Origin: Sphingobacterium tabacisoli
GTDB taxonomy: Bacteria > Bacteroidota > Bacteroidia > Sphingobacteriales > Sphingobacteriaceae
DNA length: 64,000 bases
Reading direction: 5' to 3'
Assembly: GCF_017908035.1 (NCBI RefSeq)
Contig: NZ_JAEQMU010000004.1
Coordinates: 186,001-250,000 of the forward strand
The translations under genes and the position numbers were made by a program. This document shows, piece after piece, positions 1-64,000 of the stretch. Below the pieces are notes generated by a model. The model was not told where the DNA came from, searched no databases, and saw only the letters and a list, made by a program, of their open reading frames with translations. Position 1 is the first letter of the stretch. Each line of letters opens with the position of its first letter.

Positions 1-267
1 AAAAACATTCCAATTGCTTTTTCTTTTATTCAAAAGAGAAAACAGATAATCAGCACCTGTAACTACAACCGTATCTCCAGCATGCACCTGTGCTTGCAAT
101 GCACTCCGGCTATCAAGGTCATACTTCGCCTGAACACCAAAAGTCTTTTCTCTGGCCTTTTTCACGTTTATATCCCCATAAAACCCGAATGCCCAATTAT
201 GTTCCTGGCTAAATGAAACGGTTGTCAGGGCTACTACCGCTATTAAAGTCAAAATTCCTTTTATCAT
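1..267 (-). CDS. Exported, probably outer-membrane, protein (3' end outside window)
   Basis: An open frame begins at an ATG at 265-267 and runs off the left edge, giving 89 codons without a stop. The first 20 residues are a signal peptide (MIKG followed by a hydrophobic run ending VSFSQ). The mature part begins with alternating aromatic and polar residues (NWAFGFYGDINV), the look of the first strand of an outer-membrane beta-barrel. It lies 7 bp downstream of hemJ on the same strand. The family cannot be named from the fragment; a porin-like or outer-membrane beta-barrel protein is the best guess. Confidence 0.6.
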   Translation of the reverse strand, partial: MIKGILTLIAVVALTTVSFSQEHNWAFGFYGDINVKKAREKTFGVQAKYDLDSRSALQAQVHAGDTVVVTGADYLFSLLNKRKSNWNVF

Positions 268-274
268 AATAGTT

Positions 275-826
275 TTAATCTACTTGTTCTCCTTTTGATT
301 TACGATATGTTTTATAAAGCTTAATCAAAAACATCAGCAATACTGCCAGACACACAATGCCTAATACGCCATATATCCAGTTGAGTGCTGATTTCAAAAT
401 AACAACAAATACGATTGCAAACAACAGTATTGTAGAAAGTTCATTCCAGAGCCTCAACTGTGTAGAGGTCCAGGTCGAAGTTTCATCACGAAGTGCATGC
501 ATTATCCGCTGTGATCTGAAATGATAAAAAACCATACCTACAACAAACAACAGCTTGACATGCATCCATCCCAACGTCAGCAATCCAGGACTCGTGTATA
601 GCATCAGTAGTGCCGAAGCTATCGCAATATACATTGCCGGAGTCGTTATCACCCACCATAGGCGGTTTTCCATTAATGTAAACTGCTTATGCAAAATCTG
701 ATATTCGACCTCTCCCTTACCTTTTGCTTCAGTATGATAGATAAAAAGTCGGGGCATATAAAATAATCCCGCCATCCAACAGATCACAAAAATAATATGC
801 ACTGCTTTCGCATATAGGTATATCAT
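275..826 (-). CDS. hemJ: Protoporphyrinogen IX oxidase, HemJ type
   Basis: A 183-residue integral membrane protein with four predicted helices (about 4-24, 58-76, 80-100, 128-170). The N-terminal pattern YAKAVHIIFVICWMAGLFYM followed by a second histidine near residue 31 is typical of HemJ, the heme-containing oxidase that converts protoporphyrinogen IX to protoporphyrin IX in bacteria lacking HemY or HemG. The C-terminal tail is basic and cytoplasmic. It lies just downstream of hemE on the same strand, which fits the penultimate steps of heme synthesis, although a hairpin terminator separates the two. A TATTTTTG element ends four bases before the ATG. Confidence 0.88.
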   Translation of the reverse strand: MIYLYAKAVHIIFVICWMAGLFYMPRLFIYHTEAKGKGEVEYQILHKQFTLMENRLWWVITTPAMYIAIASALLMLYTSPGLLTLGWMHVKLLFVVGMVFYHFRSQRIMHALRDETSTWTSTQLRLWNELSTILLFAIVFVVILKSALNWIYGVLGIVCLAVLLMFLIKLYKTYRKSKGEQVD

Positions 827-836
827 AGCACAAAAA

Positions 837-870
837 TAAAAAGGAAAAATTAAATAATTTTTCCTTTTTT
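837..870 (-). terminator. Rho-independent terminator after hemE
   Basis: An 11-bp perfect stem, AAGGAAAAATT (841-851) against AATTTTTCCTT (856-866), has a 4-base loop and a T-rich tract on the minus strand. It sits directly after the hemE stop and before hemJ, so hemJ may need its own promoter or read-through. Confidence 0.6.
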
Positions 871-880
871 AATCTAATCG

Positions 881-1915
881 TTAGTATCTAAACTCTCTTA
901 TGACTTCCACTGCGTATTTGACATGGTCAAATGGCATATCAGGCATAATACCATGCCCTAGGTTACATATAAAGCCATTTTCCCCACGCATTCTTTCAAA
1001 CAACTCATGAATCTTAGCTTTAATCACCGGTTTGTCTGCGTACATGATAAACGGATCTAAGTTTCCTTGGACAGCCATGCCTGCAGGCAGACTTTTCTTG
1101 ATATTTAGCAGATCCGCATTCCAATCAACAGAAATAACGTCAGGGTTACTTGCAGCCATTACAGGTGCAAATACAGATGCTCCTTTAGCAAATGATATTA
1201 CAGGTACTGTACGCTTCAGATTTGCTAAAATATACTTATTGTATTTATGCGAGAATGTATGGTAGTCATTCCACGATAGTGCATTAGCCCAGCTATCGAA
1301 AAGCTGAACAGCATTAACACCTGCATCGATCTGCATATTCAAGTAAGCTATCGTCAGGTCCGCTATTTTCTGAAGAATAAGGTGCGCCAATTCAGGCTCA
1401 TTATTCAACATCAACTTCGTTAACTTAAAATCTCGAGAAGATCCACCTTCAACCAAATAACTTAGTATTGTAAACGGCGCTCCCGCAAATCCAATCAAAG
1501 GAATGCGTCCATCAAGACGTTGTTGTATAACACGGATTGCATCCGCTACATATTGCAATTTGTCAAGACAATCCACTGATAGATTTTCGGCATCCTTCCA
1601 AGTACGGACAGGGTTCGAAAAACGAGGCCCTACTCCTTGCTCAAAAGAAAGATCTCCTCCCATTGCCTCTCCAGTGACGAGGATATCCGAAAATAAAATG
1701 GCAGCATCAATACCTAAAAGATCAACTGGAAGCATAGTTACATCTGCGGCGACCTCTGGAGTTTTACACATCTCCAAAAAGCTGTATTTATTTTTAATCT
1801 CCCAATATTCCGGCATAAAACGTCCTGCTTGACGCATCATCCATACCGGAGGTCTCTCGACTTGCTGCGAAAGCGCAGCCTTGATAAACAAATCGTTCTG
1901 TAAAGTTGTACTCAC
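881..1915 (-). CDS. hemE: Uroporphyrinogen decarboxylase
   Basis: A 344-residue cytoplasmic enzyme that removes four carboxyls from uroporphyrinogen III to give coproporphyrinogen III. Family landmarks are complete: RPPVWMMRQAGRFMPEY near residues 21-37, the FSDI substrate aspartate near 86, GFAGAPFTIL near 144, and GHGIMPDMP near the C-terminus. Length is normal for the family. The start codon is GTG at 1913-1915, because no upstream in-frame ATG exists and the protein begins MSTTLQNDLF as expected. It lies 6 bp downstream of the TPR gene on the same strand and upstream of hemJ; the remaining hem genes are at 33-39 kb. Confidence 0.96.
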   Translation of the reverse strand: MSTTLQNDLFIKAALSQQVERPPVWMMRQAGRFMPEYWEIKNKYSFLEMCKTPEVAADVTMLPVDLLGIDAAILFSDILVTGEAMGGDLSFEQGVGPRFSNPVRTWKDAENLSVDCLDKLQYVADAIRVIQQRLDGRIPLIGFAGAPFTILSYLVEGGSSRDFKLTKLMLNNEPELAHLILQKIADLTIAYLNMQIDAGVNAVQLFDSWANALSWNDYHTFSHKYNKYILANLKRTVPVISFAKGASVFAPVMAASNPDVISVDWNADLLNIKKSLPAGMAVQGNLDPFIMYADKPVIKAKIHELFERMRGENGFICNLGHGIMPDMPFDHVKYAVEVIREFRY

Positions 1916-1921
1916 TATTTC

Positions 1922-2437
1922 TTAATTATATTTTTTTACGTCTTCTCTAATTTTTGCAACGATATCACGTTGTCTATGCGTCAAAGCCAGCTTATCTGTG
2001 AGGTCCAAGTAGGTTTTCACCCTATCGTATTCCTTTTTGCGCAGATTAATATTAGCTAGATTAATCAGGACCATCCCTTTCTCATTGTCTCTACGCCAAG
2101 GTAACCGCGACGCCAATTGAAAATGATACTCTGCCTCCTCTATATTATTTTTTTTTAAGGCCAGATTGCCTTTCATAAACTCATAAAAGTTACGTCTACC
2201 TTTACGTAGGTTATCTGGATTTTTAATCTCAGAAAGCAACTTTTCTGTCTTTTCGTAATCTTGCTTATGGAAAGACTGAGTTGCTAAAAACACCGTCCCT
2301 TCTCGGTATTGACTCCATATGAAGTAACCGATAATCCCCAATAAGTAGATAGAAATATTATAATGTTTAAAAACAACGGCATAGGCCAAACCAACAACAC
2401 CTATACCTATTATTATCATTCGCCGCTGTGTATTCAT
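1922..2437 (-). CDS. Membrane-anchored TPR-like protein
   Basis: A 171-residue protein with two closely spaced hydrophobic helices (about 7-22 and 27-42) followed by a helical region with TPR-like spacing (about 52-160: a QDYEKTEKLL helix, then NNIEEAEYHFQLASRLP, then KKEYDRVKTYLDLTDKLA). TPR modules bind proteins, but no partner is evident. It precedes hemE by 6 bp and is probably co-transcribed with it. I do not recognise a named family. The start ATG at 2435-2437 is followed by a basic segment, as expected for an N-in membrane hairpin. Confidence 0.75.
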   Translation of the reverse strand: MNTQRRMIIIGIGVVGLAYAVVFKHYNISIYLLGIIGYFIWSQYREGTVFLATQSFHKQDYEKTEKLLSEIKNPDNLRKGRRNFYEFMKGNLALKKNNIEEAEYHFQLASRLPWRRDNEKGMVLINLANINLRKKEYDRVKTYLDLTDKLALTHRQRDIVAKIREDVKKYN

Positions 2438-2456
2438 ATGCTAATAATTATTACAC

Positions 2457-2557
2457 GATCCGTCAGTTGACGGATCGCTTTGACTTTTTATAGTCCTCCG
2501 GCAGGCTAACAGATACAAAATATTTTCTGCCACCTGGCGGTTCTGTTATATCAATTT
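2457..2557. repeat. Intergenic inverted-repeat element
   Basis: Between the response regulator gene and the TPR gene lies a near-perfect palindrome at 2457-2476 (arms GATCCGTCA and TGACGGATC). A second imperfect hairpin follows, with outer arms TAACAGA (2506-2512) and TCTGTTA (2551-2557) and an inner CCACCTGGCGG. The core CCGTCAGTTGACGG matches the palindrome CCGCCAGCTGGCGG at 49655-49672 apart from paired transitions, so this looks like a dispersed family. Confidence 0.55.
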
Positions 2558-2566
2558 TACAAATAA

Positions 2567-3286
2567 TTATTCAGCCTGTCCCTCGACGTTATCTGTGAAC
2601 TTATAACCTACACCTCTTATCGAATGAAAATAAATAGGATGTTTTTGATCTGGTTCAAAATACTTTCTAAAAGTCAGAATAAAGTTATCAATTGTACGTG
2701 TAGAAGGATATACATCATAGTTCCACACAGTTTCTAAAATCTGCTCTCTAGAAACAGCCTCATTGCGCCGCTCGATAAGCAACTTTAGGAGCATCGTTTC
2801 CTTTTTTGTCAACGAAGTCACTGTACCATCCGCCAAGTGCAACTCATAGGAGTTGAAATAAATAGTCTTGTCGCCGATCGTATAAGAATTAAGCTCCTTC
2901 AACTCGTCTCCTTTCATTCCTCTACGGATCAGATTTCCAACCCGTAAGATTAGCTCTTCAAGATTAAATGGCTTCACCAAATAATCATCTGCACCTTTCT
3001 TTAAACCTGTAATACGATCCTCGCTGCTATTTTTGGCCGTTAGAAACATAATAGGCACTTCAGTATTCTGAAGACGGATAGTTTCTGCTACCTGAAAACC
3101 ATCGATTTCAGGAATCATTACATCCAAAATGATCAGGTTGAAGCGTTCTTCTTTGAAGATTTTCAACGCCTTCTTACCATCGGTAGCCGTCGTGACACGG
3201 TACCCTTCTAATTCTAAATTTAATTTGATGGCCTCCAACAAGTGTTCCTCGTCTTCGACTAAGAGTATCCTTTGTTTAGCTTGCAT
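2567..3286 (-). CDS. OmpR-family response regulator
   Basis: A 239-residue two-domain transcription regulator. The receiver domain (about 4-118) has the acidic pair in LLVEDEE, the phospho-acceptor Asp near 55 in LIILDVMIPE, a conserved Thr in MFLTAK and the Lys of YLVKPFN. A winged-helix DNA-binding domain follows (about 133-232: SLTKKETMLLKLL, then SREQILETVW, RTIDNFILTFRKYF and IRGVGYKF). I chose the ATG at 3284-3286 over an upstream TTG. The gene overlaps the end of the histidine kinase gene by 11 bases, so the pair is translated together. The stimulus is unknown. Confidence 0.9.
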   Translation of the reverse strand: MQAKQRILLVEDEEHLLEAIKLNLELEGYRVTTATDGKKALKIFKEERFNLIILDVMIPEIDGFQVAETIRLQNTEVPIMFLTAKNSSEDRITGLKKGADDYLVKPFNLEELILRVGNLIRRGMKGDELKELNSYTIGDKTIYFNSYELHLADGTVTSLTKKETMLLKLLIERRNEAVSREQILETVWNYDVYPSTRTIDNFILTFRKYFEPDQKHPIYFHSIRGVGYKFTDNVEGQAE

Positions 3287-4151
3287 AATTTTCAAATGTT
3301 ACTTCAAAGATGCTACCAGAAGGTTTGTTATCCATAACCCTAATTGTGGCATCATGTTTTTGCAATACAGATTTTACTATATATAACCCCAAACCAGTTC
3401 CTTTGGTTTTGCGGGTAGATTCATTCCCTACACGATAGAATTTATTAAAGATAAGTCTCTTTTCCTCATCTTGTATACCTGCTCCATGATCAGCAACAGA
3501 AAAAACAAGGTCATTATCCTTTTTCTTGAGACTCACTTCTACATTAGCACAAGGGGGCGAGTATTTGACGGCATTCTCAACAAGATTGGTCACCACATTA
3601 GTAATTGCAAACTTATCTGCATGTAGAACAATTCCCGGTTCGATTTGCGGTCTAATAATCTCTGATTTGCACGCATTTTTTTGAAGTCGATCTAAAATCT
3701 CCTCAATCAATTCCGAAAAATCAAAATCCTCTTTAGGCAGAATAAAAGTCCTGTTTTCCAATTTGGTAGCCAACAAAACATTCTCCACCAAATAATCAAG
3801 ACGTTCAATATCTTTCAACGAGTTGGACAAAAAAGTCTTCTGCTGTTCGCGATCCAGATCCCGCTTCAAGATGGTCTGCAAATAAAGCTTAACAGAAGCC
3901 AAGGGCGATTTCAACTCATGTGTTACTGAAAGCAGGAAATTCTGTTGTTGCTGTTGGTAATAGCGTTCGCGTTCCAAATGTTTTTTCAGCTTGATTACAG
4001 CGAGAACAAAAATGGCTATAAAAATCAATCCCTCACCAATAATCATTCCCTTTCTATCCGGAACATGCTTTATGAACATATATCCCCACCCTATTAATTG
4101 GCAAAGTGCATATAACGCCAGTAGATAAAACCAAAAGAGTGCTCTTCTCAT
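3276..4151 (-). CDS. Sensor histidine kinase
   Basis: A partner of the overlapping response regulator. From the ATG at 4151 the protein has 291 residues: two membrane helices (about 4-26 and 37-54) with only about ten residues between them, so there is no real external sensor domain; a short coiled stretch with a run of glutamines; and a HisKA domain with the phosphorylated His near 78 in SVTHELKSPLASVKL. The HATPase domain follows with N box NLVENAVKYS, G1 DHGAGIQ and G2 GTGLGLYIVKS. An ATG at 4190 is an alternative start adding 13 residues. The lack of a sensor domain suggests it senses the membrane or an internal signal. Confidence 0.88.
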   Translation of the reverse strand: MRRALFWFYLLALYALCQLIGWGYMFIKHVPDRKGMIIGEGLIFIAIFVLAVIKLKKHLERERYYQQQQQNFLLSVTHELKSPLASVKLYLQTILKRDLDREQQKTFLSNSLKDIERLDYLVENVLLATKLENRTFILPKEDFDFSELIEEILDRLQKNACKSEIIRPQIEPGIVLHADKFAITNVVTNLVENAVKYSPPCANVEVSLKKKDNDLVFSVADHGAGIQDEEKRLIFNKFYRVGNESTRKTKGTGLGLYIVKSVLQKHDATIRVMDNKPSGSIFEVTFENYAS

Positions 4152-4247
4152 AAATGCTATTTCAGCAAAAATAAGTAAATATAGGTGCATAATAAAATAG
4201 CCCGTGTTTTATGACACTAATAAGAAAAAGAGGGGGATAGGATTATA

Positions 4248-4278
4248 TTGTTTACAATATCGAATTTACGTAGGTTTG
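4248..4278 (+). promoter_or_regulatory. Bacteroidota-type promoter for the HAD gene
   Basis: TTG at 4248-4250 is followed after 20 bases by a perfect TAGGTTTG box at 4271-4278. The ATG comes three bases after the box, so the transcript would start at or next to the initiation codon (leaderless or nearly so). Confidence 0.5.
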
Positions 4279-4281
4279 TAT

Positions 4282-4983
4282 ATGTTCAAGCAAAAAAAAG
4301 ACATATTTTTCGACCTAGATCATACCATCTGGGATTTTGACAAAAATGCTGAAGAGACGTTACAAGAACTCTATACCACGTTTCAATTTGACCGACTTTT
4401 TGGGAGTGGCCGTGCAGACTTATTTATTGAAACCTACACGCAGAACAATCACCGCGTATGGGCCTTATACCATCATGGTAAAATAGACAAGCCTACGTTA
4501 AGAAAATTAAGATTTGCAGACACCTTTACACAACTTGGTGTCGATCCAGAGCTATTCCCTGTTGCCTTTGAAGAAGAATACCTCAAGCTCTGTCCTACAA
4601 AGACAAACCTATTCCCAAATGCACATGAGACACTCACCTACCTACAAGGCAAATACAACCTCCACCTCATATCGAACGGATTTAAAGAAGCTTGTGAACT
4701 TAAATTAAAACACAGCCATCTAGCCGACTACTTCAAAACAATCGTTATATCCGAGGTATTTGGAGTCAACAAACCCGATCCGCGTATCTTTGACCATGCC
4801 ATAAGTAACGGAGAGGCTGAAAAAACGACTTCTATTATGATTGGAGACAATATTGATGCAGATGTGCGGGGAGCACAAAACGCCGGTCTAGAAGCAATAT
4901 ATTTTAACAGTACTGGGGCAGATAAACCCACAGACGTAAACTATATGATCAGAGACCTCAAGGAGTTACAGCATATTTTTTAA
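4282..4983 (+). CDS. HAD-superfamily hydrolase, YjjG-like nucleotidase type
   Basis: A 233-residue soluble HAD hydrolase. Motif I is FFDLDHTIWDF with the nucleophile and acid Asp at about 11 and 13. A helical cap runs from about 18 to 95, motif II is HLISNG, motif III is the Lys in VFGVNKPDPRIF, and motif IV is MIGDNIDADVRGAQNAG. The DHTIWDF signature is that of the YjjG/YfnB branch (noncanonical pyrimidine nucleotidases); substrate is inferred only. An upstream GTG at 4204 would add 26 residues that cross the promoter box, so I use the ATG at 4282. It is divergent from the two-component genes. Confidence 0.85.
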   Translation: MFKQKKDIFFDLDHTIWDFDKNAEETLQELYTTFQFDRLFGSGRADLFIETYTQNNHRVWALYHHGKIDKPTLRKLRFADTFTQLGVDPELFPVAFEEEYLKLCPTKTNLFPNAHETLTYLQGKYNLHLISNGFKEACELKLKHSHLADYFKTIVISEVFGVNKPDPRIFDHAISNGEAEKTTSIMIGDNIDADVRGAQNAGLEAIYFNSTGADKPTDVNYMIRDLKELQHIF

Positions 4984-5016
4984 AAGGGGGGAAGATTAAC
5001 CCCTCCCCTATTTTAA
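4981..5016. terminator. Weak G/C-tract hairpin between convergent genes
   Basis: A G-rich run just after the HAD gene stop can pair with the CCCC tracts at 4999-5009, with A and T tracts on either side. It sits between convergent genes, the expected place for a shared terminator. The stem is short and imperfect. Confidence 0.35.
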
Positions 5017-6120
5017 TACTTTTTTAAACAACCGTATATAGGCTTGTGCTATTTTATCCATGCCATAATCATTGGGATGGGCATAATCTACGGTAGAGTT
5101 GACATCCAAAGCAATGGTTCGACTATCTAACCAATATAGATTTTTATTCCCTTCTTTTATTAAGCGATCAAAAGTAGCTTTTCCTACTTCTGTAGACTTT
5201 TCATACTCCTCTAGCGTACCTTTATTCATAAACCCCGGGGTAAATGCCGAGCTGTGCCCGGTGAGAATAATTGGAGCTGTTGGGTGTTTTATCCGAATGG
5301 TTTTGACAGCTCCCACAATCAAGGAATCCAATTGCTTCTCGCTACGTTGAGGAGTGATCGCTAGATTAGGAAGACAATCTAAAACATATACCGCAGCCTC
5401 TTCCTGAGCAATCAAATCTAACACAGGTTGTTCCAATCGTCCATTTCCTGAAAAAGCCAGATTGATAACCTCCTTATCCAAAGAACGTCCCACGATATTT
5501 GTCCAGGCCATACCAGGTCGCGACACACAGGCACCCTGTGCGATAGAAGTTCCGTAAACTACGATAGGAGCCGTCTTTTCTTTGTTATTCACAAAAGAAA
5601 ACTGTTGCGATTTGTCTACACCTATTTCAAGCCACTTTACCGTATTATACAACGGCAGGTATAAACGATATATTCCAGTTTTATTATTGCCGATATTACT
5701 AAAGGTATACTGTATCGTATCTTTGAATTGGTAACTTCCGTATGCCCAGCGCCATGTATTGGCTTCTTTCAGGTATAAATCGACGCCACTAACCCCTGTA
5801 GTCGGCATATGTGGCATGCTCAGACCTCCGGATACGGCATAGCGCACGACTATAGTATCAGCATCGGTACGAAAGTCCACATATACTCCAGCGGCATTCT
5901 GTCCCAAATTCCAGACAGCACCTCGAACCTGGCTCTGTAATCGACTTGGGAGGCGGCCAAGCGAAGTTTCATTCCGCATTTCTTTGGCCCTTCCCTTTAG
6001 AACCTCAGACCCTACAGGATAAAACGTTCGTTCGCTCTGCGCCAACACATTGAGTAAACAGACCGAACAGAGGAAAGCACATACAATTACGACTCTCCAT
6101 CTCACCATAAGCACACGCAT
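5008..6120 (-). CDS. Secreted SGNH/GDSL-type esterase
   Basis: A 370-residue exported hydrolase with a signal peptide in residues 1-27 (hydrophobic run ending NVLAQ). An N-terminal beta-sandwich-like domain (about 30-178) precedes an SGNH hydrolase domain. Block I is VVYGTSIAQG with the nucleophilic Ser near 192; the oxyanion Gly lies in FSGNGRLE; the catalytic Asp-x-x-His region is DYAHPNDYGMDKIA near the C-terminus. This two-domain layout occurs in Bacteroidota carbohydrate esterases; the real substrate is unknown. The stop of the DUF1080 gene overlaps its ATG by one base (TAATG), showing translational coupling and a shared job, plausibly polysaccharide turnover. Confidence 0.85.
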   Translation of the reverse strand: MRVLMVRWRVVIVCAFLCSVCLLNVLAQSERTFYPVGSEVLKGRAKEMRNETSLGRLPSRLQSQVRGAVWNLGQNAAGVYVDFRTDADTIVVRYAVSGGLSMPHMPTTGVSGVDLYLKEANTWRWAYGSYQFKDTIQYTFSNIGNNKTGIYRLYLPLYNTVKWLEIGVDKSQQFSFVNNKEKTAPIVVYGTSIAQGACVSRPGMAWTNIVGRSLDKEVINLAFSGNGRLEQPVLDLIAQEEAAVYVLDCLPNLAITPQRSEKQLDSLIVGAVKTIRIKHPTAPIILTGHSSAFTPGFMNKGTLEEYEKSTEVGKATFDRLIKEGNKNLYWLDSRTIALDVNSTVDYAHPNDYGMDKIAQAYIRLFKKVLK

Positions 6121-6929
6121 TAAGGCAGCACCTTAACGGTCACATTACGATACCAGACATCGTCTCCATGATCCTGAAAACCAATCACACCCGGTTCAGC
6201 GCCCACTTTAGAAAGTAATTCAAAAGCTAGAGGCCACTTATCTTGACTAAACTTACTCGATTGCAATAACTTATTCCATTCAGGGGTTCTGATCGTATAC
6301 TCTACGACCTTCTTACCATTCTGAAAATGTTGAACTTTCTCTCCTTGAACGATGATTTTCGATTTATTCCACGCTCCTACCGCCTTTGCATTCTGAGGCT
6401 TTGCGGGAATCATATCATAGAGTGATGCAGACTTTCTATTTCCATCAACACCCTTGCTGGCGTCTGGATGCTTCTCGTTGTCCAGAATTTGATATTCTGG
6501 GCTTGATATATAAATCGGTTGACCTTTAACCTCTTTGGCTAGAAAAAACACACCGGAATTGCCCGCTTCAGATATCTTCCATTCAAACTCCAGTTCAAAA
6601 TTCTTGAAATCGTGCGCAAAAATTAGATCACCACCTTCAGGCTTATCGACACTAGGTTTTTTAGAAAACTTAAGTGCACCATCCTCTATAGCCCATTTAT
6701 TAGGAACATTGGTCTTATTATACCCTCGCCACCCCTCTAGGGAACTACCATCAAATATCACGTAGGCTCCATTTTTGTTCTTCTTGAACTTTGCCAAATC
6801 TACCTTTGGCAGGTTCATCAATTCATAGGTCGGAGCGACAGCCTCGAAGCTCTTTTTGCCTTGCGCGTGTGCTGCTGAAAAGGAAAACATCCCCATCATT
6901 AAGCAAGCTGAAATAAAGCTAGTTTTCAT
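6120..6929 (-). CDS. Secreted DUF1080 (3-keto-disaccharide hydrolase-like) protein
   Basis: A 269-residue protein with a signal peptide (MKTSFISACLMMGMFSFSAA, cleavage near AHAQ) followed by a single DUF1080 jelly-roll domain, recognisable from FDGSSLEGWRGYN near 50, GGDLIFAHDFKNFELEFEWK, NSGVFFLAKEV, GAWNKSKIIVQGEKVQHFQNG and a terminal GDDVWYRNVTVKVL. Some members of this fold act on 3-keto-glycosides. The reading frame is open upstream to 7064, but those residues come from a repeat element (6924-7019) and precede the signal peptide, so I place the start at 6927-6929. It is coupled to the SGNH esterase gene downstream. Confidence 0.85.
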   Translation of the reverse strand: MKTSFISACLMMGMFSFSAAHAQGKKSFEAVAPTYELMNLPKVDLAKFKKNKNGAYVIFDGSSLEGWRGYNKTNVPNKWAIEDGALKFSKKPSVDKPEGGDLIFAHDFKNFELEFEWKISEAGNSGVFFLAKEVKGQPIYISSPEYQILDNEKHPDASKGVDGNRKSASLYDMIPAKPQNAKAVGAWNKSKIIVQGEKVQHFQNGKKVVEYTIRTPEWNKLLQSSKFSQDKWPLAFELLSKVGAEPGVIGFQDHGDDVWYRNVTVKVLP

Positions 6930-7019
6930 ATGTATATAATTTGATTTCCAGTTGCCATATGGAATATCCAAAGTATATTCATTCGTGTTTGTGCAGTCTG
7001 TGCTACATGGATATTTCAT
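6924..7019 (-). repeat. Start-codon hairpin repeat, copy 1
   Basis: Read on the minus strand, the element opens with ATGAAATATCCATG at 7019, forms a hairpin (AATATCC pairing with GGATATT around 6957-6968), and ends with the AT-rich segment AAATTATATACATATGAAA at 6924-6942, whose ATGAAA is the start of the DUF1080 gene. Related copies are at 13982-14064 and 49622-49725. The 5' ATG opens a frame that runs without a stop into the downstream gene. Confidence 0.6.
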
Positions 7020-7241
7020 CTGGTTAAATTTGTTTTTCATTTGTGAAGAAGCTATCAGATTCATTCTCTCCTATGATCGAATAAACCATGATAGTTTCAT
7101 TAAAATATTTTTTATTTACGGTCGTTGAATTACCCAAAAGTCATCGAAAACTATTCAGGTTCAAATCTATAATCAAAATTCTACCAATAAATATACAAAT
7201 ACTTAATGTAATTCCTACACTTAGTAGTTTAAAAGAAAAAC

Positions 7242-9734
7242 CTAATAACCGCCCATGTTTTCATCGGAAGGCATGTCTTCATTTTTCTTTCTGCCTTTGG
7301 TCAAATCCTGTACTCCGAAACGGTAAGAGAAGCCAAGCGTAAATGTACGCTTAGACCATCTAAAGTACCGGTCCGAATACTGAGAAGGTAAATAACTATC
7401 GCCACCAAACTGTCTAGAATCAAATAAATCACGAACATTAAACGTGACACTGCCTTTCCCCTTCAACACGTCTTGCTTTAAAGCTAGATCTACCCCCTTC
7501 ATGGCTTTCGTCCGTCCCTGCAAACTGTTCATTGGAGCACGGTAATCGCCACGCAATTGAAGAGAGGTCAATTTTGCCAATTTAAGGTTTGTCGTTAGAT
7601 TTGCATTCCAAGAGAGTCCGTCAGAAGAACGAACATTATACCCTTCATTCGGTTCTATTTTAAAATAGAAAACATTTCCATTGCTGGTTATATCCCACCA
7701 GGGAAAAATATTCACCTTAGACACGACCTCAAACCCGGCATTATTTCTGGAGCCTATGTTTTCCCAACGCATAAAAGTAGCATTGGGATTATCAGCCAAA
7801 TAAATAGCTGCTATCGGGTCATTTTGATCATACTGAAACGGTTGCGTCACATCGTTTATACGGCGGTAGTATGCCGAAGCAAGGAAATTCCACCCCGAAT
7901 AAAACTTCGCAAAACTCATCTCTACAGCATGGATATCTTCAGGCATCAACTCCGGATTACCTTGTCTAAAGTTCGTCTCGTCCGATAAATCCACGAAAGG
8001 ATTGACTTGCCAGCCCCTTGGACGCTGTACCCGTCTAGAATAACTCAGCTGTACCTTATCACCATCCGCGTTAACATCATAAGTTAAAAACAAACTCGGA
8101 TATACTCGAAAGTAATCGAGCTTGCCTGGCGTCACATCTGTACCTTTATTAATGAGAGATGGGTCATAACTACGGATAGTCGTATTTAGAAAAGCATCCT
8201 CCGCACGCACTCCTAATTGTAGCCCTACCCGTTGAGATAACATACGCTGATAGTTAGCGTACAATGCATGAACACCCGATTTCATATTAAAATCATTGTT
8301 TACCCCATAATCAGGTTCAAACACTCCTCCTACTAATTTATCCGAACGTTGCCCTTCATCCGACGAGCGCAATATCGTACGATAGCCGGCTTCGAATTTA
8401 TGGTTCTCGCCTAATGGCAAAACATAATCCAGTTGAAAATTCCAATTCCGGCCACTTTCATTAGTTGCATTTTTTCGTCTACTTTCGGAGATAGTAGAAG
8501 TCTCATCGTAGCGCTGTATATAGTCATTCGTACCATCCTCCTTGTCGTAGCCATAAGTTACATTAGCCGTCAACTCCTCTCCTTCCTTACGTAGAGTACG
8601 CTTAAAATCAAAACTGACATCGTATCCCAGGTCCTCTTCTTTCTGTCTGGATTCACGGGAACTGGAACTACCATAATCGGGGCGGTTATAATAGTTGTAA
8701 AAAATATCTTCGCCTCTTTTATTATCCCTCAAACTCAAATTGGCTCCTACGCTAATCGTCGTCTTTTCATTAGCATAATAATCCGTTCCTAAACGAAAAG
8801 AATTATTTATTCCCTTTCGGAATGTTTCTGAGTTCGATTCGGTGATTTCACTGTTATCCTGTTGCAAACCGTCAAACAGCTGTACCGTACGTACGCCACC
8901 CTCGCCTACATTACGGCCATTTCTATAATTATATCCTCCAAAATAATTAAACTTCCGGTCTCTATAATTCAACGTAACCCCCGCATTATAATTATCGTAA
9001 CTACCGACAGAAGCATTTGCCACCCCATTAAACCCAGTGCGGACATTCTTCTTCAAGACGATATTGATAATTCCGGATTGTCCTTCCGCATCATACTTTG
9101 CCGAGGGGTTCGTAATGATTTCTACCTTAGCAACGGCATCAGCTGGTAACGACTGAAGCAATTTATTAACATCAGAACCTGCCATAGCAGACTCTTTGCC
9201 ATCTATCAAAATACGAACGCTGTTAGACCCTCTCAAACTCACAGAACCATCCATATCCACCTGTAAGGTGGGAACATTGGCTAGTAAATCCTGCGCCGTA
9301 CCACCTACACTAACAATACTTTGGGAGACATCAAACACCTTTTTATCGATTCCCAACTGCAATTCGGGCAGACGCCCCTTTACCACAATCTCGTCCAGCT
9401 GACGACCACTCTCAAAAAGGGATACAACACCGATATCATTTGTCTTATTAGCAGCGATTACCACACCTTCCCGTTCATAATCAAGCATTCCTACAAAACT
9501 GACCTTTACGAGATAAGTACCGGCAGGTAGCCCATCAATAGAAGCGACTCCGTTACCATCCGTCTGCCGTCCCTTTACAGAGGCCTTTGAAACAGCGTGC
9601 AACAACGAGACACTGGCTCCAAGAACAGGCTCTTTGGTCGACTCTTCTACGACAGTGACTTTAAACTGGCCTTGCTGCGCATATATGAATAAAGGAAGAG
9701 CAAAAAATAGGGTAAATAGTAATTTAAGTTGCAT
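7242..9734 (-). CDS. TonB-dependent outer-membrane receptor family protein
   Basis: An 830-residue outer-membrane protein. It has a signal peptide (residues 1-19), a carboxypeptidase-regulatory-like beta-sandwich (about 22-108), a plug domain (about 118-222, containing SLRGSNSVRILIDGKESAM and PSAKYDAEGQSGIINIVLKK), then a long barrel rich in aromatic, Asn and Gly residues ending FTLGFSYRFGVQDL. The arrangement matches the OMP_b-brl_3 branch. Many members are receptor-like proteins of unknown cargo rather than proven siderophore or glycan receptors. No SusD partner adjoins it and it stands alone between the DUF1080/SGNH pair and clpS. Confidence 0.85.
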   Translation of the reverse strand: MQLKLLFTLFFALPLFIYAQQGQFKVTVVEESTKEPVLGASVSLLHAVSKASVKGRQTDGNGVASIDGLPAGTYLVKVSFVGMLDYEREGVVIAANKTNDIGVVSLFESGRQLDEIVVKGRLPELQLGIDKKVFDVSQSIVSVGGTAQDLLANVPTLQVDMDGSVSLRGSNSVRILIDGKESAMAGSDVNKLLQSLPADAVAKVEIITNPSAKYDAEGQSGIINIVLKKNVRTGFNGVANASVGSYDNYNAGVTLNYRDRKFNYFGGYNYRNGRNVGEGGVRTVQLFDGLQQDNSEITESNSETFRKGINNSFRLGTDYYANEKTTISVGANLSLRDNKRGEDIFYNYYNRPDYGSSSSRESRQKEEDLGYDVSFDFKRTLRKEGEELTANVTYGYDKEDGTNDYIQRYDETSTISESRRKNATNESGRNWNFQLDYVLPLGENHKFEAGYRTILRSSDEGQRSDKLVGGVFEPDYGVNNDFNMKSGVHALYANYQRMLSQRVGLQLGVRAEDAFLNTTIRSYDPSLINKGTDVTPGKLDYFRVYPSLFLTYDVNADGDKVQLSYSRRVQRPRGWQVNPFVDLSDETNFRQGNPELMPEDIHAVEMSFAKFYSGWNFLASAYYRRINDVTQPFQYDQNDPIAAIYLADNPNATFMRWENIGSRNNAGFEVVSKVNIFPWWDITSNGNVFYFKIEPNEGYNVRSSDGLSWNANLTTNLKLAKLTSLQLRGDYRAPMNSLQGRTKAMKGVDLALKQDVLKGKGSVTFNVRDLFDSRQFGGDSYLPSQYSDRYFRWSKRTFTLGFSYRFGVQDLTKGRKKNEDMPSDENMGGY

Positions 9735-9819
9735 AGCTTAGATTGAGTTCGTAAGCCACAAAAATGGAGAATAAAACAGAATAAGGGACTATCGTAACTG
9801 TATTATTACCAAGCAAAAG

Positions 9820-10101
9820 CTACTCCACCGAAACGGTAAGACCTTCTGCCTTCAATATCTTCCGATAGATCTCCAGCTCTACATAAGGTCCTTCTAACAC
9901 AGCGCATTTACCTTCAGTGTGCACCTTCCAAGCAATACGCTCGGCCTGTGGTTCTGTATATTGCAAATGATGGATCAGACAATAGATCACGTGATCAAAC
10001 GTATTGATATCATCATTCCAAAGAATAAGCTTATGGCTTTCTTTTACAGAAGCTAATATTTCTTCAAGCGTAAAGGTTTCTTGTGCGGTTTCTACACCCA
10101 T
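9820..10101 (-). CDS. clpS: ATP-dependent Clp protease adaptor ClpS
   Basis: A 93-residue protein with the ClpS core: LILWNDDINTFDHVIYCL (residues 26-43; the Asn-Asp-Asp and Thr form the N-degron pocket), then AERIAWKVHTEGKCAVLEGP and a C-terminal GLTV. ClpS delivers proteins with destabilising N-terminal residues to ClpAP/ClpCP. It is notable that aat (29936-30613), which adds such residues, is in the same window. A TACTTTTG box ends four bases before the ATG. Confidence 0.92.
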   Translation of the reverse strand: MGVETAQETFTLEEILASVKESHKLILWNDDINTFDHVIYCLIHHLQYTEPQAERIAWKVHTEGKCAVLEGPYVELEIYRKILKAEGLTVSVE

Positions 10102-10246
10102 AGCGCAAAAGTAGTGTATTTTTCAAAAAAACCGTAATTTTGTAGTAATTTCCTCCCTATGGACGGACCTCTTTGAATAAAAGGTCATCCTAATCAGCGG
10201 ATGGGTTGAAAACAATTGGATTATTAACGACTAGAATTACAAGATC

Positions 10247-11293
10247 ATGTTCCAATCTAAAATAGCAGGCATAGGACACTATGTTCCTAAAAATGTGTAT
10301 ACCAACAATGACCTCACCCGATTCATGGATACCACTGACGAGTGGATCCAAGAACGTACCGGCATCAAGGAAAGACGGTATGCCGACCGTCTGGAGGAAA
10401 CGACGACATCAATGGCTATTGAAGCAGCCAAGATCGCTATAGAGCGGGCAAAAACAACAGCTAAAGACATCGACTTCATCATATTTGCCACCCTATCTCC
10501 AGATTATTATTTCCCAGGCTGTGGCGTACTGCTCCAAAGGGAAATGGGTATGGGAGAAATCGGAGCATTAGACATCCGTAACCAGTGTTCGGGCTTTGTC
10601 TACGCATTGTCTATAGCGGATCAATTTATAAAAACAGGAATGTATAAAAACATACTGGTGGTCGGTTCAGAAAAACATTCTTTTGCTTTGGACTTTTCGA
10701 CACGAGGCCGTGCCGTATCCGTTATATTTGGTGATGGAGCGGGTGCCGCCGTACTGCAACCAACAACTGAAACGGGTAAAGGCATCTTGAGTACCCACCT
10801 CCACTCGGATGGTGCGGATGCCGAAAAACTAGCGATGTATTACCCTGGAGCATCGGGAGGAAAAGGCTTAGAAAACAGACCAGAATGGCCCGATCAGGAA
10901 CTGGGAGGAATGTTCGTGACTCCTAAAATGCTAGAAGATGGAAGTGCTTTTCCGTATATGGATGGTCAGGCCGTTTTCAAAAAGGCAGTAGTAAAATTTC
11001 CGGAAGTCATCGGTGAAGCTTTAGCCAAAAACGGGTTAGCACCTGCCGATATAGACCTTCTGGTACCGCATCAAGCCAATCTCCGTATATCACAGTTTGT
11101 ACAGAAAACATTGGGATTAGCGGATGATAAGGTATTCAATAATATTCAAAAATACGGCAATACAACTGCTGCATCCGTACCAATAGCGCTTTCAGAAGCT
11201 TGGGAAGAGGGCCGGATCAAAGAAGGCGATTTGATTTGCCTAGCCGCATTTGGAGCAGGCTTTACTTGGGGATCGGCATTGATCCGGTGGTAA
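10247..11293 (+). CDS. fabH: 3-oxoacyl-ACP synthase III (KAS III)
   Basis: A 348-residue thiolase-fold enzyme that condenses acyl-CoA with malonyl-ACP to start fatty-acid chains. The catalytic triad is visible: Cys114 in NQCSGFVYAL, His in PHQANLRI (about 275) and Asn in KYGNTTAASVP (about 305). N-terminal landmarks TTDEWIQERTGIKERR and C-terminal FGAGFTWGSALI agree. A central insertion with GADAEKLAMYYPGASGG is longer than in E. coli FabH, as in the Bacteroidota second-copy type. It is monocistronic and convergent with the methyltransferase gene across a shared terminator, so involvement in another acyl-condensing pathway cannot be excluded. Confidence 0.9.
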   Translation: MFQSKIAGIGHYVPKNVYTNNDLTRFMDTTDEWIQERTGIKERRYADRLEETTTSMAIEAAKIAIERAKTTAKDIDFIIFATLSPDYYFPGCGVLLQREMGMGEIGALDIRNQCSGFVYALSIADQFIKTGMYKNILVVGSEKHSFALDFSTRGRAVSVIFGDGAGAAVLQPTTETGKGILSTHLHSDGADAEKLAMYYPGASGGKGLENRPEWPDQELGGMFVTPKMLEDGSAFPYMDGQAVFKKAVVKFPEVIGEALAKNGLAPADIDLLVPHQANLRISQFVQKTLGLADDKVFNNIQKYGNTTAASVPIALSEAWEEGRIKEGDLICLAAFGAGFTWGSALIRW

Positions 11294-11299
11294 TAATAT

Positions 11300-11349
11300 A
11301 ATGTTGTGATAAGGAATCGTCTTTCTGCCGACTTTCTTATCACAACATT
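11300..11349. terminator. Bidirectional terminator between fabH and the methyltransferase
   Basis: A perfect 14-bp stem has arms AATGTTGTGATAAG (11300-11313) and CTTATCACAACATT (11336-11349) and a 22-base loop. It lies between convergent genes. Confidence 0.7.
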
Positions 11350-11362
11350 TCAACTTGCTTTC

Positions 11363-12547
11363 TTACAATACACGCACCAATAACCCCTTCAGGTATTCAC
11401 CTTCGGAGAAAGAAGCACGAACGGGATGATCCTCCGGTTGCGAAAACTGTCTAATAAATTGGATTTCTTTACCTGCATCCAAAGCAGCCCAAGCTATAAC
11501 TTGTTTAAAGGTCTCAATATCCATTGCTCCAGAGCAAGAAAAAGTTGCTAATAGACCACCACTCTCCAACAACATCAATCCCCTACGATTCAAATCCTTA
11601 TAAGCTCTCGAAGCTTTTTCTAAAGTCGATCTGGAGGGTGCGTACTTTGGTGGATCTAGCACAATTACATCAAACTTTTCTCCACCTTCTCCCAATTGAC
11701 GCAAATACTTATTTACATCAGACTGAACCGCTACATGTTTTGTCTCATCAAAACCATTATACTTCACATTTTCCTTTAAGGTGTCTATCGCCAACGCAGA
11801 ACTGTCAACAGAGACAACTTCATCAGCCCCCGCCCGAAAAGCATTTAAAGTAAAGCCACCCGAATAACAGAAGCAATCCAGCATCCGCTTGCCTTTGACG
11901 TATTGAGCCGTCAAAAAACGGTTTTCACGCTGATCGCAGTAAAACCCTGATTTCTGACCATCAATGATATTTACTTTATAATGGATTCCATTCTCTAAGA
12001 TTTCAACAAAATCTGGAGGTAATTCGCCCCACAACACCCCATTACTATCCGGTAGCCCTTCATATTCTCTGGATTTCAAATCACTTCTTTCGTAAATTCC
12101 CTTAGGTTGCAGGAGGTTCACCAATTCATCAACGATAAGTCCTTTGACCTGTTCTATCCCTGCCGAATGAACCTGAATAGAAATATAGTCTGCATATTTA
12201 TCCGCAATCAGTCCAGGTAAAAAATCAGCTTCTGCAAAAATCAAACGAACCGCATCATTATCTGCCGTCAACAAATGTTTTCTATTCTGAATGGACTTTC
12301 TTACCCGTAGCCTCCACCAGTCTTCATTAATCTCATTCGCCGGATTCCATTCCAACAAACGGACTGCAACGCGCGATGTATTATTATAGACGCCATAGGC
12401 AATGAACTCCTCTTCTATGTTGTATACGGCTACAACCTCTCCTGGTTGCACCCGACCATTTATTTTGCCTATCGCTCCAGAAAACACCCAAGGGTGTAAT
12501 TGCCAAGCAGCTTTATCTTTACCTTTTTGTAAGATTATCTTATTCAT
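11363..12547 (-). CDS. rlmI: Class I SAM-dependent rRNA methyltransferase, RlmI type
   Basis: A 394-residue protein. A PUA-like N-terminal domain (about 1-75, LHPWVFSGAIGKINGRVQPG) is followed by an EEHEE-like domain and a Rossmann methyltransferase domain: motif I LDCFCYSGGFTLNAF, acidic motif II VVSVDSSALAI, motif IV VLDPPKYAPSRS and the catalytic cysteine region ATFSCSGAM. This is the layout of 23S rRNA m5C1962 methyltransferase RlmI; the target position is by family only. I use the ATG at 12545-12547, where the protein begins MNKIILQKG, instead of a start nine codons upstream. Confidence 0.85.
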   Translation of the reverse strand: MNKIILQKGKDKAAWQLHPWVFSGAIGKINGRVQPGEVVAVYNIEEEFIAYGVYNNTSRVAVRLLEWNPANEINEDWWRLRVRKSIQNRKHLLTADNDAVRLIFAEADFLPGLIADKYADYISIQVHSAGIEQVKGLIVDELVNLLQPKGIYERSDLKSREYEGLPDSNGVLWGELPPDFVEILENGIHYKVNIIDGQKSGFYCDQRENRFLTAQYVKGKRMLDCFCYSGGFTLNAFRAGADEVVSVDSSALAIDTLKENVKYNGFDETKHVAVQSDVNKYLRQLGEGGEKFDVIVLDPPKYAPSRSTLEKASRAYKDLNRRGLMLLESGGLLATFSCSGAMDIETFKQVIAWAALDAGKEIQFIRQFSQPEDHPVRASFSEGEYLKGLLVRVL

Positions 12548-12627
12548 CGCACAAAAATAAAACTGAAGAAGCAAACAATATTATTTATTTTAAACTTTTT
12601 CAAAATTTTATTCCAAACTACACAAAA

Positions 12628-12660
12628 AAAAGAGCAGTTCCTATCGGATACTGCTCTTTT
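12628..12660 (-). terminator. Terminator of the thr operon
   Basis: An 11-bp perfect stem (AAAAGAGCAGT at 12628-12638, ACTGCTCTTTT at 12650-12660) is followed on the minus strand by a long T run. It sits 20 bp after the thrC stop. Confidence 0.85.
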
Positions 12661-12679
12661 CGGATATAGGACGCTCAGC

Positions 12680-13987
12680 CTATCTACTAGCGAGCAAATA
12701 GGCTTTAAAATCTTCATAGCTGACTTTTAAATCCGTCGCAAGCTTAGGTTTATTGGACAAATCTACTGCTCCCTTAGGAAGAGTTACTTTGGCAAATACC
12801 GCTTCGTCTATTGCGTCTGGAAATTTACAAGGGTGTGCCGTTGATAAAAATACCGAAGCGTAGGTCCCCGGTGTATCTCTACGATACGCCTCCGATGCCA
12901 GATAAGCTATCGCAGTATGAGGGCAAGCTATGTAATTATATTTTTCATACAGCTCTTTCATCGCTTGTTCAGTTGCAACATCATCATAGGTATACGAAGA
13001 TATCATACCTCGAAGGTGTTCTAAATCTCCGTCAAACATATCTTGTATTCTGACCCAGTTACTTGGATTACCTACATCCATAGCATTGGCTAGTGTTTGT
13101 ACGGAAGGCTTGGGTTCATAACTACCCGAACGAAGAAAACGGGGAACGGTATCATTTACATTTGTCCCTGCGACAAAATGCGTTACCGGAAGTCCCATTT
13201 TATAGGCCAATAACCCAGCACCGATATTTCCAAAATTGCCACTAGGCACTGTAAATACGACTTCAGAAATCCCCTGAGCTTTCAATTGCGCATAAGCCCA
13301 GAAGTAGTAGAATGTCTGAGGAATCAATCGGGAGATATTGATTGAGTTTGCTGATGTGAGACGCAACACACTATTAAGTTCGGTATCATTAAAAGCCTCT
13401 TTCACCAAAGCCTGACAGTCATCAAATGTACCATCTACTTCCAGAGCTCTAATATTCTGCCCGTTAGTAGTCAACTGTTCCTCCTGTACCTTAGATACTT
13501 TTCCCTTAGGGTACAAAATCGTGACACGCGTTCCTTCAACTCCTAAAAAGCCTAAAGCCACTGCTCCACCGGTATCTCCTGATGTCGCTACCAATACATC
13601 CAAGAGCTGATCACCTTTTTGAGAAAAATACCCCATGACCCGACTCATAAAACGAGCTCCAAAATCTTTGAAAGCATAAGAAGGTCCATGGAACAATTCC
13701 AAAACAGCCGTCTCCGCATTCAAGAATTTGACAGGGGCATCAAAATTAATGGCATCATCTACAATCTTCTTCAAGTCAGCCTTGGGGATATCATCACCGA
13801 TCAATGCTGAGGCCACCGTCAACGCGATCTCCTGAAGTGAATACTGTTGTATATTCTGGATAAAAAAAGGATCTAATTGTGGGATGACTTCTGGCATATA
13901 CAATCCCTTATCCTGAGGGAGAGCGTTGAAAACGGCTTCTTGAAAAGAAACACGCAATGCTTTATTATTTGTGCTATAAAGTTTCAT
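12680..13987 (-). CDS. thrC: Threonine synthase
   Basis: A 435-residue PLP enzyme making threonine from O-phosphohomoserine. Landmarks are a short N-terminal domain (SFQEAVFNALPQDKGLYMPE), the PLP lysine near 109 in GPSYAFKDFGARF, VATSGDTGGAVALGFLG, the phosphate loop VPSGNFGNIGAG, and a C-terminal STAHPCKFPDAI. This is the long thr-synthase subfamily seen in E. coli. It is the last gene of thrABC. Its start ATGAAA is supplied by the end of a hairpin repeat (13982-14064), an odd arrangement that separates it from thrB by 120 bp. Confidence 0.96.
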   Translation of the reverse strand: MKLYSTNNKALRVSFQEAVFNALPQDKGLYMPEVIPQLDPFFIQNIQQYSLQEIALTVASALIGDDIPKADLKKIVDDAINFDAPVKFLNAETAVLELFHGPSYAFKDFGARFMSRVMGYFSQKGDQLLDVLVATSGDTGGAVALGFLGVEGTRVTILYPKGKVSKVQEEQLTTNGQNIRALEVDGTFDDCQALVKEAFNDTELNSVLRLTSANSINISRLIPQTFYYFWAYAQLKAQGISEVVFTVPSGNFGNIGAGLLAYKMGLPVTHFVAGTNVNDTVPRFLRSGSYEPKPSVQTLANAMDVGNPSNWVRIQDMFDGDLEHLRGMISSYTYDDVATEQAMKELYEKYNYIACPHTAIAYLASEAYRRDTPGTYASVFLSTAHPCKFPDAIDEAVFAKVTLPKGAVDLSNKPKLATDLKVSYEDFKAYLLASR

Positions 13988-14064
13988 ATCTATATAATTT
14001 GACTGTTATCTGTCACATGGAATACTCATGACTGTTTATGCTCCGCTAAACATGAGTATTTCAT
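13982..14064 (-). repeat. Start-codon hairpin repeat, copy 2
   Basis: A perfect 10-bp stem (AATACTCATG at 14021-14030, CATGAGTATT at 14051-14060) has an inner GTTTA/TAAAC stem. A 19-bp direct repeat flanks it: AAATTATATAGATATGAAA occurs on the minus strand at 13982-14000 (containing the thrC start) and again at 14059-14077. The upstream ATG heads a 12-codon frame (MKYSCLAEHKQS) that stops at 14026. Confidence 0.65.
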
Positions 14065-14107
14065 ATCTATATAATTTTCAATGGTCATTAGTTAGTTTTG
14101 GGCTTTT

Positions 14108-15100
14108 CTATACGTTGTCAAACTCCAACAGTCGAGGCCCTTCGACATTAACAGCAGACACATACTGATAGCTATCGATTTCTTTTGACGACAGGTGTTC
14201 TTTTATCTTAGTTGTCGCTACACGAGCGATATCTTCTCCTCTAGAGATGGCTACGACCGACGGTCCAGATCCCGATATCCCGAAGCTTAACGCTCCACAT
14301 TCTAGGGCGATCCGCTTCATCTCATAGAATTCAGGAATCAAAATAGCGCGTGTAGGTTCGATCAAGACATCCTGCATACTGCGACCTATCAAATCATAAT
14401 CATTTTGAAAAAGGCCCGCAATCAACCCTGCGATATTGCCCCATTGCACTACAGCTTCTTTCAATAGCACCTTATCTTTTATGAGCTGGCGGGCATCCCG
14501 TGTCGGTACATCGACCTGTGGAAATACAATTCCTGCATAGAGATCTCCGGGTACCGGAAGCTTTATAACGTCCAGTGCTTCCTGTCCTCGAATCAACGTG
14601 ACTCCCCCCATTAATGCTGGTGCAACATTATCAGCATGTCCATGTCCACACGCCAGGCGCTCCCCTTCTACACAGTAGGGCATTAACTCTTCCTTCGTAA
14701 GAGGTGTTCCCAACAAAACATTAATAGCATACAGACCAGCAACGGTGCTCGCAGAGCTAGAGCCTAAACCAGAACCTATTGGCATATGCTTGATAAGTTC
14801 AATCTCCACACCAACGGTATCTGCAACTCCCAGATCCCGCAACAGCATCTTCACACAAGCACTCACCGTATTACGGTCGGCATCCAGAGGCAAGCGTCCG
14901 TCATCCCCCGCTATCGAACGGATACGGACCCCTGGTTCGGCTACGCGATACATCTTGACCTCATCGCCAGGTTCATTGACAGCAAAGCCCAGGATATCAA
15001 AACCACAGATCATATTTGCCACGGTAGCAGGCGCAAAAACCCGAACCTTATCTTTTATATTATCAAAGTTTACTTTCTTATCTAATTTTATTTCGTTCAT
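14108..15100 (-). CDS. thrB: Homoserine kinase
   Basis: A 330-residue GHMP-family kinase phosphorylating homoserine. Family motifs: VRVFAPATVANMICGFDILGFA at the N-terminus, the ATP loop PIGSGLGSSSASTVAGLYA near 95-113, and the C-terminal FGISGSGPSVVAIS near 270. The open frame extends 19 codons further upstream, but the thrA stop lies at 15141 and MNEIKLDKKV is the natural N-terminus, so I use the ATG at 15098-15100. That leaves 40 bp to thrA. It is the middle gene of the operon. Confidence 0.94.
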   Translation of the reverse strand: MNEIKLDKKVNFDNIKDKVRVFAPATVANMICGFDILGFAVNEPGDEVKMYRVAEPGVRIRSIAGDDGRLPLDADRNTVSACVKMLLRDLGVADTVGVEIELIKHMPIGSGLGSSSASTVAGLYAINVLLGTPLTKEELMPYCVEGERLACGHGHADNVAPALMGGVTLIRGQEALDVIKLPVPGDLYAGIVFPQVDVPTRDARQLIKDKVLLKEAVVQWGNIAGLIAGLFQNDYDLIGRSMQDVLIEPTRAILIPEFYEMKRIALECGALSFGISGSGPSVVAISRGEDIARVATTKIKEHLSSKEIDSYQYVSAVNVEGPRLLEFDNV

Positions 15101-15140
15101 AACTCGACTGTTAAACTGAATCAAATTCTTATGTAACGGC

Positions 15141-17591
15141 TTACCTGGCACCGACATTAATTAAATCGGCAAATACGCCTCCTGCTGTTACTTCTGCTCC
15201 GGCTCCAGGCCCCTTCACGACCAGCGGACGTTCTTTATACCGCTCCGTTGTAAACGAGATGATATTATCACTACCGGATAGTGCAAAGAAAGGGTGTGAG
15301 CTATCGACCATCTGTAAAGAGATCTTTACTTTACCATCTTCCAATGTACCGATGTAACGGATTACTTTATTTTCGCTCGCCGCTTTATCCTTCAACGCAT
15401 TAAAATACTGGTCAGCTTTCAATAATTCGGCATAAAACTCATCAACAGAGGCCGCCTGCAAACAGGACTCAGGCAGGATAGCACCTAAATCGACATCAGA
15501 TGCTTCGATTACATGATCTCCATCTCTTGCCAAAATCAACATTTTACGCATAAAATCTACTCCTCCCAGATCATCACGTGGGTCAGGCTCTGTATAACCC
15601 AACTCCTGTGCCTTTTTCACAACTTCATAGAAAGAAGCATCGCCAACGAAATTATTAAAGATATAAGAGATCGTCCCCGACAGAATTGCTTCTATCTTTA
15701 AAATCCGATCCCCGCTCATCATCAGGTCTTTTAAAACACGTACAATAGGTAGCCCGGCTCCTACATTGGTTTCATAGAAAAAGTCAACGCCGTGTAAGCG
15801 CGCCGTGTCTCTCAACGAACGATACTGTGCATAATCGCCCGAATTAGCGATCTTATTACATGTTACGATAGATATATTGGACTTAAAGATGTCTTCATAA
15901 TAGGTAGCAGGCAACTTGCTCGCTGTATTATCAATAAAAACACAATTCGGCAGATTCATCGCTCGCATTCTTTCCATAAAACCTGATAAATCTGCTATCT
16001 CACCATTGCCTTCCAAATCCTCTTGCCAGCCTTCTAAATTAATTCCCGCTTCGTTAAAGAGCATTTTCCGGGAGTTAGAAATCCCAACGACCTTTACTTC
16101 GATATCATTATTGTCCAGTAGAAAGTCGTGTTGCTCATGAAGCTGCTTAAATAATGTAGCGCCGATATTGCCTGTACCTAAGTTAAAGACATGTAAGGTC
16201 TTTTTCAACTCGGCAAAGAACGCATCGTGCACAGCATTCAACGCCTTGGCAAGGTCATCTTTTGAAATAATAACCGATATATTAAATTCAGACGAACCTT
16301 GAGCGATAGCGCGTACATTTATACCATTCCGCCCCAATGCATGAAACAACCTTCCCGATATACCCGGAGTACGCTTCATATTTTCACCCACTATAGCCAA
16401 GACAGAAAGATTTTCTTCCAACTCAGGCATGATAAGCTTATTGGCATCAAGCTCCAATTCAAATTCAACGGCGATCAATTGCAATGCTTTCGCTGCATCC
16501 TGTGGATTGACCGCAAATGTTATACTATGCTCAGAGGATGATTGCGTGATTAGGATCACATTGATCTGCTCTCTTGCCAACATCGTAAAAAGTCGCCCGG
16601 AAAATCCAGACTTGCCAATCATTCCACTTCCTGTAAGATTGATAATAGATATATCTGAAATAGAAGATATACCTTTTATAGGATAACTAGACTTATCCGA
16701 TTCAAATTGAATAACTGTCCCTGCCAAATGCGGTTCGAAGGTATTACGGATAGCAATAGGTATTTTTTTCAGAAATGCGGGAATCATCGTCGGCGGGTAG
16801 ATTACCTTGGCGCCAAAGTATGAGAGTTCCATTGCTTCTGTGTAAGATAGTATAGGCAACGAAAATGCTTTTTTAACGATCCGCGGATCAGCTGTCATCA
16901 TTCCATTTACATCGGTCCATATTTCGATAATAGAAGCCCCTAGGACAGACCCAAAGATGGCAGCAGTATAATCGGAGCCTCCACGCCCCAATGTCGTCAC
17001 ACGTCCCTTATCGTTGGATCCTATAAAACCGGTAACAAATAATAATTTGTCTGCATGGGTATAAGACAAAGCCTGAATAAGTTGTGTCGTCAACTCTTCA
17101 TTGATGTGGGCATTTCCAAAATTGGAGTCTGTCTTGACATAGTGAGAAGCATTGATATACTCGGACTCCGGTATATATTGCTCCATAATCTTAGAAACCA
17201 GATAATTTGAAAAGCGCTCGCCAAAAGAAACAATCAGGTCTTTGCTCTGCATACTCAACTCTCTCAAAGCAAAGACGCCTTGTAGGATTTCATCCAGGTC
17301 GTTGAGCATAAGCTTTAACTTGGTAAATACCGGATTTTGGAATTTGACCGCGATAAGGCTCTTTACAACATCAAAATGCTTTTCCTCCAGCACTTTCAGA
17401 TTCTCATCAAACGGTTTTCCTTCAGCAGCATGTTCCGCCATTTGGGTCAGCAAGTTCGTTACCCCCGACATTGCAGACAAAACAACAAGTGGCTTTTCTC
17501 CTTTATCAAAAGATTCCTTAACGATTGCCAACACCCCTTGGATACTCTCTTTTGTACCTACCGAAGTCCCTCCAAATTTTAATACCTTCAT
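15141..17591 (-). CDS. thrA: Bifunctional aspartate kinase / homoserine dehydrogenase I
   Basis: An 816-residue fusion catalysing the first and third steps from aspartate to threonine. The kinase domain (about 1-290) begins KFGGTSVGTKESI and contains TLGRGGSDYTAAI. Two ACT-type regulatory segments follow (about 305-460, with LTGSGMIGKSGFSGRLF and VGENMKRTPGISGRLF, the usual site of threonine feedback inhibition). The dehydrogenase (about 465-816) has the NAD(P) loop NLGTGNIGATLF and GGVDFMRKMLILAR. It heads thrABC, and its expression is set by the leader peptide and attenuator at 17624-17761. Confidence 0.96.
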   Translation of the reverse strand: MKVLKFGGTSVGTKESIQGVLAIVKESFDKGEKPLVVLSAMSGVTNLLTQMAEHAAEGKPFDENLKVLEEKHFDVVKSLIAVKFQNPVFTKLKLMLNDLDEILQGVFALRELSMQSKDLIVSFGERFSNYLVSKIMEQYIPESEYINASHYVKTDSNFGNAHINEELTTQLIQALSYTHADKLLFVTGFIGSNDKGRVTTLGRGGSDYTAAIFGSVLGASIIEIWTDVNGMMTADPRIVKKAFSLPILSYTEAMELSYFGAKVIYPPTMIPAFLKKIPIAIRNTFEPHLAGTVIQFESDKSSYPIKGISSISDISIINLTGSGMIGKSGFSGRLFTMLAREQINVILITQSSSEHSITFAVNPQDAAKALQLIAVEFELELDANKLIMPELEENLSVLAIVGENMKRTPGISGRLFHALGRNGINVRAIAQGSSEFNISVIISKDDLAKALNAVHDAFFAELKKTLHVFNLGTGNIGATLFKQLHEQHDFLLDNNDIEVKVVGISNSRKMLFNEAGINLEGWQEDLEGNGEIADLSGFMERMRAMNLPNCVFIDNTASKLPATYYEDIFKSNISIVTCNKIANSGDYAQYRSLRDTARLHGVDFFYETNVGAGLPIVRVLKDLMMSGDRILKIEAILSGTISYIFNNFVGDASFYEVVKKAQELGYTEPDPRDDLGGVDFMRKMLILARDGDHVIEASDVDLGAILPESCLQAASVDEFYAELLKADQYFNALKDKAASENKVIRYIGTLEDGKVKISLQMVDSSHPFFALSGSDNIISFTTERYKERPLVVKGPGAGAEVTAGGVFADLINVGAR

Positions 17592-17623
17592 TTAGTTTTA
17601 TATTAGTTTGTGTTAAAATAGTT

Positions 17624-17659
17624 CAAAAAAAAAGCCTTCCTCTTTTCTGGAGGAAGGCT
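17624..17659 (-). terminator. thr operon attenuator (intrinsic terminator)
   Basis: The transcript folds AGCCTTCCTC (17659-17650) against GAGGAAGGCT (17642-17633), a perfect 10-bp stem, followed by nine U residues (17632-17624). It lies between the leader-peptide stop and thrA, so it can end transcription before the structural genes. Confidence 0.9.
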
Positions 17660-17710
17660 CTATATATTCGCTGCGCTTAATCATTTCACCATAGAACTAC
17701 CTCCTCCAGA
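17645..17710 (-). promoter_or_regulatory. thr operon antiterminator pairing
   Basis: The leader segment TTCTGGAGGAGG (17710-17699, codons 17-21 of the leader peptide) is complementary at 11 of 12 positions to CTTCCTCCAGAA (17656-17645), which includes the 5' arm of the attenuator. Forming this helix prevents the terminator. The element is downstream of the Thr/Ile codons, so a ribosome stalled there leaves it free, whereas a ribosome that reaches the stop codon masks it. Confidence 0.8.
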
Positions 17711-17761
17711 ATCTATCCCGGTGGTAATAATAGTTGTTGAAATAATAGTGCTTAAAAACAT
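17681..17761 (-). CDS. thrL: Threonine operon leader peptide
   Basis: A 26-codon frame begins at an ATG at 17759-17761 and ends at a TGA at 17681-17683. Residues 4-15 read STIISTTIITTG: five Thr and four Ile within twelve residues, close in style to enterobacterial ThrL. The tail (GIDSGGGSSMVK) is encoded by the antiterminator. Scarce charged tRNA-Thr or tRNA-Ile would stall the ribosome in codons 5-14 and permit thrABC transcription. It is too short for routine gene callers. The role is inferred from sequence and RNA pairing together. Confidence 0.88.
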   Translation of the reverse strand: MFLSTIISTTIITTGIDSGGGSSMVK

Positions 17762-17780
17762 CTCTTTTGTAAATTTTCAA

Positions 17781-17813
17781 TAAAGATAATACAACTATAT
17801 CAACAAATGCAAA
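17781..17813 (-). promoter_or_regulatory. Promoter of the thr operon
   Basis: On the minus strand TTTG (17813-17810) is followed after 21 bases by TATCTTTA (17788-17781), close to the Bacteroidota consensus. The predicted transcript starts about 15 bases before the leader-peptide ATG. Confidence 0.6.
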
Positions 17814-18007
17814 TTTATTTTAATAAAATAGAAATATTATCCCATTATCTCTATCGAATCCAAGTTGGTAATCAAATACACCGACTCGTTAATATATTAG
17901 AAATAACATTTTACAATACACATGGAAGGCAAAACATAATACACCTTGTATTACAAGCATTTAGGTGAATTAAAAAGTTAAAGTTTTGTTAAAAAAATGT
18001 AAAATAG

Positions 18008-18039
18008 TTTGGAACCGCAACCATAATACCCTATCTTCG
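18008..18039 (+). promoter_or_regulatory. Promoter of the NlpC/P60 gene
   Basis: TTTG at 18008-18011 and TATCTTCG at 18032-18039 are separated by 20 bases, matching the Bacteroidota pattern except one position. The leader to the ATG is about 55 bases. The stretch between this promoter and the divergent thr promoter (17814-18007) is AT-rich and shows nothing else I can name. Confidence 0.6.
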
Positions 18040-18101
18040 TTGATGTCGATGTGTAGATATGCATCTACGGAAGGAAAGTTGTAATTAAATAAAGCGATTT
18101 A

Positions 18102-18677
18102 ATGAAAACAAAAAAGATAATAGCGAGTATGCTATTTATAGGCTTTTGTCTAGTGTCGCACGCACAAACAACAAACAAAAGTAAAACAGGAGATCAGGAC
18201 AATCTTACAAAAGAGTACTTTTCTCAGATTATGGGTGTAGCTATTAATACTACAACAAGCACAAAACTTTATCAGTTCGTCTACGATTGGTTAGGTACTC
18301 CCTACCGACTAGGCGGAGATTCCAAAAAAGGCATAGACTGTTCCAAGTTCTCTTTGGCTGTTTATGAAAACGTATTCAATACCACAATCGGATACAATAG
18401 CAGGAATCAATATGACAATGTAACTCCCATCAGAAAAAGCGACCTTCAAGCAGGAGATTTAGTTTTTTTCAAAATCAGAAGTAAAAGTATAACACATGTA
18501 GGCGTCTATCTAGGAGACGACAAATTTGCACATGCATCCTCGAGTAAAGGTGTAATGGTAAGTAGTCTTAATGAAGCTTACTGGCAGCGTTATTACTATA
18601 ACGGAGGAAGGCCTAAAAAAGACGAAGATAGGATTATGACAGCGGATGTGTCAAACTACAAAGAAGACAACAAATAG
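18102..18677 (+). CDS. Secreted NlpC/P60 cysteine peptidase
   Basis: A 191-residue exported protein with a signal peptide (residues 1-22, ending SHAQ). The NlpC/P60 domain (about 60-165) has the catalytic Cys near 85 in KKGIDCSKFSLAVYE, preceded by the usual DWLGTPYRLGG, the DLQAGDLVFF loop, and the His in THVGVYLGDDKFAHAS; the triad is complete. Such enzymes cleave D-gamma-glutamyl-diaminopimelate bonds in peptidoglycan. It has its own promoter and a strong terminator, so it is monocistronic. Confidence 0.9.
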   Translation: MKTKKIIASMLFIGFCLVSHAQTTNKSKTGDQDNLTKEYFSQIMGVAINTTTSTKLYQFVYDWLGTPYRLGGDSKKGIDCSKFSLAVYENVFNTTIGYNSRNQYDNVTPIRKSDLQAGDLVFFKIRSKSITHVGVYLGDDKFAHASSSKGVMVSSLNEAYWQRYYYNGGRPKKDEDRIMTADVSNYKEDNK

Positions 18678-18705
18678 ACTTTGTTACTATTTGAACAATA
18701 TAGAA

Positions 18706-18737
18706 AGCCTAGATGGAATCCATCTAGGCTTTTTTTA
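18706..18737 (+). terminator. Terminator after the NlpC/P60 gene
   Basis: An 11-bp perfect stem (AGCCTAGATGG at 18706-18716, CCATCTAGGCT at 18720-18730) is followed by a run of seven T residues. Confidence 0.9.
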
Positions 18738-18822
18738 TTCATCCCGCATTAAATAATTTTCACGCGTATTATATAGAACTTCTCTCCTAATTTCACTAAA
18801 TTAGCGTAGTCAAATAATCATC

Positions 18823-19338
18823 ATGTCAACAAAGAAAACTCTTATATTAAACAAGCAGCAGATACAGCAAAAATCCCGTCGCATCGCTTATCAGATCCTA
18901 GAAGACAACTTTGAAGAAAAAGCGGTAGTACTCGTTGGAATTGCTGACCGAGGGTATATTTTTGCGCAACGCCTACAAAACATACTTCAAGAAATAGCGC
19001 CTGAAAAAGAAATAGAACTTATTAAGGTCAATATAGAAAAGAGTAAAAGAAATCTGGAAGCCAGCACAGACCAACCTGTTGAAATGGCTAAAGACAAAGC
19101 GGTCATCATTGTTGATGATGTGCTTAACAGTGGCCGTACATTAGCCTATGCCCTAGGAGCCTTTATCAATGTACCATTAAAGAAAATGCGGACGGCAGTG
19201 CTCATTGATAGAAGCCACCATAAGTTCCCTATATTTAGCGACTTTTACGGTGTAAAACTATCTACAATTCTGAAAGAGCATGTTGAGGTCAGACTAAAAG
19301 AAATCGATAATGAAGAAGATGCTGCCTGGCTTTACTAA
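18823..19338 (+). CDS. PyrR-like phosphoribosyltransferase
   Basis: A 171-residue type I phosphoribosyltransferase. The PRPP-binding motif is AVIIVDDVLNSGRTLAYAL (about 92-110), the N-terminal substrate region is VLVGIADRGYIFAQRL, and the C-terminal flexible segment reads VLIDRSHHKFPIFSDFYGVKLST, which is characteristic of PyrR and uracil phosphoribosyltransferases of that group. It may salvage uracil or be an RNA-binding pyrimidine regulator; no pyr genes are nearby, so the role stays open. It ends 18 bp from the convergent mltD-like gene with no clear terminator between. Confidence 0.8.
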   Translation: MSTKKTLILNKQQIQQKSRRIAYQILEDNFEEKAVVLVGIADRGYIFAQRLQNILQEIAPEKEIELIKVNIEKSKRNLEASTDQPVEMAKDKAVIIVDDVLNSGRTLAYALGAFINVPLKKMRTAVLIDRSHHKFPIFSDFYGVKLSTILKEHVEVRLKEIDNEEDAAWLY

Positions 19339-19356
19339 GCAGCACCTTTTTCATCC

Positions 19357-20790
19357 CTAGCCTTTATTTATCTTAAGTTTCATTCCTGGCTTAATCATAT
19401 CACTTTTTAAACCATTGTCGGCTTTCAGTTTGGAAACCGAACTCCCCGAAAATTTATTGGCTATTCGATCCAGGGAATCTCCTCTTTGCACCGTATAGAC
19501 CACATTCGTATTTTTTCTTTTAGCGGTCGCAGTCTTAACATTCTCCGCCAAACGGGAATCAACAGGTTTCTCTACAATCAAAACGCGTCCTACAACCTTG
19601 CTCTTAGACGACAATCCATTCCAAGCTACAAGGTCCTGAACCGGAACTCCCAGCTTACGGGATACACTAACCAAGGTTTCACCGTTTTTAACTTTATATT
19701 TCTTTTGCCCCTGAACAGCCAGCTTTGTTTCTACTTCTTCATTTCGACCTGACTGCTGAGGCAGTACAACGTCGTTTAAAGCTGAATACAAAAGGCTATC
19801 ATTTGTATTTTCGGTAAGAGGTAACAATAGACGTCGTGGCTTCTCAACTGAGCCTATCACTATATTTTGCTTGAATGCCGGATTATACTTCTTCAACTGA
19901 TCTAAAGACACCCCGACAGCTTCTGCTACATTTGCCAAAGCAATCCTCTTATCCACCATAATCAACTTGCTCTCCATTTGTAATTCCGTAGCTTCTGCCT
20001 CTATTCCATAATAGTCAGCATTCGAAAGAACATAGGTCATCGCGATATACTTGGGAATATAATTTTGCGTCTCTTTAGGAAGGAATGGGGCTAGCTCCCA
20101 AAAGGAAGGATTTGTGAATCCTGATCGCTGTATCGCGCGCTGCACACAACCTCTTCCACAATTATAAGAAGCCAAAGCGAGTAGCCAATCGTTAAACTGT
20201 GTATGCGCCTCATTAATATATCGAGCGACGGCATAGCTCGCCGCATAAGCGTCTTTCCGCTCATCAATGTTACTATTCATCTCCAAGTCATAGAACTTGG
20301 CGGTAGCATACATAAACTGCCAGGGGCCAACCGCACCTGAAGTAGAAACCAAATGAGGATTTAATGAGGACTCGACTAAGGAAAGATATTTGATCTCCTC
20401 AGGTATTTTAGCTTCTTCAAAGACAGCTTCATATATTGAAAAATAATGCTGGCTCAACCCTAACAACCTATTCATATAGGGCCTGTAGTTCTGAGAGGCA
20501 TATTTACTAATATAGCTCCTCACCTGTGAGTTGAATTCCAAGGGCACCTCCTTTGAGATAGACTTCAACCTTCTCAATATTCCCAGGTCTTCGGGGGAGA
20601 CTTCCAGATTAGGATCTATATTTTCCTTGATTGAATCGAGATGAGATGCCAATTGCTTTTGCTGAAGCTCTATAAAGGCATTCATCGAACTGTTGAGCTC
20701 TTCTTTTTGGGTATCAATCGCAACTTCCTGAGCTACCGTACACGAGAACACAAATACAGTAGCGACTGACAGTGTAATAGAAAATTTCAT
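19357..20790 (-). CDS. MltD-type lytic transglycosylase with LysM repeats
   Basis: A 477-residue exported peptidoglycan enzyme. A signal peptide (1-20) and helical spacer precede a goose-type/SLT transglycosylase domain (about 110-260): the catalytic Glu near 137 in KYLSLVESSLNPHLVS, then GAVGPWQFM, LALASYNCGRG and the PFLPKETQNYIPKYIA helix. Three LysM-like segments follow: a degenerate one near 275-310, and clear ones at about 365-408 (YKVKNGETLVSVSRKLG) and 430-475 (YTVQRGDSLDRIANKFS). It cleaves glycan strands to 1,6-anhydro-muropeptides. It is convergent with the phosphoribosyltransferase gene. Confidence 0.92.
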   Translation of the reverse strand: MKFSITLSVATVFVFSCTVAQEVAIDTQKEELNSSMNAFIELQQKQLASHLDSIKENIDPNLEVSPEDLGILRRLKSISKEVPLEFNSQVRSYISKYASQNYRPYMNRLLGLSQHYFSIYEAVFEEAKIPEEIKYLSLVESSLNPHLVSTSGAVGPWQFMYATAKFYDLEMNSNIDERKDAYAASYAVARYINEAHTQFNDWLLALASYNCGRGCVQRAIQRSGFTNPSFWELAPFLPKETQNYIPKYIAMTYVLSNADYYGIEAEATELQMESKLIMVDKRIALANVAEAVGVSLDQLKKYNPAFKQNIVIGSVEKPRRLLLPLTENTNDSLLYSALNDVVLPQQSGRNEEVETKLAVQGQKKYKVKNGETLVSVSRKLGVPVQDLVAWNGLSSKSKVVGRVLIVEKPVDSRLAENVKTATAKRKNTNVVYTVQRGDSLDRIANKFSGSSVSKLKADNGLKSDMIKPGMKLKINKG

Positions 20791-20862
20791 GCTTTCTAGT
20801 TTTTTAGCCGACTAGTGGGCAAGGTTTACAAAATAAAATTCCCATGATTCTTTTGAATATTC

Positions 20863-20957
20863 AACAGACATGAACCGATTCCACTGTTATCGGGAGACCT
20901 CTTGAATACGAATACAAAAGATAAAACATCATGAAAAAAAATCTTAATGGCCTTAAA
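20863..20957 (+). repeat. Dispersed repeat of the MNR type, copy 1
   Basis: This segment shares about 85 aligned bases with 31138-31223: both contain ATGAACCGAT, a CCGAT/ATCGG hairpin around GTTATCGGG, then GAATACAAAA-like sequence and ATGAAAAAA followed by TCTTRATGKCCTT. Each has two tiny frames beginning with MNR and MKK. It lies between tatA and the transglycosylase gene. Confidence 0.55.
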
Positions 20958-20971
20958 CGGCGAACACTTGC

Positions 20972-21020
20972 AAAAAAAAAGGGATTCAATCCTCCAAAGC
21001 GAAGATCAAATCCTTTTTCC
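20972..21020 (-). terminator. Terminator after tatA
   Basis: On the minus strand GGAAAAAGGATT pairs with AATCCCTTTTT across about 23 bases and runs into a long T tract. It is immediately downstream of the tatA stop. Confidence 0.7.
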
Positions 21021-21036
21021 TATGTAAGAGCAATCA

Positions 21037-21237
21037 TTAAGAATTGCTTGTGTTATCAGATGTATTGTTCTTTTGATCGGTAGGCTCTTCCTTCTGCCCA
21101 TCCTTAAACTCTTTAACACCACGTCCCAAGCCACGCATTAATTCAGGAATCTTCTTCCCTCCAAACAATAATAGAACCAAGACAACTATAATGATAATCT
21201 CTTGGGTTCCTATAAATAATAAATTTGATGTATACAT
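21037..21237 (-). CDS. tatA: Sec-independent translocase subunit TatA/E
   Basis: A 66-residue protein with the TatA plan: a short periplasmic N-terminus, one transmembrane helix (about 10-28, ending [12 protein letters not shown]), a hinge and an amphipathic helix ([18 protein letters not shown]), then an acidic/polar tail. The [14 protein letters not shown] signature is diagnostic. It forms the pore of the twin-arginine export system. No tatC is in the window. It lies just downstream of the EnvC-like gene. Confidence 0.93.
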
Positions 21238-21321
21238 TTTGTTCTATTATACTTATAAAATACTTTTACAATAAACACTCCTTCTTACAAATATAGATAT
21301 TAATAAATTAATATCCCGTAA

Positions 21322-22599
21322 CTATCTTGCTATCCAAGCAGATGGATCCAAAACAGTCTCTCCCTGGAAGACACTGAAATCAATATATGAAAACCCTTCT
21401 TCGGCATCTCCAGCAGCTGTACCGATTACGGTACCTGTACTTACGGACTGGCCTTTGCTGACCGAAGTTGTCTTCAAATTGGAATAAGCGGTATAATAAT
21501 TACCATGCTTAACGACCACCGCTGAAGTTCCCATGCTTACAACCTGCACTACCGTTCCGGAAAACACTGACTTTACCGCTGCACCATCTCCTGTCCGAAT
21601 ACGGATATAGTCATAGAAGTCCCTAACTCCATGCTCAACAACTACACTTCCATAGTTACGAACGATATTACCCTGCGCTACAGGCCAAGGTAACCCTCCT
21701 CTATTAGCCTGAAAACTTGCAGACAATTTTGCGACTTCAGGTGTACTCGCAATAACGTCAGCTCCTTTTCTCTTATCAATTTCCTTCCGCGCGTCTTCAA
21801 CCGATTTACCCGTTTTTTTCGACTCAGCCAAGGCTGCTTTCTGTCTTGCTTCTTCCGCTCTCCGTCTCTCCTCTGCTGCCTCCTTAGCAATTGCGGCTTT
21901 TATCAACGAATTTAACTTCTTCCGCTCCTGTTGTTTTGCAGACAATTGACCTTGGAATGACCTTTCCTCTTTTGCCAACTGGCTTAATTGTCCTTGATGC
22001 TCCGAACGGTCTTTGGCGATAACATCTCTTTCTTTTCGTTGCTCAGCCAATAGCTCATTCTGTGTCTTTCTATCTACTTCCAGACGTGCGATCTTCAGCT
22101 CTATCTCTTTTTTCACTTCCTCGATTTCGGCTGCTTTAATTTTTCGGGCATCATTAAACTGTTGCAAATATTTTACCCTTTTAAAGGCCTGGTTAAAATC
22201 CTTGGAAGCAAAAATAAACATCATCTTGTTGTAGGCATTCTTGTTACGGAACGCGAACATGATCATCTTCTCATAATCTTGACGCATTTTCTCGAGTTCA
22301 ACTTTTAGTGCTGCTACCGATTTTGTATTGTCATTGATCTGCTTAGAGAGGTTACTCAACTCGCGATTGATGATGGTAATTTTATCTTCCCGTAAATTCA
22401 GCTGTCGGCTGAGTGCATTAACCTCCTTTTGGGAAAGGAGCTTTTCTTTGGTTTTGGCAGACAACTCTTTGTTCAAGGCAGAAATATCGGCATTGATTTT
22501 TTCCAATTGCTTCTTGAGTTCCACACTGCTTTGACCGTATGAGAAATGCGCACATGCGCCAATTATAAATATACTGAGTAATATTTTCTTAAAAACCAT
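21322..22599 (-). CDS. EnvC-like murein hydrolase activator (degenerate LytM)
   Basis: A 425-residue exported protein. A signal peptide (1-22) is followed by a long coiled coil (about 25-275, heptads rich in Lys, Glu, Gln and Ala) and a C-terminal LytM/M23 domain (about 310-422). The zinc ligands of active M23 enzymes are replaced: the usual H-x-H near the end reads YIDFSVF, and the YAHL position reads YSNL. That pattern fits EnvC/NlpD-type activators of cell-wall amidases in division rather than an endopeptidase. It follows the DUF4292 and TPR genes on the same strand. Confidence 0.85.
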   Translation of the reverse strand: MVFKKILLSIFIIGACAHFSYGQSSVELKKQLEKINADISALNKELSAKTKEKLLSQKEVNALSRQLNLREDKITIINRELSNLSKQINDNTKSVAALKVELEKMRQDYEKMIMFAFRNKNAYNKMMFIFASKDFNQAFKRVKYLQQFNDARKIKAAEIEEVKKEIELKIARLEVDRKTQNELLAEQRKERDVIAKDRSEHQGQLSQLAKEERSFQGQLSAKQQERKKLNSLIKAAIAKEAAEERRRAEEARQKAALAESKKTGKSVEDARKEIDKRKGADVIASTPEVAKLSASFQANRGGLPWPVAQGNIVRNYGSVVVEHGVRDFYDYIRIRTGDGAAVKSVFSGTVVQVVSMGTSAVVVKHGNYYTAYSNLKTTSVSKGQSVSTGTVIGTAAGDAEEGFSYIDFSVFQGETVLDPSAWIAR

Positions 22600-22699
22600 G
22601 AATTGCTATTTCTAAACTTAGCGTTTTATATAACCTCCAAAAATAAACATATCTCACCTACTTGCCTAATAAAAATAACTTTTTAACACCTTCACCACA

Positions 22700-23470
22700 T
22701 CATTCTACCATTTTATATTTAGCGGGCACAGCAAAAGGCGTATCTATATCCTGATTGAAATCAACTTTATTGTAATTTAAGATTGCACTTATCGACATCC
22801 CTCCAGCCCCAAGTTTTATCTGTTGATTCTGTGGAAAACTATAGCCACCAGAAACCGCAAAATTACTATAGAAGGACTCTAGGTTATCATCACGTCCTAC
22901 AACATTCAACCGGAATACCTTAGGCCTATTCTTCTCATTTAAACTGTATTGAAAAGCCAATTGGTCTTTTACTCCAACAATCTGCACCTCATTAGACGCA
23001 CTCGCCACTGTAATTTGATCGGTCCGCAACAAAGGCTGCGACACATTAGCCATTAAAAGATCCTGCAACGTAAAAAATGAAACCCCTTCTCCTATATACC
23101 GATGCACGTAATCAAAACGCTTCGCGACGTACTCACTTCTCATTTTATTTAAGATCTGTATGCTGTCTGGCGTGATCTTAACACGTGCAACTTCAAAATT
23201 AATCAATGTTGCAGTTACCGAAATCCATATCTCGCGATCACGCAGGATCCTGACATGTAAAGTCACATCGTGCTTTTCATTATCAAACTCAATTTTCGAT
23301 TTTGCTCGTCCTGAAAATGTACTAAAATCGAGATTATTAATCAAATAACCTTCTGTTCCACTCTTGTATGCTGTTCCTTCTCCACCTTTCGCACCGACCA
23401 CTTGTTTCTTACTACCGCAACCGAATACAATAGATAATGTTAGCAACAACAAAACACACCTACTCCACAT
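22700..23470 (-). CDS. DUF4292 lipoprotein (LolA/LolB-like fold)
   Basis: A 256-residue lipoprotein: the N-terminus reaches a lipobox LSIVFGC with Cys near 18. The rest is mostly beta-strand (NLDFSTFSGRAKSKIEFDN, ILRDREIWISVTATLINFEVARVKITPDSIQILNK), as in DUF4292, a Bacteroidota family distantly resembling LolB. Its gene overlaps the 3' end of the preceding TPR gene by 11 bases, which indicates coupling. An outer-membrane lipoprotein handling or lipid-binding role is inference. Confidence 0.82.
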   Translation of the reverse strand: MWSRCVLLLLTLSIVFGCGSKKQVVGAKGGEGTAYKSGTEGYLINNLDFSTFSGRAKSKIEFDNEKHDVTLHVRILRDREIWISVTATLINFEVARVKITPDSIQILNKMRSEYVAKRFDYVHRYIGEGVSFFTLQDLLMANVSQPLLRTDQITVASASNEVQIVGVKDQLAFQYSLNEKNRPKVFRLNVVGRDDNLESFYSNFAVSGGYSFPQNQQIKLGAGGMSISAILNYNKVDFNQDIDTPFAVPAKYKMVE

Positions 23471-25160
23471 ATCGTTTATCTTTTATTTTTAACTTAATCT
23501 TATTTACGTCCACGTTATCACCTTTGACAAGAGACAATGCTTTTTCCCACTGTTTGACCGCTTCCTTTTCTCTACCAAGCTGTATAAGGATATCGCCATA
23601 GTGTTCGAATAACAAAGCAGATGGAGATGCAGAAGATTTAATGGCTTTTTCCATCCAAAAGGCAGCCTCTTTATAAGAGCCCTGCTGAAATAGAACCCAG
23701 GCATAGGTATCTTGAAAAGTAGATGAATTTACATCTATTTCATTCGCCTTCTTTGCATAACCTGCCGCCTTATCCAGATCCTTTTTCCGAATAGAGAGGT
23801 AATAAGCTAAATTATTCATAGCTGTACTATTCGTACTATCCAATTGTATGGCTTCTTCATAAGCGACATCCGAAGCGGCATCCATTTTCAACTGATGGTA
23901 CAGATCACCGAGTCCGCTATAGATGATTGACCTCAAATAGGTATTCTCCTCCTCACTATGATCCAAAGCCATCTCCAACATAATACGTGTCTTTTCAAAA
24001 TCCTCCTTTACCATGAAAGCCAACCCAGAAAAATACATCAGCATCGCATTACCGGGGTTTGCACGGATCGCTTCGTCTGCGTGACGAATAGCTTCGTCGA
24101 CCTCATTCAATCCTAAATCAGTATTGATTAGCATACGCCAAGCATCAACATGCCTAGGATTAATCCCTACAGCAGTAAGAAATAGTGAGCGGGCCTCTGC
24201 GGTATTCCCTTTACGCCATAACACTTCACCTTTGACCACATGACTCTCTGCTATTCTCGGGTGCACCAAGACCAACGTATTGGCCAGTGTTTGAATTTGA
24301 TCCAAGGTGAATCCCTTAAAATCAGGATGCATTACATTCAACATCACGCGATGCTTATCCCCGAACTCGACCTGACTAGACTCAAATGCAAGCTTTAGCG
24401 ACTCGAAAGTCATCTTCATTTTACCATCCGACTTATACGCATCTGCAAGATCAAGGTACAACACCGGATCTTTACTATATTTTATTCCTCGCTCTAAAAT
24501 CGCAATAGCCGGCTTGGTCTTACCACTTTGCAAATTAACATAGGCCAATGTACCATATACATGTCTTAATGTTGATTTACCATCCCATGGCTCTAAAAGC
24601 GACTCTGCATCCTTAAAACGATCATTCATCACGTAAACATCGGCCAATACCACATCCAATGTATCCGAGGCATGTCCGCGAGCCACCTCATCGTGATACA
24701 CTGCAATAGCCTCATCCAGCTTCTTCGCATTGGACAACAACATAATCAAATCTCTTGCTATAGAAGGAACCCCTGCATGTCTTCCTCTCAGGTCCTCTAG
24801 TATAATACTCGCCTCTGCCCAGTTCTGCTTACTTTTATAAAGCTCTACCAATAGGTTTGCGTGCATAACATTCGCATCATACCGATAGGCTGCTTTGGCA
24901 TTTTCTAAGGCCTCTTCGTAATTCCCGGTCTGGCCGAACAATAAAGCTTTCGCATAATAGACTTCAGCAGCGTCCGGGTACTGCGCCGTAATACGTTCCA
25001 TTTCACCCATAGCTTCCCTAAAGTCACCAACTTTCAATCGCTCTTCCACCTTTGCCAACTGCATCTTATAAGGAGGGTCAACACGCTGGGCGTTTGCAGC
25101 TCCTGCAAACAATAACACCCCCAATACGAATACTTTTTTTAGCAAACCTTTCACTTTCAT
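23460..25160 (-). CDS. Exported tetratricopeptide-repeat protein
   Basis: A 566-residue protein with a signal peptide (MKVKGLLKKVFVLGVLLFAG, cleavage after ANA) and about fourteen TPR units filling the mature part, for example EVYYAKALLFGQTGNYEEAL, TEARSLFLTAVGINPRHVDA and TAMNNLAYYLSIRKKDLDKA. TPR arrays scaffold complexes; this one, coupled to a DUF4292 lipoprotein gene and an EnvC-like gene, probably works in envelope assembly. The frame is open for 32 more codons upstream, but the signal peptide sets the start at the ATG 25158-25160. Confidence 0.88.
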   Translation of the reverse strand: MKVKGLLKKVFVLGVLLFAGAANAQRVDPPYKMQLAKVEERLKVGDFREAMGEMERITAQYPDAAEVYYAKALLFGQTGNYEEALENAKAAYRYDANVMHANLLVELYKSKQNWAEASIILEDLRGRHAGVPSIARDLIMLLSNAKKLDEAIAVYHDEVARGHASDTLDVVLADVYVMNDRFKDAESLLEPWDGKSTLRHVYGTLAYVNLQSGKTKPAIAILERGIKYSKDPVLYLDLADAYKSDGKMKMTFESLKLAFESSQVEFGDKHRVMLNVMHPDFKGFTLDQIQTLANTLVLVHPRIAESHVVKGEVLWRKGNTAEARSLFLTAVGINPRHVDAWRMLINTDLGLNEVDEAIRHADEAIRANPGNAMLMYFSGLAFMVKEDFEKTRIMLEMALDHSEEENTYLRSIIYSGLGDLYHQLKMDAASDVAYEEAIQLDSTNSTAMNNLAYYLSIRKKDLDKAAGYAKKANEIDVNSSTFQDTYAWVLFQQGSYKEAAFWMEKAIKSSASPSALLFEHYGDILIQLGREKEAVKQWEKALSLVKGDNVDVNKIKLKIKDKRYVE

Positions 25161-25397
25161 ATTCAAAACCATCTTCAAAATCATAGTAACACCTTTACTA
25201 AGGTAACATATTGCCTTAAAAAAAGAGTACAATAGTATCAAAAAGTTTAATCCCAAACTCCTTAATAAATGTTAAAATTATCCATCCTACTATAGACTTT
25301 ATAAGGGGTATGCCACTTTTCATGCCAATTTGGAGGTACACATCTATTCTCTTAAAAAACGAAAAACATAAACTCCAAAATAAAAGGCGCACTGTAC

Positions 25398-25429
25398 TTG
25401 TGTTTTAAGAAATAAAAATTGTACCTTTG
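25398..25429 (+). promoter_or_regulatory. Promoter of rplM-rpsI-rpsB
   Basis: TTG at 25398-25400 and TACCTTTG at 25422-25429 are spaced by 21 bases, a full match to the TANNTTTG box. The 5' leader to the rplM start is about 55 bases. The 240 bases upstream, between the TPR gene and this site, show no gene. Confidence 0.7.
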
Positions 25430-25491
25430 CAATCCGATTGTAGTGATTACGATTGGTAAAATAACAAGTTTAATTAATTAAATAAAAGCAA

Positions 25492-25935
25492 GTGAATACG
25501 TTAAGTTACAAAACTGTCTCTGCCAACAAGAACACCGTTAACAAAGAGTGGATCGTTGTTGACGCTGAGGGCGAGATCTTGGGGCGCTTGGCCAGTGAAA
25601 TTGCGAAAGTAATTCGTGGAAAACACAAGCCTACATTTACCCCACACGTAGACTGCGGTGATAACGTGATTGTTATCAATGCGGACAAAATCAAAATGAC
25701 AGGAAACAAATTAAGCGACAAAACTTATGTTCGCTACACAGGCTACCCAGGTGGTCAGCGTTTTGTTTCTCCGAAAGAATTAATGGCTAAGCATCCTGAG
25801 CGCATCATCGAGAAAGCGGTACGTGGTATGTTACCTAAAAACCGTCTTGGCCGTCAGTTGTACAGAAATTTATTTGTATATGCTGGTGGTGAGCACAAAC
25901 ATGAGGCACAAAACCCAAAACCAGTTAAATTCTAA
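25492..25935 (+). CDS. rplM: 50S ribosomal protein L13
   Basis: A 147-residue ribosomal protein: [49 protein letters not shown] and [20 protein letters not shown] are diagnostic. It is an early assembly protein of the large subunit. The start codon is GTG at 25492, followed by [10 protein letters not shown], the expected N-terminus. Codon choice shifts to the regular set of highly expressed genes from here through tsf. It is 11 bp upstream of rpsI. Confidence 0.98.
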
Positions 25936-25946
25936 GGAGCATTATT

Positions 25947-26333
25947 ATGTCAACAACTAACACTTCAGGAAGAAGAAAAACTGCTGTTGCTCGTATTTAC
26001 TTAGGAGCAGGTAGCGGAAACATTACCATCAACGGTAAAGATTACAAAGAGTATTTCCCAACATTGCCTTTGCAGTACATTGCTACTCAATCATTATTAG
26101 TAGCAGAGTCACTAACAAATTTTGATGTTAAAGTTAACGTTCATGGTGGCGGAGTTAAAGGTCAAGCAGAAGCGGTACGTTTAGCAATTGCTAAAGCACT
26201 AGTTGAGCTAGACCCAGAAGTAAAACCAGCTTTACGTGCTAAAGGTTTAGTAACGCGTGATGACCGTATGGTTGAGCGTAAAAAACCAGGACGCAAGAAA
26301 GCTCGTAGAAGATTCCAATTCAGTAAACGTTAA
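25947..26333 (+). CDS. rpsI: 30S ribosomal protein S9
   Basis: A 128-residue ribosomal protein beginning with SGRRKTAVARIYL and ending in the conserved GRKKARRRFQFSKR tail, which reaches the ribosomal P site. NVHGGGVKGQAEAVRLAIAKAL in the middle confirms the family. It is directly between rplM and rpsB with gaps of 11 and 18 bp. Confidence 0.98.
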   Translation: MSTTNTSGRRKTAVARIYLGAGSGNITINGKDYKEYFPTLPLQYIATQSLLVAESLTNFDVKVNVHGGGVKGQAEAVRLAIAKALVELDPEVKPALRAKGLVTRDDRMVERKKPGRKKARRRFQFSKR

Positions 26334-26351
26334 TCAAAGGAGGATCACAAA

Positions 26352-27158
26352 ATGGCAAGAACTACTTATCAAGATTTATTGGATGCTGGTGTTCACTTTG
26401 GTCACCTTACTCGTAAATGGGACCCGAAAATGGCTAAGTACATTTTCATGGAACGCAACGGTATTCACATTATCGATTTAAACAAGACTCTTACGAAATT
26501 AGAAGAAGCAGCTTCTGCTATCAAACAAATCGTAAAATCAGGTCGTAAAGTTTTATTCGTAGCAACGAAAAAACAAGCAAAAGAAATCATCGCACAACAA
26601 GCTAAGGATGTAAACATGCCTTATGTTACAGAGCGTTGGTTAGGTGGTATGCTTACAAACTTCGCAACAGTTCGTAAGTCTATCAAGAAAATGACTACTA
26701 TTGACAAAATGCAAAAAGATGGTACATACGATGTATTATCTAAAAAGGAAAAATTAATGATTCAGCGTGAGCGTATCAAATTAGAGAACCTTTTAGGAGG
26801 TATCGCTGATTTGAATCGTTTACCAGCAGCTTTATTCATCATCGACGTGAAGAAAGAGCACATTGCAGTAGCTGAAGCTATTAAATTGAACATTCCTACT
26901 TTTGCAATGGTAGATACAAACTCTGATCCTACAAACATTGATTTCCCAATTCCAGCAAATGATGACGCTACTAAATCTATTAGCTTAATCGCAGGAATTA
27001 TTGGACAAGCAATCGTTGAAGGTTTAGAAGAGCGTAAACGCGATAAAGAAGAAGATGCGGAAAAAGAAGCTGTTGCAGCTAAAGCAGCAGTTGACAATGG
27101 TGAAGCAACAGATGCTGCTCCAGGAAAACGCACTCGTAAAGCAAAAGACGTAGAATAA
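26352..27158 (+). CDS. rpsB: 30S ribosomal protein S2
   Basis: A 268-residue protein with the S2 landmarks LLDAGVHFGHLTRKWDPKM, FVATKKQAKEII, VTERWLGGMLTNFATVRKSI and PTFAMVDTNSDP. It carries a C-terminal extension of about 40 charged and Ala-rich residues (EERKRDKEEDAEKEAVAAKA onwards) longer than in E. coli, common in this phylum. A large hairpin follows before tsf. Confidence 0.98.
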   Translation: MARTTYQDLLDAGVHFGHLTRKWDPKMAKYIFMERNGIHIIDLNKTLTKLEEAASAIKQIVKSGRKVLFVATKKQAKEIIAQQAKDVNMPYVTERWLGGMLTNFATVRKSIKKMTTIDKMQKDGTYDVLSKKEKLMIQRERIKLENLLGGIADLNRLPAALFIIDVKKEHIAVAEAIKLNIPTFAMVDTNSDPTNIDFPIPANDDATKSISLIAGIIGQAIVEGLEERKRDKEEDAEKEAVAAKAAVDNGEATDAAPGKRTRKAKDVE

Positions 27159-27170
27159 TAATTCTATATT

Positions 27171-27243
27171 AAGCCGGATGGACAAGTGTTGGTTTCTGGA
27201 AGAAAAGCTTCCTTAAACAAACTCGTCTATCCGGTTTCTTTTT
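27171..27243 (+). terminator. Terminator-like hairpin between rpsB and tsf
   Basis: AGCCGGATGGAC (27172-27183) pairs with GTCTATCCGGTT (27225-27236), with an inner GGAAG/CTTCC hairpin, and is followed by a T-rich run to 27243. It probably reduces read-through into tsf, which has its own promoter box at 27276-27283. Confidence 0.6.
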
Positions 27244-27275
27244 ATAACATTAACAATAGCTTTACTTACAAAGTA

Positions 27276-27283
27276 TACTTTTG
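27276..27283 (+). promoter_or_regulatory. Possible promoter box of tsf
   Basis: TACTTTTG matches the TANNTTTG box and lies about 40 bases before the tsf start, just after the hairpin terminator. The upstream TTTG element is not clear, so this is only probable. Confidence 0.4.
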
Positions 27284-27322
27284 TTAATCCTACAATTGTA
27301 ATTTTAAAAAAAATAAAATATC

Positions 27323-28159
27323 ATGTCAGTACAAATTTCTGCATCAGATGTAAACAAATTGCGTCAACAAACAGGCGCAGGTATGATGGATTGTAAAAAA
27401 GCTCTAGTAGAAGCAAACGGCGATTTCGAAGCTGCTGTTGACTACCTACGTAAAAAAGGAGCTAAAGTAGCTGCTAGCCGTCAGGACCGTGATTCTAACG
27501 AAGGTGTTATCATCGCTAAATCTTCAGCTGATGGTAAAACTGGTATCGTAGTAGAAGTTAACTGTGAAACTGACTTCGTAGCTAAGAATGCTGATTTCGT
27601 AGCTTTCGCTGATAAAATCGCTGATGTAGCTTTAGCTAACACTCCAGCTTCTTTGGATGCATTAAAAGCGTTAACAGTTGATGGAAAAGTTATTTCAGAA
27701 GCTTTAATCGAGCAAACTGGTGTAATCGGCGAGAAAATCGACGTTTCTAAGTTCGAAATCGTAACTGGTGAAAAAGTAGTTTCTTATATCCACGGTAACT
27801 ACCGTTTAGGTGTATTAGTAGGTCTTTCTGCTGACGCAGCAGGAGCTGAAGAAGCTGGTAAAGATGTAGCTATGCAAATCGCTGCAATGAACCCAGTTTC
27901 TATCGATAAAGATGGTGTTGATTCAAAAACTATCGAGCGCGAATTAGAAATTGCTAAAGAGCAAATCCGTGCAGAAGGTAAACCAGAAGAAATGGTAGAA
28001 AAAATCGCTGCTGGTAAATTGAATAAATTCTACAAAGAGAACACTTTATTGAACCAAGAGTTCGTAAAAGATTCTTCTAAAAACATCGCTCAGTTCTTAG
28101 ATACAGTTTCTAAAGGATTGACTGTAACTGCTTTCAAACGCGTTCAATTAGGAGAATAA
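27323..28159 (+). CDS. tsf: Translation elongation factor Ts
   Basis: A 278-residue guanine-nucleotide exchange factor for EF-Tu. The N-terminal UBA-like domain has VNKLRQQTGAGMMDCKKALVEANGD; the core contains VVEVNCETDFVAKNADFVAFA, the part that contacts EF-Tu, followed by HGNYRLGVLVGLS and VAMQIAAMNP. The length is typical. It follows rpsB as in most bacteria but behind a hairpin, so its level can differ from that of the ribosomal proteins. Confidence 0.98.
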   Translation: MSVQISASDVNKLRQQTGAGMMDCKKALVEANGDFEAAVDYLRKKGAKVAASRQDRDSNEGVIIAKSSADGKTGIVVEVNCETDFVAKNADFVAFADKIADVALANTPASLDALKALTVDGKVISEALIEQTGVIGEKIDVSKFEIVTGEKVVSYIHGNYRLGVLVGLSADAAGAEEAGKDVAMQIAAMNPVSIDKDGVDSKTIERELEIAKEQIRAEGKPEEMVEKIAAGKLNKFYKENTLLNQEFVKDSSKNIAQFLDTVSKGLTVTAFKRVQLGE

Positions 28160-28186
28160 TCAGAGTATTTACTCGGAAAATATAAA

Positions 28187-28218
28187 AAACCTGCTTTAAA
28201 ATTTAAAGCAGGTTTTTT
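28187..28218 (+). terminator. Terminator after tsf
   Basis: A 14-bp stem (AAACCTGCTTTAAA at 28187-28200, TTTAAAGCAGGTTT at 28202-28215) is followed by T residues. It is symmetrical and may also serve the convergent DUF2027 gene. Confidence 0.85.
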
Positions 28219-28235
28219 TATGGCCTTGATATTCA

Positions 28236-28880
28236 TCACTTATTCGGCCGGTGTGATATAAAATGGGATTTCAACTTATCCAATCCAATATCCTCTTCTT
28301 CTTTATCCAGTTCATACAGCCACACCTTATCATTCAACATCTCCACACGTTCCTTAGAGTTTATTAAATCCAGGGGTTTCACACGAAATTCTTTACTCAA
28401 CGGTTGCTGCCGTGGCTGTAATGTTTTACTATGTTGAATTATCTGTATATGAAACGTAGGCCATTTACCTACAGTTGCAAAATTAGCCATATAGAACTGT
28501 GCATAATCATGCGTTGGAATCAAGTTTCCAAAAACACCCGTCACTTTGGTTCCAGATAATACAGAAACACTTACCAAGAGCTCAAAAGACGTTTCATTGA
28601 TAATGTAAAACTTCGCTACACCATTTTTTTGTTCGCCTGCTACGCCTATGAAGATACCTTTATCGACGAACGGCTGGTTTGACGTAGAAGTACTTTCTTC
28701 TAGCTCGTCTTCGGGCATCCTCATATTCCCATGAACAAGTGTAACCTTGGTTTTTAAAACCGGAATCTCAAAACCCGTATCATCTGTAACGCCAATAACA
28801 TCGTTGGCTTGAATAGAGGTAATATGCCCCTCAATGGGTTCCTCTACAAATCGTACCAAATCACCTATCTTCAAATTCAT
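28236..28880 (-). CDS. DUF2027-like protein, apparently without the Smr domain
   Basis: A 214-residue protein. The N-terminus (MNLKIGDLVRFVEEPIEGHI, then FEIPVLKTKVTLV) resembles the small KOW-like barrel that begins Bacteroidota DUF2027 proteins, and the central beta-rich part (FIGVAGEQKNGVAKFYIINE and on) resembles their second domain. Relatives I know continue into a C-terminal Smr nuclease-like domain with a DLH motif; here the protein ends at SHRPNK and no such domain follows in any frame before the tsf terminator. It is 4 bp downstream of the aminotransferase gene. Function unknown. Confidence 0.6.
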   Translation of the reverse strand: MNLKIGDLVRFVEEPIEGHITSIQANDVIGVTDDTGFEIPVLKTKVTLVHGNMRMPEDELEESTSTSNQPFVDKGIFIGVAGEQKNGVAKFYIINETSFELLVSVSVLSGTKVTGVFGNLIPTHDYAQFYMANFATVGKWPTFHIQIIQHSKTLQPRQQPLSKEFRVKPLDLINSKERVEMLNDKVWLYELDKEEEDIGLDKLKSHFISHRPNK

Positions 28881-28884
28881 CTTT

Positions 28885-29967
28885 TTAACACACTTTGCTT
28901 AACACATCGACGACACGGTCAATGTCTTCTTTATTATTATATAAATGAATCCCTATACGGATTCCCTTTCCTCTCGGAAAACACTTAATCCCCTCCTCTT
29001 GCAACAATGGATAACAATCCTGCGGTACTTGCAAATTGATGAGCCCAGACCTACAAGACCTGCTTTCAACGATTGGAAGAATCCAATTTCGATCGATAAA
29101 CCGCTCGTAAGCATAAGTCACCACCTCATCTAAATGCCGTTTTACGTTCGAGAGGCCTATTTCATTGAAGAAAAGAACAGACTGAAGCAATGTACCTTGA
29201 CTAAGTACATCCTGGTGTCCCGGTTCAAAAAAGGTATCAAGAATTGACTTGTGTTCCCACATCAACTCTTTAGGCCGCTCCCGCTTCTGAGCATCTGCGT
29301 ATAGCACATCTTTTAATCGGTCGGATATCATTACGTAACCATTTCCAAAACCTGCAACCATCCACTTGTAGCCGCTACCACATACCGCATCAAAGCCCGA
29401 TTCCATAAAATCAAACGGTTCGGTCCCTAAATACTGTGTAGCATCACCTATCAGAATGAGATCTGGAAAATCACGTTTAAGCTCTTTAATAAAATCAAGA
29501 TCTATCTTAAGCCCACTTATATACTGTACGATACTTAATATAAGTACATCGGTCTTTTGCTGCTTGAGTGCATCGAGAATGTTGGCTTCTAATCGTCCAT
29601 CGCCAATCGCTACAATATCATAACGATAGCCCCGACTAATCACCGGATAGTTTAATGAAGGATAATCATCCTCGACCAATAAAAACGTGGATTCTCTAGG
29701 TAAGCCTTCCAGCAACACGTTGAACCCGAACGAAAAGTTCGGGACAGCATACACATTAGCTACTGGACAATTAAATAAACCCGATATCTCCGTCTTTACT
29801 CCCTTTATAAAAGCCACCTGCTGATCCCTTAAGCCACCCTGAGGATCAAAAAAAGCAAGCTCCCATTCCCGTCTCCATTCGTGATGCCTTATAGGCATTA
29901 GCCCATTTCCTGGGGTATTGAGATAAGTCAATCCCTTAGGGATATCGAAATAACTTTTGTAGTCCAT
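28885..29967 (-). CDS. PLP-dependent class V aminotransferase/desulfurase-like enzyme
   Basis: A 360-residue fold-type I PLP enzyme. The Schiff-base lysine is in AVCGSGYKWMVAGFGNGYV (about 215), the cofactor Asp in LILIGDATQYLG (about 185), with a short N-terminal start MDYKSYFDIPKGLTYLNTPG. The pattern is that of class V aminotransferases (kynureninase or isopenicillin-N epimerase relatives); no substrate can be assigned. The ATG at 29965-29967 gives a normal N-terminus, and the gene then overlaps the end of aat by 32 bases in another frame. Confidence 0.8.
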   Translation of the reverse strand: MDYKSYFDIPKGLTYLNTPGNGLMPIRHHEWRREWELAFFDPQGGLRDQQVAFIKGVKTEISGLFNCPVANVYAVPNFSFGFNVLLEGLPRESTFLLVEDDYPSLNYPVISRGYRYDIVAIGDGRLEANILDALKQQKTDVLILSIVQYISGLKIDLDFIKELKRDFPDLILIGDATQYLGTEPFDFMESGFDAVCGSGYKWMVAGFGNGYVMISDRLKDVLYADAQKRERPKELMWEHKSILDTFFEPGHQDVLSQGTLLQSVLFFNEIGLSNVKRHLDEVVTYAYERFIDRNWILPIVESRSCRSGLINLQVPQDCYPLLQEEGIKCFPRGKGIRIGIHLYNNKEDIDRVVDVLSKVC

Positions 29968-30613
29968 TGTTTTCAACTTCTTGTTGTTGTAGTTTGCTAT
30001 AAAAAAAAGATGCATCTACAGTAGTCGCCCCCATTGATGCTAAATGCGAAGAATAAATCTGGCAATCGATCAACTCCAGATCAAAGTTTTGACATAGGTA
30101 AATCAGGGCTGCCTTTGAGGCATCAGGAACCTTAGAAAACATGCTCTCTCCACAGAATACCTTACCGATCAAAACACCATATAATCCGCCTACAAGATTT
30201 CCGCCTTGACGCACTTCAATACTATGAGCATAGCCTTCCTGATGTAATCGAGCATAAGCAGTCAACATATCATCCACGATCCATGTTCCATCCTGACCTC
30301 TTCGCGCTACAGTAGAACACTGCTGCATGACATCTTCAAAACAAGTATTAAAGGATAGCTCAAATATATTCTTGGCAAGTACCTTAGTCATAGACTTACT
30401 CACCTTCACCTCTTGAGGATAGAGAATAAAACGTGCGTGAGGAGCGTACCACAGAATAGGCGTATCATCGCTGTACCATGGAAATATCCCGTTCTTGTAG
30501 GCCTCGAGTAATCGCTCGGTACGAAGATCGCCACCTACTGCCAGAAGCCCATCTTCCTCCGCCAACTGTACATCGGGAAACAAAATTAAATCTTCATCTA
30601 ACTGAAATACCAT
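29936..30613 (-). CDS. aat: Leucyl/phenylalanyl-tRNA--protein transferase
   Basis: A 225-residue enzyme that attaches Leu or Phe to proteins with N-terminal Arg or Lys, marking them for ClpS-ClpAP. Motifs: LLAVGGDLRTERLLEAYKNG, IFPWYSDDTPILWYAPHARF, GQDGTWIVDDMLTAYARLHQ and GLYGVLIGKVFCGESMFS. The tail is unremarkable, with the last 32 bases overlapping the PLP-enzyme start. It lies 21 bp after rbfA on the same strand. Confidence 0.95.
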   Translation of the reverse strand: MVFQLDEDLILFPDVQLAEEDGLLAVGGDLRTERLLEAYKNGIFPWYSDDTPILWYAPHARFILYPQEVKVSKSMTKVLAKNIFELSFNTCFEDVMQQCSTVARRGQDGTWIVDDMLTAYARLHQEGYAHSIEVRQGGNLVGGLYGVLIGKVFCGESMFSKVPDASKAALIYLCQNFDLELIDCQIYSSHLASMGATTVDASFFYSKLQQQEVENNGLQKLFRYP

Positions 30614-30634
30614 GGGACAATAGACTTAGAGCTA

Positions 30635-31006
30635 CTAATCTGGTTGTCTCGGTTCCTTACTGATTTCGTCAAAAAGGCGATCCATATGCTCGACATACTC
30701 ATTGGTATCGTCAAGAAAAAACTCCAAATCTGGAACAATTCTAGCCTGATTCTTAATTCGTGCACCTAGCTTATACCTGATTTCACTGACTTTAGCCTTA
30801 ATGCTTGCGATATCATCTTTGGCGGTATTGGTATTCAAAAAACTTAGATATACACGAGCTATCGCAAGATCTGGAGTAACACGAACCTTTGTTACTGTTA
30901 TAAAAGCTCCCGGAGCCCAATTTTTTCCGTCCCGTAAAAACAGTTCGGCCAAATCCTGTTGGATGACTCCCGCGAATCTTTGTTGTCTCTTACTTTCCGT
31001 TCCCAT
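30635..31006 (-). CDS. rbfA: Ribosome-binding factor A
   Basis: A 123-residue KH-fold protein needed for 16S rRNA maturation and cold growth. It begins with a basic stretch (ESKRQQRFAGVIQQDLAELF), contains FITVTKVRVTPDLAIARVYLSFL, and ends with RIVPDLEFFLDDTNEYVEHMDRLF, the standard RbfA pattern. It heads an rbfA-aat-PLP enzyme cluster read leftwards. Confidence 0.95.
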   Translation of the reverse strand: MGTESKRQQRFAGVIQQDLAELFLRDGKNWAPGAFITVTKVRVTPDLAIARVYLSFLNTNTAKDDIASIKAKVSEIRYKLGARIKNQARIVPDLEFFLDDTNEYVEHMDRLFDEISKEPRQPD

Positions 31007-31070
31007 GCTATATGAATATTTAAAATAATAATACAGGCGTCGACAATGTCAACACCTCACCTCTCACAAA

Positions 31071-31110
31071 ATTAGACAAAATGCTTTGTATTCACGAACA
31101 CCTGAAATAA
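31071..31110 (+). repeat. Dispersed repeat of the MLxIHE type, copy 1
   Basis: This copy shares ATGCTTTRTATTCACGAA and the preceding TTAGAYAAA with 52404-52440. The ATG opens a nine-codon frame (MLCIHEHLK). It lies about 30 bp from an MNR-type repeat in the same intergenic region. Confidence 0.5.
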
Positions 31111-31137
31111 AACTTTCGTCCCTGCTATTGATTCAAT

Positions 31138-31223
31138 AACAGAGATGAACCGATCCCCATGTTATCGGGGAGCTCTCGAATGTCAATACAAAAAGAAATC
31201 ATCATGAAAAAAGTTCTTGATGT
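31138..31223 (+). repeat. Dispersed repeat of the MNR type, copy 2
   Basis: This is the second copy of the element at 20863-20957. The hairpin CCGAT/ATCGG is kept and here is thickened by CCCC/GGGG (around 31156-31170). The ATG at 31145 opens a 20-codon frame (MNRSPCYRGALECQ and on) whose TGA overlaps a second ATG giving MKKVLDVL. Confidence 0.55.
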
Positions 31224-31297
31224 CCTTTAAACCGAATGAAGAGAGCTCATGGGCCCCTTTAATCATAGTATCAAATCAATAACACATACATTTTAGG

Positions 31298-31336
31298 CAA
31301 AAAAAAAGACTTGTCGCGGGCAAGTGGACAAGTCTT
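31298..31336 (-). terminator. Strong intrinsic terminator
   Basis: A 10-bp stem (AAGACTTGTC at 31306-31315, GACAAGTCTT at 31327-31336) is followed by a long T run on the minus strand. It ends the candidate small RNA and would stop read-through from the AI-2E gene. Confidence 0.85.
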
Positions 31337-31477
31337 CATCAAAATTAGTTTATAATTGGGTAGAAAAATTTCTTTCAAGTTTTAAGACTTTGTCGTCTAT
31401 CAATATTCAGTTGTTTACTTTTGTTGGTTACAAATGTGAGTAAAGACTCACAAAGTATTTCTTTTCATCTCCCTTTG
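31298..31477 (-). ncRNA. Probable small RNA (about 180 nt)
   Basis: A TATGTTTG promoter box (31490-31483, minus strand) with a TTTCG-like upstream element 19 bases away lies between the AI-2E gene stop and this segment, and a strong terminator closes it at 31298-31336. No frame of useful length exists inside. Possible stems include GTGAGT/ACTCAC with a 4-base loop and CACAAAG/CTTTGTG near the 5' end. It could instead be a processed 3' region of the upstream mRNA. I cannot assign it to a known RNA family. Confidence 0.45.
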
Positions 31478-31555
31478 TGTTACAAACATAAGCAGATATT
31501 TATAATAATCGAAAATATATTTTAAAAAAAAGTAAGTGGTCACTTTTGTAACTAT

Positions 31556-32614
31556 TTACTCTTCTTCTTTCTCCTGTGTAAATACATCAATCGATTGCCT
31601 TCCAAATTCATTGCTGTATACCTTAATTAAAACACCCACTGAAGAGAGAATGAGCGGTCCAAAGATAAGCCCCAGCATACCAAACATATTAAGTCCCAAT
31701 AGTACACCAAACACCGTAATCATTGGTGGCACATTTCCTAAAGTCTTTAATATCGTAAATCGCAATATATTGTCGATCCCCCCCACTAGGAAAAAGCAAT
31801 AGATCCCCAAACCAATACCACTGGCTGTCTCTCCGGATGCCAGTACCATTATCGTAACCGGAACATAGATGGTCATTGTTCCTAAAACCGGAACGATTGA
31901 AGCCACCCCTGTAAGCACGCCCAATAGCACAAAATTCTCTACACCAAAAATCCAGTACCCCAACATAGCCACCAATCCTTGGCAGATACCTAGAATAGGA
32001 ATACCTAGCGCATTTGACCGCACCATCAAATTCACCTCATTCCAAATCTCATTCTTGCTACGAACAGAGAAAGGTATCGCTCTTTCTATCGCTCTCTCCA
32101 TCGCTTTACCATGCACCTGCATAAAGTAAAGGACAAACAGCGTTACGACCACATTAATAACCACCTCGACAACAGAGTTTACGATATTGGGAATATATCT
32201 CGTGAGGCGCTGCACAAAAGCCAATAACGCTTCATCCGACATATCGATATCTTTAAGCAGTGGTTTGTCTTTCATATACTCCTTTATCAGATTAAACTGG
32301 TCAACCATCCGATCCGTATTCGTCAAGAATGTAGACAGCTGTGGTGCCAAGTAATCTACAATAGCCCATATCGGCAATACGATAAAGACAATCGAAATAA
32401 AAATATACATGACGCTGGTCATCGACTTATTCCACTTGCGTCCTTCAGTAAGTGAAAAATAAGAACTTCGGAATAAGATATACAGGGTAATTGCTCCCAA
32501 GAAACCTGGCAGATAATACAGCAGATTCTTAAAAATCAAAATGCAGATCAAGAGGATAATCAGAATCAGCATAATCTGATTAATAGGGGTATTATTTATC
32601 TGCTTAGCTCTCAT
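31556..32614 (-). CDS. AI-2E family (PerM-like) permease
   Basis: A 352-residue membrane protein with seven to eight helices: two pairs near the N-terminus (about 12-30, 30-48, 62-85), a soluble segment (about 90-140), then helices from 145 onward with the conserved PILGICQGLVAMLGYWIFG, GVASIVPVLGTMTIYVPV and GNVPPMITVFGVLLGLNMFG. The family includes TqsA and sodium/proton antiporters; the transported compound is unknown. The small membrane-protein gene upstream is 17 bp away and probably in the same transcript. Confidence 0.88.
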   Translation of the reverse strand: MRAKQINNTPINQIMLILIILLICILIFKNLLYYLPGFLGAITLYILFRSSYFSLTEGRKWNKSMTSVMYIFISIVFIVLPIWAIVDYLAPQLSTFLTNTDRMVDQFNLIKEYMKDKPLLKDIDMSDEALLAFVQRLTRYIPNIVNSVVEVVINVVVTLFVLYFMQVHGKAMERAIERAIPFSVRSKNEIWNEVNLMVRSNALGIPILGICQGLVAMLGYWIFGVENFVLLGVLTGVASIVPVLGTMTIYVPVTIMVLASGETASGIGLGIYCFFLVGGIDNILRFTILKTLGNVPPMITVFGVLLGLNMFGMLGLIFGPLILSSVGVLIKVYSNEFGRQSIDVFTQEKEEE

Positions 32615-32631
32615 ATTATTTAGATTCTAAA

Positions 32632-33030
32632 TCAATTAATCTCTTTGACCTTTTTAACACTCAGCACCGTGATGAATACCCCGATAAATAAAACGATCCA
32701 CCCCCATTTCAAATGCAATGTCTTAGCTAGCATACCATCAACAAATTTCATCCCAAAATAATTGTTTATCTTAAAATAGACACCCAAGAAAGCAACCGCA
32801 CACCAAACCAAGAGTAGATAAGATGTCAACCGGAACCAACTCACCTTCCTAAGTGTAAAAAAAAGAACCAATAACGATAGTAGTCCAATGGTCCCACCAA
32901 ACAAGATAAGATCGGTCTGATACAAGTTCCAGTTTCCGATCAATGGCACCTTAAGAAAAGGACAAAACACCGTGGAAAACGCCGCAATAACTATCCCTAG
33001 CAATGCGTATATTTTATTAAGCACATACAT
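32632..33030 (-). CDS. Small four-helix membrane protein
   Basis: A 132-residue protein with four hydrophobic helices (about 6-24, 42-60, 65-85, 108-127) and a basic C-terminal tail. No motif identifies a family. Its promoter (33035-33065) places the transcript start at or next to the ATG at 33028-33030, so the mRNA is probably leaderless. It is followed by the AI-2E permease gene, hinting at a joint membrane function. Confidence 0.7.
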   Translation of the reverse strand: MYVLNKIYALLGIVIAAFSTVFCPFLKVPLIGNWNLYQTDLILFGGTIGLLSLLVLFFTLRKVSWFRLTSYLLLVWCAVAFLGVYFKINNYFGMKFVDGMLAKTLHLKWGWIVLFIGVFITVLSVKKVKEIN

Positions 33031-33034
33031 AACG

Positions 33035-33065
33035 TAAAGGTAGATTTCAATTTTCGAATGTCAAA
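33035..33065 (-). promoter_or_regulatory. Promoter of the small membrane-protein gene
   Basis: On the minus strand TTTG (33065-33062), 19 bases, then TACCTTTA (33042-33035). Only four bases separate the box from the ATG. Confidence 0.6.
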
Positions 33066-33388
33066 AAACTTTAGACGCAATTAGCAACATTTTTTAGTCC
33101 CTTTCTATCACGCACTCTTTCTCAAAAAAAGCGCTGAACTGGGATCAAAACCAATAATTAGTTCCTTGATCTCCGCAAGCATCCCCCTGCTCCTAAAGAG
33201 AAATTACCCTTAGATTTCACTTTGATCGTGCAAACTCTATAAACGTCGCAGGAGCTTAGACAAAAAACAAAGAAGGTATAACCAAGAAACACCCAAAAGA
33301 GAACCGCTAACAACATGCTGTAAAAAAGCGATTTAACAAAAAATTAACATTATTTATAACCCTTCTAAATTAGCTCGTTTGACAGATT
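33066..33388. other. Intergenic region without recognisable content
   Basis: Between the divergent promoters of the membrane-protein operon and hemA there are about 320 bases with no gene-length frame, no RNA gene and no clear hairpin. I see nothing in it beyond AT-rich sequence. Confidence 0.5.
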
Positions 33389-33423
33389 TTTGACATAACA
33401 CCCGAGGTTTTAGTCTACATTTG
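33389..33423 (+). promoter_or_regulatory. Promoter of hemA
   Basis: TTTG at 33389-33392 and a perfect TACATTTG at 33416-33423 are separated by 23 bases. The leader to the hemA start is about 28 bases. Confidence 0.55.
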
Positions 33424-33456
33424 CATCAGTATAATAGAGGCTAGATTACCAAGGCG

Positions 33457-34698
33457 TTGAAGAATTTAAAAGTTATAGCATTTACCCACAAGCATGTTGA
33501 CCTAAAAGATTTGGGCAATCTGGTGATTTGTAACGAAGAGTTAGATTCCAGATTAATCAATCTAAAAAACAACTTAGACATCCCTGAGATATTCTATATT
33601 GCAACATGTAACCGTGTGGAATTTGTTTTCTACGGAGCCCATGAACTGACTGATGATTTTATCGCGCACTTCATGGATAAGATGAACTTCTGCGTACCAT
33701 CAGAAAGGCTTCAATGCTATCTAGGACAAGTAAACCGTTATTCTGGACTAGAGGCATTAAACCACCTTTTCAGAATGTCTTGTTCCTTAGAAAGCTTGGT
33801 CGTAGGTGAAAAAGAAATTTTAGCTCAGGTTAGAAGAGCCTACGAAAAGTGCAAAGAGGCAGGATTTACAGGAGACTTTCTTCGCCTCATGATGGATCGC
33901 CTTGTAAAAACAGCAAAAGAAGTCTACACCCATACCAATATTTCTCGGAATCCGATTTCTGTCGTATCGCTGGCATACCGCAAGCTGAAAGAAGTAAAAC
34001 TATTAGGAAACCCTAGAATACTAGTAATTGGATCGGGAGAGACGAACCAAAACCTAGCGAAATATTTAAAAAAGCATAAACTTTCAAATTTTGTCGTTTT
34101 TAATAGAACAATTGAAAACGCAAAATCACTTGCCAGAGAGCTAAACTGTGAAGCTTATCCACTAAGCCAGCTGGCAGGCTACAAAGGAGGTTTTGATATT
34201 ATGATCACCTGTACCGGTGCATCAGAAGCTATCATCGACAACAATCTATATCAAAACTTATTACAGGGAGATACCGATAAAAAGATCGTCGTCGATTTAG
34301 CAATACCAAACGACATAAACGCGGAAGTCATCCCCGACAATGCAATTCACTACATCGAAGTAAGCGGTTTACAAGCTATCGCAGAGAAAAACCTCCAAGA
34401 ACGCTATGGAGAACTGACAGCTGCCGAAAAAATAATCAACGAAAACATCAAAGAATTTCTTCCACTTATTAAACAGCGTCGCGTTGAAGTGGCTATGCGT
34501 CAGGTACCTGACAAAATAAAAGAAATTCGGGAAATTGCGTTGAATGAGATTTTTGCACAAGATGTTAGTAAACTTGATCCGCAAGCGCGTGAAGTACTAG
34601 AAAAGGTCATTAACTACATGGAAAAAAAATACATAAAAGTTCCAATGGTAATGGCAAAAGAGATCTTGGTCAAAAACACCGAATTCGAAAACAATTAA
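33457..34698 (+). CDS. hemA: Glutamyl-tRNA reductase
   Basis: A 413-residue enzyme that reduces Glu-tRNA(Glu) to glutamate-1-semialdehyde, the first committed step of the C5 heme pathway. The catalytic Cys is near 50 in IATCNRVEFVFYG; SCSLESLVVGEKEILAQVRRAYE and the NADPH loop ILVIGSGETNQNLAKYL follow, and the dimerisation helices form the C-terminus. The start is TTG at 33457: upstream in frame a TAG lies five codons before, and KNLKVIAFTHKH is the normal N-terminus. A weak start may limit this entry enzyme. It heads hemA-hemCD-hemB-hemL. Confidence 0.95.
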   Translation: MKNLKVIAFTHKHVDLKDLGNLVICNEELDSRLINLKNNLDIPEIFYIATCNRVEFVFYGAHELTDDFIAHFMDKMNFCVPSERLQCYLGQVNRYSGLEALNHLFRMSCSLESLVVGEKEILAQVRRAYEKCKEAGFTGDFLRLMMDRLVKTAKEVYTHTNISRNPISVVSLAYRKLKEVKLLGNPRILVIGSGETNQNLAKYLKKHKLSNFVVFNRTIENAKSLARELNCEAYPLSQLAGYKGGFDIMITCTGASEAIIDNNLYQNLLQGDTDKKIVVDLAIPNDINAEVIPDNAIHYIEVSGLQAIAEKNLQERYGELTAAEKIINENIKEFLPLIKQRRVEVAMRQVPDKIKEIREIALNEIFAQDVSKLDPQAREVLEKVINYMEKKYIKVPMVMAKEILVKNTEFENN

Positions 34699-34804
34699 TT
34701 TACGATAATCTTCCTAAAAGATACTTTATTCTGACATTATATGATCAGATTATTAGGGTATTTGGCTAAATTTGCTGTGGTATTTTTCGTAACATAAACA
34801 ATCC

Positions 34805-36394
34805 ATGTTGAATAGAAAACTAATTATTGGAACTCGAGGCAGTGAGCTTGCACTGTGGCAGGCTAACTTTGTAAAAGACAGATTAGCGGAAATTGGCATA
34901 GAGGCCGAATTAAAAATCATCAAGACTCAAGGCGATATTATCCAACACCTTAGACTTGATAAACTAGAAGGAAAAGGCTTCTTCACCAAAGAGCTCGAAG
35001 AAGAACTACTTTCTTCTCAGATTGACCTAGCTGTACACTCCCACAAAGACTTGCCTACTGTAAATCCTCCAGGTCTAATCATTGCAGCGGTTTCAGAAAG
35101 AGAAAACCCTGCCGAAGTGATCATCATCCACAAAGACTGTGTCGATATCACAAAACGTCTATCCATAAAACATGCAGCTACAGTTGGTACTTCTTCAAAC
35201 AGACGCAAAGCACAATTACTATCTCTTCGTCCAGACTTAGAATTTGAGGACCTTCGTGGTAACCTTCAAACGCGAATTCAAAAACTACGCGACGAAAAAT
35301 ACGACGCTATTGTCTTAGCAAAAGCAGGCGTAAACCGTATCAACATGGAACTTTCGGATTTCCATATTGAAGAGATCGCACCCGTAGAAATAATACCAGC
35401 CCCTGCACAAGGAGTATTAGCTATCCAAATCAGAGAATCTGACCAAGAGCTATTTAATACACTTCAAAAAATCAATGATACCAAAGTCGCACAGACGATC
35501 GCTGTAGAACGGAAAGTACTCAACATGTTTGACGCCGGTTGTCACGCTCCACTAGGCTGCTACTGCCGCGAACGTGATGGTAAATTTGAATCTTGGACTT
35601 CTATTGCAGAAGACAACGAGGATTTTCCAGATCGCCTATACCTACAGGCCGACACTACAGAGGGAATGGCTGAAGCCATATTCAACAAGTACAACAAATC
35701 CAGAAAACTTCCTTCCTCATTGTTTATTACAAGGGATCTGGATGAAAACTCCTATTTGGGCCGTTACTTAAAAAAGCATAACATACAGATCGACGCACGC
35801 TCGTTGATAAAAATATACCCAACGATCAATGTCCTCGACTCCTTTATATTGAAAAGAGCCGATTGGATCTTTTTCAACAGTAAAAATGCTATCGAGCATT
35901 TCTTCGCCCTTGACCCGCTCATTCTGAAAAAGACTAAAATTGCGGTATTGGGAAGAGGTTCGGAATCTACCTTACGAAAGTTCGGTCGAGTAGCAGACTT
36001 TTCTGGAGACGATCTTGGTATCAGTACAGAAGCTATCGCACAAGCTTTTGCAGAATTGGTCGACGGACAGACCGTCCTCATACCTAGAGCCAAAGACTCA
36101 TTACAAAGTATACAAAAAGCTTTGACCCCAAATACGCATATTATAGATATGCCTATTTACGAAACAGTACTCGAAGAAGAGGTTGACAAATCCAATGCTG
36201 AGGTATTAGTTTTCACTAGCCCAAGCAATGTACAAGCCTACTTCAAAGAAAACCTTGCAGACCCAGGTCAAAAGATAATATGTATCGGCTATTCCACAGC
36301 ACAGGCCATAGAAGAAATGGGACTTCCTTATACCCTACCCTTCTCACCGGATGAAATGGGACTGGCCGAAGCCATATTTGGACTGGATATGTAA
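34805..36394 (+). CDS. hemCD: Fused hydroxymethylbilane synthase / uroporphyrinogen-III synthase
   Basis: A 529-residue fusion of two successive enzymes. Residues 1 to about 300 are HemC: LIIGTRGSELALWQANFVKD, DLAVHSHKDLPT, GTSSNRRKAQLL, DLRGNLQTRIQKL, and the dipyrromethane cofactor Cys near 245 in DAGCHAPLGCY. Residues from about 305 to 529 are a HemD-like domain: SLFITRDLDENSYLGRYLKK, DWIFFNSKNAIEHFF, GRGSESTLRKFG, VLIPRAKDS, LVFTSPSNVQAYF and CIGYSTAQAIEEMG. Fusion would pass the unstable hydroxymethylbilane from one active site to the next. A TAAATTTG box at 34767-34774 could be an internal promoter. Confidence 0.93.
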   Translation: MLNRKLIIGTRGSELALWQANFVKDRLAEIGIEAELKIIKTQGDIIQHLRLDKLEGKGFFTKELEEELLSSQIDLAVHSHKDLPTVNPPGLIIAAVSERENPAEVIIIHKDCVDITKRLSIKHAATVGTSSNRRKAQLLSLRPDLEFEDLRGNLQTRIQKLRDEKYDAIVLAKAGVNRINMELSDFHIEEIAPVEIIPAPAQGVLAIQIRESDQELFNTLQKINDTKVAQTIAVERKVLNMFDAGCHAPLGCYCRERDGKFESWTSIAEDNEDFPDRLYLQADTTEGMAEAIFNKYNKSRKLPSSLFITRDLDENSYLGRYLKKHNIQIDARSLIKIYPTINVLDSFILKRADWIFFNSKNAIEHFFALDPLILKKTKIAVLGRGSESTLRKFGRVADFSGDDLGISTEAIAQAFAELVDGQTVLIPRAKDSLQSIQKALTPNTHIIDMPIYETVLEEEVDKSNAEVLVFTSPSNVQAYFKENLADPGQKIICIGYSTAQAIEEMGLPYTLPFSPDEMGLAEAIFGLDM

Positions 36395-36422
36395 ATCGAA
36401 CTTTGTACTAAAAGACTAAGAA

Positions 36423-37394
36423 ATGTTAAAACGCCCTAGAAGAAACAGAAAGTCTCCTGTCATTCGTAACATGATACAGGAAACACACGTATCAGCAGCT
36501 AATCTAATCTTCCCTCTATTTATTGTAGATGGGGAGAACCAAAAGGTAGAGGTAAAATCCATGCCGGGTATCTATCGCTACTCTATAGACAACTTGCTTA
36601 GAGAGGTAGAAAGCTGTCTCAAAATCGGTTTGAACGCATTTGACTTATTCCCTGCTGTAGAAGAAGCACTGAAAGATAAATACGCAACAGAGAGCTATAG
36701 AGAAGGTACGCTTTATTTGCGCGCTATTGAGGCCGTAAAAAAGAACTTCCCAGAGGCATGCGTTGTGACCGATGTCGCTATGGATCCATATAGCTCCGAT
36801 GGTCATGACGGTATCGTAAAAGATGGCGAAATCTTAAACGATGAGACACTGGAGGTTTTAGGTAAAATGGCACTAGCCCATGCTCAATCTGGAGCTGATA
36901 TTATCGCTCCTTCCGATATGATGGATGGACGAATTGGCTATATCAGAGAAATCCTGGATTCAAACGGCTATACTGATGTATCACTGATGTCCTATACCGC
37001 AAAATATGCTTCGGCATACTATGGTCCATTCCGTGATGCCTTAGGATCGGCACCTAAAAATGGAGATAAAAAAACCTATCAGATGAATCCTGCAAATAGC
37101 AGAGAAGCGCTGATCGAAGCACAGCTGGATATGGAAGAAGGGGCAGATTTCCTTATGGTAAAACCAGGTCTTCCTTACTTAGATATCATCAAGCTATTGC
37201 ATGACAATTTTGACCTGCCGATAGCGGCCTACAATGTATCGGGAGAATATGCTATGCTTAAAGCTGCAATAGCAAATGGATGGCTTTCAGAAGCTGTGAT
37301 TATGGAAACACTATTAAGTTTCCGCCGTGCTGGGGCGACTTCTATATTGACCTATCATGCAAAAGAGGTCATAGAAAAGGGCTGGGTAAAATAG
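36423..37394 (+). CDS. hemB: Delta-aminolevulinic acid dehydratase (porphobilinogen synthase)
   Basis: A 323-residue enzyme condensing two 5-aminolevulinates. The Schiff-base lysines are in MSYTAKYASAYYGPFRDA (about 195) and FLMVKPGLPYLD (about 247); DVAMDPYSSDGHDGIV lacks the cysteine-rich zinc cluster of the mammalian type and has the Asp-rich version expected of magnesium-dependent bacterial enzymes. It begins MLKRPRRNRKSPVIRNM. It lies 28 bp after hemCD and 30 bp before hemL. Confidence 0.96.
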   Translation: MLKRPRRNRKSPVIRNMIQETHVSAANLIFPLFIVDGENQKVEVKSMPGIYRYSIDNLLREVESCLKIGLNAFDLFPAVEEALKDKYATESYREGTLYLRAIEAVKKNFPEACVVTDVAMDPYSSDGHDGIVKDGEILNDETLEVLGKMALAHAQSGADIIAPSDMMDGRIGYIREILDSNGYTDVSLMSYTAKYASAYYGPFRDALGSAPKNGDKKTYQMNPANSREALIEAQLDMEEGADFLMVKPGLPYLDIIKLLHDNFDLPIAAYNVSGEYAMLKAAIANGWLSEAVIMETLLSFRRAGATSILTYHAKEVIEKGWVK

Positions 37395-37424
37395 ATCTGA
37401 AAAAAACAAACTCTTATTAACGTT

Positions 37425-38735
37425 ATGGCGACAAAAGATATATCAAGAGAGAAATCTGCTCAACTTTTTGAGAAGGCTAAAAATTATTTCCCGGGGGGGG
37501 TCAACTCTCCTGTACGTGCGTTTAAATCTGTATATGGCAGTCCATTATTTATTGAACGCGGAGACGGTTCGCGTCTCTGGGATGCGGACAACAACGAGTT
37601 CATAGACTTCTGTTGCTCTTGGGGTCCTTTGATCCTAGGACATAATAATCCGGAAATCCGCGAAGCGGTACAAGCCCAATTGGGTAAGGGATTGAGCTTT
37701 GGAGCTCCTACCCGTCTCGAAAATGAACTTGCCGATCTGATATTAACACACAATAAATATATTGAGAAGATACGCTTTGTTAGTTCAGGCACCGAAGCGG
37801 TTATGTCTGCAATTAGGCTAGCCCGCGGCTACACGAATAGAAGTAAAATTGTCAAATTCGAAGGCTGTTATCACGGTCACTCCGATTCACTTCTTGTAAA
37901 AGCGGGATCAGGCTTGGTCACCTTTGGAGAAACTTCTTCTGCTGGAGTCCCCAAAGCATTTGCCGACGAAACAATCGTAATCGCTCTAAATGATAAAGAA
38001 GCATTGGAGAAAGTCTTCTCTGATTTCAAAGACCAGATTGCAACCGTAATCATCGAGGGGATCCCAGCCAACAATGGACTGCTTATCCAGGACAAAGAGT
38101 ATATCCAATTCTTGCGAAAAATAACGAAAGACAATGGTGCTTTATTAATTTTCGACGAGGTGATAACCGGCTTTCGCTTAGGTTTTGAAGGTGCTGCAAA
38201 ATATTACGACATACAACCCGACATACTTACTTACGGTAAGATCATCGGTGGTGGTATGCCTGTGGGAGCTTATGGAGCATCTTCCGAAATCATGTCAAAC
38301 ATATCCCCTGATGGGAATGTTTACCAGGCGGGTACACTATCGGGTAATCCTGTGGCTATGGCAGCAGGGATAGCAGCTTTACGGATATTGTCGCAACCTG
38401 GATTCTATGAAAAGTTAGAACAGACAACACAAGCTTTCATTAATGAAATTCAATCGTTCATTAACGAAAAGCAACTTGATGTAAAGATATTTACAGTAGG
38501 TTCGATTTTTTGGTTTGCCTTTGCAACTTCAGAACGTATACAGCGTGCTGACCAGATCAATCCGAATTCCATGTTGTATTATAAAAAAATGCACCGTGAG
38601 TTGCTCAATAGAGGAATATACTTTGGTCCATCGGGCTATGAAGTAGGATTCATATCCGCGGCACATACAGAAGCTGACCTAGCGACAGCTCTCGCTGCAA
38701 TCAAAGATTCTTTACTGATTGCTTTCGAAGCATAA
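37425..38735 (+). CDS. hemL: Glutamate-1-semialdehyde 2,1-aminomutase
   Basis: A 436-residue PLP enzyme making 5-aminolevulinate from glutamate-1-semialdehyde. Signatures: FPGGVNSPVRAFKSV, FVSSGTEAVMSAIRLARGYT, KFEGCYHGHSDSLLV, LIFDEVITGFR, and the PLP lysine in ILTYGKIIGGGMPVGAYG (about 270). The codons for Pro-Gly-Gly near residue 24 contain an uninterrupted run of eight G after three C (37490-37500), a spot prone to slippage. It is the last gene of the hem operon. Confidence 0.96.
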   Translation: MATKDISREKSAQLFEKAKNYFPGGVNSPVRAFKSVYGSPLFIERGDGSRLWDADNNEFIDFCCSWGPLILGHNNPEIREAVQAQLGKGLSFGAPTRLENELADLILTHNKYIEKIRFVSSGTEAVMSAIRLARGYTNRSKIVKFEGCYHGHSDSLLVKAGSGLVTFGETSSAGVPKAFADETIVIALNDKEALEKVFSDFKDQIATVIIEGIPANNGLLIQDKEYIQFLRKITKDNGALLIFDEVITGFRLGFEGAAKYYDIQPDILTYGKIIGGGMPVGAYGASSEIMSNISPDGNVYQAGTLSGNPVAMAAGIAALRILSQPGFYEKLEQTTQAFINEIQSFINEKQLDVKIFTVGSIFWFAFATSERIQRADQINPNSMLYYKKMHRELLNRGIYFGPSGYEVGFISAAHTEADLATALAAIKDSLLIAFEA

Positions 38736-38753
38736 CCAAATTTAAAAAGCATG

Positions 38754-38789
38754 AAACGGGCTTCCTTTGCGTAGGAAGCCTGTTTTTTT
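38754..38789 (+). terminator. Terminator of the hem operon
   Basis: A stem of about 13 bp (AAACGGGCTTCCT at 38754-38766 against AGGAAGCCTGTTT at 38773-38785, one mismatch) is followed by T residues. Confidence 0.85.
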
Positions 38790-38862
38790 ATTCCTCAAAA
38801 ACAAATACGGCAATCCAGCTGTTGTATACGTTACATTAAATTCACACATAAACGTTAATATT

Positions 38863-39675
38863 ATGAAAAATTGGATATGTAGCATTACAGCACTGACATT
38901 ACTAGCTTCCTTTAGTGCCTGTAATGGCCCCACAAAAAACACGGACGGTGAAGTCAAAGATAGTACGCTACTCAAAGATACAGTAGGTGCTATAGCCGTA
39001 AACCCTATAGCCCATGCAAAGGATTTTCCGGGTGCCACTTTGAGCATAGCCAGCATAACGGGTGAAAAAGTCGGTAGTGACTCTGCAAAAGTCACTGTAA
39101 AATATAACGTACACAACTTCAATCTGACCGAACAGACCACACACACCCACAATATGGCCAATTCTCATGAAGGTCAGCACATACACTTCATACTGGATAA
39201 CACTCCTTATGCCGCACTGTACAAACCAGAGCATAGCGTTACCGTAGCACTCAACTCGGAGCATTACTTAATGTCCTTTCTATCTAGGTCATTTCATGAA
39301 TCGATCAAAACAGTGGATGCGTCAAAATTGCTAAAATTCAAAGTAAATGCCAACGCTCAAATTGAAGAATTACCAAAAGTAACAACGCCCTCTCTCTTCT
39401 ACAGCAGACCGAAAGGCGAATACAAAGGAGCAGATACCAAGACCATCCTATTGGATTTCTTTATAGAAAACACAACATTGGCTGCCGACGGAAATAAAGT
39501 CAAGGCAAACATCAATGGACAGGAATTCATACTCGATCAATGGGCCCCTTATGAAATACTCAATCTTCCTTTAGGCGAAAATCTTATAAAACTTACGCTA
39601 ATTGATAAAGACGGTAATGCATTAACCGGCGATAATGTGTCTGTAGAGCGGAAAATAAAGCTTATTGCGGAATAA
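38863..39675 (+). CDS. Histidine-rich lipoprotein of unknown function
   Basis: A 270-residue lipoprotein with a lipobox LLASFSAC (Cys near 18). The mature part seems to hold two similar beta-rich halves, the first with a striking His cluster: TTHTHNMANSHEGQHIHFIL. That cluster could bind a metal. The second half ends NGQEFILDQWAPYEILNLPLGENLIKLTLID, resembling the first half's DNTPYAALY region. I do not recognise a characterised family; such proteins are often annotated only as conserved Bacteroidota lipoproteins. I take the ATG at 38863, which puts the signal sequence at the N-terminus. Confidence 0.75.
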   Translation: MKNWICSITALTLLASFSACNGPTKNTDGEVKDSTLLKDTVGAIAVNPIAHAKDFPGATLSIASITGEKVGSDSAKVTVKYNVHNFNLTEQTTHTHNMANSHEGQHIHFILDNTPYAALYKPEHSVTVALNSEHYLMSFLSRSFHESIKTVDASKLLKFKVNANAQIEELPKVTTPSLFYSRPKGEYKGADTKTILLDFFIENTTLAADGNKVKANINGQEFILDQWAPYEILNLPLGENLIKLTLIDKDGNALTGDNVSVERKIKLIAE

Positions 39676-39687
39676 TCAACATACTAT

Positions 39688-39740
39688 ATAAGGCGCTAGA
39701 ACTACCTAGTCATAGAGTAAATCTAGAGCCTTATTCTTTT
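39688..39740 (+). terminator. Terminator after the His-rich lipoprotein gene
   Basis: ATAAGGCGCTAGA (39688-39700) pairs with TCTAGAGCCTTAT (39722-39734), with one mismatched pair, followed by a T-rich run. Confidence 0.65.
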
Positions 39741-39846
39741 ATGGCAATATTTTTGCTTAGATTAAACGATTAAAGACTTGTCGTGTCTTATCTTTATAAA
39801 TAGAAAAAAGAAATCGATTGTTTAACATTGAAACTAATTTGAAAAT

Positions 39847-40263
39847 ATGAAACGATTATTACTAGCATTTGCGATAGCAGGGGCATCCCTCGTTACGCTT
39901 AATTCTTGTACAAAAGAATACATTACAAATAATTTTGTTCCTAGCCAGACTATGGTATACGAAAGATTTTCTAAAGACTGGACTGGATCGAAAAACAGTA
40001 TTTATGTTGATCTAAACGTCAAAGAATTGACCAAATACTATATGGACCAAGGGATCGTAACACTTGCTATGAGTCAGGATGGAGAAAAAACGTTTCAGGC
40101 TATTCCTGGAACTATAGACGGTATATCCTATTCATTTGACTATCAACTCGGCAGTATCCGTGTTTATATAGAAGATCCAATAATGGACAACGGTGTGACA
40201 ATCAATCCCCCTGATAAGGTAATCTTCAAAGTTTCATTAACAGATGCTGATTGGGTAGAATAA
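39847..40263 (+). CDS. Small lipoprotein of unknown function
   Basis: A 138-residue lipoprotein with signal MKRLLLAFAIAGASLVTLNS and lipidated Cys21. The remainder is about 115 residues of mixed beta-structure (SIYVDLNVKELTKYYMDQG, GISYSFDYQLGSIRVYIED). No family is recognised. It stands alone with its own terminator and borders the repeat-array region on the right. Confidence 0.7.
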   Translation: MKRLLLAFAIAGASLVTLNSCTKEYITNNFVPSQTMVYERFSKDWTGSKNSIYVDLNVKELTKYYMDQGIVTLAMSQDGEKTFQAIPGTIDGISYSFDYQLGSIRVYIEDPIMDNGVTINPPDKVIFKVSLTDADWVE

Positions 40264-40288
40264 GACTTTAAGGAGGCTATCATTTTAC

Positions 40289-40330
40289 AATGCGCCCAAA
40301 AAGTTAAACACTTTCTGGGCGCATTTTTAT
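40289..40330 (+). terminator. Terminator after the small lipoprotein gene
   Basis: A 10-bp stem (AATGCGCCCA at 40289-40298, TGGGCGCATT at 40316-40325) is followed by T residues. Confidence 0.8.
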
Positions 40331-40573
40331 GTTGAATACTCCCAGTCCTCTACCTTTTCTAAATAGACTTCCTATCGCTACTTTTTGATAAAACAATAAC
40401 TAAAAATAAGACACAAAAGGTTTGTTTTTCGGCCAAAATCAAGGGGGTACAAAAAAACATTTTGCCGTTTTCCAAACCTTTCTTACGCCATTTTAGAAGC
40501 AAAAAATAGCCCAAAAACAGCCTTATAGACATCAAAAACCAACTTTTAGAACGTCAGAAAATCGCAAAAAACC
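40331..40573. other. A-rich noncoding leader before the 21-bp array
   Basis: About 240 bases contain no usable frame. The + strand carries repeated A tracts spaced between short C- or G-bearing words (for example GGCCAAAATCAAGGGGGTAC near 40433, then AAAAAAACATTTTGCC, TAGCCCAAAAACAGCC, ATCAAAAACCAAC). Such spaced A tracts could bend DNA. It runs directly into the palindrome that opens the array. Confidence 0.4.
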
Positions 40574-40942
40574 GACTCCCGCACGCTAGCGTGCGGAGTC
40601 TAGGCGCTAGCTATCCGAGTTGACAACCTAGCACGCAGCGATTAGGCGCTAGCGTATACGATTTAGATGCTAGCACCTAGCTTCTAATCGCTCCCGATTA
40701 ACATCGGGAAGCTAACTCCCAATAAGCAAACGCTAGCATGCATTGTCCAGATCCTAGCCCGTCTATGCTATATGCTTGCTATCAGCCTCTCCGCGTTAGC
40801 GATTTGTATCCGCGAGCTAGCGTATCTCCTCTGCTCCCTAGCTTGCATAGTCTGTGTGCTAGCGTACCATGTCTACACCCTAGCGTCTATCTTCCCAACG
40901 CTAATGCATGAAATAGAATCGCTACCGTTCTTTCCACATAAG
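40574..40942. repeat. Phased 21-bp repeat array with CTAGC core
   Basis: From 40586 to about 40942 the word CTAGC recurs with a fixed 21-base step. It is exact at 40586, 40607, 40628, 40649, 40670, 40733, 40754, 40817, 40838, 40859 and 40880. One-mismatch forms fill 40712, 40775, 40796 and 40922, and weaker forms fill 40691 and 40901. Aligned units also share TC at offsets 13-14 (about 11 of 15) and G before the core (11 of 15), giving CTAGC-N8-TC-N5-G; the rest differs in every unit. The first core sits inside a palindrome (40574-40600). No cas-like or other system gene adjoins it. Confidence 0.9.
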
Positions 40943-41047
40943 TTATCGAAAATAGACTATCCACCACAAGCATTTGGTGTTCCTATGTAAATTAACACTG
41001 AGCTTATAACTCAAAAAAATAGGGTAAAAATTGTCCTAAGCAGATGC

Positions 41048-41137
41048 TTAGGAGTTTAACAACTCTCTTACGTGCTGTAATGCCACCTCTCCAGGGTTCC
41101 TCCTACTCACCATTTTAACGATCTCCAAAATACGCTG
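41048..41137 (-). pseudogene. Relic of the 3' end of recN
   Basis: Read on the minus strand, 29 codons plus a stop translate to a segment ending SRRNPGEVALQHVRELLNS. It matches the last 29 residues of the intact RecN in this window (SGTNPGEAAIQHARELLNA) at 17 identical positions, with mostly conservative changes elsewhere. A hairpin CCTAAGC/GCTTAGG lies at 41035-41052 over the stop. No upstream part of recN is present, so it is a truncated, diverged copy next to the array. Confidence 0.75.
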
Positions 41138-41215
41138 ACGCTAGTTAAAACTGTATATTGCTGTATTTTTTCGTCAATCAAGTAGCCCCCAGGATAACCA
41201 GATAGATCAATAGAC

Positions 41216-42559
41216 CTACCTTTGCATATCGTTGAAAGCATCCAGGTACTCCACGCGATAAAGCATTCCATTGACTTTCTTTTTCCATAGCAGCTTACCA
41301 GTCAAGTCCAACTTCATAAACGTACCCGTCGTAGAACTTGTTACTAATAAACTGTTGTCATTCATCAAAATAACACTTCCCATTATGGCCGAGTAATAAG
41401 GATATGGAACATTTACAACTAATTTCGTTTTGGCGACTTTTAATCTCTCATCTATCTCAAAAGCTAATACACGTGAATAAGGCCTTTTTGCATGACCATT
41501 ATCAAATACCATAATATCACCTTTATGATTGCGATGGGCATAATGTTGAAATACAAATTCAGATAAATGATCCATTGCTAAATCTCCATTTTCCCCCAAT
41601 CGCCAAATCACCGCTCCATTTTTGGAGTCAACTTTCCATACTTGATGGAGAGCACGAAGCGATATTAAGTAATTATCGTCCTGATCTATAAATACCGAAT
41701 TTATCCAAGGCTGCTCTTCAAAAGAAGACGGAAAATAGGTCTTGAATTCACTCGTATTCCATTCCCAAATTTTGCTTCCTGAACTACTCCATTGTACTAA
41801 ACCATCCCAAATCCTTCCATCCTTAAAAGTATTTGTAATTAACACGTAATTACCCGCATTATTTTGTTTTAAATCATGATGAACCATTTGATCGAAGCCT
41901 TTATTGCCTAACTTTCCATAAAACAAGGTATCTCCTGCTAAGGTGCATTTGATAACAATATTACCATCTGCATAACTTGTCTTGTTCTCATCTTCGATCA
42001 TTAGTATAGCATGGTCATCAGTCATATGAACCGATTTTACAACATTTGGACCTATGCGATACCAAACTAATTGACCATGATGATCTAATACATAGGTACA
42101 GCTAGGACTTGTCATATTCGAAAACAAAAAATAACCTTCCGGTTGATTGACTATTCCTTCATCATTGGAATTGTAAAAGTCTTTTACCCATTGCGGAATT
42201 TTAGCCGTGGTAAAATTTCTTAAACCAGAAACACTTTTCCCATTTATCAAAACATCAAATTCATAATCGGTATTTTCCAATAAATCCAATAAAGGAATTC
42301 GATGTTTAAAAAGAGACTTCTCAGTACTCACAGTTTTCCAATTCTCTTCACTTCCCTTTATTCGATATCGCAAAGAGACAATATCAGATCGTGTTAACTC
42401 AATAATTATTCGTGCCGAGAGCGCAGAATTCTCATCGTTTAAGACCTTGACTTGGGCAATCAAAGTATCGTCCTGCTGTGTACCCTTTGTGCAACTCGAA
42501 GATACAAGCGCACAAAGGAAAAACAACAGTATATATAAGTAAAAATAATATGGTTTCAT
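41216..42559 (-). CDS. Arylsulfotransferase-like (ASST) lipoprotein
   Basis: A 447-residue lipoprotein (lipobox LVSSSC, Cys near 23). After a fibronectin-like N-terminal domain (about 35-120) it has a beta-propeller of the arylsulfate sulfotransferase type: HHDLKQNNAGNYVLITNTF, WINSVFIDQDDNYLISLRAL, HQVWKVDSKNGAVIWRLG and FQHYAHRNHKGDIMVFDNGH, with conserved His and Asn residues in these motifs. ASST enzymes move sulfate between phenolic compounds without PAPS. It starts 4 bp after susD, so it belongs to the sus operon. Activity is inferred from family. Confidence 0.82.
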   Translation of the reverse strand: MKPYYFYLYILLFFLCALVSSSCTKGTQQDDTLIAQVKVLNDENSALSARIIIELTRSDIVSLRYRIKGSEENWKTVSTEKSLFKHRIPLLDLLENTDYEFDVLINGKSVSGLRNFTTAKIPQWVKDFYNSNDEGIVNQPEGYFLFSNMTSPSCTYVLDHHGQLVWYRIGPNVVKSVHMTDDHAILMIEDENKTSYADGNIVIKCTLAGDTLFYGKLGNKGFDQMVHHDLKQNNAGNYVLITNTFKDGRIWDGLVQWSSSGSKIWEWNTSEFKTYFPSSFEEQPWINSVFIDQDDNYLISLRALHQVWKVDSKNGAVIWRLGENGDLAMDHLSEFVFQHYAHRNHKGDIMVFDNGHAKRPYSRVLAFEIDERLKVAKTKLVVNVPYPYYSAIMGSVILMNDNSLLVTSSTTGTFMKLDLTGKLLWKKKVNGMLYRVEYLDAFNDMQR

Positions 42560-42563
42560 TGGC

Positions 42564-44165
42564 CTATTTATCCCACCAAACAGGTGATAACCAATCATCT
42601 GTCCCCCCCATACGATCAAGTGCTATTTGCAACTGCTCCTTATTTTGCAATACCTGATTCATTGGATAGATAAATCTCTTCGGAATAACACCATTAGTTG
42701 AAGTGGTATAATTTGCTGGAGGCTTTGACGGTACTACCACCGATGGATATCCTGTTCGTCTATAATTCGAATAAGCCTCCGGACCATTCAAAAAGAAGTT
42801 TACCCACATCTGTCCGTGAATAGCGTCCATCGCTCCTTCAAAACTAGTGGGGAATGGCTTATAAGCATTTTTCAATTCATCCACATTCGCCGCAGCAATA
42901 CTTGGTGCATTGGGATACAGAGACATCATGGCACAACTTGCTTCTATTCCTCTATTAAAGAAATCAACTGGATTAGCTAATCCCCCCCAACCCCGTAGGG
43001 CAGCCTCCGCCTTTAGAAACTCAACTTCAGCATAAGTCAAGTGAAACGAAGGTGCATTCAGTGCCGAAACATAAACACTGGGTTGAACGTAAGCATGGGC
43101 ATTTGTAACGGGATGTCTCACCCCATTAGCATCGGGATCTGTTGTACCTGTATTCCAATCAGTCCAACTCATTGCACCTGGTCGAACGCCGATAGGACGA
43201 AATATCTTGGTGATGTCGATGACTGAACTTGAAACACCGATCACCCCATCATTTAAATAAGTACCTCCATAAATGGTCAATCGTGGATCCTTACTATTTT
43301 TCATATAATCTACCAAGGTAGTTACTAATTTGAATCCAATAGAGTTATCACCACCTTTAAAAACCTGCGAAGCACCATTTCCTCGTAATTCACCTTCTGC
43401 ATAGTTTATGGACATATGCTTAGTCATGGCGATATCATCATTGCTAGTCATCACGCCTCCCTTCAATGCGGCTTCAACTTGCTTTTTCGATTCAGCTGGA
43501 TTTACATTGCTCACCCGCATACCTAAGCGCAATCGAAGTGAATTGGTAAATCGCTTCCATTTCGCAACATCCCCGTCATAGAAAACATCTCCTTTTACCT
43601 TCGCTTTTGACAAATCAAATAATGCATTGGCTTCATCTAATTCTTTGAAAAAATCCATGTAGATATCTTCCTGCTTATCATACTTTGCCATCAATTTCCC
43701 TTCCGTATACCCTTTGATCGCTTCTGAATAAGGAATGTCTCCATACAAATCGGTCATCTTAGCATAGATAAAGACACGCATAGCTTTAGCCGCGGCGTGC
43801 ATGTTAACTTGCTCTGGATCTGATTTAGTCTTGTCGACCACATCTTGTATATTTTTTAAATCACGGGGATATACGGTATTCCATAAAGTCTCCCAATAGA
43901 TCCGTTCAAAAATATTATATTGCCCCCCCGCTTGAATTCCCCAAGCTCCTCCTAAATGTTGAATCATGGGTGAGGTAAGCAATAAGTTGGTACGCCAAGC
44001 CTCATCCCGATCTCCTGCCAATCCGGCTTGAACTTTGGTAAATTGGTATCCAGGTTCTAACGTACTAAAACCTGCAGGATTATCGTTAAGAGAGGTGAGA
44101 TCTTTTGTACAACTGCCTAAGCCTAATGCCAAAGCTATCATCGAAAAACATGTTACTCTTTTCAT
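42564..44165 (-). CDS. SusD/RagB-like outer-membrane lipoprotein
   Basis: A 533-residue surface lipoprotein (lipobox ALGLGSC, Cys near 19) with SusD-like_2 features: DNPAGFSTLEPGYQFTKVQA at the N-terminus, a TPR-like helical half (MRVFIYAKMTDLYGDIPYSEA, FTNSLRLRLGMRVSNVNP), and a C-terminal FHLTYAEVEFLKAEAALRGWG. It caps the SusC channel and captures the substrate. Three Gly-Gly sites are coded by runs of seven G (42603-42609, 42982-42988, 43923-43929). It follows susC by 37 bp. Confidence 0.92.
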   Translation of the reverse strand: MKRVTCFSMIALALGLGSCTKDLTSLNDNPAGFSTLEPGYQFTKVQAGLAGDRDEAWRTNLLLTSPMIQHLGGAWGIQAGGQYNIFERIYWETLWNTVYPRDLKNIQDVVDKTKSDPEQVNMHAAAKAMRVFIYAKMTDLYGDIPYSEAIKGYTEGKLMAKYDKQEDIYMDFFKELDEANALFDLSKAKVKGDVFYDGDVAKWKRFTNSLRLRLGMRVSNVNPAESKKQVEAALKGGVMTSNDDIAMTKHMSINYAEGELRGNGASQVFKGGDNSIGFKLVTTLVDYMKNSKDPRLTIYGGTYLNDGVIGVSSSVIDITKIFRPIGVRPGAMSWTDWNTGTTDPDANGVRHPVTNAHAYVQPSVYVSALNAPSFHLTYAEVEFLKAEAALRGWGGLANPVDFFNRGIEASCAMMSLYPNAPSIAAANVDELKNAYKPFPTSFEGAMDAIHGQMWVNFFLNGPEAYSNYRRTGYPSVVVPSKPPANYTTSTNGVIPKRFIYPMNQVLQNKEQLQIALDRMGGTDDWLSPVWWDK

Positions 44166-44202
44166 TCTATTTCTTTTTATTAATGCTATCATGACAGCGA
44201 TC

Positions 44203-47200
44203 TTAAAAACTAGCCTTCAAATTAAAACCTATACTTCTACGTCCTGGCAACGAGCCATATTCTAAGCCTTGCCCATTTCCGTTATTGTAATTCGACTCCG
44301 GATCAATATTGGGTACATGCTTAGAAATTATCCATAGATTTCGTCCAATAACCCCCAATGACAGATTCTGTAGTGGAAAATTCTTGATCAAACCTTTTGG
44401 AAGGGTATAACTAAAACCAACGTCACGTAGTTTTACATAGCCCCCATCATATATAAATGGAGCAGCCGTGTTATCAACGATAGTACGCCAATAGATATAT
44501 GGGTCTACCCCGATATTATTAACTTCACCTTTTTCGTTGACACCTTCACCGATAAAACCTCTATTATTTCGATTTATGTCATCAGGATCACCTCCTGCTA
44601 TTTGTAAAGCTCTACGTTCCTGATTGTATTCATTCCAACTATCACGTCCTTCTTGGGTATTCAAATGGGTACCATTTTCATGCATGGTCCGATTCGTAAC
44701 GGAGTACATGCTTCCACCTTTTCTAATATCAATCACGGCACGCAATTCAAACCCCTTATATTGAAAGGAATTCGTAATACCACCTGTCCAATCAGGAAGC
44801 GTAGATGCTAATGTCTCTGGATCAGTGGTAAAGACAGGCATACCTTGGTTATCGTGCACTCTTCTGCCTTGTTCATCTAACACAAAAGTGCGTCCTATAA
44901 TTGATCCAAAAGGCTTTCCTTTTTCAGCAATAATTGTCGCTCCTGCCCAACGTGCTTCTGCAACAGTATAGGCATCCAATCCATTCGTTATATCGAGCAC
45001 GGTATTATAGTTCTTTGCAAAGTTTAAACTCAAATTCCATTTAAAACTATTTTCTAAACTCAATACGGTTGATTTCAATAAAATTTCAACACCGGTATTT
45101 TTTAATTTTGCTGCATTTAAAGACGCAAAACGGAAACCAGTAGTTTCATTAACCGGGATATCTAGCAGAACATCTTTTGTAATCTCATTGTAGTACGTGA
45201 AGTCTAAACCAATTCTATTTTGAAAGAAACTTAAGTCAGCACCTACTTCAAAAGAATTTTTGCGTTGTGGCTTTAAGTTCGCATTTGGAATAATATCACC
45301 TAAAATTTCCCCCATTGGCAATCCATTCATGGATTGCCCCGTCAGGCTATACATAAAACTTGTTTTGTAGGGATCGGTATCACTTCCAACTTGCCCGTAG
45401 GAGGTTCTCAATTTGGCATAATTGACAGCCGACGAACTGAAATCGAATGCATCTGAAAGCACAACCGATAGATCCGCTGCCGGATAGAAGTAACTGTTGT
45501 TTCCTTTTGGAAGCGTAGAAGACCAATCGTTTCGACCTTGTAAGTTTAAAAACACATATTGATTATAGCCAAACATTACATTTCCGAACAAAGACTGAAT
45601 TTCCTTTCTCGGATTAGAAGGAACAATCTGTACTTCTTTAAAATTAGTAATCAAAGCTTTACCTGGTGCATTAATCTCGGCCCCATTTGTTAAGGTTTGC
45701 TCTCTATTAAATTTCATGATATTTCCACCAATCATGGCATCCATTTTAAACCTGGATGAGATATCCTTACTGAAATTTAATAAAGCTTGAAAATTGTCCT
45801 CTCTAACATTAAGTTGATTCATACGTAATGAACCTCCTGCTCTATTGGGTGTATATAAGTCGTAGAAATTAAAAAAATCAAACTTGTAGAAATCAGTTCC
45901 TGCCGATGCATTCGCCGACCAGTTCTCATTGAACTTGTACGTTAAGTTTGCTGATCCTCCTGTGCGTACCTTTTTACTATCATTCAATGTTTTATTCAGT
46001 GTCCAATATGGATTTGCTCGGTAAGGATTACCGGTGTAGTCGATGTATGATCCATCTTCATTTTGATAATTTTGCAACCATGATTGATCAAAATTGGCAG
46101 CTATATTGAGTAAAGCATTTCCAATATTGTTGATATCATCTGTCAATGCAGGTCTATTTTTAACGTTCTCAAACATCAAAGAACCTTTAACATCTAAGGT
46201 AAGTTGATCAAATATTTTACTACTTCCTTTGAACGAAATATTATTACGGTCAAATTTTCCAGTCGGAACAATATCTTTATTCGTCACATTCGAGTAGGAT
46301 GCATATAAATTATGATCTTTATTCCCCCCTGTAAGCGATATCGTATTCATCGCAGTAACACCTGTTTGAAAAAAATCTTGAATGTTATTCTTTATATATT
46401 TATACGGTCGTACTGACCCATCTTTTTGAAAGATAGTTTCAGCATCTGTAAAACGTGGTCCCCAGCTCGAGGCTATATTATTTGAAGTGGTCGCATCTCG
46501 TGGCAGCAAACCATTGGAGCCCTGTCCGTAAATCTTTTGCTCTTCATCGAATTTTGTAGAAATGGTTTCCGTCGTTAAGGTACTGTTGAAATCTATACCC
46601 AAGCCCTTTTTGTGTGCACCATTTTTCGTCGTTATTAAAATCACACCATTTAATGCCCGAGAGCCATACAATACTGCGGCAGAAGCTCCCTTTAGTACAG
46701 AAATATTTTCAATATCGTTCGGATTAATATCGCCTAAGCCATCCCCCAAATCAAAACCACCATCTTTATCGGCCGAACCGATGTTGCCATTCACAGCAGG
46801 AATACCATCAATGACATAGAGTGGTTGATTACTTCCCTGTAGCTCACGAATGCCTCGAATCACCACACGGCTCGAACTCGACGGACCGTTTGTCGTCGTT
46901 GAAACACTGACACCGGCCACTTTACCTGCTAAAGAAGCAATAGCATTGGTCTCTCCAAAACCGGTAATATCTTTTCCGTCAATATCTGAAACAGCATAGC
47001 CCAACTCCTTCTTTTGGCGCTTGATTCCGAGCGCTGTTACGACTACATCATCCAGTATTTCTGGCTTTTCGGTCAATGTGACTTGTAGTTGTGATTGCTT
47101 ATTTACCGTAACTTCTTTGCTGTTGTATCCTAAAAAACTAAAAATCAAAACCGCATCTTGCGTAGGTATCTGAAGTGAAAATAAACCACCTGCTGCTGTT

Positions 47201-47664
47201 ACTGTGCCCACGTTCGTTCCTTTTACCCGGACTCCTACACCTGACATCGGCGTCCCTTTTTCATCGCGAACGATCCCCGTAACAGCATGCTGAGACTTCT
47301 TTTCAATATCGTTTATTTCACGCAGCTTGACAATCACCGTATTATCCCACAAGGTATATGTGACGGGTTGATTTTTAAAACACATATCTAAAGCTTTCTC
47401 TAAATCGACCGCTCTTAAATCCACATTTACGGGTACCGAACTTTTCAACATATTAGCACTATACACAAAGTCATACTCACTTTGCGAACTTATTTTTTGC
47501 AGTACTTCTTCTAGTGTCTTATTCTGGGCATGCAAGGTGATTTTCTGCGCATAGGTATGCGCGCTTACATGCATAAAGGTACCTAGCAATAAGATTAGTA
47601 TAAATTTCATAATGCACAGCATCTTAAGGAAGAAATAGTTCTTCCCCGTTAAATAAAATTTCAT
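44203..47664 (-). CDS. SusC/RagA TonB-dependent transporter with STN domain
   Basis: A 1153-residue outer-membrane transporter. Order: signal (about 1-40), STN signalling domain (about 50-105), carboxypeptidase-regulatory-like domain (about 128-212), plug (about 218-345) with NDIENISVLKGASAAVLYGS and NGVILITTKNG, and a 22-strand barrel ending GLEYGSLPGRRSIGFNLKASF. The STN domain contacts a FecR anti-sigma factor, here encoded directly upstream, so substrate binding can switch on the sigma factor and the operon. The substrate is unknown; the adjoining sulfotransferase hints at a sulfated or phenolic compound. Confidence 0.94.
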   Translation of the reverse strand: MKFYLTGKNYFFLKMLCIMKFILILLLGTFMHVSAHTYAQKITLHAQNKTLEEVLQKISSQSEYDFVYSANMLKSSVPVNVDLRAVDLEKALDMCFKNQPVTYTLWDNTVIVKLREINDIEKKSQHAVTGIVRDEKGTPMSGVGVRVKGTNVGTVTAAGGLFSLQIPTQDAVLIFSFLGYNSKEVTVNKQSQLQVTLTEKPEILDDVVVTALGIKRQKKELGYAVSDIDGKDITGFGETNAIASLAGKVAGVSVSTTTNGPSSSSRVVIRGIRELQGSNQPLYVIDGIPAVNGNIGSADKDGGFDLGDGLGDINPNDIENISVLKGASAAVLYGSRALNGVILITTKNGAHKKGLGIDFNSTLTTETISTKFDEEQKIYGQGSNGLLPRDATTSNNIASSWGPRFTDAETIFQKDGSVRPYKYIKNNIQDFFQTGVTAMNTISLTGGNKDHNLYASYSNVTNKDIVPTGKFDRNNISFKGSSKIFDQLTLDVKGSLMFENVKNRPALTDDINNIGNALLNIAANFDQSWLQNYQNEDGSYIDYTGNPYRANPYWTLNKTLNDSKKVRTGGSANLTYKFNENWSANASAGTDFYKFDFFNFYDLYTPNRAGGSLRMNQLNVREDNFQALLNFSKDISSRFKMDAMIGGNIMKFNREQTLTNGAEINAPGKALITNFKEVQIVPSNPRKEIQSLFGNVMFGYNQYVFLNLQGRNDWSSTLPKGNNSYFYPAADLSVVLSDAFDFSSSAVNYAKLRTSYGQVGSDTDPYKTSFMYSLTGQSMNGLPMGEILGDIIPNANLKPQRKNSFEVGADLSFFQNRIGLDFTYYNEITKDVLLDIPVNETTGFRFASLNAAKLKNTGVEILLKSTVLSLENSFKWNLSLNFAKNYNTVLDITNGLDAYTVAEARWAGATIIAEKGKPFGSIIGRTFVLDEQGRRVHDNQGMPVFTTDPETLASTLPDWTGGITNSFQYKGFELRAVIDIRKGGSMYSVTNRTMHENGTHLNTQEGRDSWNEYNQERRALQIAGGDPDDINRNNRGFIGEGVNEKGEVNNIGVDPYIYWRTIVDNTAAPFIYDGGYVKLRDVGFSYTLPKGLIKNFPLQNLSLGVIGRNLWIISKHVPNIDPESNYNNGNGQGLEYGSLPGRRSIGFNLKASF

Positions 47665-47801
47665 ATTTTTGATTGTTTAGGGTTTAATCTTGTTAGTAAA
47701 ATATTCCACATGTTTTATTCAATGATCCTAAGCTAGAATGCTTGAGCGTCGGAAGCGCTCTTGCATTTTTAAGATATCATCAAATACTCTATAGATCCGA
47801 T

Positions 47802-48962
47802 CTATGGCATGACAATAATCCTCCTTCCTTCAATTTTAAAATGTATCCCCCCCGTTAATTCTAATTTTTTCAAAACTTCATTAATCGAACTTTTTCGAAG
47901 AATTCTACCTGTAAATATTTTATTGTCTAAGTCCCCTGTATAGGTAATTTCTACGTCGTACCACCGCGCTAATTGTCGCATAATAGTGGTGATCGATTCA
48001 TTACGAAACATAAAATAACCATCCTTCCATGCAATATCTGTCTGTAGATCGATTCGTTTTGAAGATAGGTCCTCTTTAGACTTATCAAATAATCCGAGTT
48101 CGCCCGGTTTAATTTTCAATGTATGATTAATTGTATTTAATTGCACCGACCCTTCCACTAATGCTGTACGAATTTGTTTGTCTTCTGGATAGGCTCTCAG
48201 ATTAAAGTGCGTTCCCAATACGCGAACAAGTATTTTATCTGCATGAACTATAAATGGTTTGCTTTTATTCTCAGCGACTTCAAAATAAGCCTCGCCAACT
48301 AAACTTACTTCACGCGTGTTGCCGACAAAGTGGTTCGGAAAAGTCAAAATACTACCTGCATTTAGCCATACTGTAGTACCATCGTCCAATATGATTCGAT
48401 ATTGCCCCCCTCTAGGTGTACTCAGTTGATTTTCGACGATTCTTTGACTAGAACTGGTTGTCCTTGCTTGATTACTTTTCATGGTCAACACACCGTCACT
48501 TTCTACCCTAAAATTTTGATCTTGATTATTCTGCAGGACTTTCTTTCCTGCCTCATCAAGAGGAATCACCAAACCATCTGCCAAGGTTAATATCGCCTTA
48601 TCTGTTCCAGGCTGGATTTGTAAGATACTATCTTTATGGACTTGCTTAGCTGATTCGGTTAGCAAATTGCCCCTTTCTATATAAAAAAGTGATATAGAAA
48701 AGCCTATGAGTAAAATTGCCGCAGCCCAATACCAAGGATGAATTTTTTGAATGATACTTTTTTTTCGCGGAGGAAAATCTAGTGTAGCATTTAATTTGGT
48801 TAAAATAAGTTGCAAGGACTCGTCTACCTTGTCTTCATCCGCCATGAATATCTCCGAATGATCAAAGGAACGATACCAAACAAGTAGACGCTCACGCTCA
48901 TCATAAGTAGCAGTACCATCAATATATTTTTCTATTAAATCAGGTAATTCAGATTCGTTCAT
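47802..48962 (-). CDS. FecR-family anti-sigma factor
   Basis: A 386-residue inner-membrane protein: a cytoplasmic N-terminal sigma-binding part (ESELPDLIEKYIDGTATYDE and on), one transmembrane helix (about 80-97), a FecR domain (about 170-270, VENQLSTPRGGQYRIILDDG, TVWLNAGSILTFPNHF) and a C-terminal DUF4974 domain (about 310-385) that meets the SusC STN domain. It lies between the sigma gene and susC, all one strand. The start at 48962 was chosen because MNESELPDLIEKY is a usual N-terminus. A G7 run codes for Gly-Gly near the C-terminus (47847-47853). Confidence 0.92.
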   Translation of the reverse strand: MNESELPDLIEKYIDGTATYDERERLLVWYRSFDHSEIFMADEDKVDESLQLILTKLNATLDFPPRKKSIIQKIHPWYWAAAILLIGFSISLFYIERGNLLTESAKQVHKDSILQIQPGTDKAILTLADGLVIPLDEAGKKVLQNNQDQNFRVESDGVLTMKSNQARTTSSSQRIVENQLSTPRGGQYRIILDDGTTVWLNAGSILTFPNHFVGNTREVSLVGEAYFEVAENKSKPFIVHADKILVRVLGTHFNLRAYPEDKQIRTALVEGSVQLNTINHTLKIKPGELGLFDKSKEDLSSKRIDLQTDIAWKDGYFMFRNESITTIMRQLARWYDVEITYTGDLDNKIFTGRILRKSSINEVLKKLELTGGIHFKIEGRRIIVMP

Positions 48963-49037
48963 TATTAAAATTGGCATTAATATATGAACATGTACCACAA
49001 AGGACTAGGTAACCCTTGCTCTATAAATGAACTTTTT

Positions 49038-49622
49038 TTAAAAATCTTTTAATAGCATTTCGATAAGAACTAAAGAAAGGCCTAATCCCTCTAATCCCTT
49101 TCGTACTTTTTTCAATGCCTTTGTTAAATGACCTTCAACCGTCTTTTCAGCAATACCCAATTCTTCCGCGATCTCCGCATTTGTCATCCCTTCCCGACGA
49201 CTACATACAAAAACAAGTTTACACTTCTCAGGTAACTGTTCAACAATTCCATTGATATACTCTTCTAAAAACTTTGCATCAATTTTTTCTTCTGCTAATT
49301 CGATAATTTTTGGCTGATAATGCTGTCTTGCCATTTCTTCCTGGCGTTTCTTACGATGTAATGTTTTAAAAACGGAAAACTTAACAGCAGTCGCTAGATA
49401 AGGTCCTAAAGTATCTATCTGTACCTGATCTCTACGCTCCCACAAAACACTGAAAACCTGTTGCACAATTTCTTCGGCCAATTCCATATCCTTAGCATAA
49501 TTATAACCTATAGCCAATAATTGCCGAGAAAAACGGAGATAGATAGCAGTAAAAGCTTCTTGACTTCCATTTTTTAAAGAACGAGCTAATTCATAATCTG
49601 AGTAGGTGTGGTAACTATTCAT
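49038..49622 (-). CDS. ECF RNA polymerase sigma factor (FecI-like)
   Basis: A 194-residue ECF sigma factor. Region 2 (about 20-90) contains FTAIYLRFSRQLLAIGYNYA and ELAEEIVQQVFSVLWERRDQ; region 4 (about 120-180) contains LPEKCKLVFVCSRREGMTNA and EIAEELGIAEKTVEGHLTKA. Its partner is the FecR protein downstream, and its target is most likely the susC operon. Its ATG overlaps the TGA of a three-codon frame (ATG AAA TGA) supplied by the end of a hairpin repeat at 49622-49725. Confidence 0.93.
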   Translation of the reverse strand: MNSYHTYSDYELARSLKNGSQEAFTAIYLRFSRQLLAIGYNYAKDMELAEEIVQQVFSVLWERRDQVQIDTLGPYLATAVKFSVFKTLHRKKRQEEMARQHYQPKIIELAEEKIDAKFLEEYINGIVEQLPEKCKLVFVCSRREGMTNAEIAEELGIAEKTVEGHLTKALKKVRKGLEGLGLSLVLIEMLLKDF

Positions 49623-49725
49623 TTCATATGTAAATAATTTGTCTTTTAATGGTCATCCGCCAGCTGGCGGATCCAAAACTATATTAATCCGCATTTGTGT
49701 AGCCTCTACTACACGGATATTTCAT
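49622..49725 (-). repeat. Start-codon hairpin repeat, copy 3
   Basis: On the minus strand the element opens with ATGAAATATCCGTGTAG at 49725, folds through GTGTAG/CTACAC and ATCCG/CGGAT (49685-49722), and ends with AAATTATTTACATATGAAA (49640-49622) at the sigma gene start. Its first ATG heads a 13-codon frame (MKYPCSRGYTNAD). Between the two parts lies the 18-bp palindrome at 49655-49672. Confidence 0.6.
49655..49672. repeat. 18-bp perfect palindrome
   Basis: ATCCGCCAGCTGGCGGAT is fully self-complementary. Its core CCGCCAGCTGGCGG corresponds to CCGTCAGTTGACGG at 2460-2473, with changes paired across the dyad except at the centre. Confidence 0.7.
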
Positions 49726-49806
49726 AATCATATATGAGTTAAAAAAATGTGCCTATTACCTAACATGTAACGCCTTCTTTCATGTTGGCGAAAGTAAACA
49801 AGCTGC

Positions 49807-51468
49807 TTATGCGTTCAATAATTCTCGCGCATGCTGAATCGCTGCCTCTCCAGGATTCGTCCCGCTCAGCATTTGTGCGATTTCCATAACACGCTCATCA
49901 TTATTCAACAATTGTATATTAGACTGGGTCTTATCCCCGCGATCTTCTTTATAAACTTTAAAGTGTGCTTTTCCTTTTGAAGCGATTTGCGGTAAATGCG
50001 AGATGGCTAATACCTGCATATGATCTGCCAACCTATCCATTACCTCTCCTACGCGCAATGCTACCTCACCAGATATACCTGTATCTATCTCGTCAAATAT
50101 AATCGTCGGTAGGGCGGATGATTTCGCAACCAAAGATTTAATCGCCAACATAACCCGCGACAGCTCTCCTCCAGACGCTACCTTATGAATAGCTTGCATA
50201 GCCTGTCCTTTATTTGCGGAAAAAAGAAATTGTATAACATCTAGTCCCTTTACACTCATCCGATCACCATCTAACAATTGTAAATCAATCTTCAATTGCG
50301 CATTAGGCATCCCTACCGCACTCAGTGTTTGCTGTACCTCCATCTCCACCCTCGGAATAATAGATTTCCGCCTTTCATGGATATCGCGCCCTAACTGTAG
50401 TACCTTTTGCATTTGCTCTTTCTGCTTATGGGCAAGTTCTTCTACAAGCTGATCTTGGTTTAAAACCATCTGAAGCTTAGTCTCTAATTGTTGGCGGATC
50501 TGGACCAGTTCATTCTCCGAATCTACACGGTGCTTTTTCTGTAGAACATAAATCTCGCTTAAGCGATTATTCACTTCGTCAAGACGTTGTTCATCCAAAT
50601 TAACCGCATTCTCCTGTGTCACCAACTCCTCGGCAATATCCTTGAGTTCAATCAAGGCACTCTGCATTCGCTCTGTCAGCCCCTCAACACCACTAAGGTA
50701 GCGAGTCACATGTTGCACCTGCCCTACACTTTCCTTCAAAAGTGAAATCACATTAGCCTCACCCTCTGACAAAGAATAGCTTGCGGCATTTAGCCCTCGT
50801 TTTATTTCTTCAGCATGTTCCAACTGCTGCTGCTCATCTTCCAATCCCTTGACCTCATCAAGCTGTACATTCACACGCTCCAATTCGTCAAATAAAAACT
50901 GATTATAATCGGCCTCCGCATTCGCACTGTCCAGCTCTTCCCGTACCGTCTTGAGCTGTCTGTCCAAATTCCGTAACTCCTTCAACTCTTCTTTAAACGA
51001 GACCAACCGCTCTTCATTTTCAGCCAGGCTATCCAGAACAAATAATTGAAAATCTTCCGTATTGATCTGCAAAGTGGCATGCTGAGAGTGGATATCAATC
51101 AATTTCTCCCCTAGTCCCTTCAATGTAGCCAGTGTTACGGGCGAATCATTAACAAATGCGCGTGACTTGCCATCTAATAGGATTTCCCTGCGAATAATGG
51201 TTTCGGCTTCGTAGTCTAAGTCTTCTTCTTCAAAGAAGGGTTCTAAGCCATAGGCGGAAATATTAAAATATCCTTCTATAACACATTTTCGCTCTTCACT
51301 AAAAAAAGGACGCCCTTCTACTCTACTCCCTAAAATCAACCCCAAGGCTCCCATCAATATAGATTTACCAGCTCCTGTCTCGCCTGTTATGATATTCAGT
51401 CCTTTGTCGAAAGAAATATCTAAACTATCGATCAGCGCATAGTTTTTTATCAGTAATCGTACTAGCAT
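49807..51468 (-). CDS. recN: DNA repair protein RecN
   Basis: A 553-residue SMC-like ATPase for double-strand break repair. Walker A is in NIITGETGAGKSILMGALGLI (about 26-46); long coiled coils fill about 150-370; the ABC signature is VASGGELSRVMLAIKSL and Walker B is TIIFDEIDTGISGEVA, followed by VLAISHLPQIASKGKAHFKV. The start is the ATG at 51466-51468 (MLVRLLIKNYAL), three codons inside the longest frame. A diverged copy of its final 29 codons lies at 41048-41137. It is 16 bp downstream of the DUF4835 gene. Confidence 0.96.
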   Translation of the reverse strand: MLVRLLIKNYALIDSLDISFDKGLNIITGETGAGKSILMGALGLILGSRVEGRPFFSEERKCVIEGYFNISAYGLEPFFEEEDLDYEAETIIRREILLDGKSRAFVNDSPVTLATLKGLGEKLIDIHSQHATLQINTEDFQLFVLDSLAENEERLVSFKEELKELRNLDRQLKTVREELDSANAEADYNQFLFDELERVNVQLDEVKGLEDEQQQLEHAEEIKRGLNAASYSLSEGEANVISLLKESVGQVQHVTRYLSGVEGLTERMQSALIELKDIAEELVTQENAVNLDEQRLDEVNNRLSEIYVLQKKHRVDSENELVQIRQQLETKLQMVLNQDQLVEELAHKQKEQMQKVLQLGRDIHERRKSIIPRVEMEVQQTLSAVGMPNAQLKIDLQLLDGDRMSVKGLDVIQFLFSANKGQAMQAIHKVASGGELSRVMLAIKSLVAKSSALPTIIFDEIDTGISGEVALRVGEVMDRLADHMQVLAISHLPQIASKGKAHFKVYKEDRGDKTQSNIQLLNNDERVMEIAQMLSGTNPGEAAIQHARELLNA

Positions 51469-51484
51469 AAAATTCAATCAGATT

Positions 51485-52378
51485 TTAGTTCTTCAACTTT
51501 TCATATTTTGACACATTGGTCGGGTCCAGGTCGGCCAATAGATTGAAGACCTTAACACTCTCATTGCCTGGCATCTTCGAAAACAAACCGACAAACTCAT
51601 TCGACTTTGCTGTAAACAATGCATTAGTCAGCACATTTCCCGTATTAGAACGATCTACATCCTTCAATTTCACAAGAAGTTCAGCCATCTTCTTTTTCGC
51701 TTCTATCTCCTTTTCTGCCATCAGATCCAACCCTTCTCTATGATAGGTGTAAGAAAACTCTCGATAAGGAAAATACTTTCTGTCCAATAAATTATTCACC
51801 AGCCAGTATCTATTATCTGTTGCATCCATAGCCCGCCACCCTTCGGTCTGCGTAGACTGCGAATAGTTCACGATATTCCGAGCCCGCCCAAACACACTAG
51901 TCCCGCCCATACTTTTGAAGGTATCCATATCCATTCCTATAATAATCTGCGCATAAAACGCCAATAAAGAAGATAACGTTCCCATATTTTGGTTTTCGTT
52001 AAACTCCAGTTGCTCCCCCTCAGTATAGGTGAAATTAAAATATTTGTCTTTAAAACTCAGAACGGGAGAATTGTAATTCGTCCCGTATACAGGCCGTGCT
52101 GAATTGACTTGCACAGTAGCTTTATACTGACTAACTCCGTCAAAGGAAGAAATCACAATGTTGAAGCTGCAATCTATACGTTCCTCCGGTTTGACTTTAT
52201 GATCCGTCCAGGATCGATTGTTTAAATAATCAGAAACGACCTTTTTCAAAAAATCTATAGTGCGTGAGTTTGCATTTTGAACCTGAGGCGCTGAGATTTC
52301 AACTCGCGCCAACAACTCCTGTCCCCACGATAAGCAATAAAAATGAACAAAAAATAAGGTGAAAAGAATCCGAACCAT
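51485..52378 (-). CDS. DUF4835 family exported protein
   Basis: A 297-residue protein with signal peptide (about 1-19, ending CLSWGQ). The body matches the Bacteroidota DUF4835 family: ELLARVEISAPQVQNANSRT at the N-terminus, FNIVISSFDGVSQYKATVQV, ARPVYGTNYNSPVLSFKDKY, and a helical C-terminal half. Function is unknown; the family usually sits next to recN or coenzyme A genes, and here recN follows at 16 bp on the same strand. Confidence 0.88.
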   Translation of the reverse strand: MVRILFTLFFVHFYCLSWGQELLARVEISAPQVQNANSRTIDFLKKVVSDYLNNRSWTDHKVKPEERIDCSFNIVISSFDGVSQYKATVQVNSARPVYGTNYNSPVLSFKDKYFNFTYTEGEQLEFNENQNMGTLSSLLAFYAQIIIGMDMDTFKSMGGTSVFGRARNIVNYSQSTQTEGWRAMDATDNRYWLVNNLLDRKYFPYREFSYTYHREGLDLMAEKEIEAKKKMAELLVKLKDVDRSNTGNVLTNALFTAKSNEFVGLFSKMPGNESVKVFNLLADLDPTNVSKYEKLKN

Positions 52379-52403
52379 ATGTATTTAAATATCTAAATCA
52401 AAC

Positions 52404-52440
52404 TTAGATAAAATGCTTTATATTCACGAATTTGAAATTG
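52404..52440 (+). repeat. Dispersed repeat of the MLxIHE type, copy 2
   Basis: This is the second copy of the element at 31071-31110, with ATGCTTTRTATTCACGAA and its TTAGAYAAA lead. The ATG at 52413 opens a 12-codon frame (MLYIHEFEIEII). It lies about 40 bp before the SprT-like gene, same strand. Confidence 0.5.
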
Positions 52441-52481
52441 AAATAATCTGAATCTGAAAAGAAAACGATATGTTTGCAATC

Positions 52482-53099
52482 ATGTCAGACTTTAGCAAAC
52501 AACTGAGTAAATATATGCCTGAGGCTGCAGCTCCCATTATCTCCCAATGGATCAATGATACTTCATGCCGCTTTAAAGTAACCCGAAGCCGCAAGACTAA
52601 ATTAGGAGATTATAGAGCCCCTTTTAGAGGTAGCCCTCATCAGATTACGGTAAACCACGACCTCAACCCTTACTCTTTCTTAATCACGAGTATCCATGAA
52701 TTTGCTCACCTAAAGACTTATCAGGATTATAAAAGCACGGTCAAACCACATGGTAAAGAGTGGAAACAGAACTTTGCTACGCTCATACTGCCTTTTATTA
52801 AACTGTCTATATTCCCCACGGATCTACTCATCGCGATTTCGTCTTATATGAGCAACCCCTCGGCCTCATCATGTACAGATCTAAATCTATACCGTGCGTT
52901 AAAAAAACATGACACTCAAAACACCAACGGCGCGACGGTGGTGGAAGAACTTCCTCTCCATGCGATTTTCACCTTAAAAAATGGGCGGAAATTCAAAAAA
53001 ATGGAAAAGGTCCGAAAGCGTTACAAATGCATTGAAATAGATACCGACAAAATATACCTGTTTCATCCTATTGCCGAAGTCTTCCTCTCTGAAGATTAA
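52482..53099 (+). CDS. SprT-like zinc protein
   Basis: A 205-residue protein with the metal motif HEFAH (about 68-72, in FLITSIHEFAHLKTYQDYKS) typical of SprT-like zincins, and a later His in PHGKEWKQNF as third ligand. Some relatives (Spartan/SprT) degrade DNA-protein crosslinks, but bacterial members are little studied. The longest frame starts at 52470, yet those four codons coincide with a TATGTTTG promoter box (52469-52476), so I use the ATG at 52482. Confidence 0.82.
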   Translation: MSDFSKQLSKYMPEAAAPIISQWINDTSCRFKVTRSRKTKLGDYRAPFRGSPHQITVNHDLNPYSFLITSIHEFAHLKTYQDYKSTVKPHGKEWKQNFATLILPFIKLSIFPTDLLIAISSYMSNPSASSCTDLNLYRALKKHDTQNTNGATVVEELPLHAIFTLKNGRKFKKMEKVRKRYKCIEIDTDKIYLFHPIAEVFLSED

Positions 53100-53205
53100 G
53101 TTCCTATTGTAAGAGCCTCTTATCAATAGCTCAAATTATGGGAAAAATATTGTAATTTTAGAGTTTGCAATCCACAATACTATACTTTAAACAGCATATT
53201 CACAT

Positions 53206-54867
53206 ATGAACAAACAGCTATTCATCACCTTATCTACATTCTTTATATGCATTGGATGTACGCAAACCAACAGCACTTCATACGATGCATCGGGCATTGA
53301 TAGCACTGCTATTGCCGCTATAGACATGGACAGTTATGCTAATAATGTAGCTAATCTAGCCTCTGATAAATTTGAAGGAAGAATGCCATTTACCAAAGGA
53401 GACAGTCTTACGGTCGATTACATCAAAAATCAATTTATTGCGCTAGGATTACAGCCCGGAAATGGCGACTCTTTTTTCCAAGAGGTACCTATGGTCGAGA
53501 TATCGTCCAAACCTGTAACCTCAACACTTACATTTAAAGGCAAAAACGGCTCTCTATCCGCTCAATATCTGGATGATTATGTCATCGGTACGAGGCGATT
53601 GGAAGAACATACTGATATTGCATCTACGGATTTGGTATTTGCGGGTTTTGGAATTGTAGCGCCTGAATACAATTGGAATGACTACGCCGACCTTGATGTA
53701 AAAGGCAAGACCGTAGTTGTCTTAGCTTCTGATCCCGGACACTATGACAAACAGCTATTCAAAGCCGATACAATGACCTATTATGGACGATGGACCTATA
53801 AATTTGAAGAAGCTGGTCGACAAGGTGCCACAGGTGTACTAATCATCCATGATACCAAAGCTGCGAGTTACGGTTGGGATGTGGTCCGCTCGGGATGGAG
53901 TGGCCCTCAAATGGACCTCGATGACAAAAATACAGCAGATCCAAAACCACAATATGAAGGATGGATATCGGCAAAAACTGCACAGCAGTTATTTAAACTC
54001 TCTGGAATAAGCACCGATGCAATCGAATCTGCTAAAAAACCGGGATTTAAAGCGATCCCTCTAGCTATTTCAACGGCAGTACAGTTGAAGAATACGTTAA
54101 AATATGCCAAATCTAACAACGTCATTGCGAAACTAGAGGGAACCAAAAGAGCCGACGAAACCATTATCTATACGGCCCACTGGGATCACCTAGGAATAGG
54201 GGAAGCAGTAAACGGCGATTCTATTTATAATGGAGCAATAGACAATGCAGCGGGAGTCTCTGCATTATTTGAAATAGCGAGAGCTTTTCAAGCTGCTAAG
54301 GTAAAACCGGAGCGGACTATTATCTTTATGGCTGTGACTGCCGAAGAGCAAGGTTTATTGGGATCGGCACATTATAGCAACAATCCAATCTATCCCATCA
54401 ACAAAACTGTCGCTAACCTAAATATGGACGCATTCAGTCCCTTAGGAGAAACAAAAGATGTCTCTATTGTCGGATTTGGACAAACGGAAATCGACGACTA
54501 TGTCATACAATCCGCTAATAAGTTCGGGCGGACAGTACACGGTGAGAAAAATCCAACATCAGGTGGCTTCTATAGATCAGACCATTTCAATTTTGTAAAA
54601 AAAGGTATCCCTGGTCTCTTTATGGGGAGCGGTACTGAATTGGTATCTACTGATACGGTACAAATCAATAAACGAAGAACAGCCCTATCGGACCGATACC
54701 ATGCGCCATCTGATGAATTAGATGATAATTGGGATTTTGAAGGAATACGAGCAGACATTAAGTTGTTTTTTGATATTGGGTACACCTTAAGTATGGAAAA
54801 AACGTTCCCACAGTTCAAAATTATGTCAGAATTTCGTGAATTAGGAGAGAAACGATTAACAAAGTAG
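53206..54867 (+). CDS. M28 family metallopeptidase with PA domain
   Basis: A 553-residue exported lipoprotein (lipobox ICIGC, Cys near 18). A PA-domain insertion (about 120-270, TDLVFAGFGIVAPEYNWNDY) interrupts the peptidase. The two-zinc M28 core is complete: YTAHWDHLGIG (His, Asp), GAIDNAAGVSALFEIARAF, AEEQGLLGSAHY (catalytic Glu and Glu ligand), NLNMDAFSP and a final His in LSDRYHAPSDELD. It is an aminopeptidase-type enzyme of the periplasm or cell surface. It stands alone with 106 bp upstream. Confidence 0.92.
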   Translation: MNKQLFITLSTFFICIGCTQTNSTSYDASGIDSTAIAAIDMDSYANNVANLASDKFEGRMPFTKGDSLTVDYIKNQFIALGLQPGNGDSFFQEVPMVEISSKPVTSTLTFKGKNGSLSAQYLDDYVIGTRRLEEHTDIASTDLVFAGFGIVAPEYNWNDYADLDVKGKTVVVLASDPGHYDKQLFKADTMTYYGRWTYKFEEAGRQGATGVLIIHDTKAASYGWDVVRSGWSGPQMDLDDKNTADPKPQYEGWISAKTAQQLFKLSGISTDAIESAKKPGFKAIPLAISTAVQLKNTLKYAKSNNVIAKLEGTKRADETIIYTAHWDHLGIGEAVNGDSIYNGAIDNAAGVSALFEIARAFQAAKVKPERTIIFMAVTAEEQGLLGSAHYSNNPIYPINKTVANLNMDAFSPLGETKDVSIVGFGQTEIDDYVIQSANKFGRTVHGEKNPTSGGFYRSDHFNFVKKGIPGLFMGSGTELVSTDTVQINKRRTALSDRYHAPSDELDDNWDFEGIRADIKLFFDIGYTLSMEKTFPQFKIMSEFRELGEKRLTK

Positions 54868-54930
54868 TACTTTTGACGGAATCATTATTAAAGAAGAGAA
54901 AAACAAAAGAGAGAAATTAAATTATAAATC

Positions 54931-55356
54931 ATGTTAACAGGAATGAAACACCTACACTCTACATTAGCTATCATCTTATTGATTGCTTTAGTTATTTCGA
55001 TTGTAATCACAGCATCAAATTATTTCAAAGCAAAACCTTACAACCGTAAAGTAGCATTAATCGGCTTTATCAGTGCACACCTTCAGTTGTTGATTGGTCT
55101 AATTTACTTCTTCACACTTAAATACCACACGATGTTCTCTGCAGGCATAATGAAAAGTCCTGAATTACGCTTTAAAGTAATTGAGCATCCATTGACGATG
55201 CTTATCGCTATTGTATTGATCACAATTGGGTATTCAAAAGCAAAAAAAGCAAAAGAAAGCTATGCAGCAAACAGAACTGTCTTTATTATGTATACAATCG
55301 GATTGATACTAATACTATCTAGAGTTCCTTGGTCTACATGGTCTATATTCAACTAA
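54931..55356 (+). CDS. Four-helix membrane protein (cytochrome b-like arrangement)
   Basis: A 141-residue membrane protein with four helices (about 8-28, 42-62, 86-104, 116-134). Histidines sit at helix ends: MKHLHSTLAI near 6-9, ISAHLQLLIG near 50, KVIEHPLTML near 86. This spacing recalls small heme-binding cytochrome b membrane proteins, but no family is certain. A second ATG four codons in (54943) is an alternative start. It has a good terminator. Confidence 0.7.
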   Translation: MLTGMKHLHSTLAIILLIALVISIVITASNYFKAKPYNRKVALIGFISAHLQLLIGLIYFFTLKYHTMFSAGIMKSPELRFKVIEHPLTMLIAIVLITIGYSKAKKAKESYAANRTVFIMYTIGLILILSRVPWSTWSIFN

Positions 55357-55357
55357 T

Positions 55358-55391
55358 AAAAAAGGCATCGAAATAATCGATGCCTTTTTTA
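55358..55391. terminator. Bidirectional terminator
   Basis: A 14-bp stem (AAAAAAGGCATCGA against TCGATGCCTTTTTT, loop of five) with A and T runs serves both the membrane-protein gene and the convergent DUF4139 gene. Confidence 0.88.
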
Positions 55392-55404
55392 TTAGACGAG
55401 AAGC

Positions 55405-57012
55405 TTAGTTAAAATCTAAGGTCTTATCCTTTGGCGATTTCACCAAGTAGCTTATTCTATACGTTTGTGTTTCATTTGGCTTCACACGGAGCATCCAAGT
55501 CACAATTCCTGTTTCTGTGTTAACCTGCCCAGACTTGGCTTCTAAAAGTTCCACCTCAATAGATTTGTCCGTAGAAATAGGAAATTGATCCTTCAATAGG
55601 ATATCCACTTCACTCGCTTTGTTGTTCCTCACTTTAATCTCATAGGTAAACACCTGTCTTTTCCAGCTACCTGAAATCTGTGTACTCTTTTGATCCATTA
55701 TCCGTTCTCTTTTTATAGATATCCCCTTATCCCGACCAAGACTAAGATTCAATGTATCCACAGTTACGTTCGGGTTGATGTAGGACTTACCCACAAACAT
55801 ATTTTCGAAAGAAACATTCGCCTCACCTGGTATAAGGTTTAATTTCTGAAAATCGGTAATCTCAGCCATCAAGAAAGCATCCTTATCCAATTTAGGCACG
55901 GCATAATACTTATAAATAGCCGGCTGTGAAAACTCTTTCAGTGCTACGCTATGAGGTTGTCCGTTTGACAAGATAGTATAAGGAACCTCAATATCGAAAG
56001 TCGTACTCAACTGATTTTCGACCATATTAATGGCTGGAGTGGCAAGCTCTTCAACGTACTTAGCATCTGCTACTACCTCTGCCCGTATAGACTTTGCACT
56101 CATAGATTGTATCTTATTCTGCGCTCTATTTTGTACACTTAAATTTGAAAAAATCGCATCATCTAGGTTACGGATTACAGCATAAGAAGGTGATAGGACT
56201 GGCGCGGTTCCTCCTACGGCAGGATTACCGGTTGACAGAATCAACTTCGCGTTCCGCCAATCCACTCCTGAGCTTTGCGAGACGCCAGCCTTATAATACA
56301 TTTTCAATGGAGCCGATACAGAAGCAGCCTTCAAGTCGTAATAAGCTTGCCAGCTGGCGGCAGAAGTCATATAACGTACTTCCATTGAAACATTCCCACT
56401 GCGGGTGGAAGTAATTTGCAACTTAAGCTGACCTCCATTTCCGGTGTACAGACGTAATCCCTCCCGGACTTTAGCTATCCGTTTATCCAACTGTTCGATT
56501 TCTTTGCTCAGGGAGGATATATCCTTATTAAGATTTACCGATTTAAGCTGATAATAGTCCACCAGCTTCGATAGGTCTGCGATATCAATCTTACCATCTC
56601 CACCGCCCAACAAATTCTGGTTTGTCAAAATCTGTAAAGCTCCTCGCGCTGCATCTAGTTTATTTCCTAACAATTCTCTGTCGGCCGTAAACAAATCCAA
56701 TGAATCCTTGAGCTTTTGATGGGCAGGATTCGTGACCTGTACATCTTCAGCCCGTGTCTTGGCTATGGATAGTATAGAAAGATAGTCGGGCCCACTAATC
56801 TGGATATTCCGTTCATCCAAATCGCTGGCCACATTATTGATCACCAAATCACTACTACCTACTGGTAGGTTTACCTGAATGCGATTCTGCACCTGAGCCC
56901 CATTGGCATAGACCGTTACTTCTTTTACTTCTGCGGTTGCACTGAGCTTGTTTTGTGCAATACCAGGCAATACCATGCCGAAAAATGAAACACAAAAAAC
57001 AATTTTTTTCAT
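55405..57012 (-). CDS. DUF4139 domain (mucoidy-inhibitor-like) exported protein
   Basis: A 535-residue protein with signal peptide (MKKIVFCVSFFGMVLPGIAQ). An N-terminal DUF4140-like segment (about 30-130, EVTVYANGAQVQNRIQVNLP) and a coiled coil (about 150-190) lead into the DUF4139 beta-rich domain (about 205-535: YMTSAASWQAYYDLKAASV, WRNAKLILSTGNPAVGG, YKYYAVPKLDKDAFLMAEI and RVKPNETQTYRISYLV). Biochemical role unknown; the family name comes from fungal mucoidy work. The start at 57010-57012 fits the signal sequence. Confidence 0.88.
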   Translation of the reverse strand: MKKIVFCVSFFGMVLPGIAQNKLSATAEVKEVTVYANGAQVQNRIQVNLPVGSSDLVINNVASDLDERNIQISGPDYLSILSIAKTRAEDVQVTNPAHQKLKDSLDLFTADRELLGNKLDAARGALQILTNQNLLGGGDGKIDIADLSKLVDYYQLKSVNLNKDISSLSKEIEQLDKRIAKVREGLRLYTGNGGQLKLQITSTRSGNVSMEVRYMTSAASWQAYYDLKAASVSAPLKMYYKAGVSQSSGVDWRNAKLILSTGNPAVGGTAPVLSPSYAVIRNLDDAIFSNLSVQNRAQNKIQSMSAKSIRAEVVADAKYVEELATPAINMVENQLSTTFDIEVPYTILSNGQPHSVALKEFSQPAIYKYYAVPKLDKDAFLMAEITDFQKLNLIPGEANVSFENMFVGKSYINPNVTVDTLNLSLGRDKGISIKRERIMDQKSTQISGSWKRQVFTYEIKVRNNKASEVDILLKDQFPISTDKSIEVELLEAKSGQVNTETGIVTWMLRVKPNETQTYRISYLVKSPKDKTLDFN

Positions 57013-57173
57013 ACGATATTCTGTTTTAATAACCATTTTGAATCTACGATTTGACTAGGGATGCACAATCCATACCAATTCCATAATCGACAACAATTAA
57101 AAATGCAAATAATACCCCTAAATATTCAAAATTCACTACCTTTACGAATAAACATTATGAAATTCAATTAAAG

Positions 57174-58022
57174 ATGAGTGTAGATATTAACAATCTCGAG
57201 CAAATCGCTTCTCAGGTAAGACGTGACATCGTACGTATGGTACATGCCTGTCAATCTGGTCACCCAGGAGGGTCTTTAGGATGTGCAGACTACTTTGTAG
57301 CGCTGTATTTTCACGCCATGAAACATGATACTTCTTTCCAAATGGATGGAAAAAACGAAGACTTATTTTTCTTGTCCAATGGACATATCTCCCCTGTGTT
57401 TTATAGCACCCTAGCTAGAGTTGGTTATTTTCCGGTGAGTGAACTAGCTACTTTCCGCAAACTCAATACTCGTCTGCAAGGCCACCCTACTACCCATGAG
57501 CATCTTCCGGGAATACGCGTTGCCTCAGGATCTCTTGGACAAGGACTATCCGTAGCAATAGGTGCTGCACAAGCTAAAAAATTAAACAACGACAATAGCT
57601 TAGTCTACGTCTTGATGGGAGACGGAGAGCTACAGGAAGGCCAAGTCTGGGAAGCAGCAATGTATGCCCCTCATAATAAAGTAGACAATATAATCGCTAC
57701 AGTCGATTATAATGGAGCTCAGATCGATGGACCGACCAATCAAGTGTTATCACTTGGAAACCTGAGAGCAAAATGGGAAGCTTTTGGATGGGACGTATTA
57801 GATGTGACCAAAGGAAATGATATGACTGCAGTGATAGCAGGCTTAGACGAAGCAAAATCCCGTACTGGAAAAGGAAGACCTGTTGTTATACTATTGCATA
57901 CAGAAATGGGTTTTGGCGTAGATTATATGATGGGAACACATAAATGGCATGGTGCAGCACCTAACGACGAACAGTTAGCGTCTGCTCTAAACCAAATCCC
58001 AAGAACTTTAGGGGATTATTAA
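57174..58022 (+). CDS. Transketolase, N-terminal subunit
   Basis: A 282-residue thiamin-diphosphate-binding subunit: HPGGSLGCADYFVALYFH, FFLSNGHISPVFYS, LPGIRVASGSLGQGLSVAIG, and the cofactor/metal motif VLMGDGELQEGQVWEAAMYA with VDYNGAQIDG. It needs the C-terminal partner encoded next for activity; together they shift two-carbon units in the pentose phosphate pathway. A TACCTTTA box (57137-57144) gives a leader of about 25 bases. The gene pair is separated by a 94-bp spacer with a large hairpin. Confidence 0.94.
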   Translation: MSVDINNLEQIASQVRRDIVRMVHACQSGHPGGSLGCADYFVALYFHAMKHDTSFQMDGKNEDLFFLSNGHISPVFYSTLARVGYFPVSELATFRKLNTRLQGHPTTHEHLPGIRVASGSLGQGLSVAIGAAQAKKLNNDNSLVYVLMGDGELQEGQVWEAAMYAPHNKVDNIIATVDYNGAQIDGPTNQVLSLGNLRAKWEAFGWDVLDVTKGNDMTAVIAGLDEAKSRTGKGRPVVILLHTEMGFGVDYMMGTHKWHGAAPNDEQLASALNQIPRTLGDY

Positions 58023-58044
58023 TTTTAATAGACTTTTAGAAATC

Positions 58045-58101
58045 AGATAGTAGAAATAAGAGTATAATCAGCGCTGATTAAGATTCTCTTATCTCCTATC
58101 T
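58045..58101. repeat. Nested hairpin between the two transketolase genes
   Basis: Three sets of complementary arms are nested: AGATAG (58045-58050) with CTATCT (58096-58101), ATAAGAG (58056-58062) with CTCTTAT (58086-58092), and the perfect palindrome AATCAGCGCTGATT (58066-58079). No T run follows, so it is not a standard terminator. Confidence 0.7.
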
Positions 58102-58116
58102 CACATCTATAATATA

Positions 58117-59070
58117 ATGAAAAAATATACTTTTACAGAATCTAAAGATACACGCTCGGGTTTTGGAGCGGGCCTGTTAGAAGCAGGCAAAATAAACAGC
58201 AATGTCGTAGCACTTTGCGCCGATTTGATCGGTTCACTAAAGATGGAAGCTTTTATTAAAGAGTTTCCAGAGCGTTTTTTCCAAATCGGAATTGCTGAAG
58301 CTAATATGATCGGCATTGCCGCGGGACTTACGATCGGCGGAAAAATTCCGTTTACCGGAACGTTTGCTAACTTTTCTACAGGACGTGTATACGACCAAAT
58401 TCGTCAATCAGTAGCTTACTCTGGGAAAAATGTTAAAATCTGTGCTTCGCATGCTGGACTTACACTAGGTGAAGATGGCGCTACGCACCAGATTTTGGAA
58501 GACATCGGTTTGATGAAAATGTTGCCAGGTATGACAGTAATCAATACCTGTGACTACAATCAGACCAAAGCAGCGACTATCGCACTAGTGAACCATGAAG
58601 GCCCAGTCTATTTACGATTTGGCCGTCCGGTAGTACCAAACTTTACCCCTGCTGACCAGACCTTTGAAATAGGAAAAGCAATCTTACTTAACGAAGGGAC
58701 AGATGTTACCATTATTGCAACAGGTCATCTAGTTTGGGAGGCCATACAAGCTGGTGAAGAACTTGAAAAATTAGGCATCAACGCAGAGATTATCAATATC
58801 CACACCATAAAACCACTAGACGAGGAGGCGATTTTAAAATCTGTAGCCAAAACTAGGTGTGTCGTAACCGCAGAAGAGCACAACCGCCTAGGCGGACTTG
58901 GAGATAGTGTCGCACAGGTACTTGCTCAAAAACTACCTACACCTCAAGAATATGTTGCTGTAAACGATAGTTTTGGAGAATCCGGTACACCGGCGCAACT
59001 AATGGAAAAATATGGCCTAAATGCCAACAGCATTGTTGCTGCAGCACGTAAAGCTATCAGTAGAAAGTAA
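58117..59070 (+). CDS. Transketolase, C-terminal subunit
   Basis: A 317-residue subunit with the pyrimidine-binding and C-terminal transketolase domains: FQIGIAEANMIGIAAGLTIG (the glutamate activates thiamin diphosphate), PFTGTFANFSTGRVYDQIRQ, CASHAGLTLGEDGATHQILE and YLRFGRPVVPNF, then a C-terminal domain with TAEEHNRLGGLGD. Splitting transketolase into two genes is common in archaea and in this phylum. The start is at an ATG after the hairpin spacer. Confidence 0.94.
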   Translation: MKKYTFTESKDTRSGFGAGLLEAGKINSNVVALCADLIGSLKMEAFIKEFPERFFQIGIAEANMIGIAAGLTIGGKIPFTGTFANFSTGRVYDQIRQSVAYSGKNVKICASHAGLTLGEDGATHQILEDIGLMKMLPGMTVINTCDYNQTKAATIALVNHEGPVYLRFGRPVVPNFTPADQTFEIGKAILLNEGTDVTIIATGHLVWEAIQAGEELEKLGINAEIINIHTIKPLDEEAILKSVAKTRCVVTAEEHNRLGGLGDSVAQVLAQKLPTPQEYVAVNDSFGESGTPAQLMEKYGLNANSIVAAARKAISRK

Positions 59071-59075
59071 TTCAA

Positions 59076-59620
59076 ATGGAAGACGCGCAAATCATTGCTA
59101 TGTTTGCTGATGAACGTACACGTGAAGATGCGTTCAGTCATTTGTTAAAAAAATACCAACAGAAAATATATTGGCACGTCAGACGCATGGTCATCAACCA
59201 TGACGATGCGGATGACGTGACCCAAGATGTTTTTATCAAGATATGCGTAATCTAGAGAAATTTAGAGAGGATTCTCAGCTGTATACCTGGTTATACCGTA
59301 TTGCTACAAATGAATGTATTACTTTCTTGAACAAGAAAAAACAAAAACAAAATGTCTCTCTTGACGATGATAATTCCTCTTATCTTTCTGAGACTTTAGC
59401 GGATACAACCTACTTCAATGGAGACAAAGCACAGATGAAGCTACAACAGGCTCTATTGACGCTTCCCGAAAAACAACGCTTGGTATTTAACATGAAGTAT
59501 TTCGAAGACCTCAAATATGATGAGATCTCTGAAATACTGGGAACAAGTGTGGGAGCGCTAAAAGCTTCATACCATCTAGCGGTTAAGAAAGTTGAAAACT
59601 TTTTTAACAATAACGATTAA
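59076..59620 (+). pseudogene. ECF RNA polymerase sigma factor gene with a frameshift
   Basis: An ATG at 59076 opens a frame coding MEDAQIIAMFADERTREDAF and sigma region 2 (HDDADDVTQDVFIKI), which stops at 59253-59255. The rest, from RNLEKFREDSQLYTWLYRIA to region 4 (LPEKQRLVFNMKYFEDLKYD, EISEILGTSVGALKASYHLA), is in another frame. One base is missing near 59244-59246: TGGCGT, coding the usual Trp-Arg, reads TGCGT. Restoring one G gives a normal factor of about 181 residues. It may be a true mutation or a sequencing error. It sits 6 bp after the transketolase gene and before its probable partner. Confidence 0.85.
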
Positions 59621-59654
59621 ACCTTTAGTCCGAGAAAGCATCTATACATAGACC

Positions 59655-60521
59655 ATGAATCAAAGAGACACATATAACGAGCCAATGGAAGAGAATAACC
59701 TTCCGGATGCACTACGTGTCACACCTTTTTCTACAAATGAGGATTTCTTTGCTAAACAGGAAGAACTGATACGAGCAGAAATTAAAATCGGTATTCAGCG
59801 TTCTTCACTGGAATCAAGTGGGTATACGGTGCCTGAGGGATATTTTGGACAACTAAAAGAATCCATTTTTCTAAAAGAATCTGAACAGAAACTCAAAGAA
59901 CAAGTGGCTACTTTATCTTATCAAGTACCGGAAAATTACTTTGAAAGCCTAGAAGATTCAATACGCATTAAAATTTCAGAGATCAATCTTAAAGAATCTG
60001 TTGTACAGAGTGGCTTCACCGTTCCGACAGACTATTTTGCAACTTTGGAAAATCGTATTACTGCACAGCGATCAGAAGAATTCCTGAGGTCAAAAGTCAC
60101 AACAGATGGTTATTTGACTCCGGCAGATTATTTTCAATCACTAACTGGCAAGATTACAAGTAAAATATCTGCGGATGGCGAAGATGAAGGAGTAAAGATA
60201 ATTGCTATTAACAGAGAAAGAAGCTTGTCTAGCTATATTTCTGCTGCAGCTGTGCTATTTCTTATTGGCTTCGGTTCTTATTTTGCGTTGAAGCAAACTC
60301 CATCATCCGATGCGACTCCCAATTTGCAAACTAGCACATCGAAAATCAATGTGAGCGATGTAAGTGATGAAGAAATTTTAGAATATCTCGCCCAGGTTTC
60401 AGAAGGAGAAGAGCTCATACATCTCACAAAATTTGTAGAACAAGAGAAAACGAGCCAAGATCATATTGATAATTCAATAGACGACGAGGATATAAAGGAA
60501 TATTTAAACTACATGTTATAA
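59655..60521 (+). CDS. Membrane protein with tandem VPxxYF repeats, probable anti-sigma partner
   Basis: A 288-residue protein. The N-terminal cytoplasmic part (about 20-175) holds four similar segments of 34-38 residues, each with the pattern (G/S)Y/F-x-V/T-P-x-x-YF-x-x-L: GYTVPEGYFGQL, SYQVPENYFESL, GFTVPTDYFATL, GYLTPADYFQSL. A weaker fifth may precede them (STNEDFFAKQ). One transmembrane helix follows (SYISAAAVLFLIGFGSYFAL, about 192-211), then an acidic tail. Its position after an ECF sigma gene suggests an anti-sigma or sigma-tethering role, which is inference. Confidence 0.75.
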   Translation: MNQRDTYNEPMEENNLPDALRVTPFSTNEDFFAKQEELIRAEIKIGIQRSSLESSGYTVPEGYFGQLKESIFLKESEQKLKEQVATLSYQVPENYFESLEDSIRIKISEINLKESVVQSGFTVPTDYFATLENRITAQRSEEFLRSKVTTDGYLTPADYFQSLTGKITSKISADGEDEGVKIIAINRERSLSSYISAAAVLFLIGFGSYFALKQTPSSDATPNLQTSTSKINVSDVSDEEILEYLAQVSEGEELIHLTKFVEQEKTSQDHIDNSIDDEDIKEYLNYML

Positions 60522-60958
60522 TGTTACGGTTAAAGTATATTTTAATTGCGTTTTTTGCACTACTGTCTTTCCATTCGATTTCATTTGCACAACAAAGAAA
60601 CTTTGAAGCAATTGAAAGTGAGAAGATTGCCTATATTACTAAAGAATTAAAGATTACCCCAAATGAAGCGCAAAAGTTCTTCCCTATATATAATAAGTAT
60701 ATGGATGAGCTAAGAGATTTGAAAAAAGCAAAAAGAGGAGAATCTCCACAACAAGCCAATTCTTTTATGGGTGGCAAACGTGATGTCATTGCTTTCGACG
60801 CCAAAGAAGTCGAAACAAAGAAAAAATACAGAGAAGAATTTTCCAAAGTTCTTGGACAGGCACGAGCTTCACAATTCTTTCAGGTTGTTGAAGATTTCAA
60901 CGATTTACTGAGAAATACTTTACAAGAACGACAAAATCAAGAGCGGAGAAGAAGATAA
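60521..60958 (+). CDS. Small exported helical protein (Spy/CpxP-like organisation)
   Basis: A 145-residue exported protein: signal peptide about 1-23 (ending SISFAQ), then a helical domain that starts YITKELKITPNEAQKFFPIY, resembling the LTxxQ-type segments of periplasmic Spy/CpxP sensors, and ends with a very basic RQNQERRRR. Its ATG overlaps the TAA of the preceding gene by one base, so it is part of the sigma-factor operon. A periplasmic sensor feeding that system is plausible but unproven. Confidence 0.75.
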   Translation: MLRLKYILIAFFALLSFHSISFAQQRNFEAIESEKIAYITKELKITPNEAQKFFPIYNKYMDELRDLKKAKRGESPQQANSFMGGKRDVIAFDAKEVETKKKYREEFSKVLGQARASQFFQVVEDFNDLLRNTLQERQNQERRRR

Positions 60959-60964
60959 AAGGTG

Positions 60965-61669
60965 TTAAAATTTTATAGATTTTAGGGAGACCTCTTCATC
61001 TTTACTTTCCGCATTCAGTAATCCGACTACCATCAACGTATAGAAGACCTTATTTTCCGGGACGAAAGTCTGTGAAATCTCTGGAGTCTTATTCCGATCT
61101 CCAGAAGGTACTATTTTCAAACTCAAACTTTCATTTGCCTTTACTTCGATAAACTCGGTAATATCTTTAAAAGGAATATTCCCAAATAAAGGTTGAGTCT
61201 GCTCCTTATCCCACATACTGAGGGCTGGTGCATCTTTAACCATATGTACAAATCTTATCTTCGCATATCCATCCCTAGGAACTACGATATTATCCTTTGA
61301 AAGTTTGACTTGAATACCTCCCTCCTCATAAAGGAATAGACTGTATATATTTTCTGCCTGCAACGTTATATCCTTTAACGCGTGTACCGGCTCTCCCTTT
61401 GTCGTCAGCCCTTCAATACCTAGCTTCTTCTGTCCCGGAAAACTATTCCGATGTCGCATAAACTCACCGAAAGAAAATTTCTCATTTGTAGTGTTAAAAC
61501 GCACGCCATCTAAAAAAAGATTGACCTCTGAAGTACTAGGAACCGCATTAAAGGCGGATAAGCTAGAAAGGCTCCCTGGATTATTAAATATCTGATTTGT
61601 ATCATCCTTTACACAGCTACCTAAAAACAGTGTCATCAAAAAAAGCGCAACATTATATCTATACCTCAT
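60965..61669 (-). CDS. DUF4397-like lipoprotein
   Basis: A 234-residue lipoprotein with lipobox FLGSC (Cys near 19). The mature protein has two beta-sandwich-like repeats of DUF4397 type: LSAFNAVPSTSEVNLFLDGV with an ENIYSLFLYEEGG strand, and IRFVHMVKDAPALSMWDKEQ with VFYTLMVVGLL. Such domains are extracellular with unknown ligands. The longest frame begins ten codons upstream, but the ATG at 61667-61669 gives a correct signal sequence. It is convergent with the sigma operon, 6 bp away. Confidence 0.82.
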   Translation of the reverse strand: MRYRYNVALFLMTLFLGSCVKDDTNQIFNNPGSLSSLSAFNAVPSTSEVNLFLDGVRFNTTNEKFSFGEFMRHRNSFPGQKKLGIEGLTTKGEPVHALKDITLQAENIYSLFLYEEGGIQVKLSKDNIVVPRDGYAKIRFVHMVKDAPALSMWDKEQTQPLFGNIPFKDITEFIEVKANESLSLKIVPSGDRNKTPEISQTFVPENKVFYTLMVVGLLNAESKDEEVSLKSIKF

Positions 61670-61811
61670 GGCTAACGAACAAAATACTAATTTAATCATT
61701 AAAACGAACAGTATACAACAATCGCTACAGATACCTTATAAATCCAACGGCAACACTGCATTTCTATGTTTTTTTTTAATAAGTTTGTATAAGGTAAAGT
61801 ATAACATTTTC

Positions 61812-64000
61812 ATGGCATACAAAGGCAATACATTTAAAAACAGCAGTCAGAGTAGAAGTACTAAAGAGGCAAAGAATACTGCGACAACATCGACTAAAAA
61901 GACTCCCTCATTCGTAAAATCTTTCGACAACATTGATTTTTCCGAGGGCCAAAGAAAAGCATTAAAAATAATAGGTCTTTTCCTAATATTAAGCTCTTTT
62001 TTACTGGCGGTTGCTTTTACATCTTACCTTTTTACATGGAAAGAGGATCAAAGCTATATTGCGGCGACCAACGGAGGATGGAAAACACTATTTGATACCA
62101 GTGCAGAACTTCAAACCGAAGGATTGGAAATTCCAATTGTCGAAAATAAATTAGGAAAGTTAGGTGCCCTGCTTGCCAATATGTTTATTTTCGAGTGGTT
62201 CGGAATCGCTTCGTTTCTTTTTATCCTGATTTTATTTGTAGTTGGTTATAAACTGCTCTATAAAAAATCAATACTTCCGGTATGGAAAACCGTTCTTTAT
62301 TCCTTTATCGGAATCATATTTCTCTCCGTCACGCTTGGATTTATACAAGAATATATAACGGAGACACCACATATCTTAGAGGGGAAGTTTGGCTTCTGGA
62401 CCAATCAGTTACTAAACACACAAATCGGAAAATATGGTGTAGGAGGCCTTTTAATATTCTCGTATCTCACGGCATTGATACTGATATATAATCTTGATCT
62501 TAAATTATCATTTCAATCGATCAATAAATCCGATAATGTAGGCCTTGAAGAAGAGGAGGATGAAGAACCGATCCAAATAAACAGAGTCTCTACGCCAAAG
62601 AATCAACCTGTCCCAAGCTCAGAAAAAGAGGAAGAAATTAATATTGATGGTGCGGTAATAGAAGTTTCAAACACTTTGCGGGGTAGAAATACGCCCAACC
62701 TATCTGCCAATCTTTCTCCAAGTCTAAATGACAGGTACGCGCATCTACGAGAAGACAATCAAGAAGAAGAGATTGAAGACCCAATGCTAGATGATATAGA
62801 GATTATCAACAGTGTCAACTTTGAGGCAAAAGCTCAAACAGAAGCGATTGCATCTTCGGATAATACAACAATAGAATTGTCCATAGATCCGCCTCTTGAT
62901 ATTGAACCTCGCCAGGAAGAGAGCCAAGAGCCAACTTTAGTTATTGAGGAACAAAAAGAAGAAAAGTCTATATCAGCAAGTGATCTGGTCGCTCAGTTTG
63001 GAGAATACGACCCTAAACTGGATTTATCAAGTTATCAGCATCCTACACTAGAGCTACTAAAGGACTATGGTACTGGCAAAATCACAATCAACCAGCATGA
63101 GCTTGAAGCCAACAAAAACCGGATTGTTGAAACATTAAGAAATTACAGTATAGAGATAGAACATATCAAAGCAACGGTAGGCCCTACAGTGACTTTGTAC
63201 GAAATCATTCCCAAACCTGGAGTACGGATTTCAAAGATTAAAAATCTGGAAGACGATATCGCTTTGAGTTTAGCGGCGCTAGGTATACGGATTATTGCTC
63301 CTATGCCCGGCAAGGGAACGATCGGAATTGAAGTACCAAACAGTACTCCCGAAATGGTCTCTATGCGTTCGGTTATCTCAACCGAAAAATTTCAAAAGAC
63401 AGATATGGATTTGCCTATTGCACTGGGAAAAACCATATCCAATGAAGTCTATATTGCTGATCTGGCAAAAATGCCTCACCTCTTGGTGGCCGGAGCCACA
63501 GGTCAAGGTAAGTCGGTGGGGATAAATGCGATATTAACCTCTCTGCTTTACAAAAAACATCCGGCTGAACTAAAATTTGTCCTGGTCGATCCAAAAAAAG
63601 TGGAGCTATCCTTGTTTAAAAAAGTAGAAAGACACTTTCTAGCCAAACTACCAGGAGAAGAAGATGCTATTATCACGGATACAAAAAAGGTAATCAATAC
63701 CTTGAACTCGCTTTGTATCGAAATGGACCAGCGTTACGACTTACTAAAAAATGGTCAAGTACGTAACTTAAAAGAATATAACGCAAAATTTGTCAATAGG
63801 AGATTAAACCCTGAGGAGGGACATCGATTCTTACCTTTTATAGTTCTTATTGTAGATGAGTTTGCAGATTTAATGATGACTGCCGGTAAAGAAGTTGAAA
63901 CGCCTATTGCACGATTAGCACAATTGGCCCGGGCTGTTGGGATACACTTGGTCATTGCGACACAGCGTCCATCCGTCAATATTATTACGGGTACAATCAA
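61812..64000 (+). CDS. ftsK: DNA translocase FtsK/SpoIIIE (3' end outside window)
   Basis: At least 729 codons from the ATG at 61812 to the right edge. The N-terminal region has four membrane helices (about 52-76, 117-142, 158-176, 210-228), then an acidic, low-complexity linker (about 240-390), a FtsK-alpha/beta domain (about 400-530, VGPTVTLYEIIPKPGVRISK) and the motor with Walker A HLLVAGATGQGKSVGINAIL (about 556-575), VLVDPKKVELS and Walker B LIVDEFADLMMTAG (about 675). FtsK pumps chromosome ends apart at the septum. The C-terminal gamma domain is not in the window. Confidence 0.96.
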   Translation, partial: MAYKGNTFKNSSQSRSTKEAKNTATTSTKKTPSFVKSFDNIDFSEGQRKALKIIGLFLILSSFLLAVAFTSYLFTWKEDQSYIAATNGGWKTLFDTSAELQTEGLEIPIVENKLGKLGALLANMFIFEWFGIASFLFILILFVVGYKLLYKKSILPVWKTVLYSFIGIIFLSVTLGFIQEYITETPHILEGKFGFWTNQLLNTQIGKYGVGGLLIFSYLTALILIYNLDLKLSFQSINKSDNVGLEEEEDEEPIQINRVSTPKNQPVPSSEKEEEINIDGAVIEVSNTLRGRNTPNLSANLSPSLNDRYAHLREDNQEEEIEDPMLDDIEIINSVNFEAKAQTEAIASSDNTTIELSIDPPLDIEPRQEESQEPTLVIEEQKEEKSISASDLVAQFGEYDPKLDLSSYQHPTLELLKDYGTGKITINQHELEANKNRIVETLRNYSIEIEHIKATVGPTVTLYEIIPKPGVRISKIKNLEDDIALSLAALGIRIIAPMPGKGTIGIEVPNSTPEMVSMRSVISTEKFQKTDMDLPIALGKTISNEVYIADLAKMPHLLVAGATGQGKSVGINAILTSLLYKKHPAELKFVLVDPKKVELSLFKKVERHFLAKLPGEEDAIITDTKKVINTLNSLCIEMDQRYDLLKNGQVRNLKEYNAKFVNRRLNPEEGHRFLPFIVLIVDEFADLMMTAGKEVETPIARLAQLARAVGIHLVIATQRPSVNIITGTI

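Follow-up and report, generated by a model that had tools for sequence, protein, structure and literature searches.

The 21-bp array at positions 40586-40942 of the window, i.e., of the whole 64-kb stretch of DNA analysed here, is one part of a larger element that additionally comprises an inverted repeat (IR) and an AT-rich linker, neither of which was seen in the first-pass annotation. In the genus, such elements are usually found in the order AraC-type regulator, array, IR, promoter and small fibronectin-III-like (Fn3) gene. The array is most likely a helically phased protein-binding platform and operator, and there is about an even chance that it constitutes the distal part of a composite cis-regulatory element made up of a 21-bp dyad lattice, a phased linker and an IR abutting a promoter.

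The phasing of CTAGC claimed in the first-pass annotation was fully borne out. From 40586 onwards the core recurs in 21-bp steps at 17 positions without a single indel, 11 of these being exact and the remaining six reading CTCCC, CTAAC, CTTGC, TTAGC, CTAAT and CTACC; the 17 units, which are assigned to neither strand, have the approximate consensus CTAGCGT-n-CAGA-g-TCT-nn-ACG. The top lags in the autocorrelation are 42, 84, 21, 105 and 63 (0.44-0.50, the next value being 0.34), and the information at period 21 amounts to 8.68 per column, which is not reached by any of 2000 first-order Markov shuffles scanned over periods 10-39 (maximum 3.87). The pattern CTAGC-N16-CTAGC has 10 matches in the window on both strands taken together, as against 0.05 expected, and every one of them lies within the array. 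A 7-bp sub-period is weak, with an autocorrelation of only 0.31-0.32 at lags 7 and 14, and the information of 11.5 per column at period 7 is obtained from columns three times as deep. One dyad is centred on the CTAG core and another lies half a period from it (p=0.002); the TC island that had been described alongside the core is real but only partial, and forms part of this second dyad. The contrast earlier drawn with CRISPR also holds, in that the constant part is the 5-bp core rather than a segment exceeding about 20 bp. Decay of a microsatellite was considered as a source of the array and rejected, as period 21 dominates and relatives display sequence turnover at a constant period. Tandem Repeats Finder did not detect the window array.

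The IR of the window spans 60 bp (40419-40478, no strand assigned) and consists of two 17-bp arms, GGTTTGTTTTTCGGCCA and TTGCCGTTTTCCAAACC, around a G-run loop, with flanking AAAA/TTT lengthening it to 40415-40482. It is followed by the AT-rich linker of 107 bp (40479-40585, likewise without strand), which carries AT-tracts about 10.5 bp apart and is nearly constant in length between loci. On the other side of the IR, at 40382-40414 on the minus strand, lies the site which at Fn3-bearing loci is occupied by a promoter-like box (CATCTTTG), putatively a promoter of the Bacteroidota type; in the window this site is degenerate and no Fn3 match comes after it. Further out, a lipoprotein-like ORF of 138 aa (39847-40263, plus strand), which has no Pfam match, reads towards the element and marks the orthologous locus in other genomes.

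The 60-bp sequence that forms the IR is shared as a flank by the window array, another array of its genome (G000:C13) and the orthologous array of G009. A search with this flank gave matches in eight of the 93 genus genomes; that in G080 does not fall in the IR part, and most of the remaining ones are followed by a CTAG array. The C13 array additionally has an 84-bp tandem repeat about 2 kb away (L004:1804-2366), with about 84-91% agreement between its copies. A covariance model built on 18 IR sites found the IR in 28 of the 93 genomes, with quite different arm sequences, and a second model found it in 36 of 399 family genomes, of which 34 belong to the genus itself and two to one other genus. 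Across 40 IR sites the arms vary in sequence and keep their complementarity: 88.1% of cells pair, compared with 69.6% after shuffling, and the covariation score, computed with a structure drawn by hand from those same sequences, is 0.467, compared with 0.157 after shuffling and at most 0.14 when the structure is slid. IR copies with GGGGTAA-type arms at L403, L406, L407 and L408 come without an array, have mutually similar flanks and perhaps represent a separate family.

The spacing within the element is nearly fixed. The distance from the IR to the first CTAG pair is 106-107 bp in nine of 14 loci and 127 bp (106+21) in two, with the pair absent or distant in the remaining three. A linker alignment of 47 rows (the genus array set described below minus three orthologs) has a shift of 0 in 36 rows and of -1 in eight; AT-tracts lie near -63, -54, -42 and -32, with weaker ones near -21 and -11, and positions -41 and -33 reach 98% identity.

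At many of the newly found IRs the array keeps the 21-bp period with a different core (CTAG, CCCTTAAGGG, AGCT-type, TGCATGCA and others), and several genus arrays have higher-order periods of 42 or 63 bp. The genus array set comprises 50 rows, after removal of seven weak loci and the subsequent addition of 21 of 33 later loci, the other 12 being copies or loci with a weak array or none (including L403 and L406-L408); it contains one locus twice (L356=L378) and several orthologs, and at L338 the wrong flank was scanned. Since 45 of the 50 rows lie above the periodicity cut of 0.38, the set is selected for period but not for dyads, and 37 of the 45 periodic arrays have dyad symmetry at p<0.05 relative to permutation of the column order. 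Two dyads 10.5 bp apart are present in 42 of the 45, although the second is not independent evidence because one dyad together with a 21-bp period forces it. Of the conserved core and phase that had been anticipated in relatives, the phase is indeed retained, whereas the core at many loci is an unrelated sequence set at the same period.

The CTAG core is not special. The CTAG pattern occurs in 21 of the 399 family genomes and a reversed control with GATC cores in 27, and the pattern count alone therefore says nothing on CTAG. Many of the control matches at 21 bp come from two genera (g1 and g31), and 21-bp arrays with other palindromic cores are therefore common in the family. Collection scans for four CTAGC cores gave at least 119 stretches in one and 105 in another, and most of those among the matches listed resembled coding repeats or plain heptamer repeats. 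Heptanucleotide repeats of the type (CTAGCNN)n share with the window array the CTAGC core and the weak 7-bp sub-period; however, those of other bacteria are, among the matches listed, plain 7-mers, whereas the window array has period 21 and CTAG is missing from other arrays of its class. More homogeneous 21-bp arrays were observed in Pedobacter and related genomes (L119, L134, L305-L312 and L347), several of them with the consensus TGCAGGTGCTAG and a species-specific remainder; no IR was seen with these, the scanned loci contained neither an Fn3 nor an AraC match, and the arrays are excluded from every count. A 210-aa Fn3 gene of G006 is followed downstream, at L061:4855-5619, by yet another kind of 21-bp array, with CTAGCCGTAAAGGGTTCTTGA on one strand, in which an open frame would give heptapeptide repeats.

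The type of IR and the type of array co-vary between loci (Mantel r=0.25, p=0.0005, for 38 loci with orthologs included and kinship ignored), which is what cassettes with private recognition should show, although common descent contributes as well. The IR arms do not match the units of their own arrays (own z 0.19, p=0.076, 38 loci). A motif common to IR and array was accordingly rejected, leaving one protein that reads one motif unsupported, and the dissimilarity of arms and units makes it likely that the array is bound by another protein or in another mode.

The usual home of the element in the genus is best seen at 14 distinct loci that combine an AraC-type gene, the array region, the IR, a 202-aa ORF with an Fn3-like C-terminus and a 227-aa ORF; at most of the members of this set displayed, a box resembling CATCTTTG lies about 20 bp past the IR arm. 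Pfam matches to HTH_18 and HTH_AraC confirm the AraC HTH domains of the regulators, and the 202-aa and 227-aa ORFs have no Pfam match of their own, the Fn3 assignment being based on a distant homologue (L061) and on profile matches of the C-terminal part to solved Fn3 domains. PADLOC returned no match, and thus no known anti-phage defence system, for five cassette proteins. Fn3 genes are present in 42 of the 93 genus genomes, with up to 14 matches per genome. Among the best 50 Fn3 matches in the genus, 47 have an IR 45-140 bp upstream, and at one of the three exceptions (G006, L060) an IR is present by eye. A broader count used the best 94 listed Fn3 places (one with a stop being omitted) and 120 listed IR places, which omit opposite-strand doubles and the other genus: 53 of the 94 have an upstream IR, all at 45-140 bp and 51 on the same strand, and 67 of the 120 IRs have none of these 94 best matches within 300 bp downstream. 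By genome, 33 contain both IR and Fn3 gene, one the IR only, nine the Fn3 gene only and 50 neither (Fisher p=8e-16, kinship ignored).

Further, AraC paralogs adjoin the more distant Fn3 paralogs, and the AraC-type gene A4 is found in 30 of the 93 genomes at E up to 1e-40. The gaps between divergent AraC and Fn3 genes contain a period-21 signal with z>=5 in 12 of 20 cases, two of which (L442 and L457) peak at a lag that is none of 21, 42 and 63; for five of the 20 the scan covered just 100-122 bp, the finder having placed the IR wrongly. Different cores are found at different loci of a single genome, G086. The genome from which the window derives has an Fn3 cassette of its own (G000:C18), with the same IR type as the window and a degenerate array (0.33-0.36, the background maximum being 0.36), and its orthologs in G068, G097 and G107 have array scores of 0.40-0.48. 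The earlier remark that no known system lies nearby is correct for the window locus but not for the element at large, whose cassette has a representative at C18.

Beyond the genus, Fn3 profile matches were obtained in 19 of 247 class genomes and six of 257 phylum genomes, the own genome being counted in both. A lag-21 array scoring at least 0.40 lies upstream of 19 of the 27 class-level Fn3 loci, i.e., 16 of 22 outside the own genome and three of five within it; among five further loci, three of which, from two genomes, are outside the class, four score at least 0.40 and the fifth 0.398. For the other families combined, a 21-bp array is present upstream in 20 of the 27 Fn3 loci examined, as compared with none of 217 control windows, all of which were drawn from the window, the genus loci and one G194 locus rather than from distant genomes. 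The downstream sides of the distant Fn3 loci, which served as a further control, yielded one genuine array in 27 (at L469; the downstream match at L477 overlaps the upstream array of that locus). In this distant set L458 is omitted for lying at a contig end, the five loci from one genus (g4) do not count as independent, the best lag is a different one at L470, L475 and L479, and L489, among the further loci, is a short locus. Dyad symmetry at p<0.05 is present in 14 of the 20 arrays upstream of distant Fn3 genes and in 11 of the 17 outside the own genome. No comparable IR was evident at the Fn3 loci of other families. Two of the distant arrays have a LuxR-like gene upstream, two distant loci of the own genome have an HTH_17-like one, and L484 has a member of PF10609 (ParA/NUBPL; Mrp/NUBPL-type); elsewhere the upstream gene varies.

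The copy in the window is an orphan lacking the Fn3 gene, with no Fn3, 227-aa or AraC match anywhere in the 64 kb. Its locus, as marked by the 138-aa ORF, is shared with G009, G057, G097 and G107. Identity of the IR is 59/60 in G009, 58/60 in G057, 48/60 in G097 and just 47/60 in G107, although a neighbouring protein of the last is 95% identical; the IR is thus conserved in G009 and G057, whereas in G097 and G107 an IR of another type has perhaps taken its place. By eye, unit identity and unit order are preserved in the orthologous arrays, apart from substitutions and the loss of some units. Relative to G009 and G057, the window array is 76-78% identical (core columns 84-86%, spacer columns 74-76%), against 85/113 (75%) for neighbouring intergenic DNA and 44/50 for the four-fold sites of the neighbouring gene, from which the array thus differs in diverging more. 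Cores likewise exceed spacers in the comparison with G097 (94% vs 86%), and the two are about equal in that with G107 (79% and 80%).

From these observations we infer a binding protein, control of the Fn3 genes and a role for the orphan as follows. A dimeric DNA-binding protein would occupy every second helical turn, such that the bound units face the same way and the bound dimers could form a cooperative filament along the array. The phased and probably bent linker of nearly fixed length would carry the effect of this filament to the IR, whose two 17-bp half-sites, beside the -33 region, would be bound by the AraC-type regulator that switches the Fn3 promoter. The ordered filament on one face of the helix that had been suggested for the array alone fits the 21-bp period kept with unrelated cores, the dyads and the phased linker, the binding itself being putative. 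The window copy would have lost, or never had, its Fn3 gene, and may persist most likely as a spare binding platform, whether as a decoy or as a structural site, for the factors acting on the Fn3 cassette at C18. More broadly, we tentatively propose that Bacteroidota may have undescribed, widespread regulator-array-Fn3 cassettes, each paralog being equipped with a helically phased lattice of its own, with the period, the dyads and, in the genus, the linker length being conserved and the recognised sequence being replaced repeatedly. A cassette and its orphans would then form a private recognition group, comparable to the types of plasmid centromeres, and the window array would be an orphan of the CTAG group.

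Operators of AraC and RhaS contain two 17-bp half-sites with about 16-17 bp between them. Like those of AraC, RhaS and RhaR, the IR has two inverted 17-bp half-sites beside a promoter-like box at the Fn3 loci, an AraC-family gene is adjacent at many loci (absent at the window locus), and the arms co-vary as the sites of one protein would, the binding of a regulator being putative. However, the arms here are about 26 bp apart, and the array units do not resemble them. We know of no AraC-type operator that is accompanied, at a nearly constant distance, by a dyadic array of many units.

Alternatively, array and IR together could be a selfish, satellite-like repeat that spreads with or without the Fn3 gene, changes its unit number by slippage and leaves orphans as decaying remains, a reading we regard as unlikely though deserving of real weight. 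It would account for five paralogous copies in G006, with about 82-91% identity and differing unit numbers, for near-identical copies with and without the Fn3 gene in G106 (L387 and L388), and for the above-noted divergence of the window array from G009 and G057, which is about that of intergenic DNA and exceeds that of four-fold sites. However, such a repeat would not be expected to hold its period constant and mostly retain its dyads despite unrelated sequence, to keep a nearly fixed linker length, to precede one and the same gene family across several taxonomic families and in genomes of other classes, or to have an IR as nearly identical as that in G009 and G057.

An improbable alternative is that the array serves as a centromere- or nucleoid-type site, i.e., a lattice bound by a partition protein or by one that organises DNA, the link to the Fn3 gene being secondary. 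The helically phased 21-bp dyads, the phased AT-tracts and the presence of copies at several chromosomal places are all compatible with this; the placement upstream of Fn3 genes is not readily explained by it, and the differing cores within G086 ill suit one genome-wide binding protein. No partition gene was recognised among the neighbours listed, the PF10609 gene at L484 being the sole ParA-superfamily neighbour seen. The plasmid centromeres bound by ParR (parC) and SopB (sopC) are tandem repeats near whole helical turns, lie upstream of an operon promoter, are diverse and are bound by polymerising dimers. The arrays described here share with them the tandem arrangement, a unit length close to whole helical turns, the position upstream of a promoter and the diversity between systems, but occur on large genome contigs and in many copies per genome, and the downstream genes encode an Fn3-like and an unknown protein.

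We assign little probability to a transcribed array of RNA hairpins (or cruciforms), which the palindromic consensus of the units and the stem-like covariation of the IR might suggest. Pairing within units is no better than between units (mean z -0.39, 45 arrays), which favours palindromic protein sites over RNA hairpins; further, the hairpin TCCCGATTAACATCGGGA of the window is not retained in orthologs, the IR lies upstream of the promoter-like box at Fn3 loci, and Rfam gave no match at E up to 1 over 40200-41200. That the variable spacers are themselves the information, as in a guide or tag array, had been offered as the other reading of the array and is very improbable: a constant core, variable spacers and a conserved, leader-like flank at a nearly fixed distance do recall CRISPR, but the constant part of the window array is just 5 bp, the spacers stay in order between species with no gain of spacers seen, and they diverge faster than the cores in three of four comparisons. 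The notion that the 21 bp represent seven codons of a heptad-repeat peptide is barely credible: ORFs of about 90-118 aa run through the 21-bp arrays at L054, L056, L057, L058, L060, L062, L343, L346 and L347 and a frame is stop-free over 12 units in 21 of 46 genus arrays, but column shuffles predict 20.5 such arrays and hence no excess, the open frame is not the same one between arrays, and the window array has at least four stops in each frame over its 357 bp.

We regard this class of element as new because the criteria for CRISPR, RNA-hairpin arrays and coding repeats do not describe it and because nothing matching was found in the titles and abstract openings of the literature on comparable elements; by analogy, its action would still probably be like that of operator or centromere arrays. 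A DNA element whose geometry, but not sequence, is kept over wide distances would be an unusual conserved non-coding feature, invisible to ordinary alignment. It makes the co-divergence of a binding lattice and its protein a testable question, and additionally provides a handle on a widespread family of small Fn3-like genes for which library scans found no function.

As for the surroundings of the window array, a 3' remnant of recN (41 residues, 49% identity, with a stop) lies beside it at 41051-41173, and an intact recN is located at 49810-51477 on the minus strand. In G009 the end of recN directly adjoins the array. The ORFs between the remnant and the intact gene include one that is arylsulfotransferase-like and, by eye, two that are SusD-/SusC-like. 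Taken together, the remnant, the intact copy, the arrangement in G009 and the intervening ORFs make an insertion at the 3' end of recN likely.
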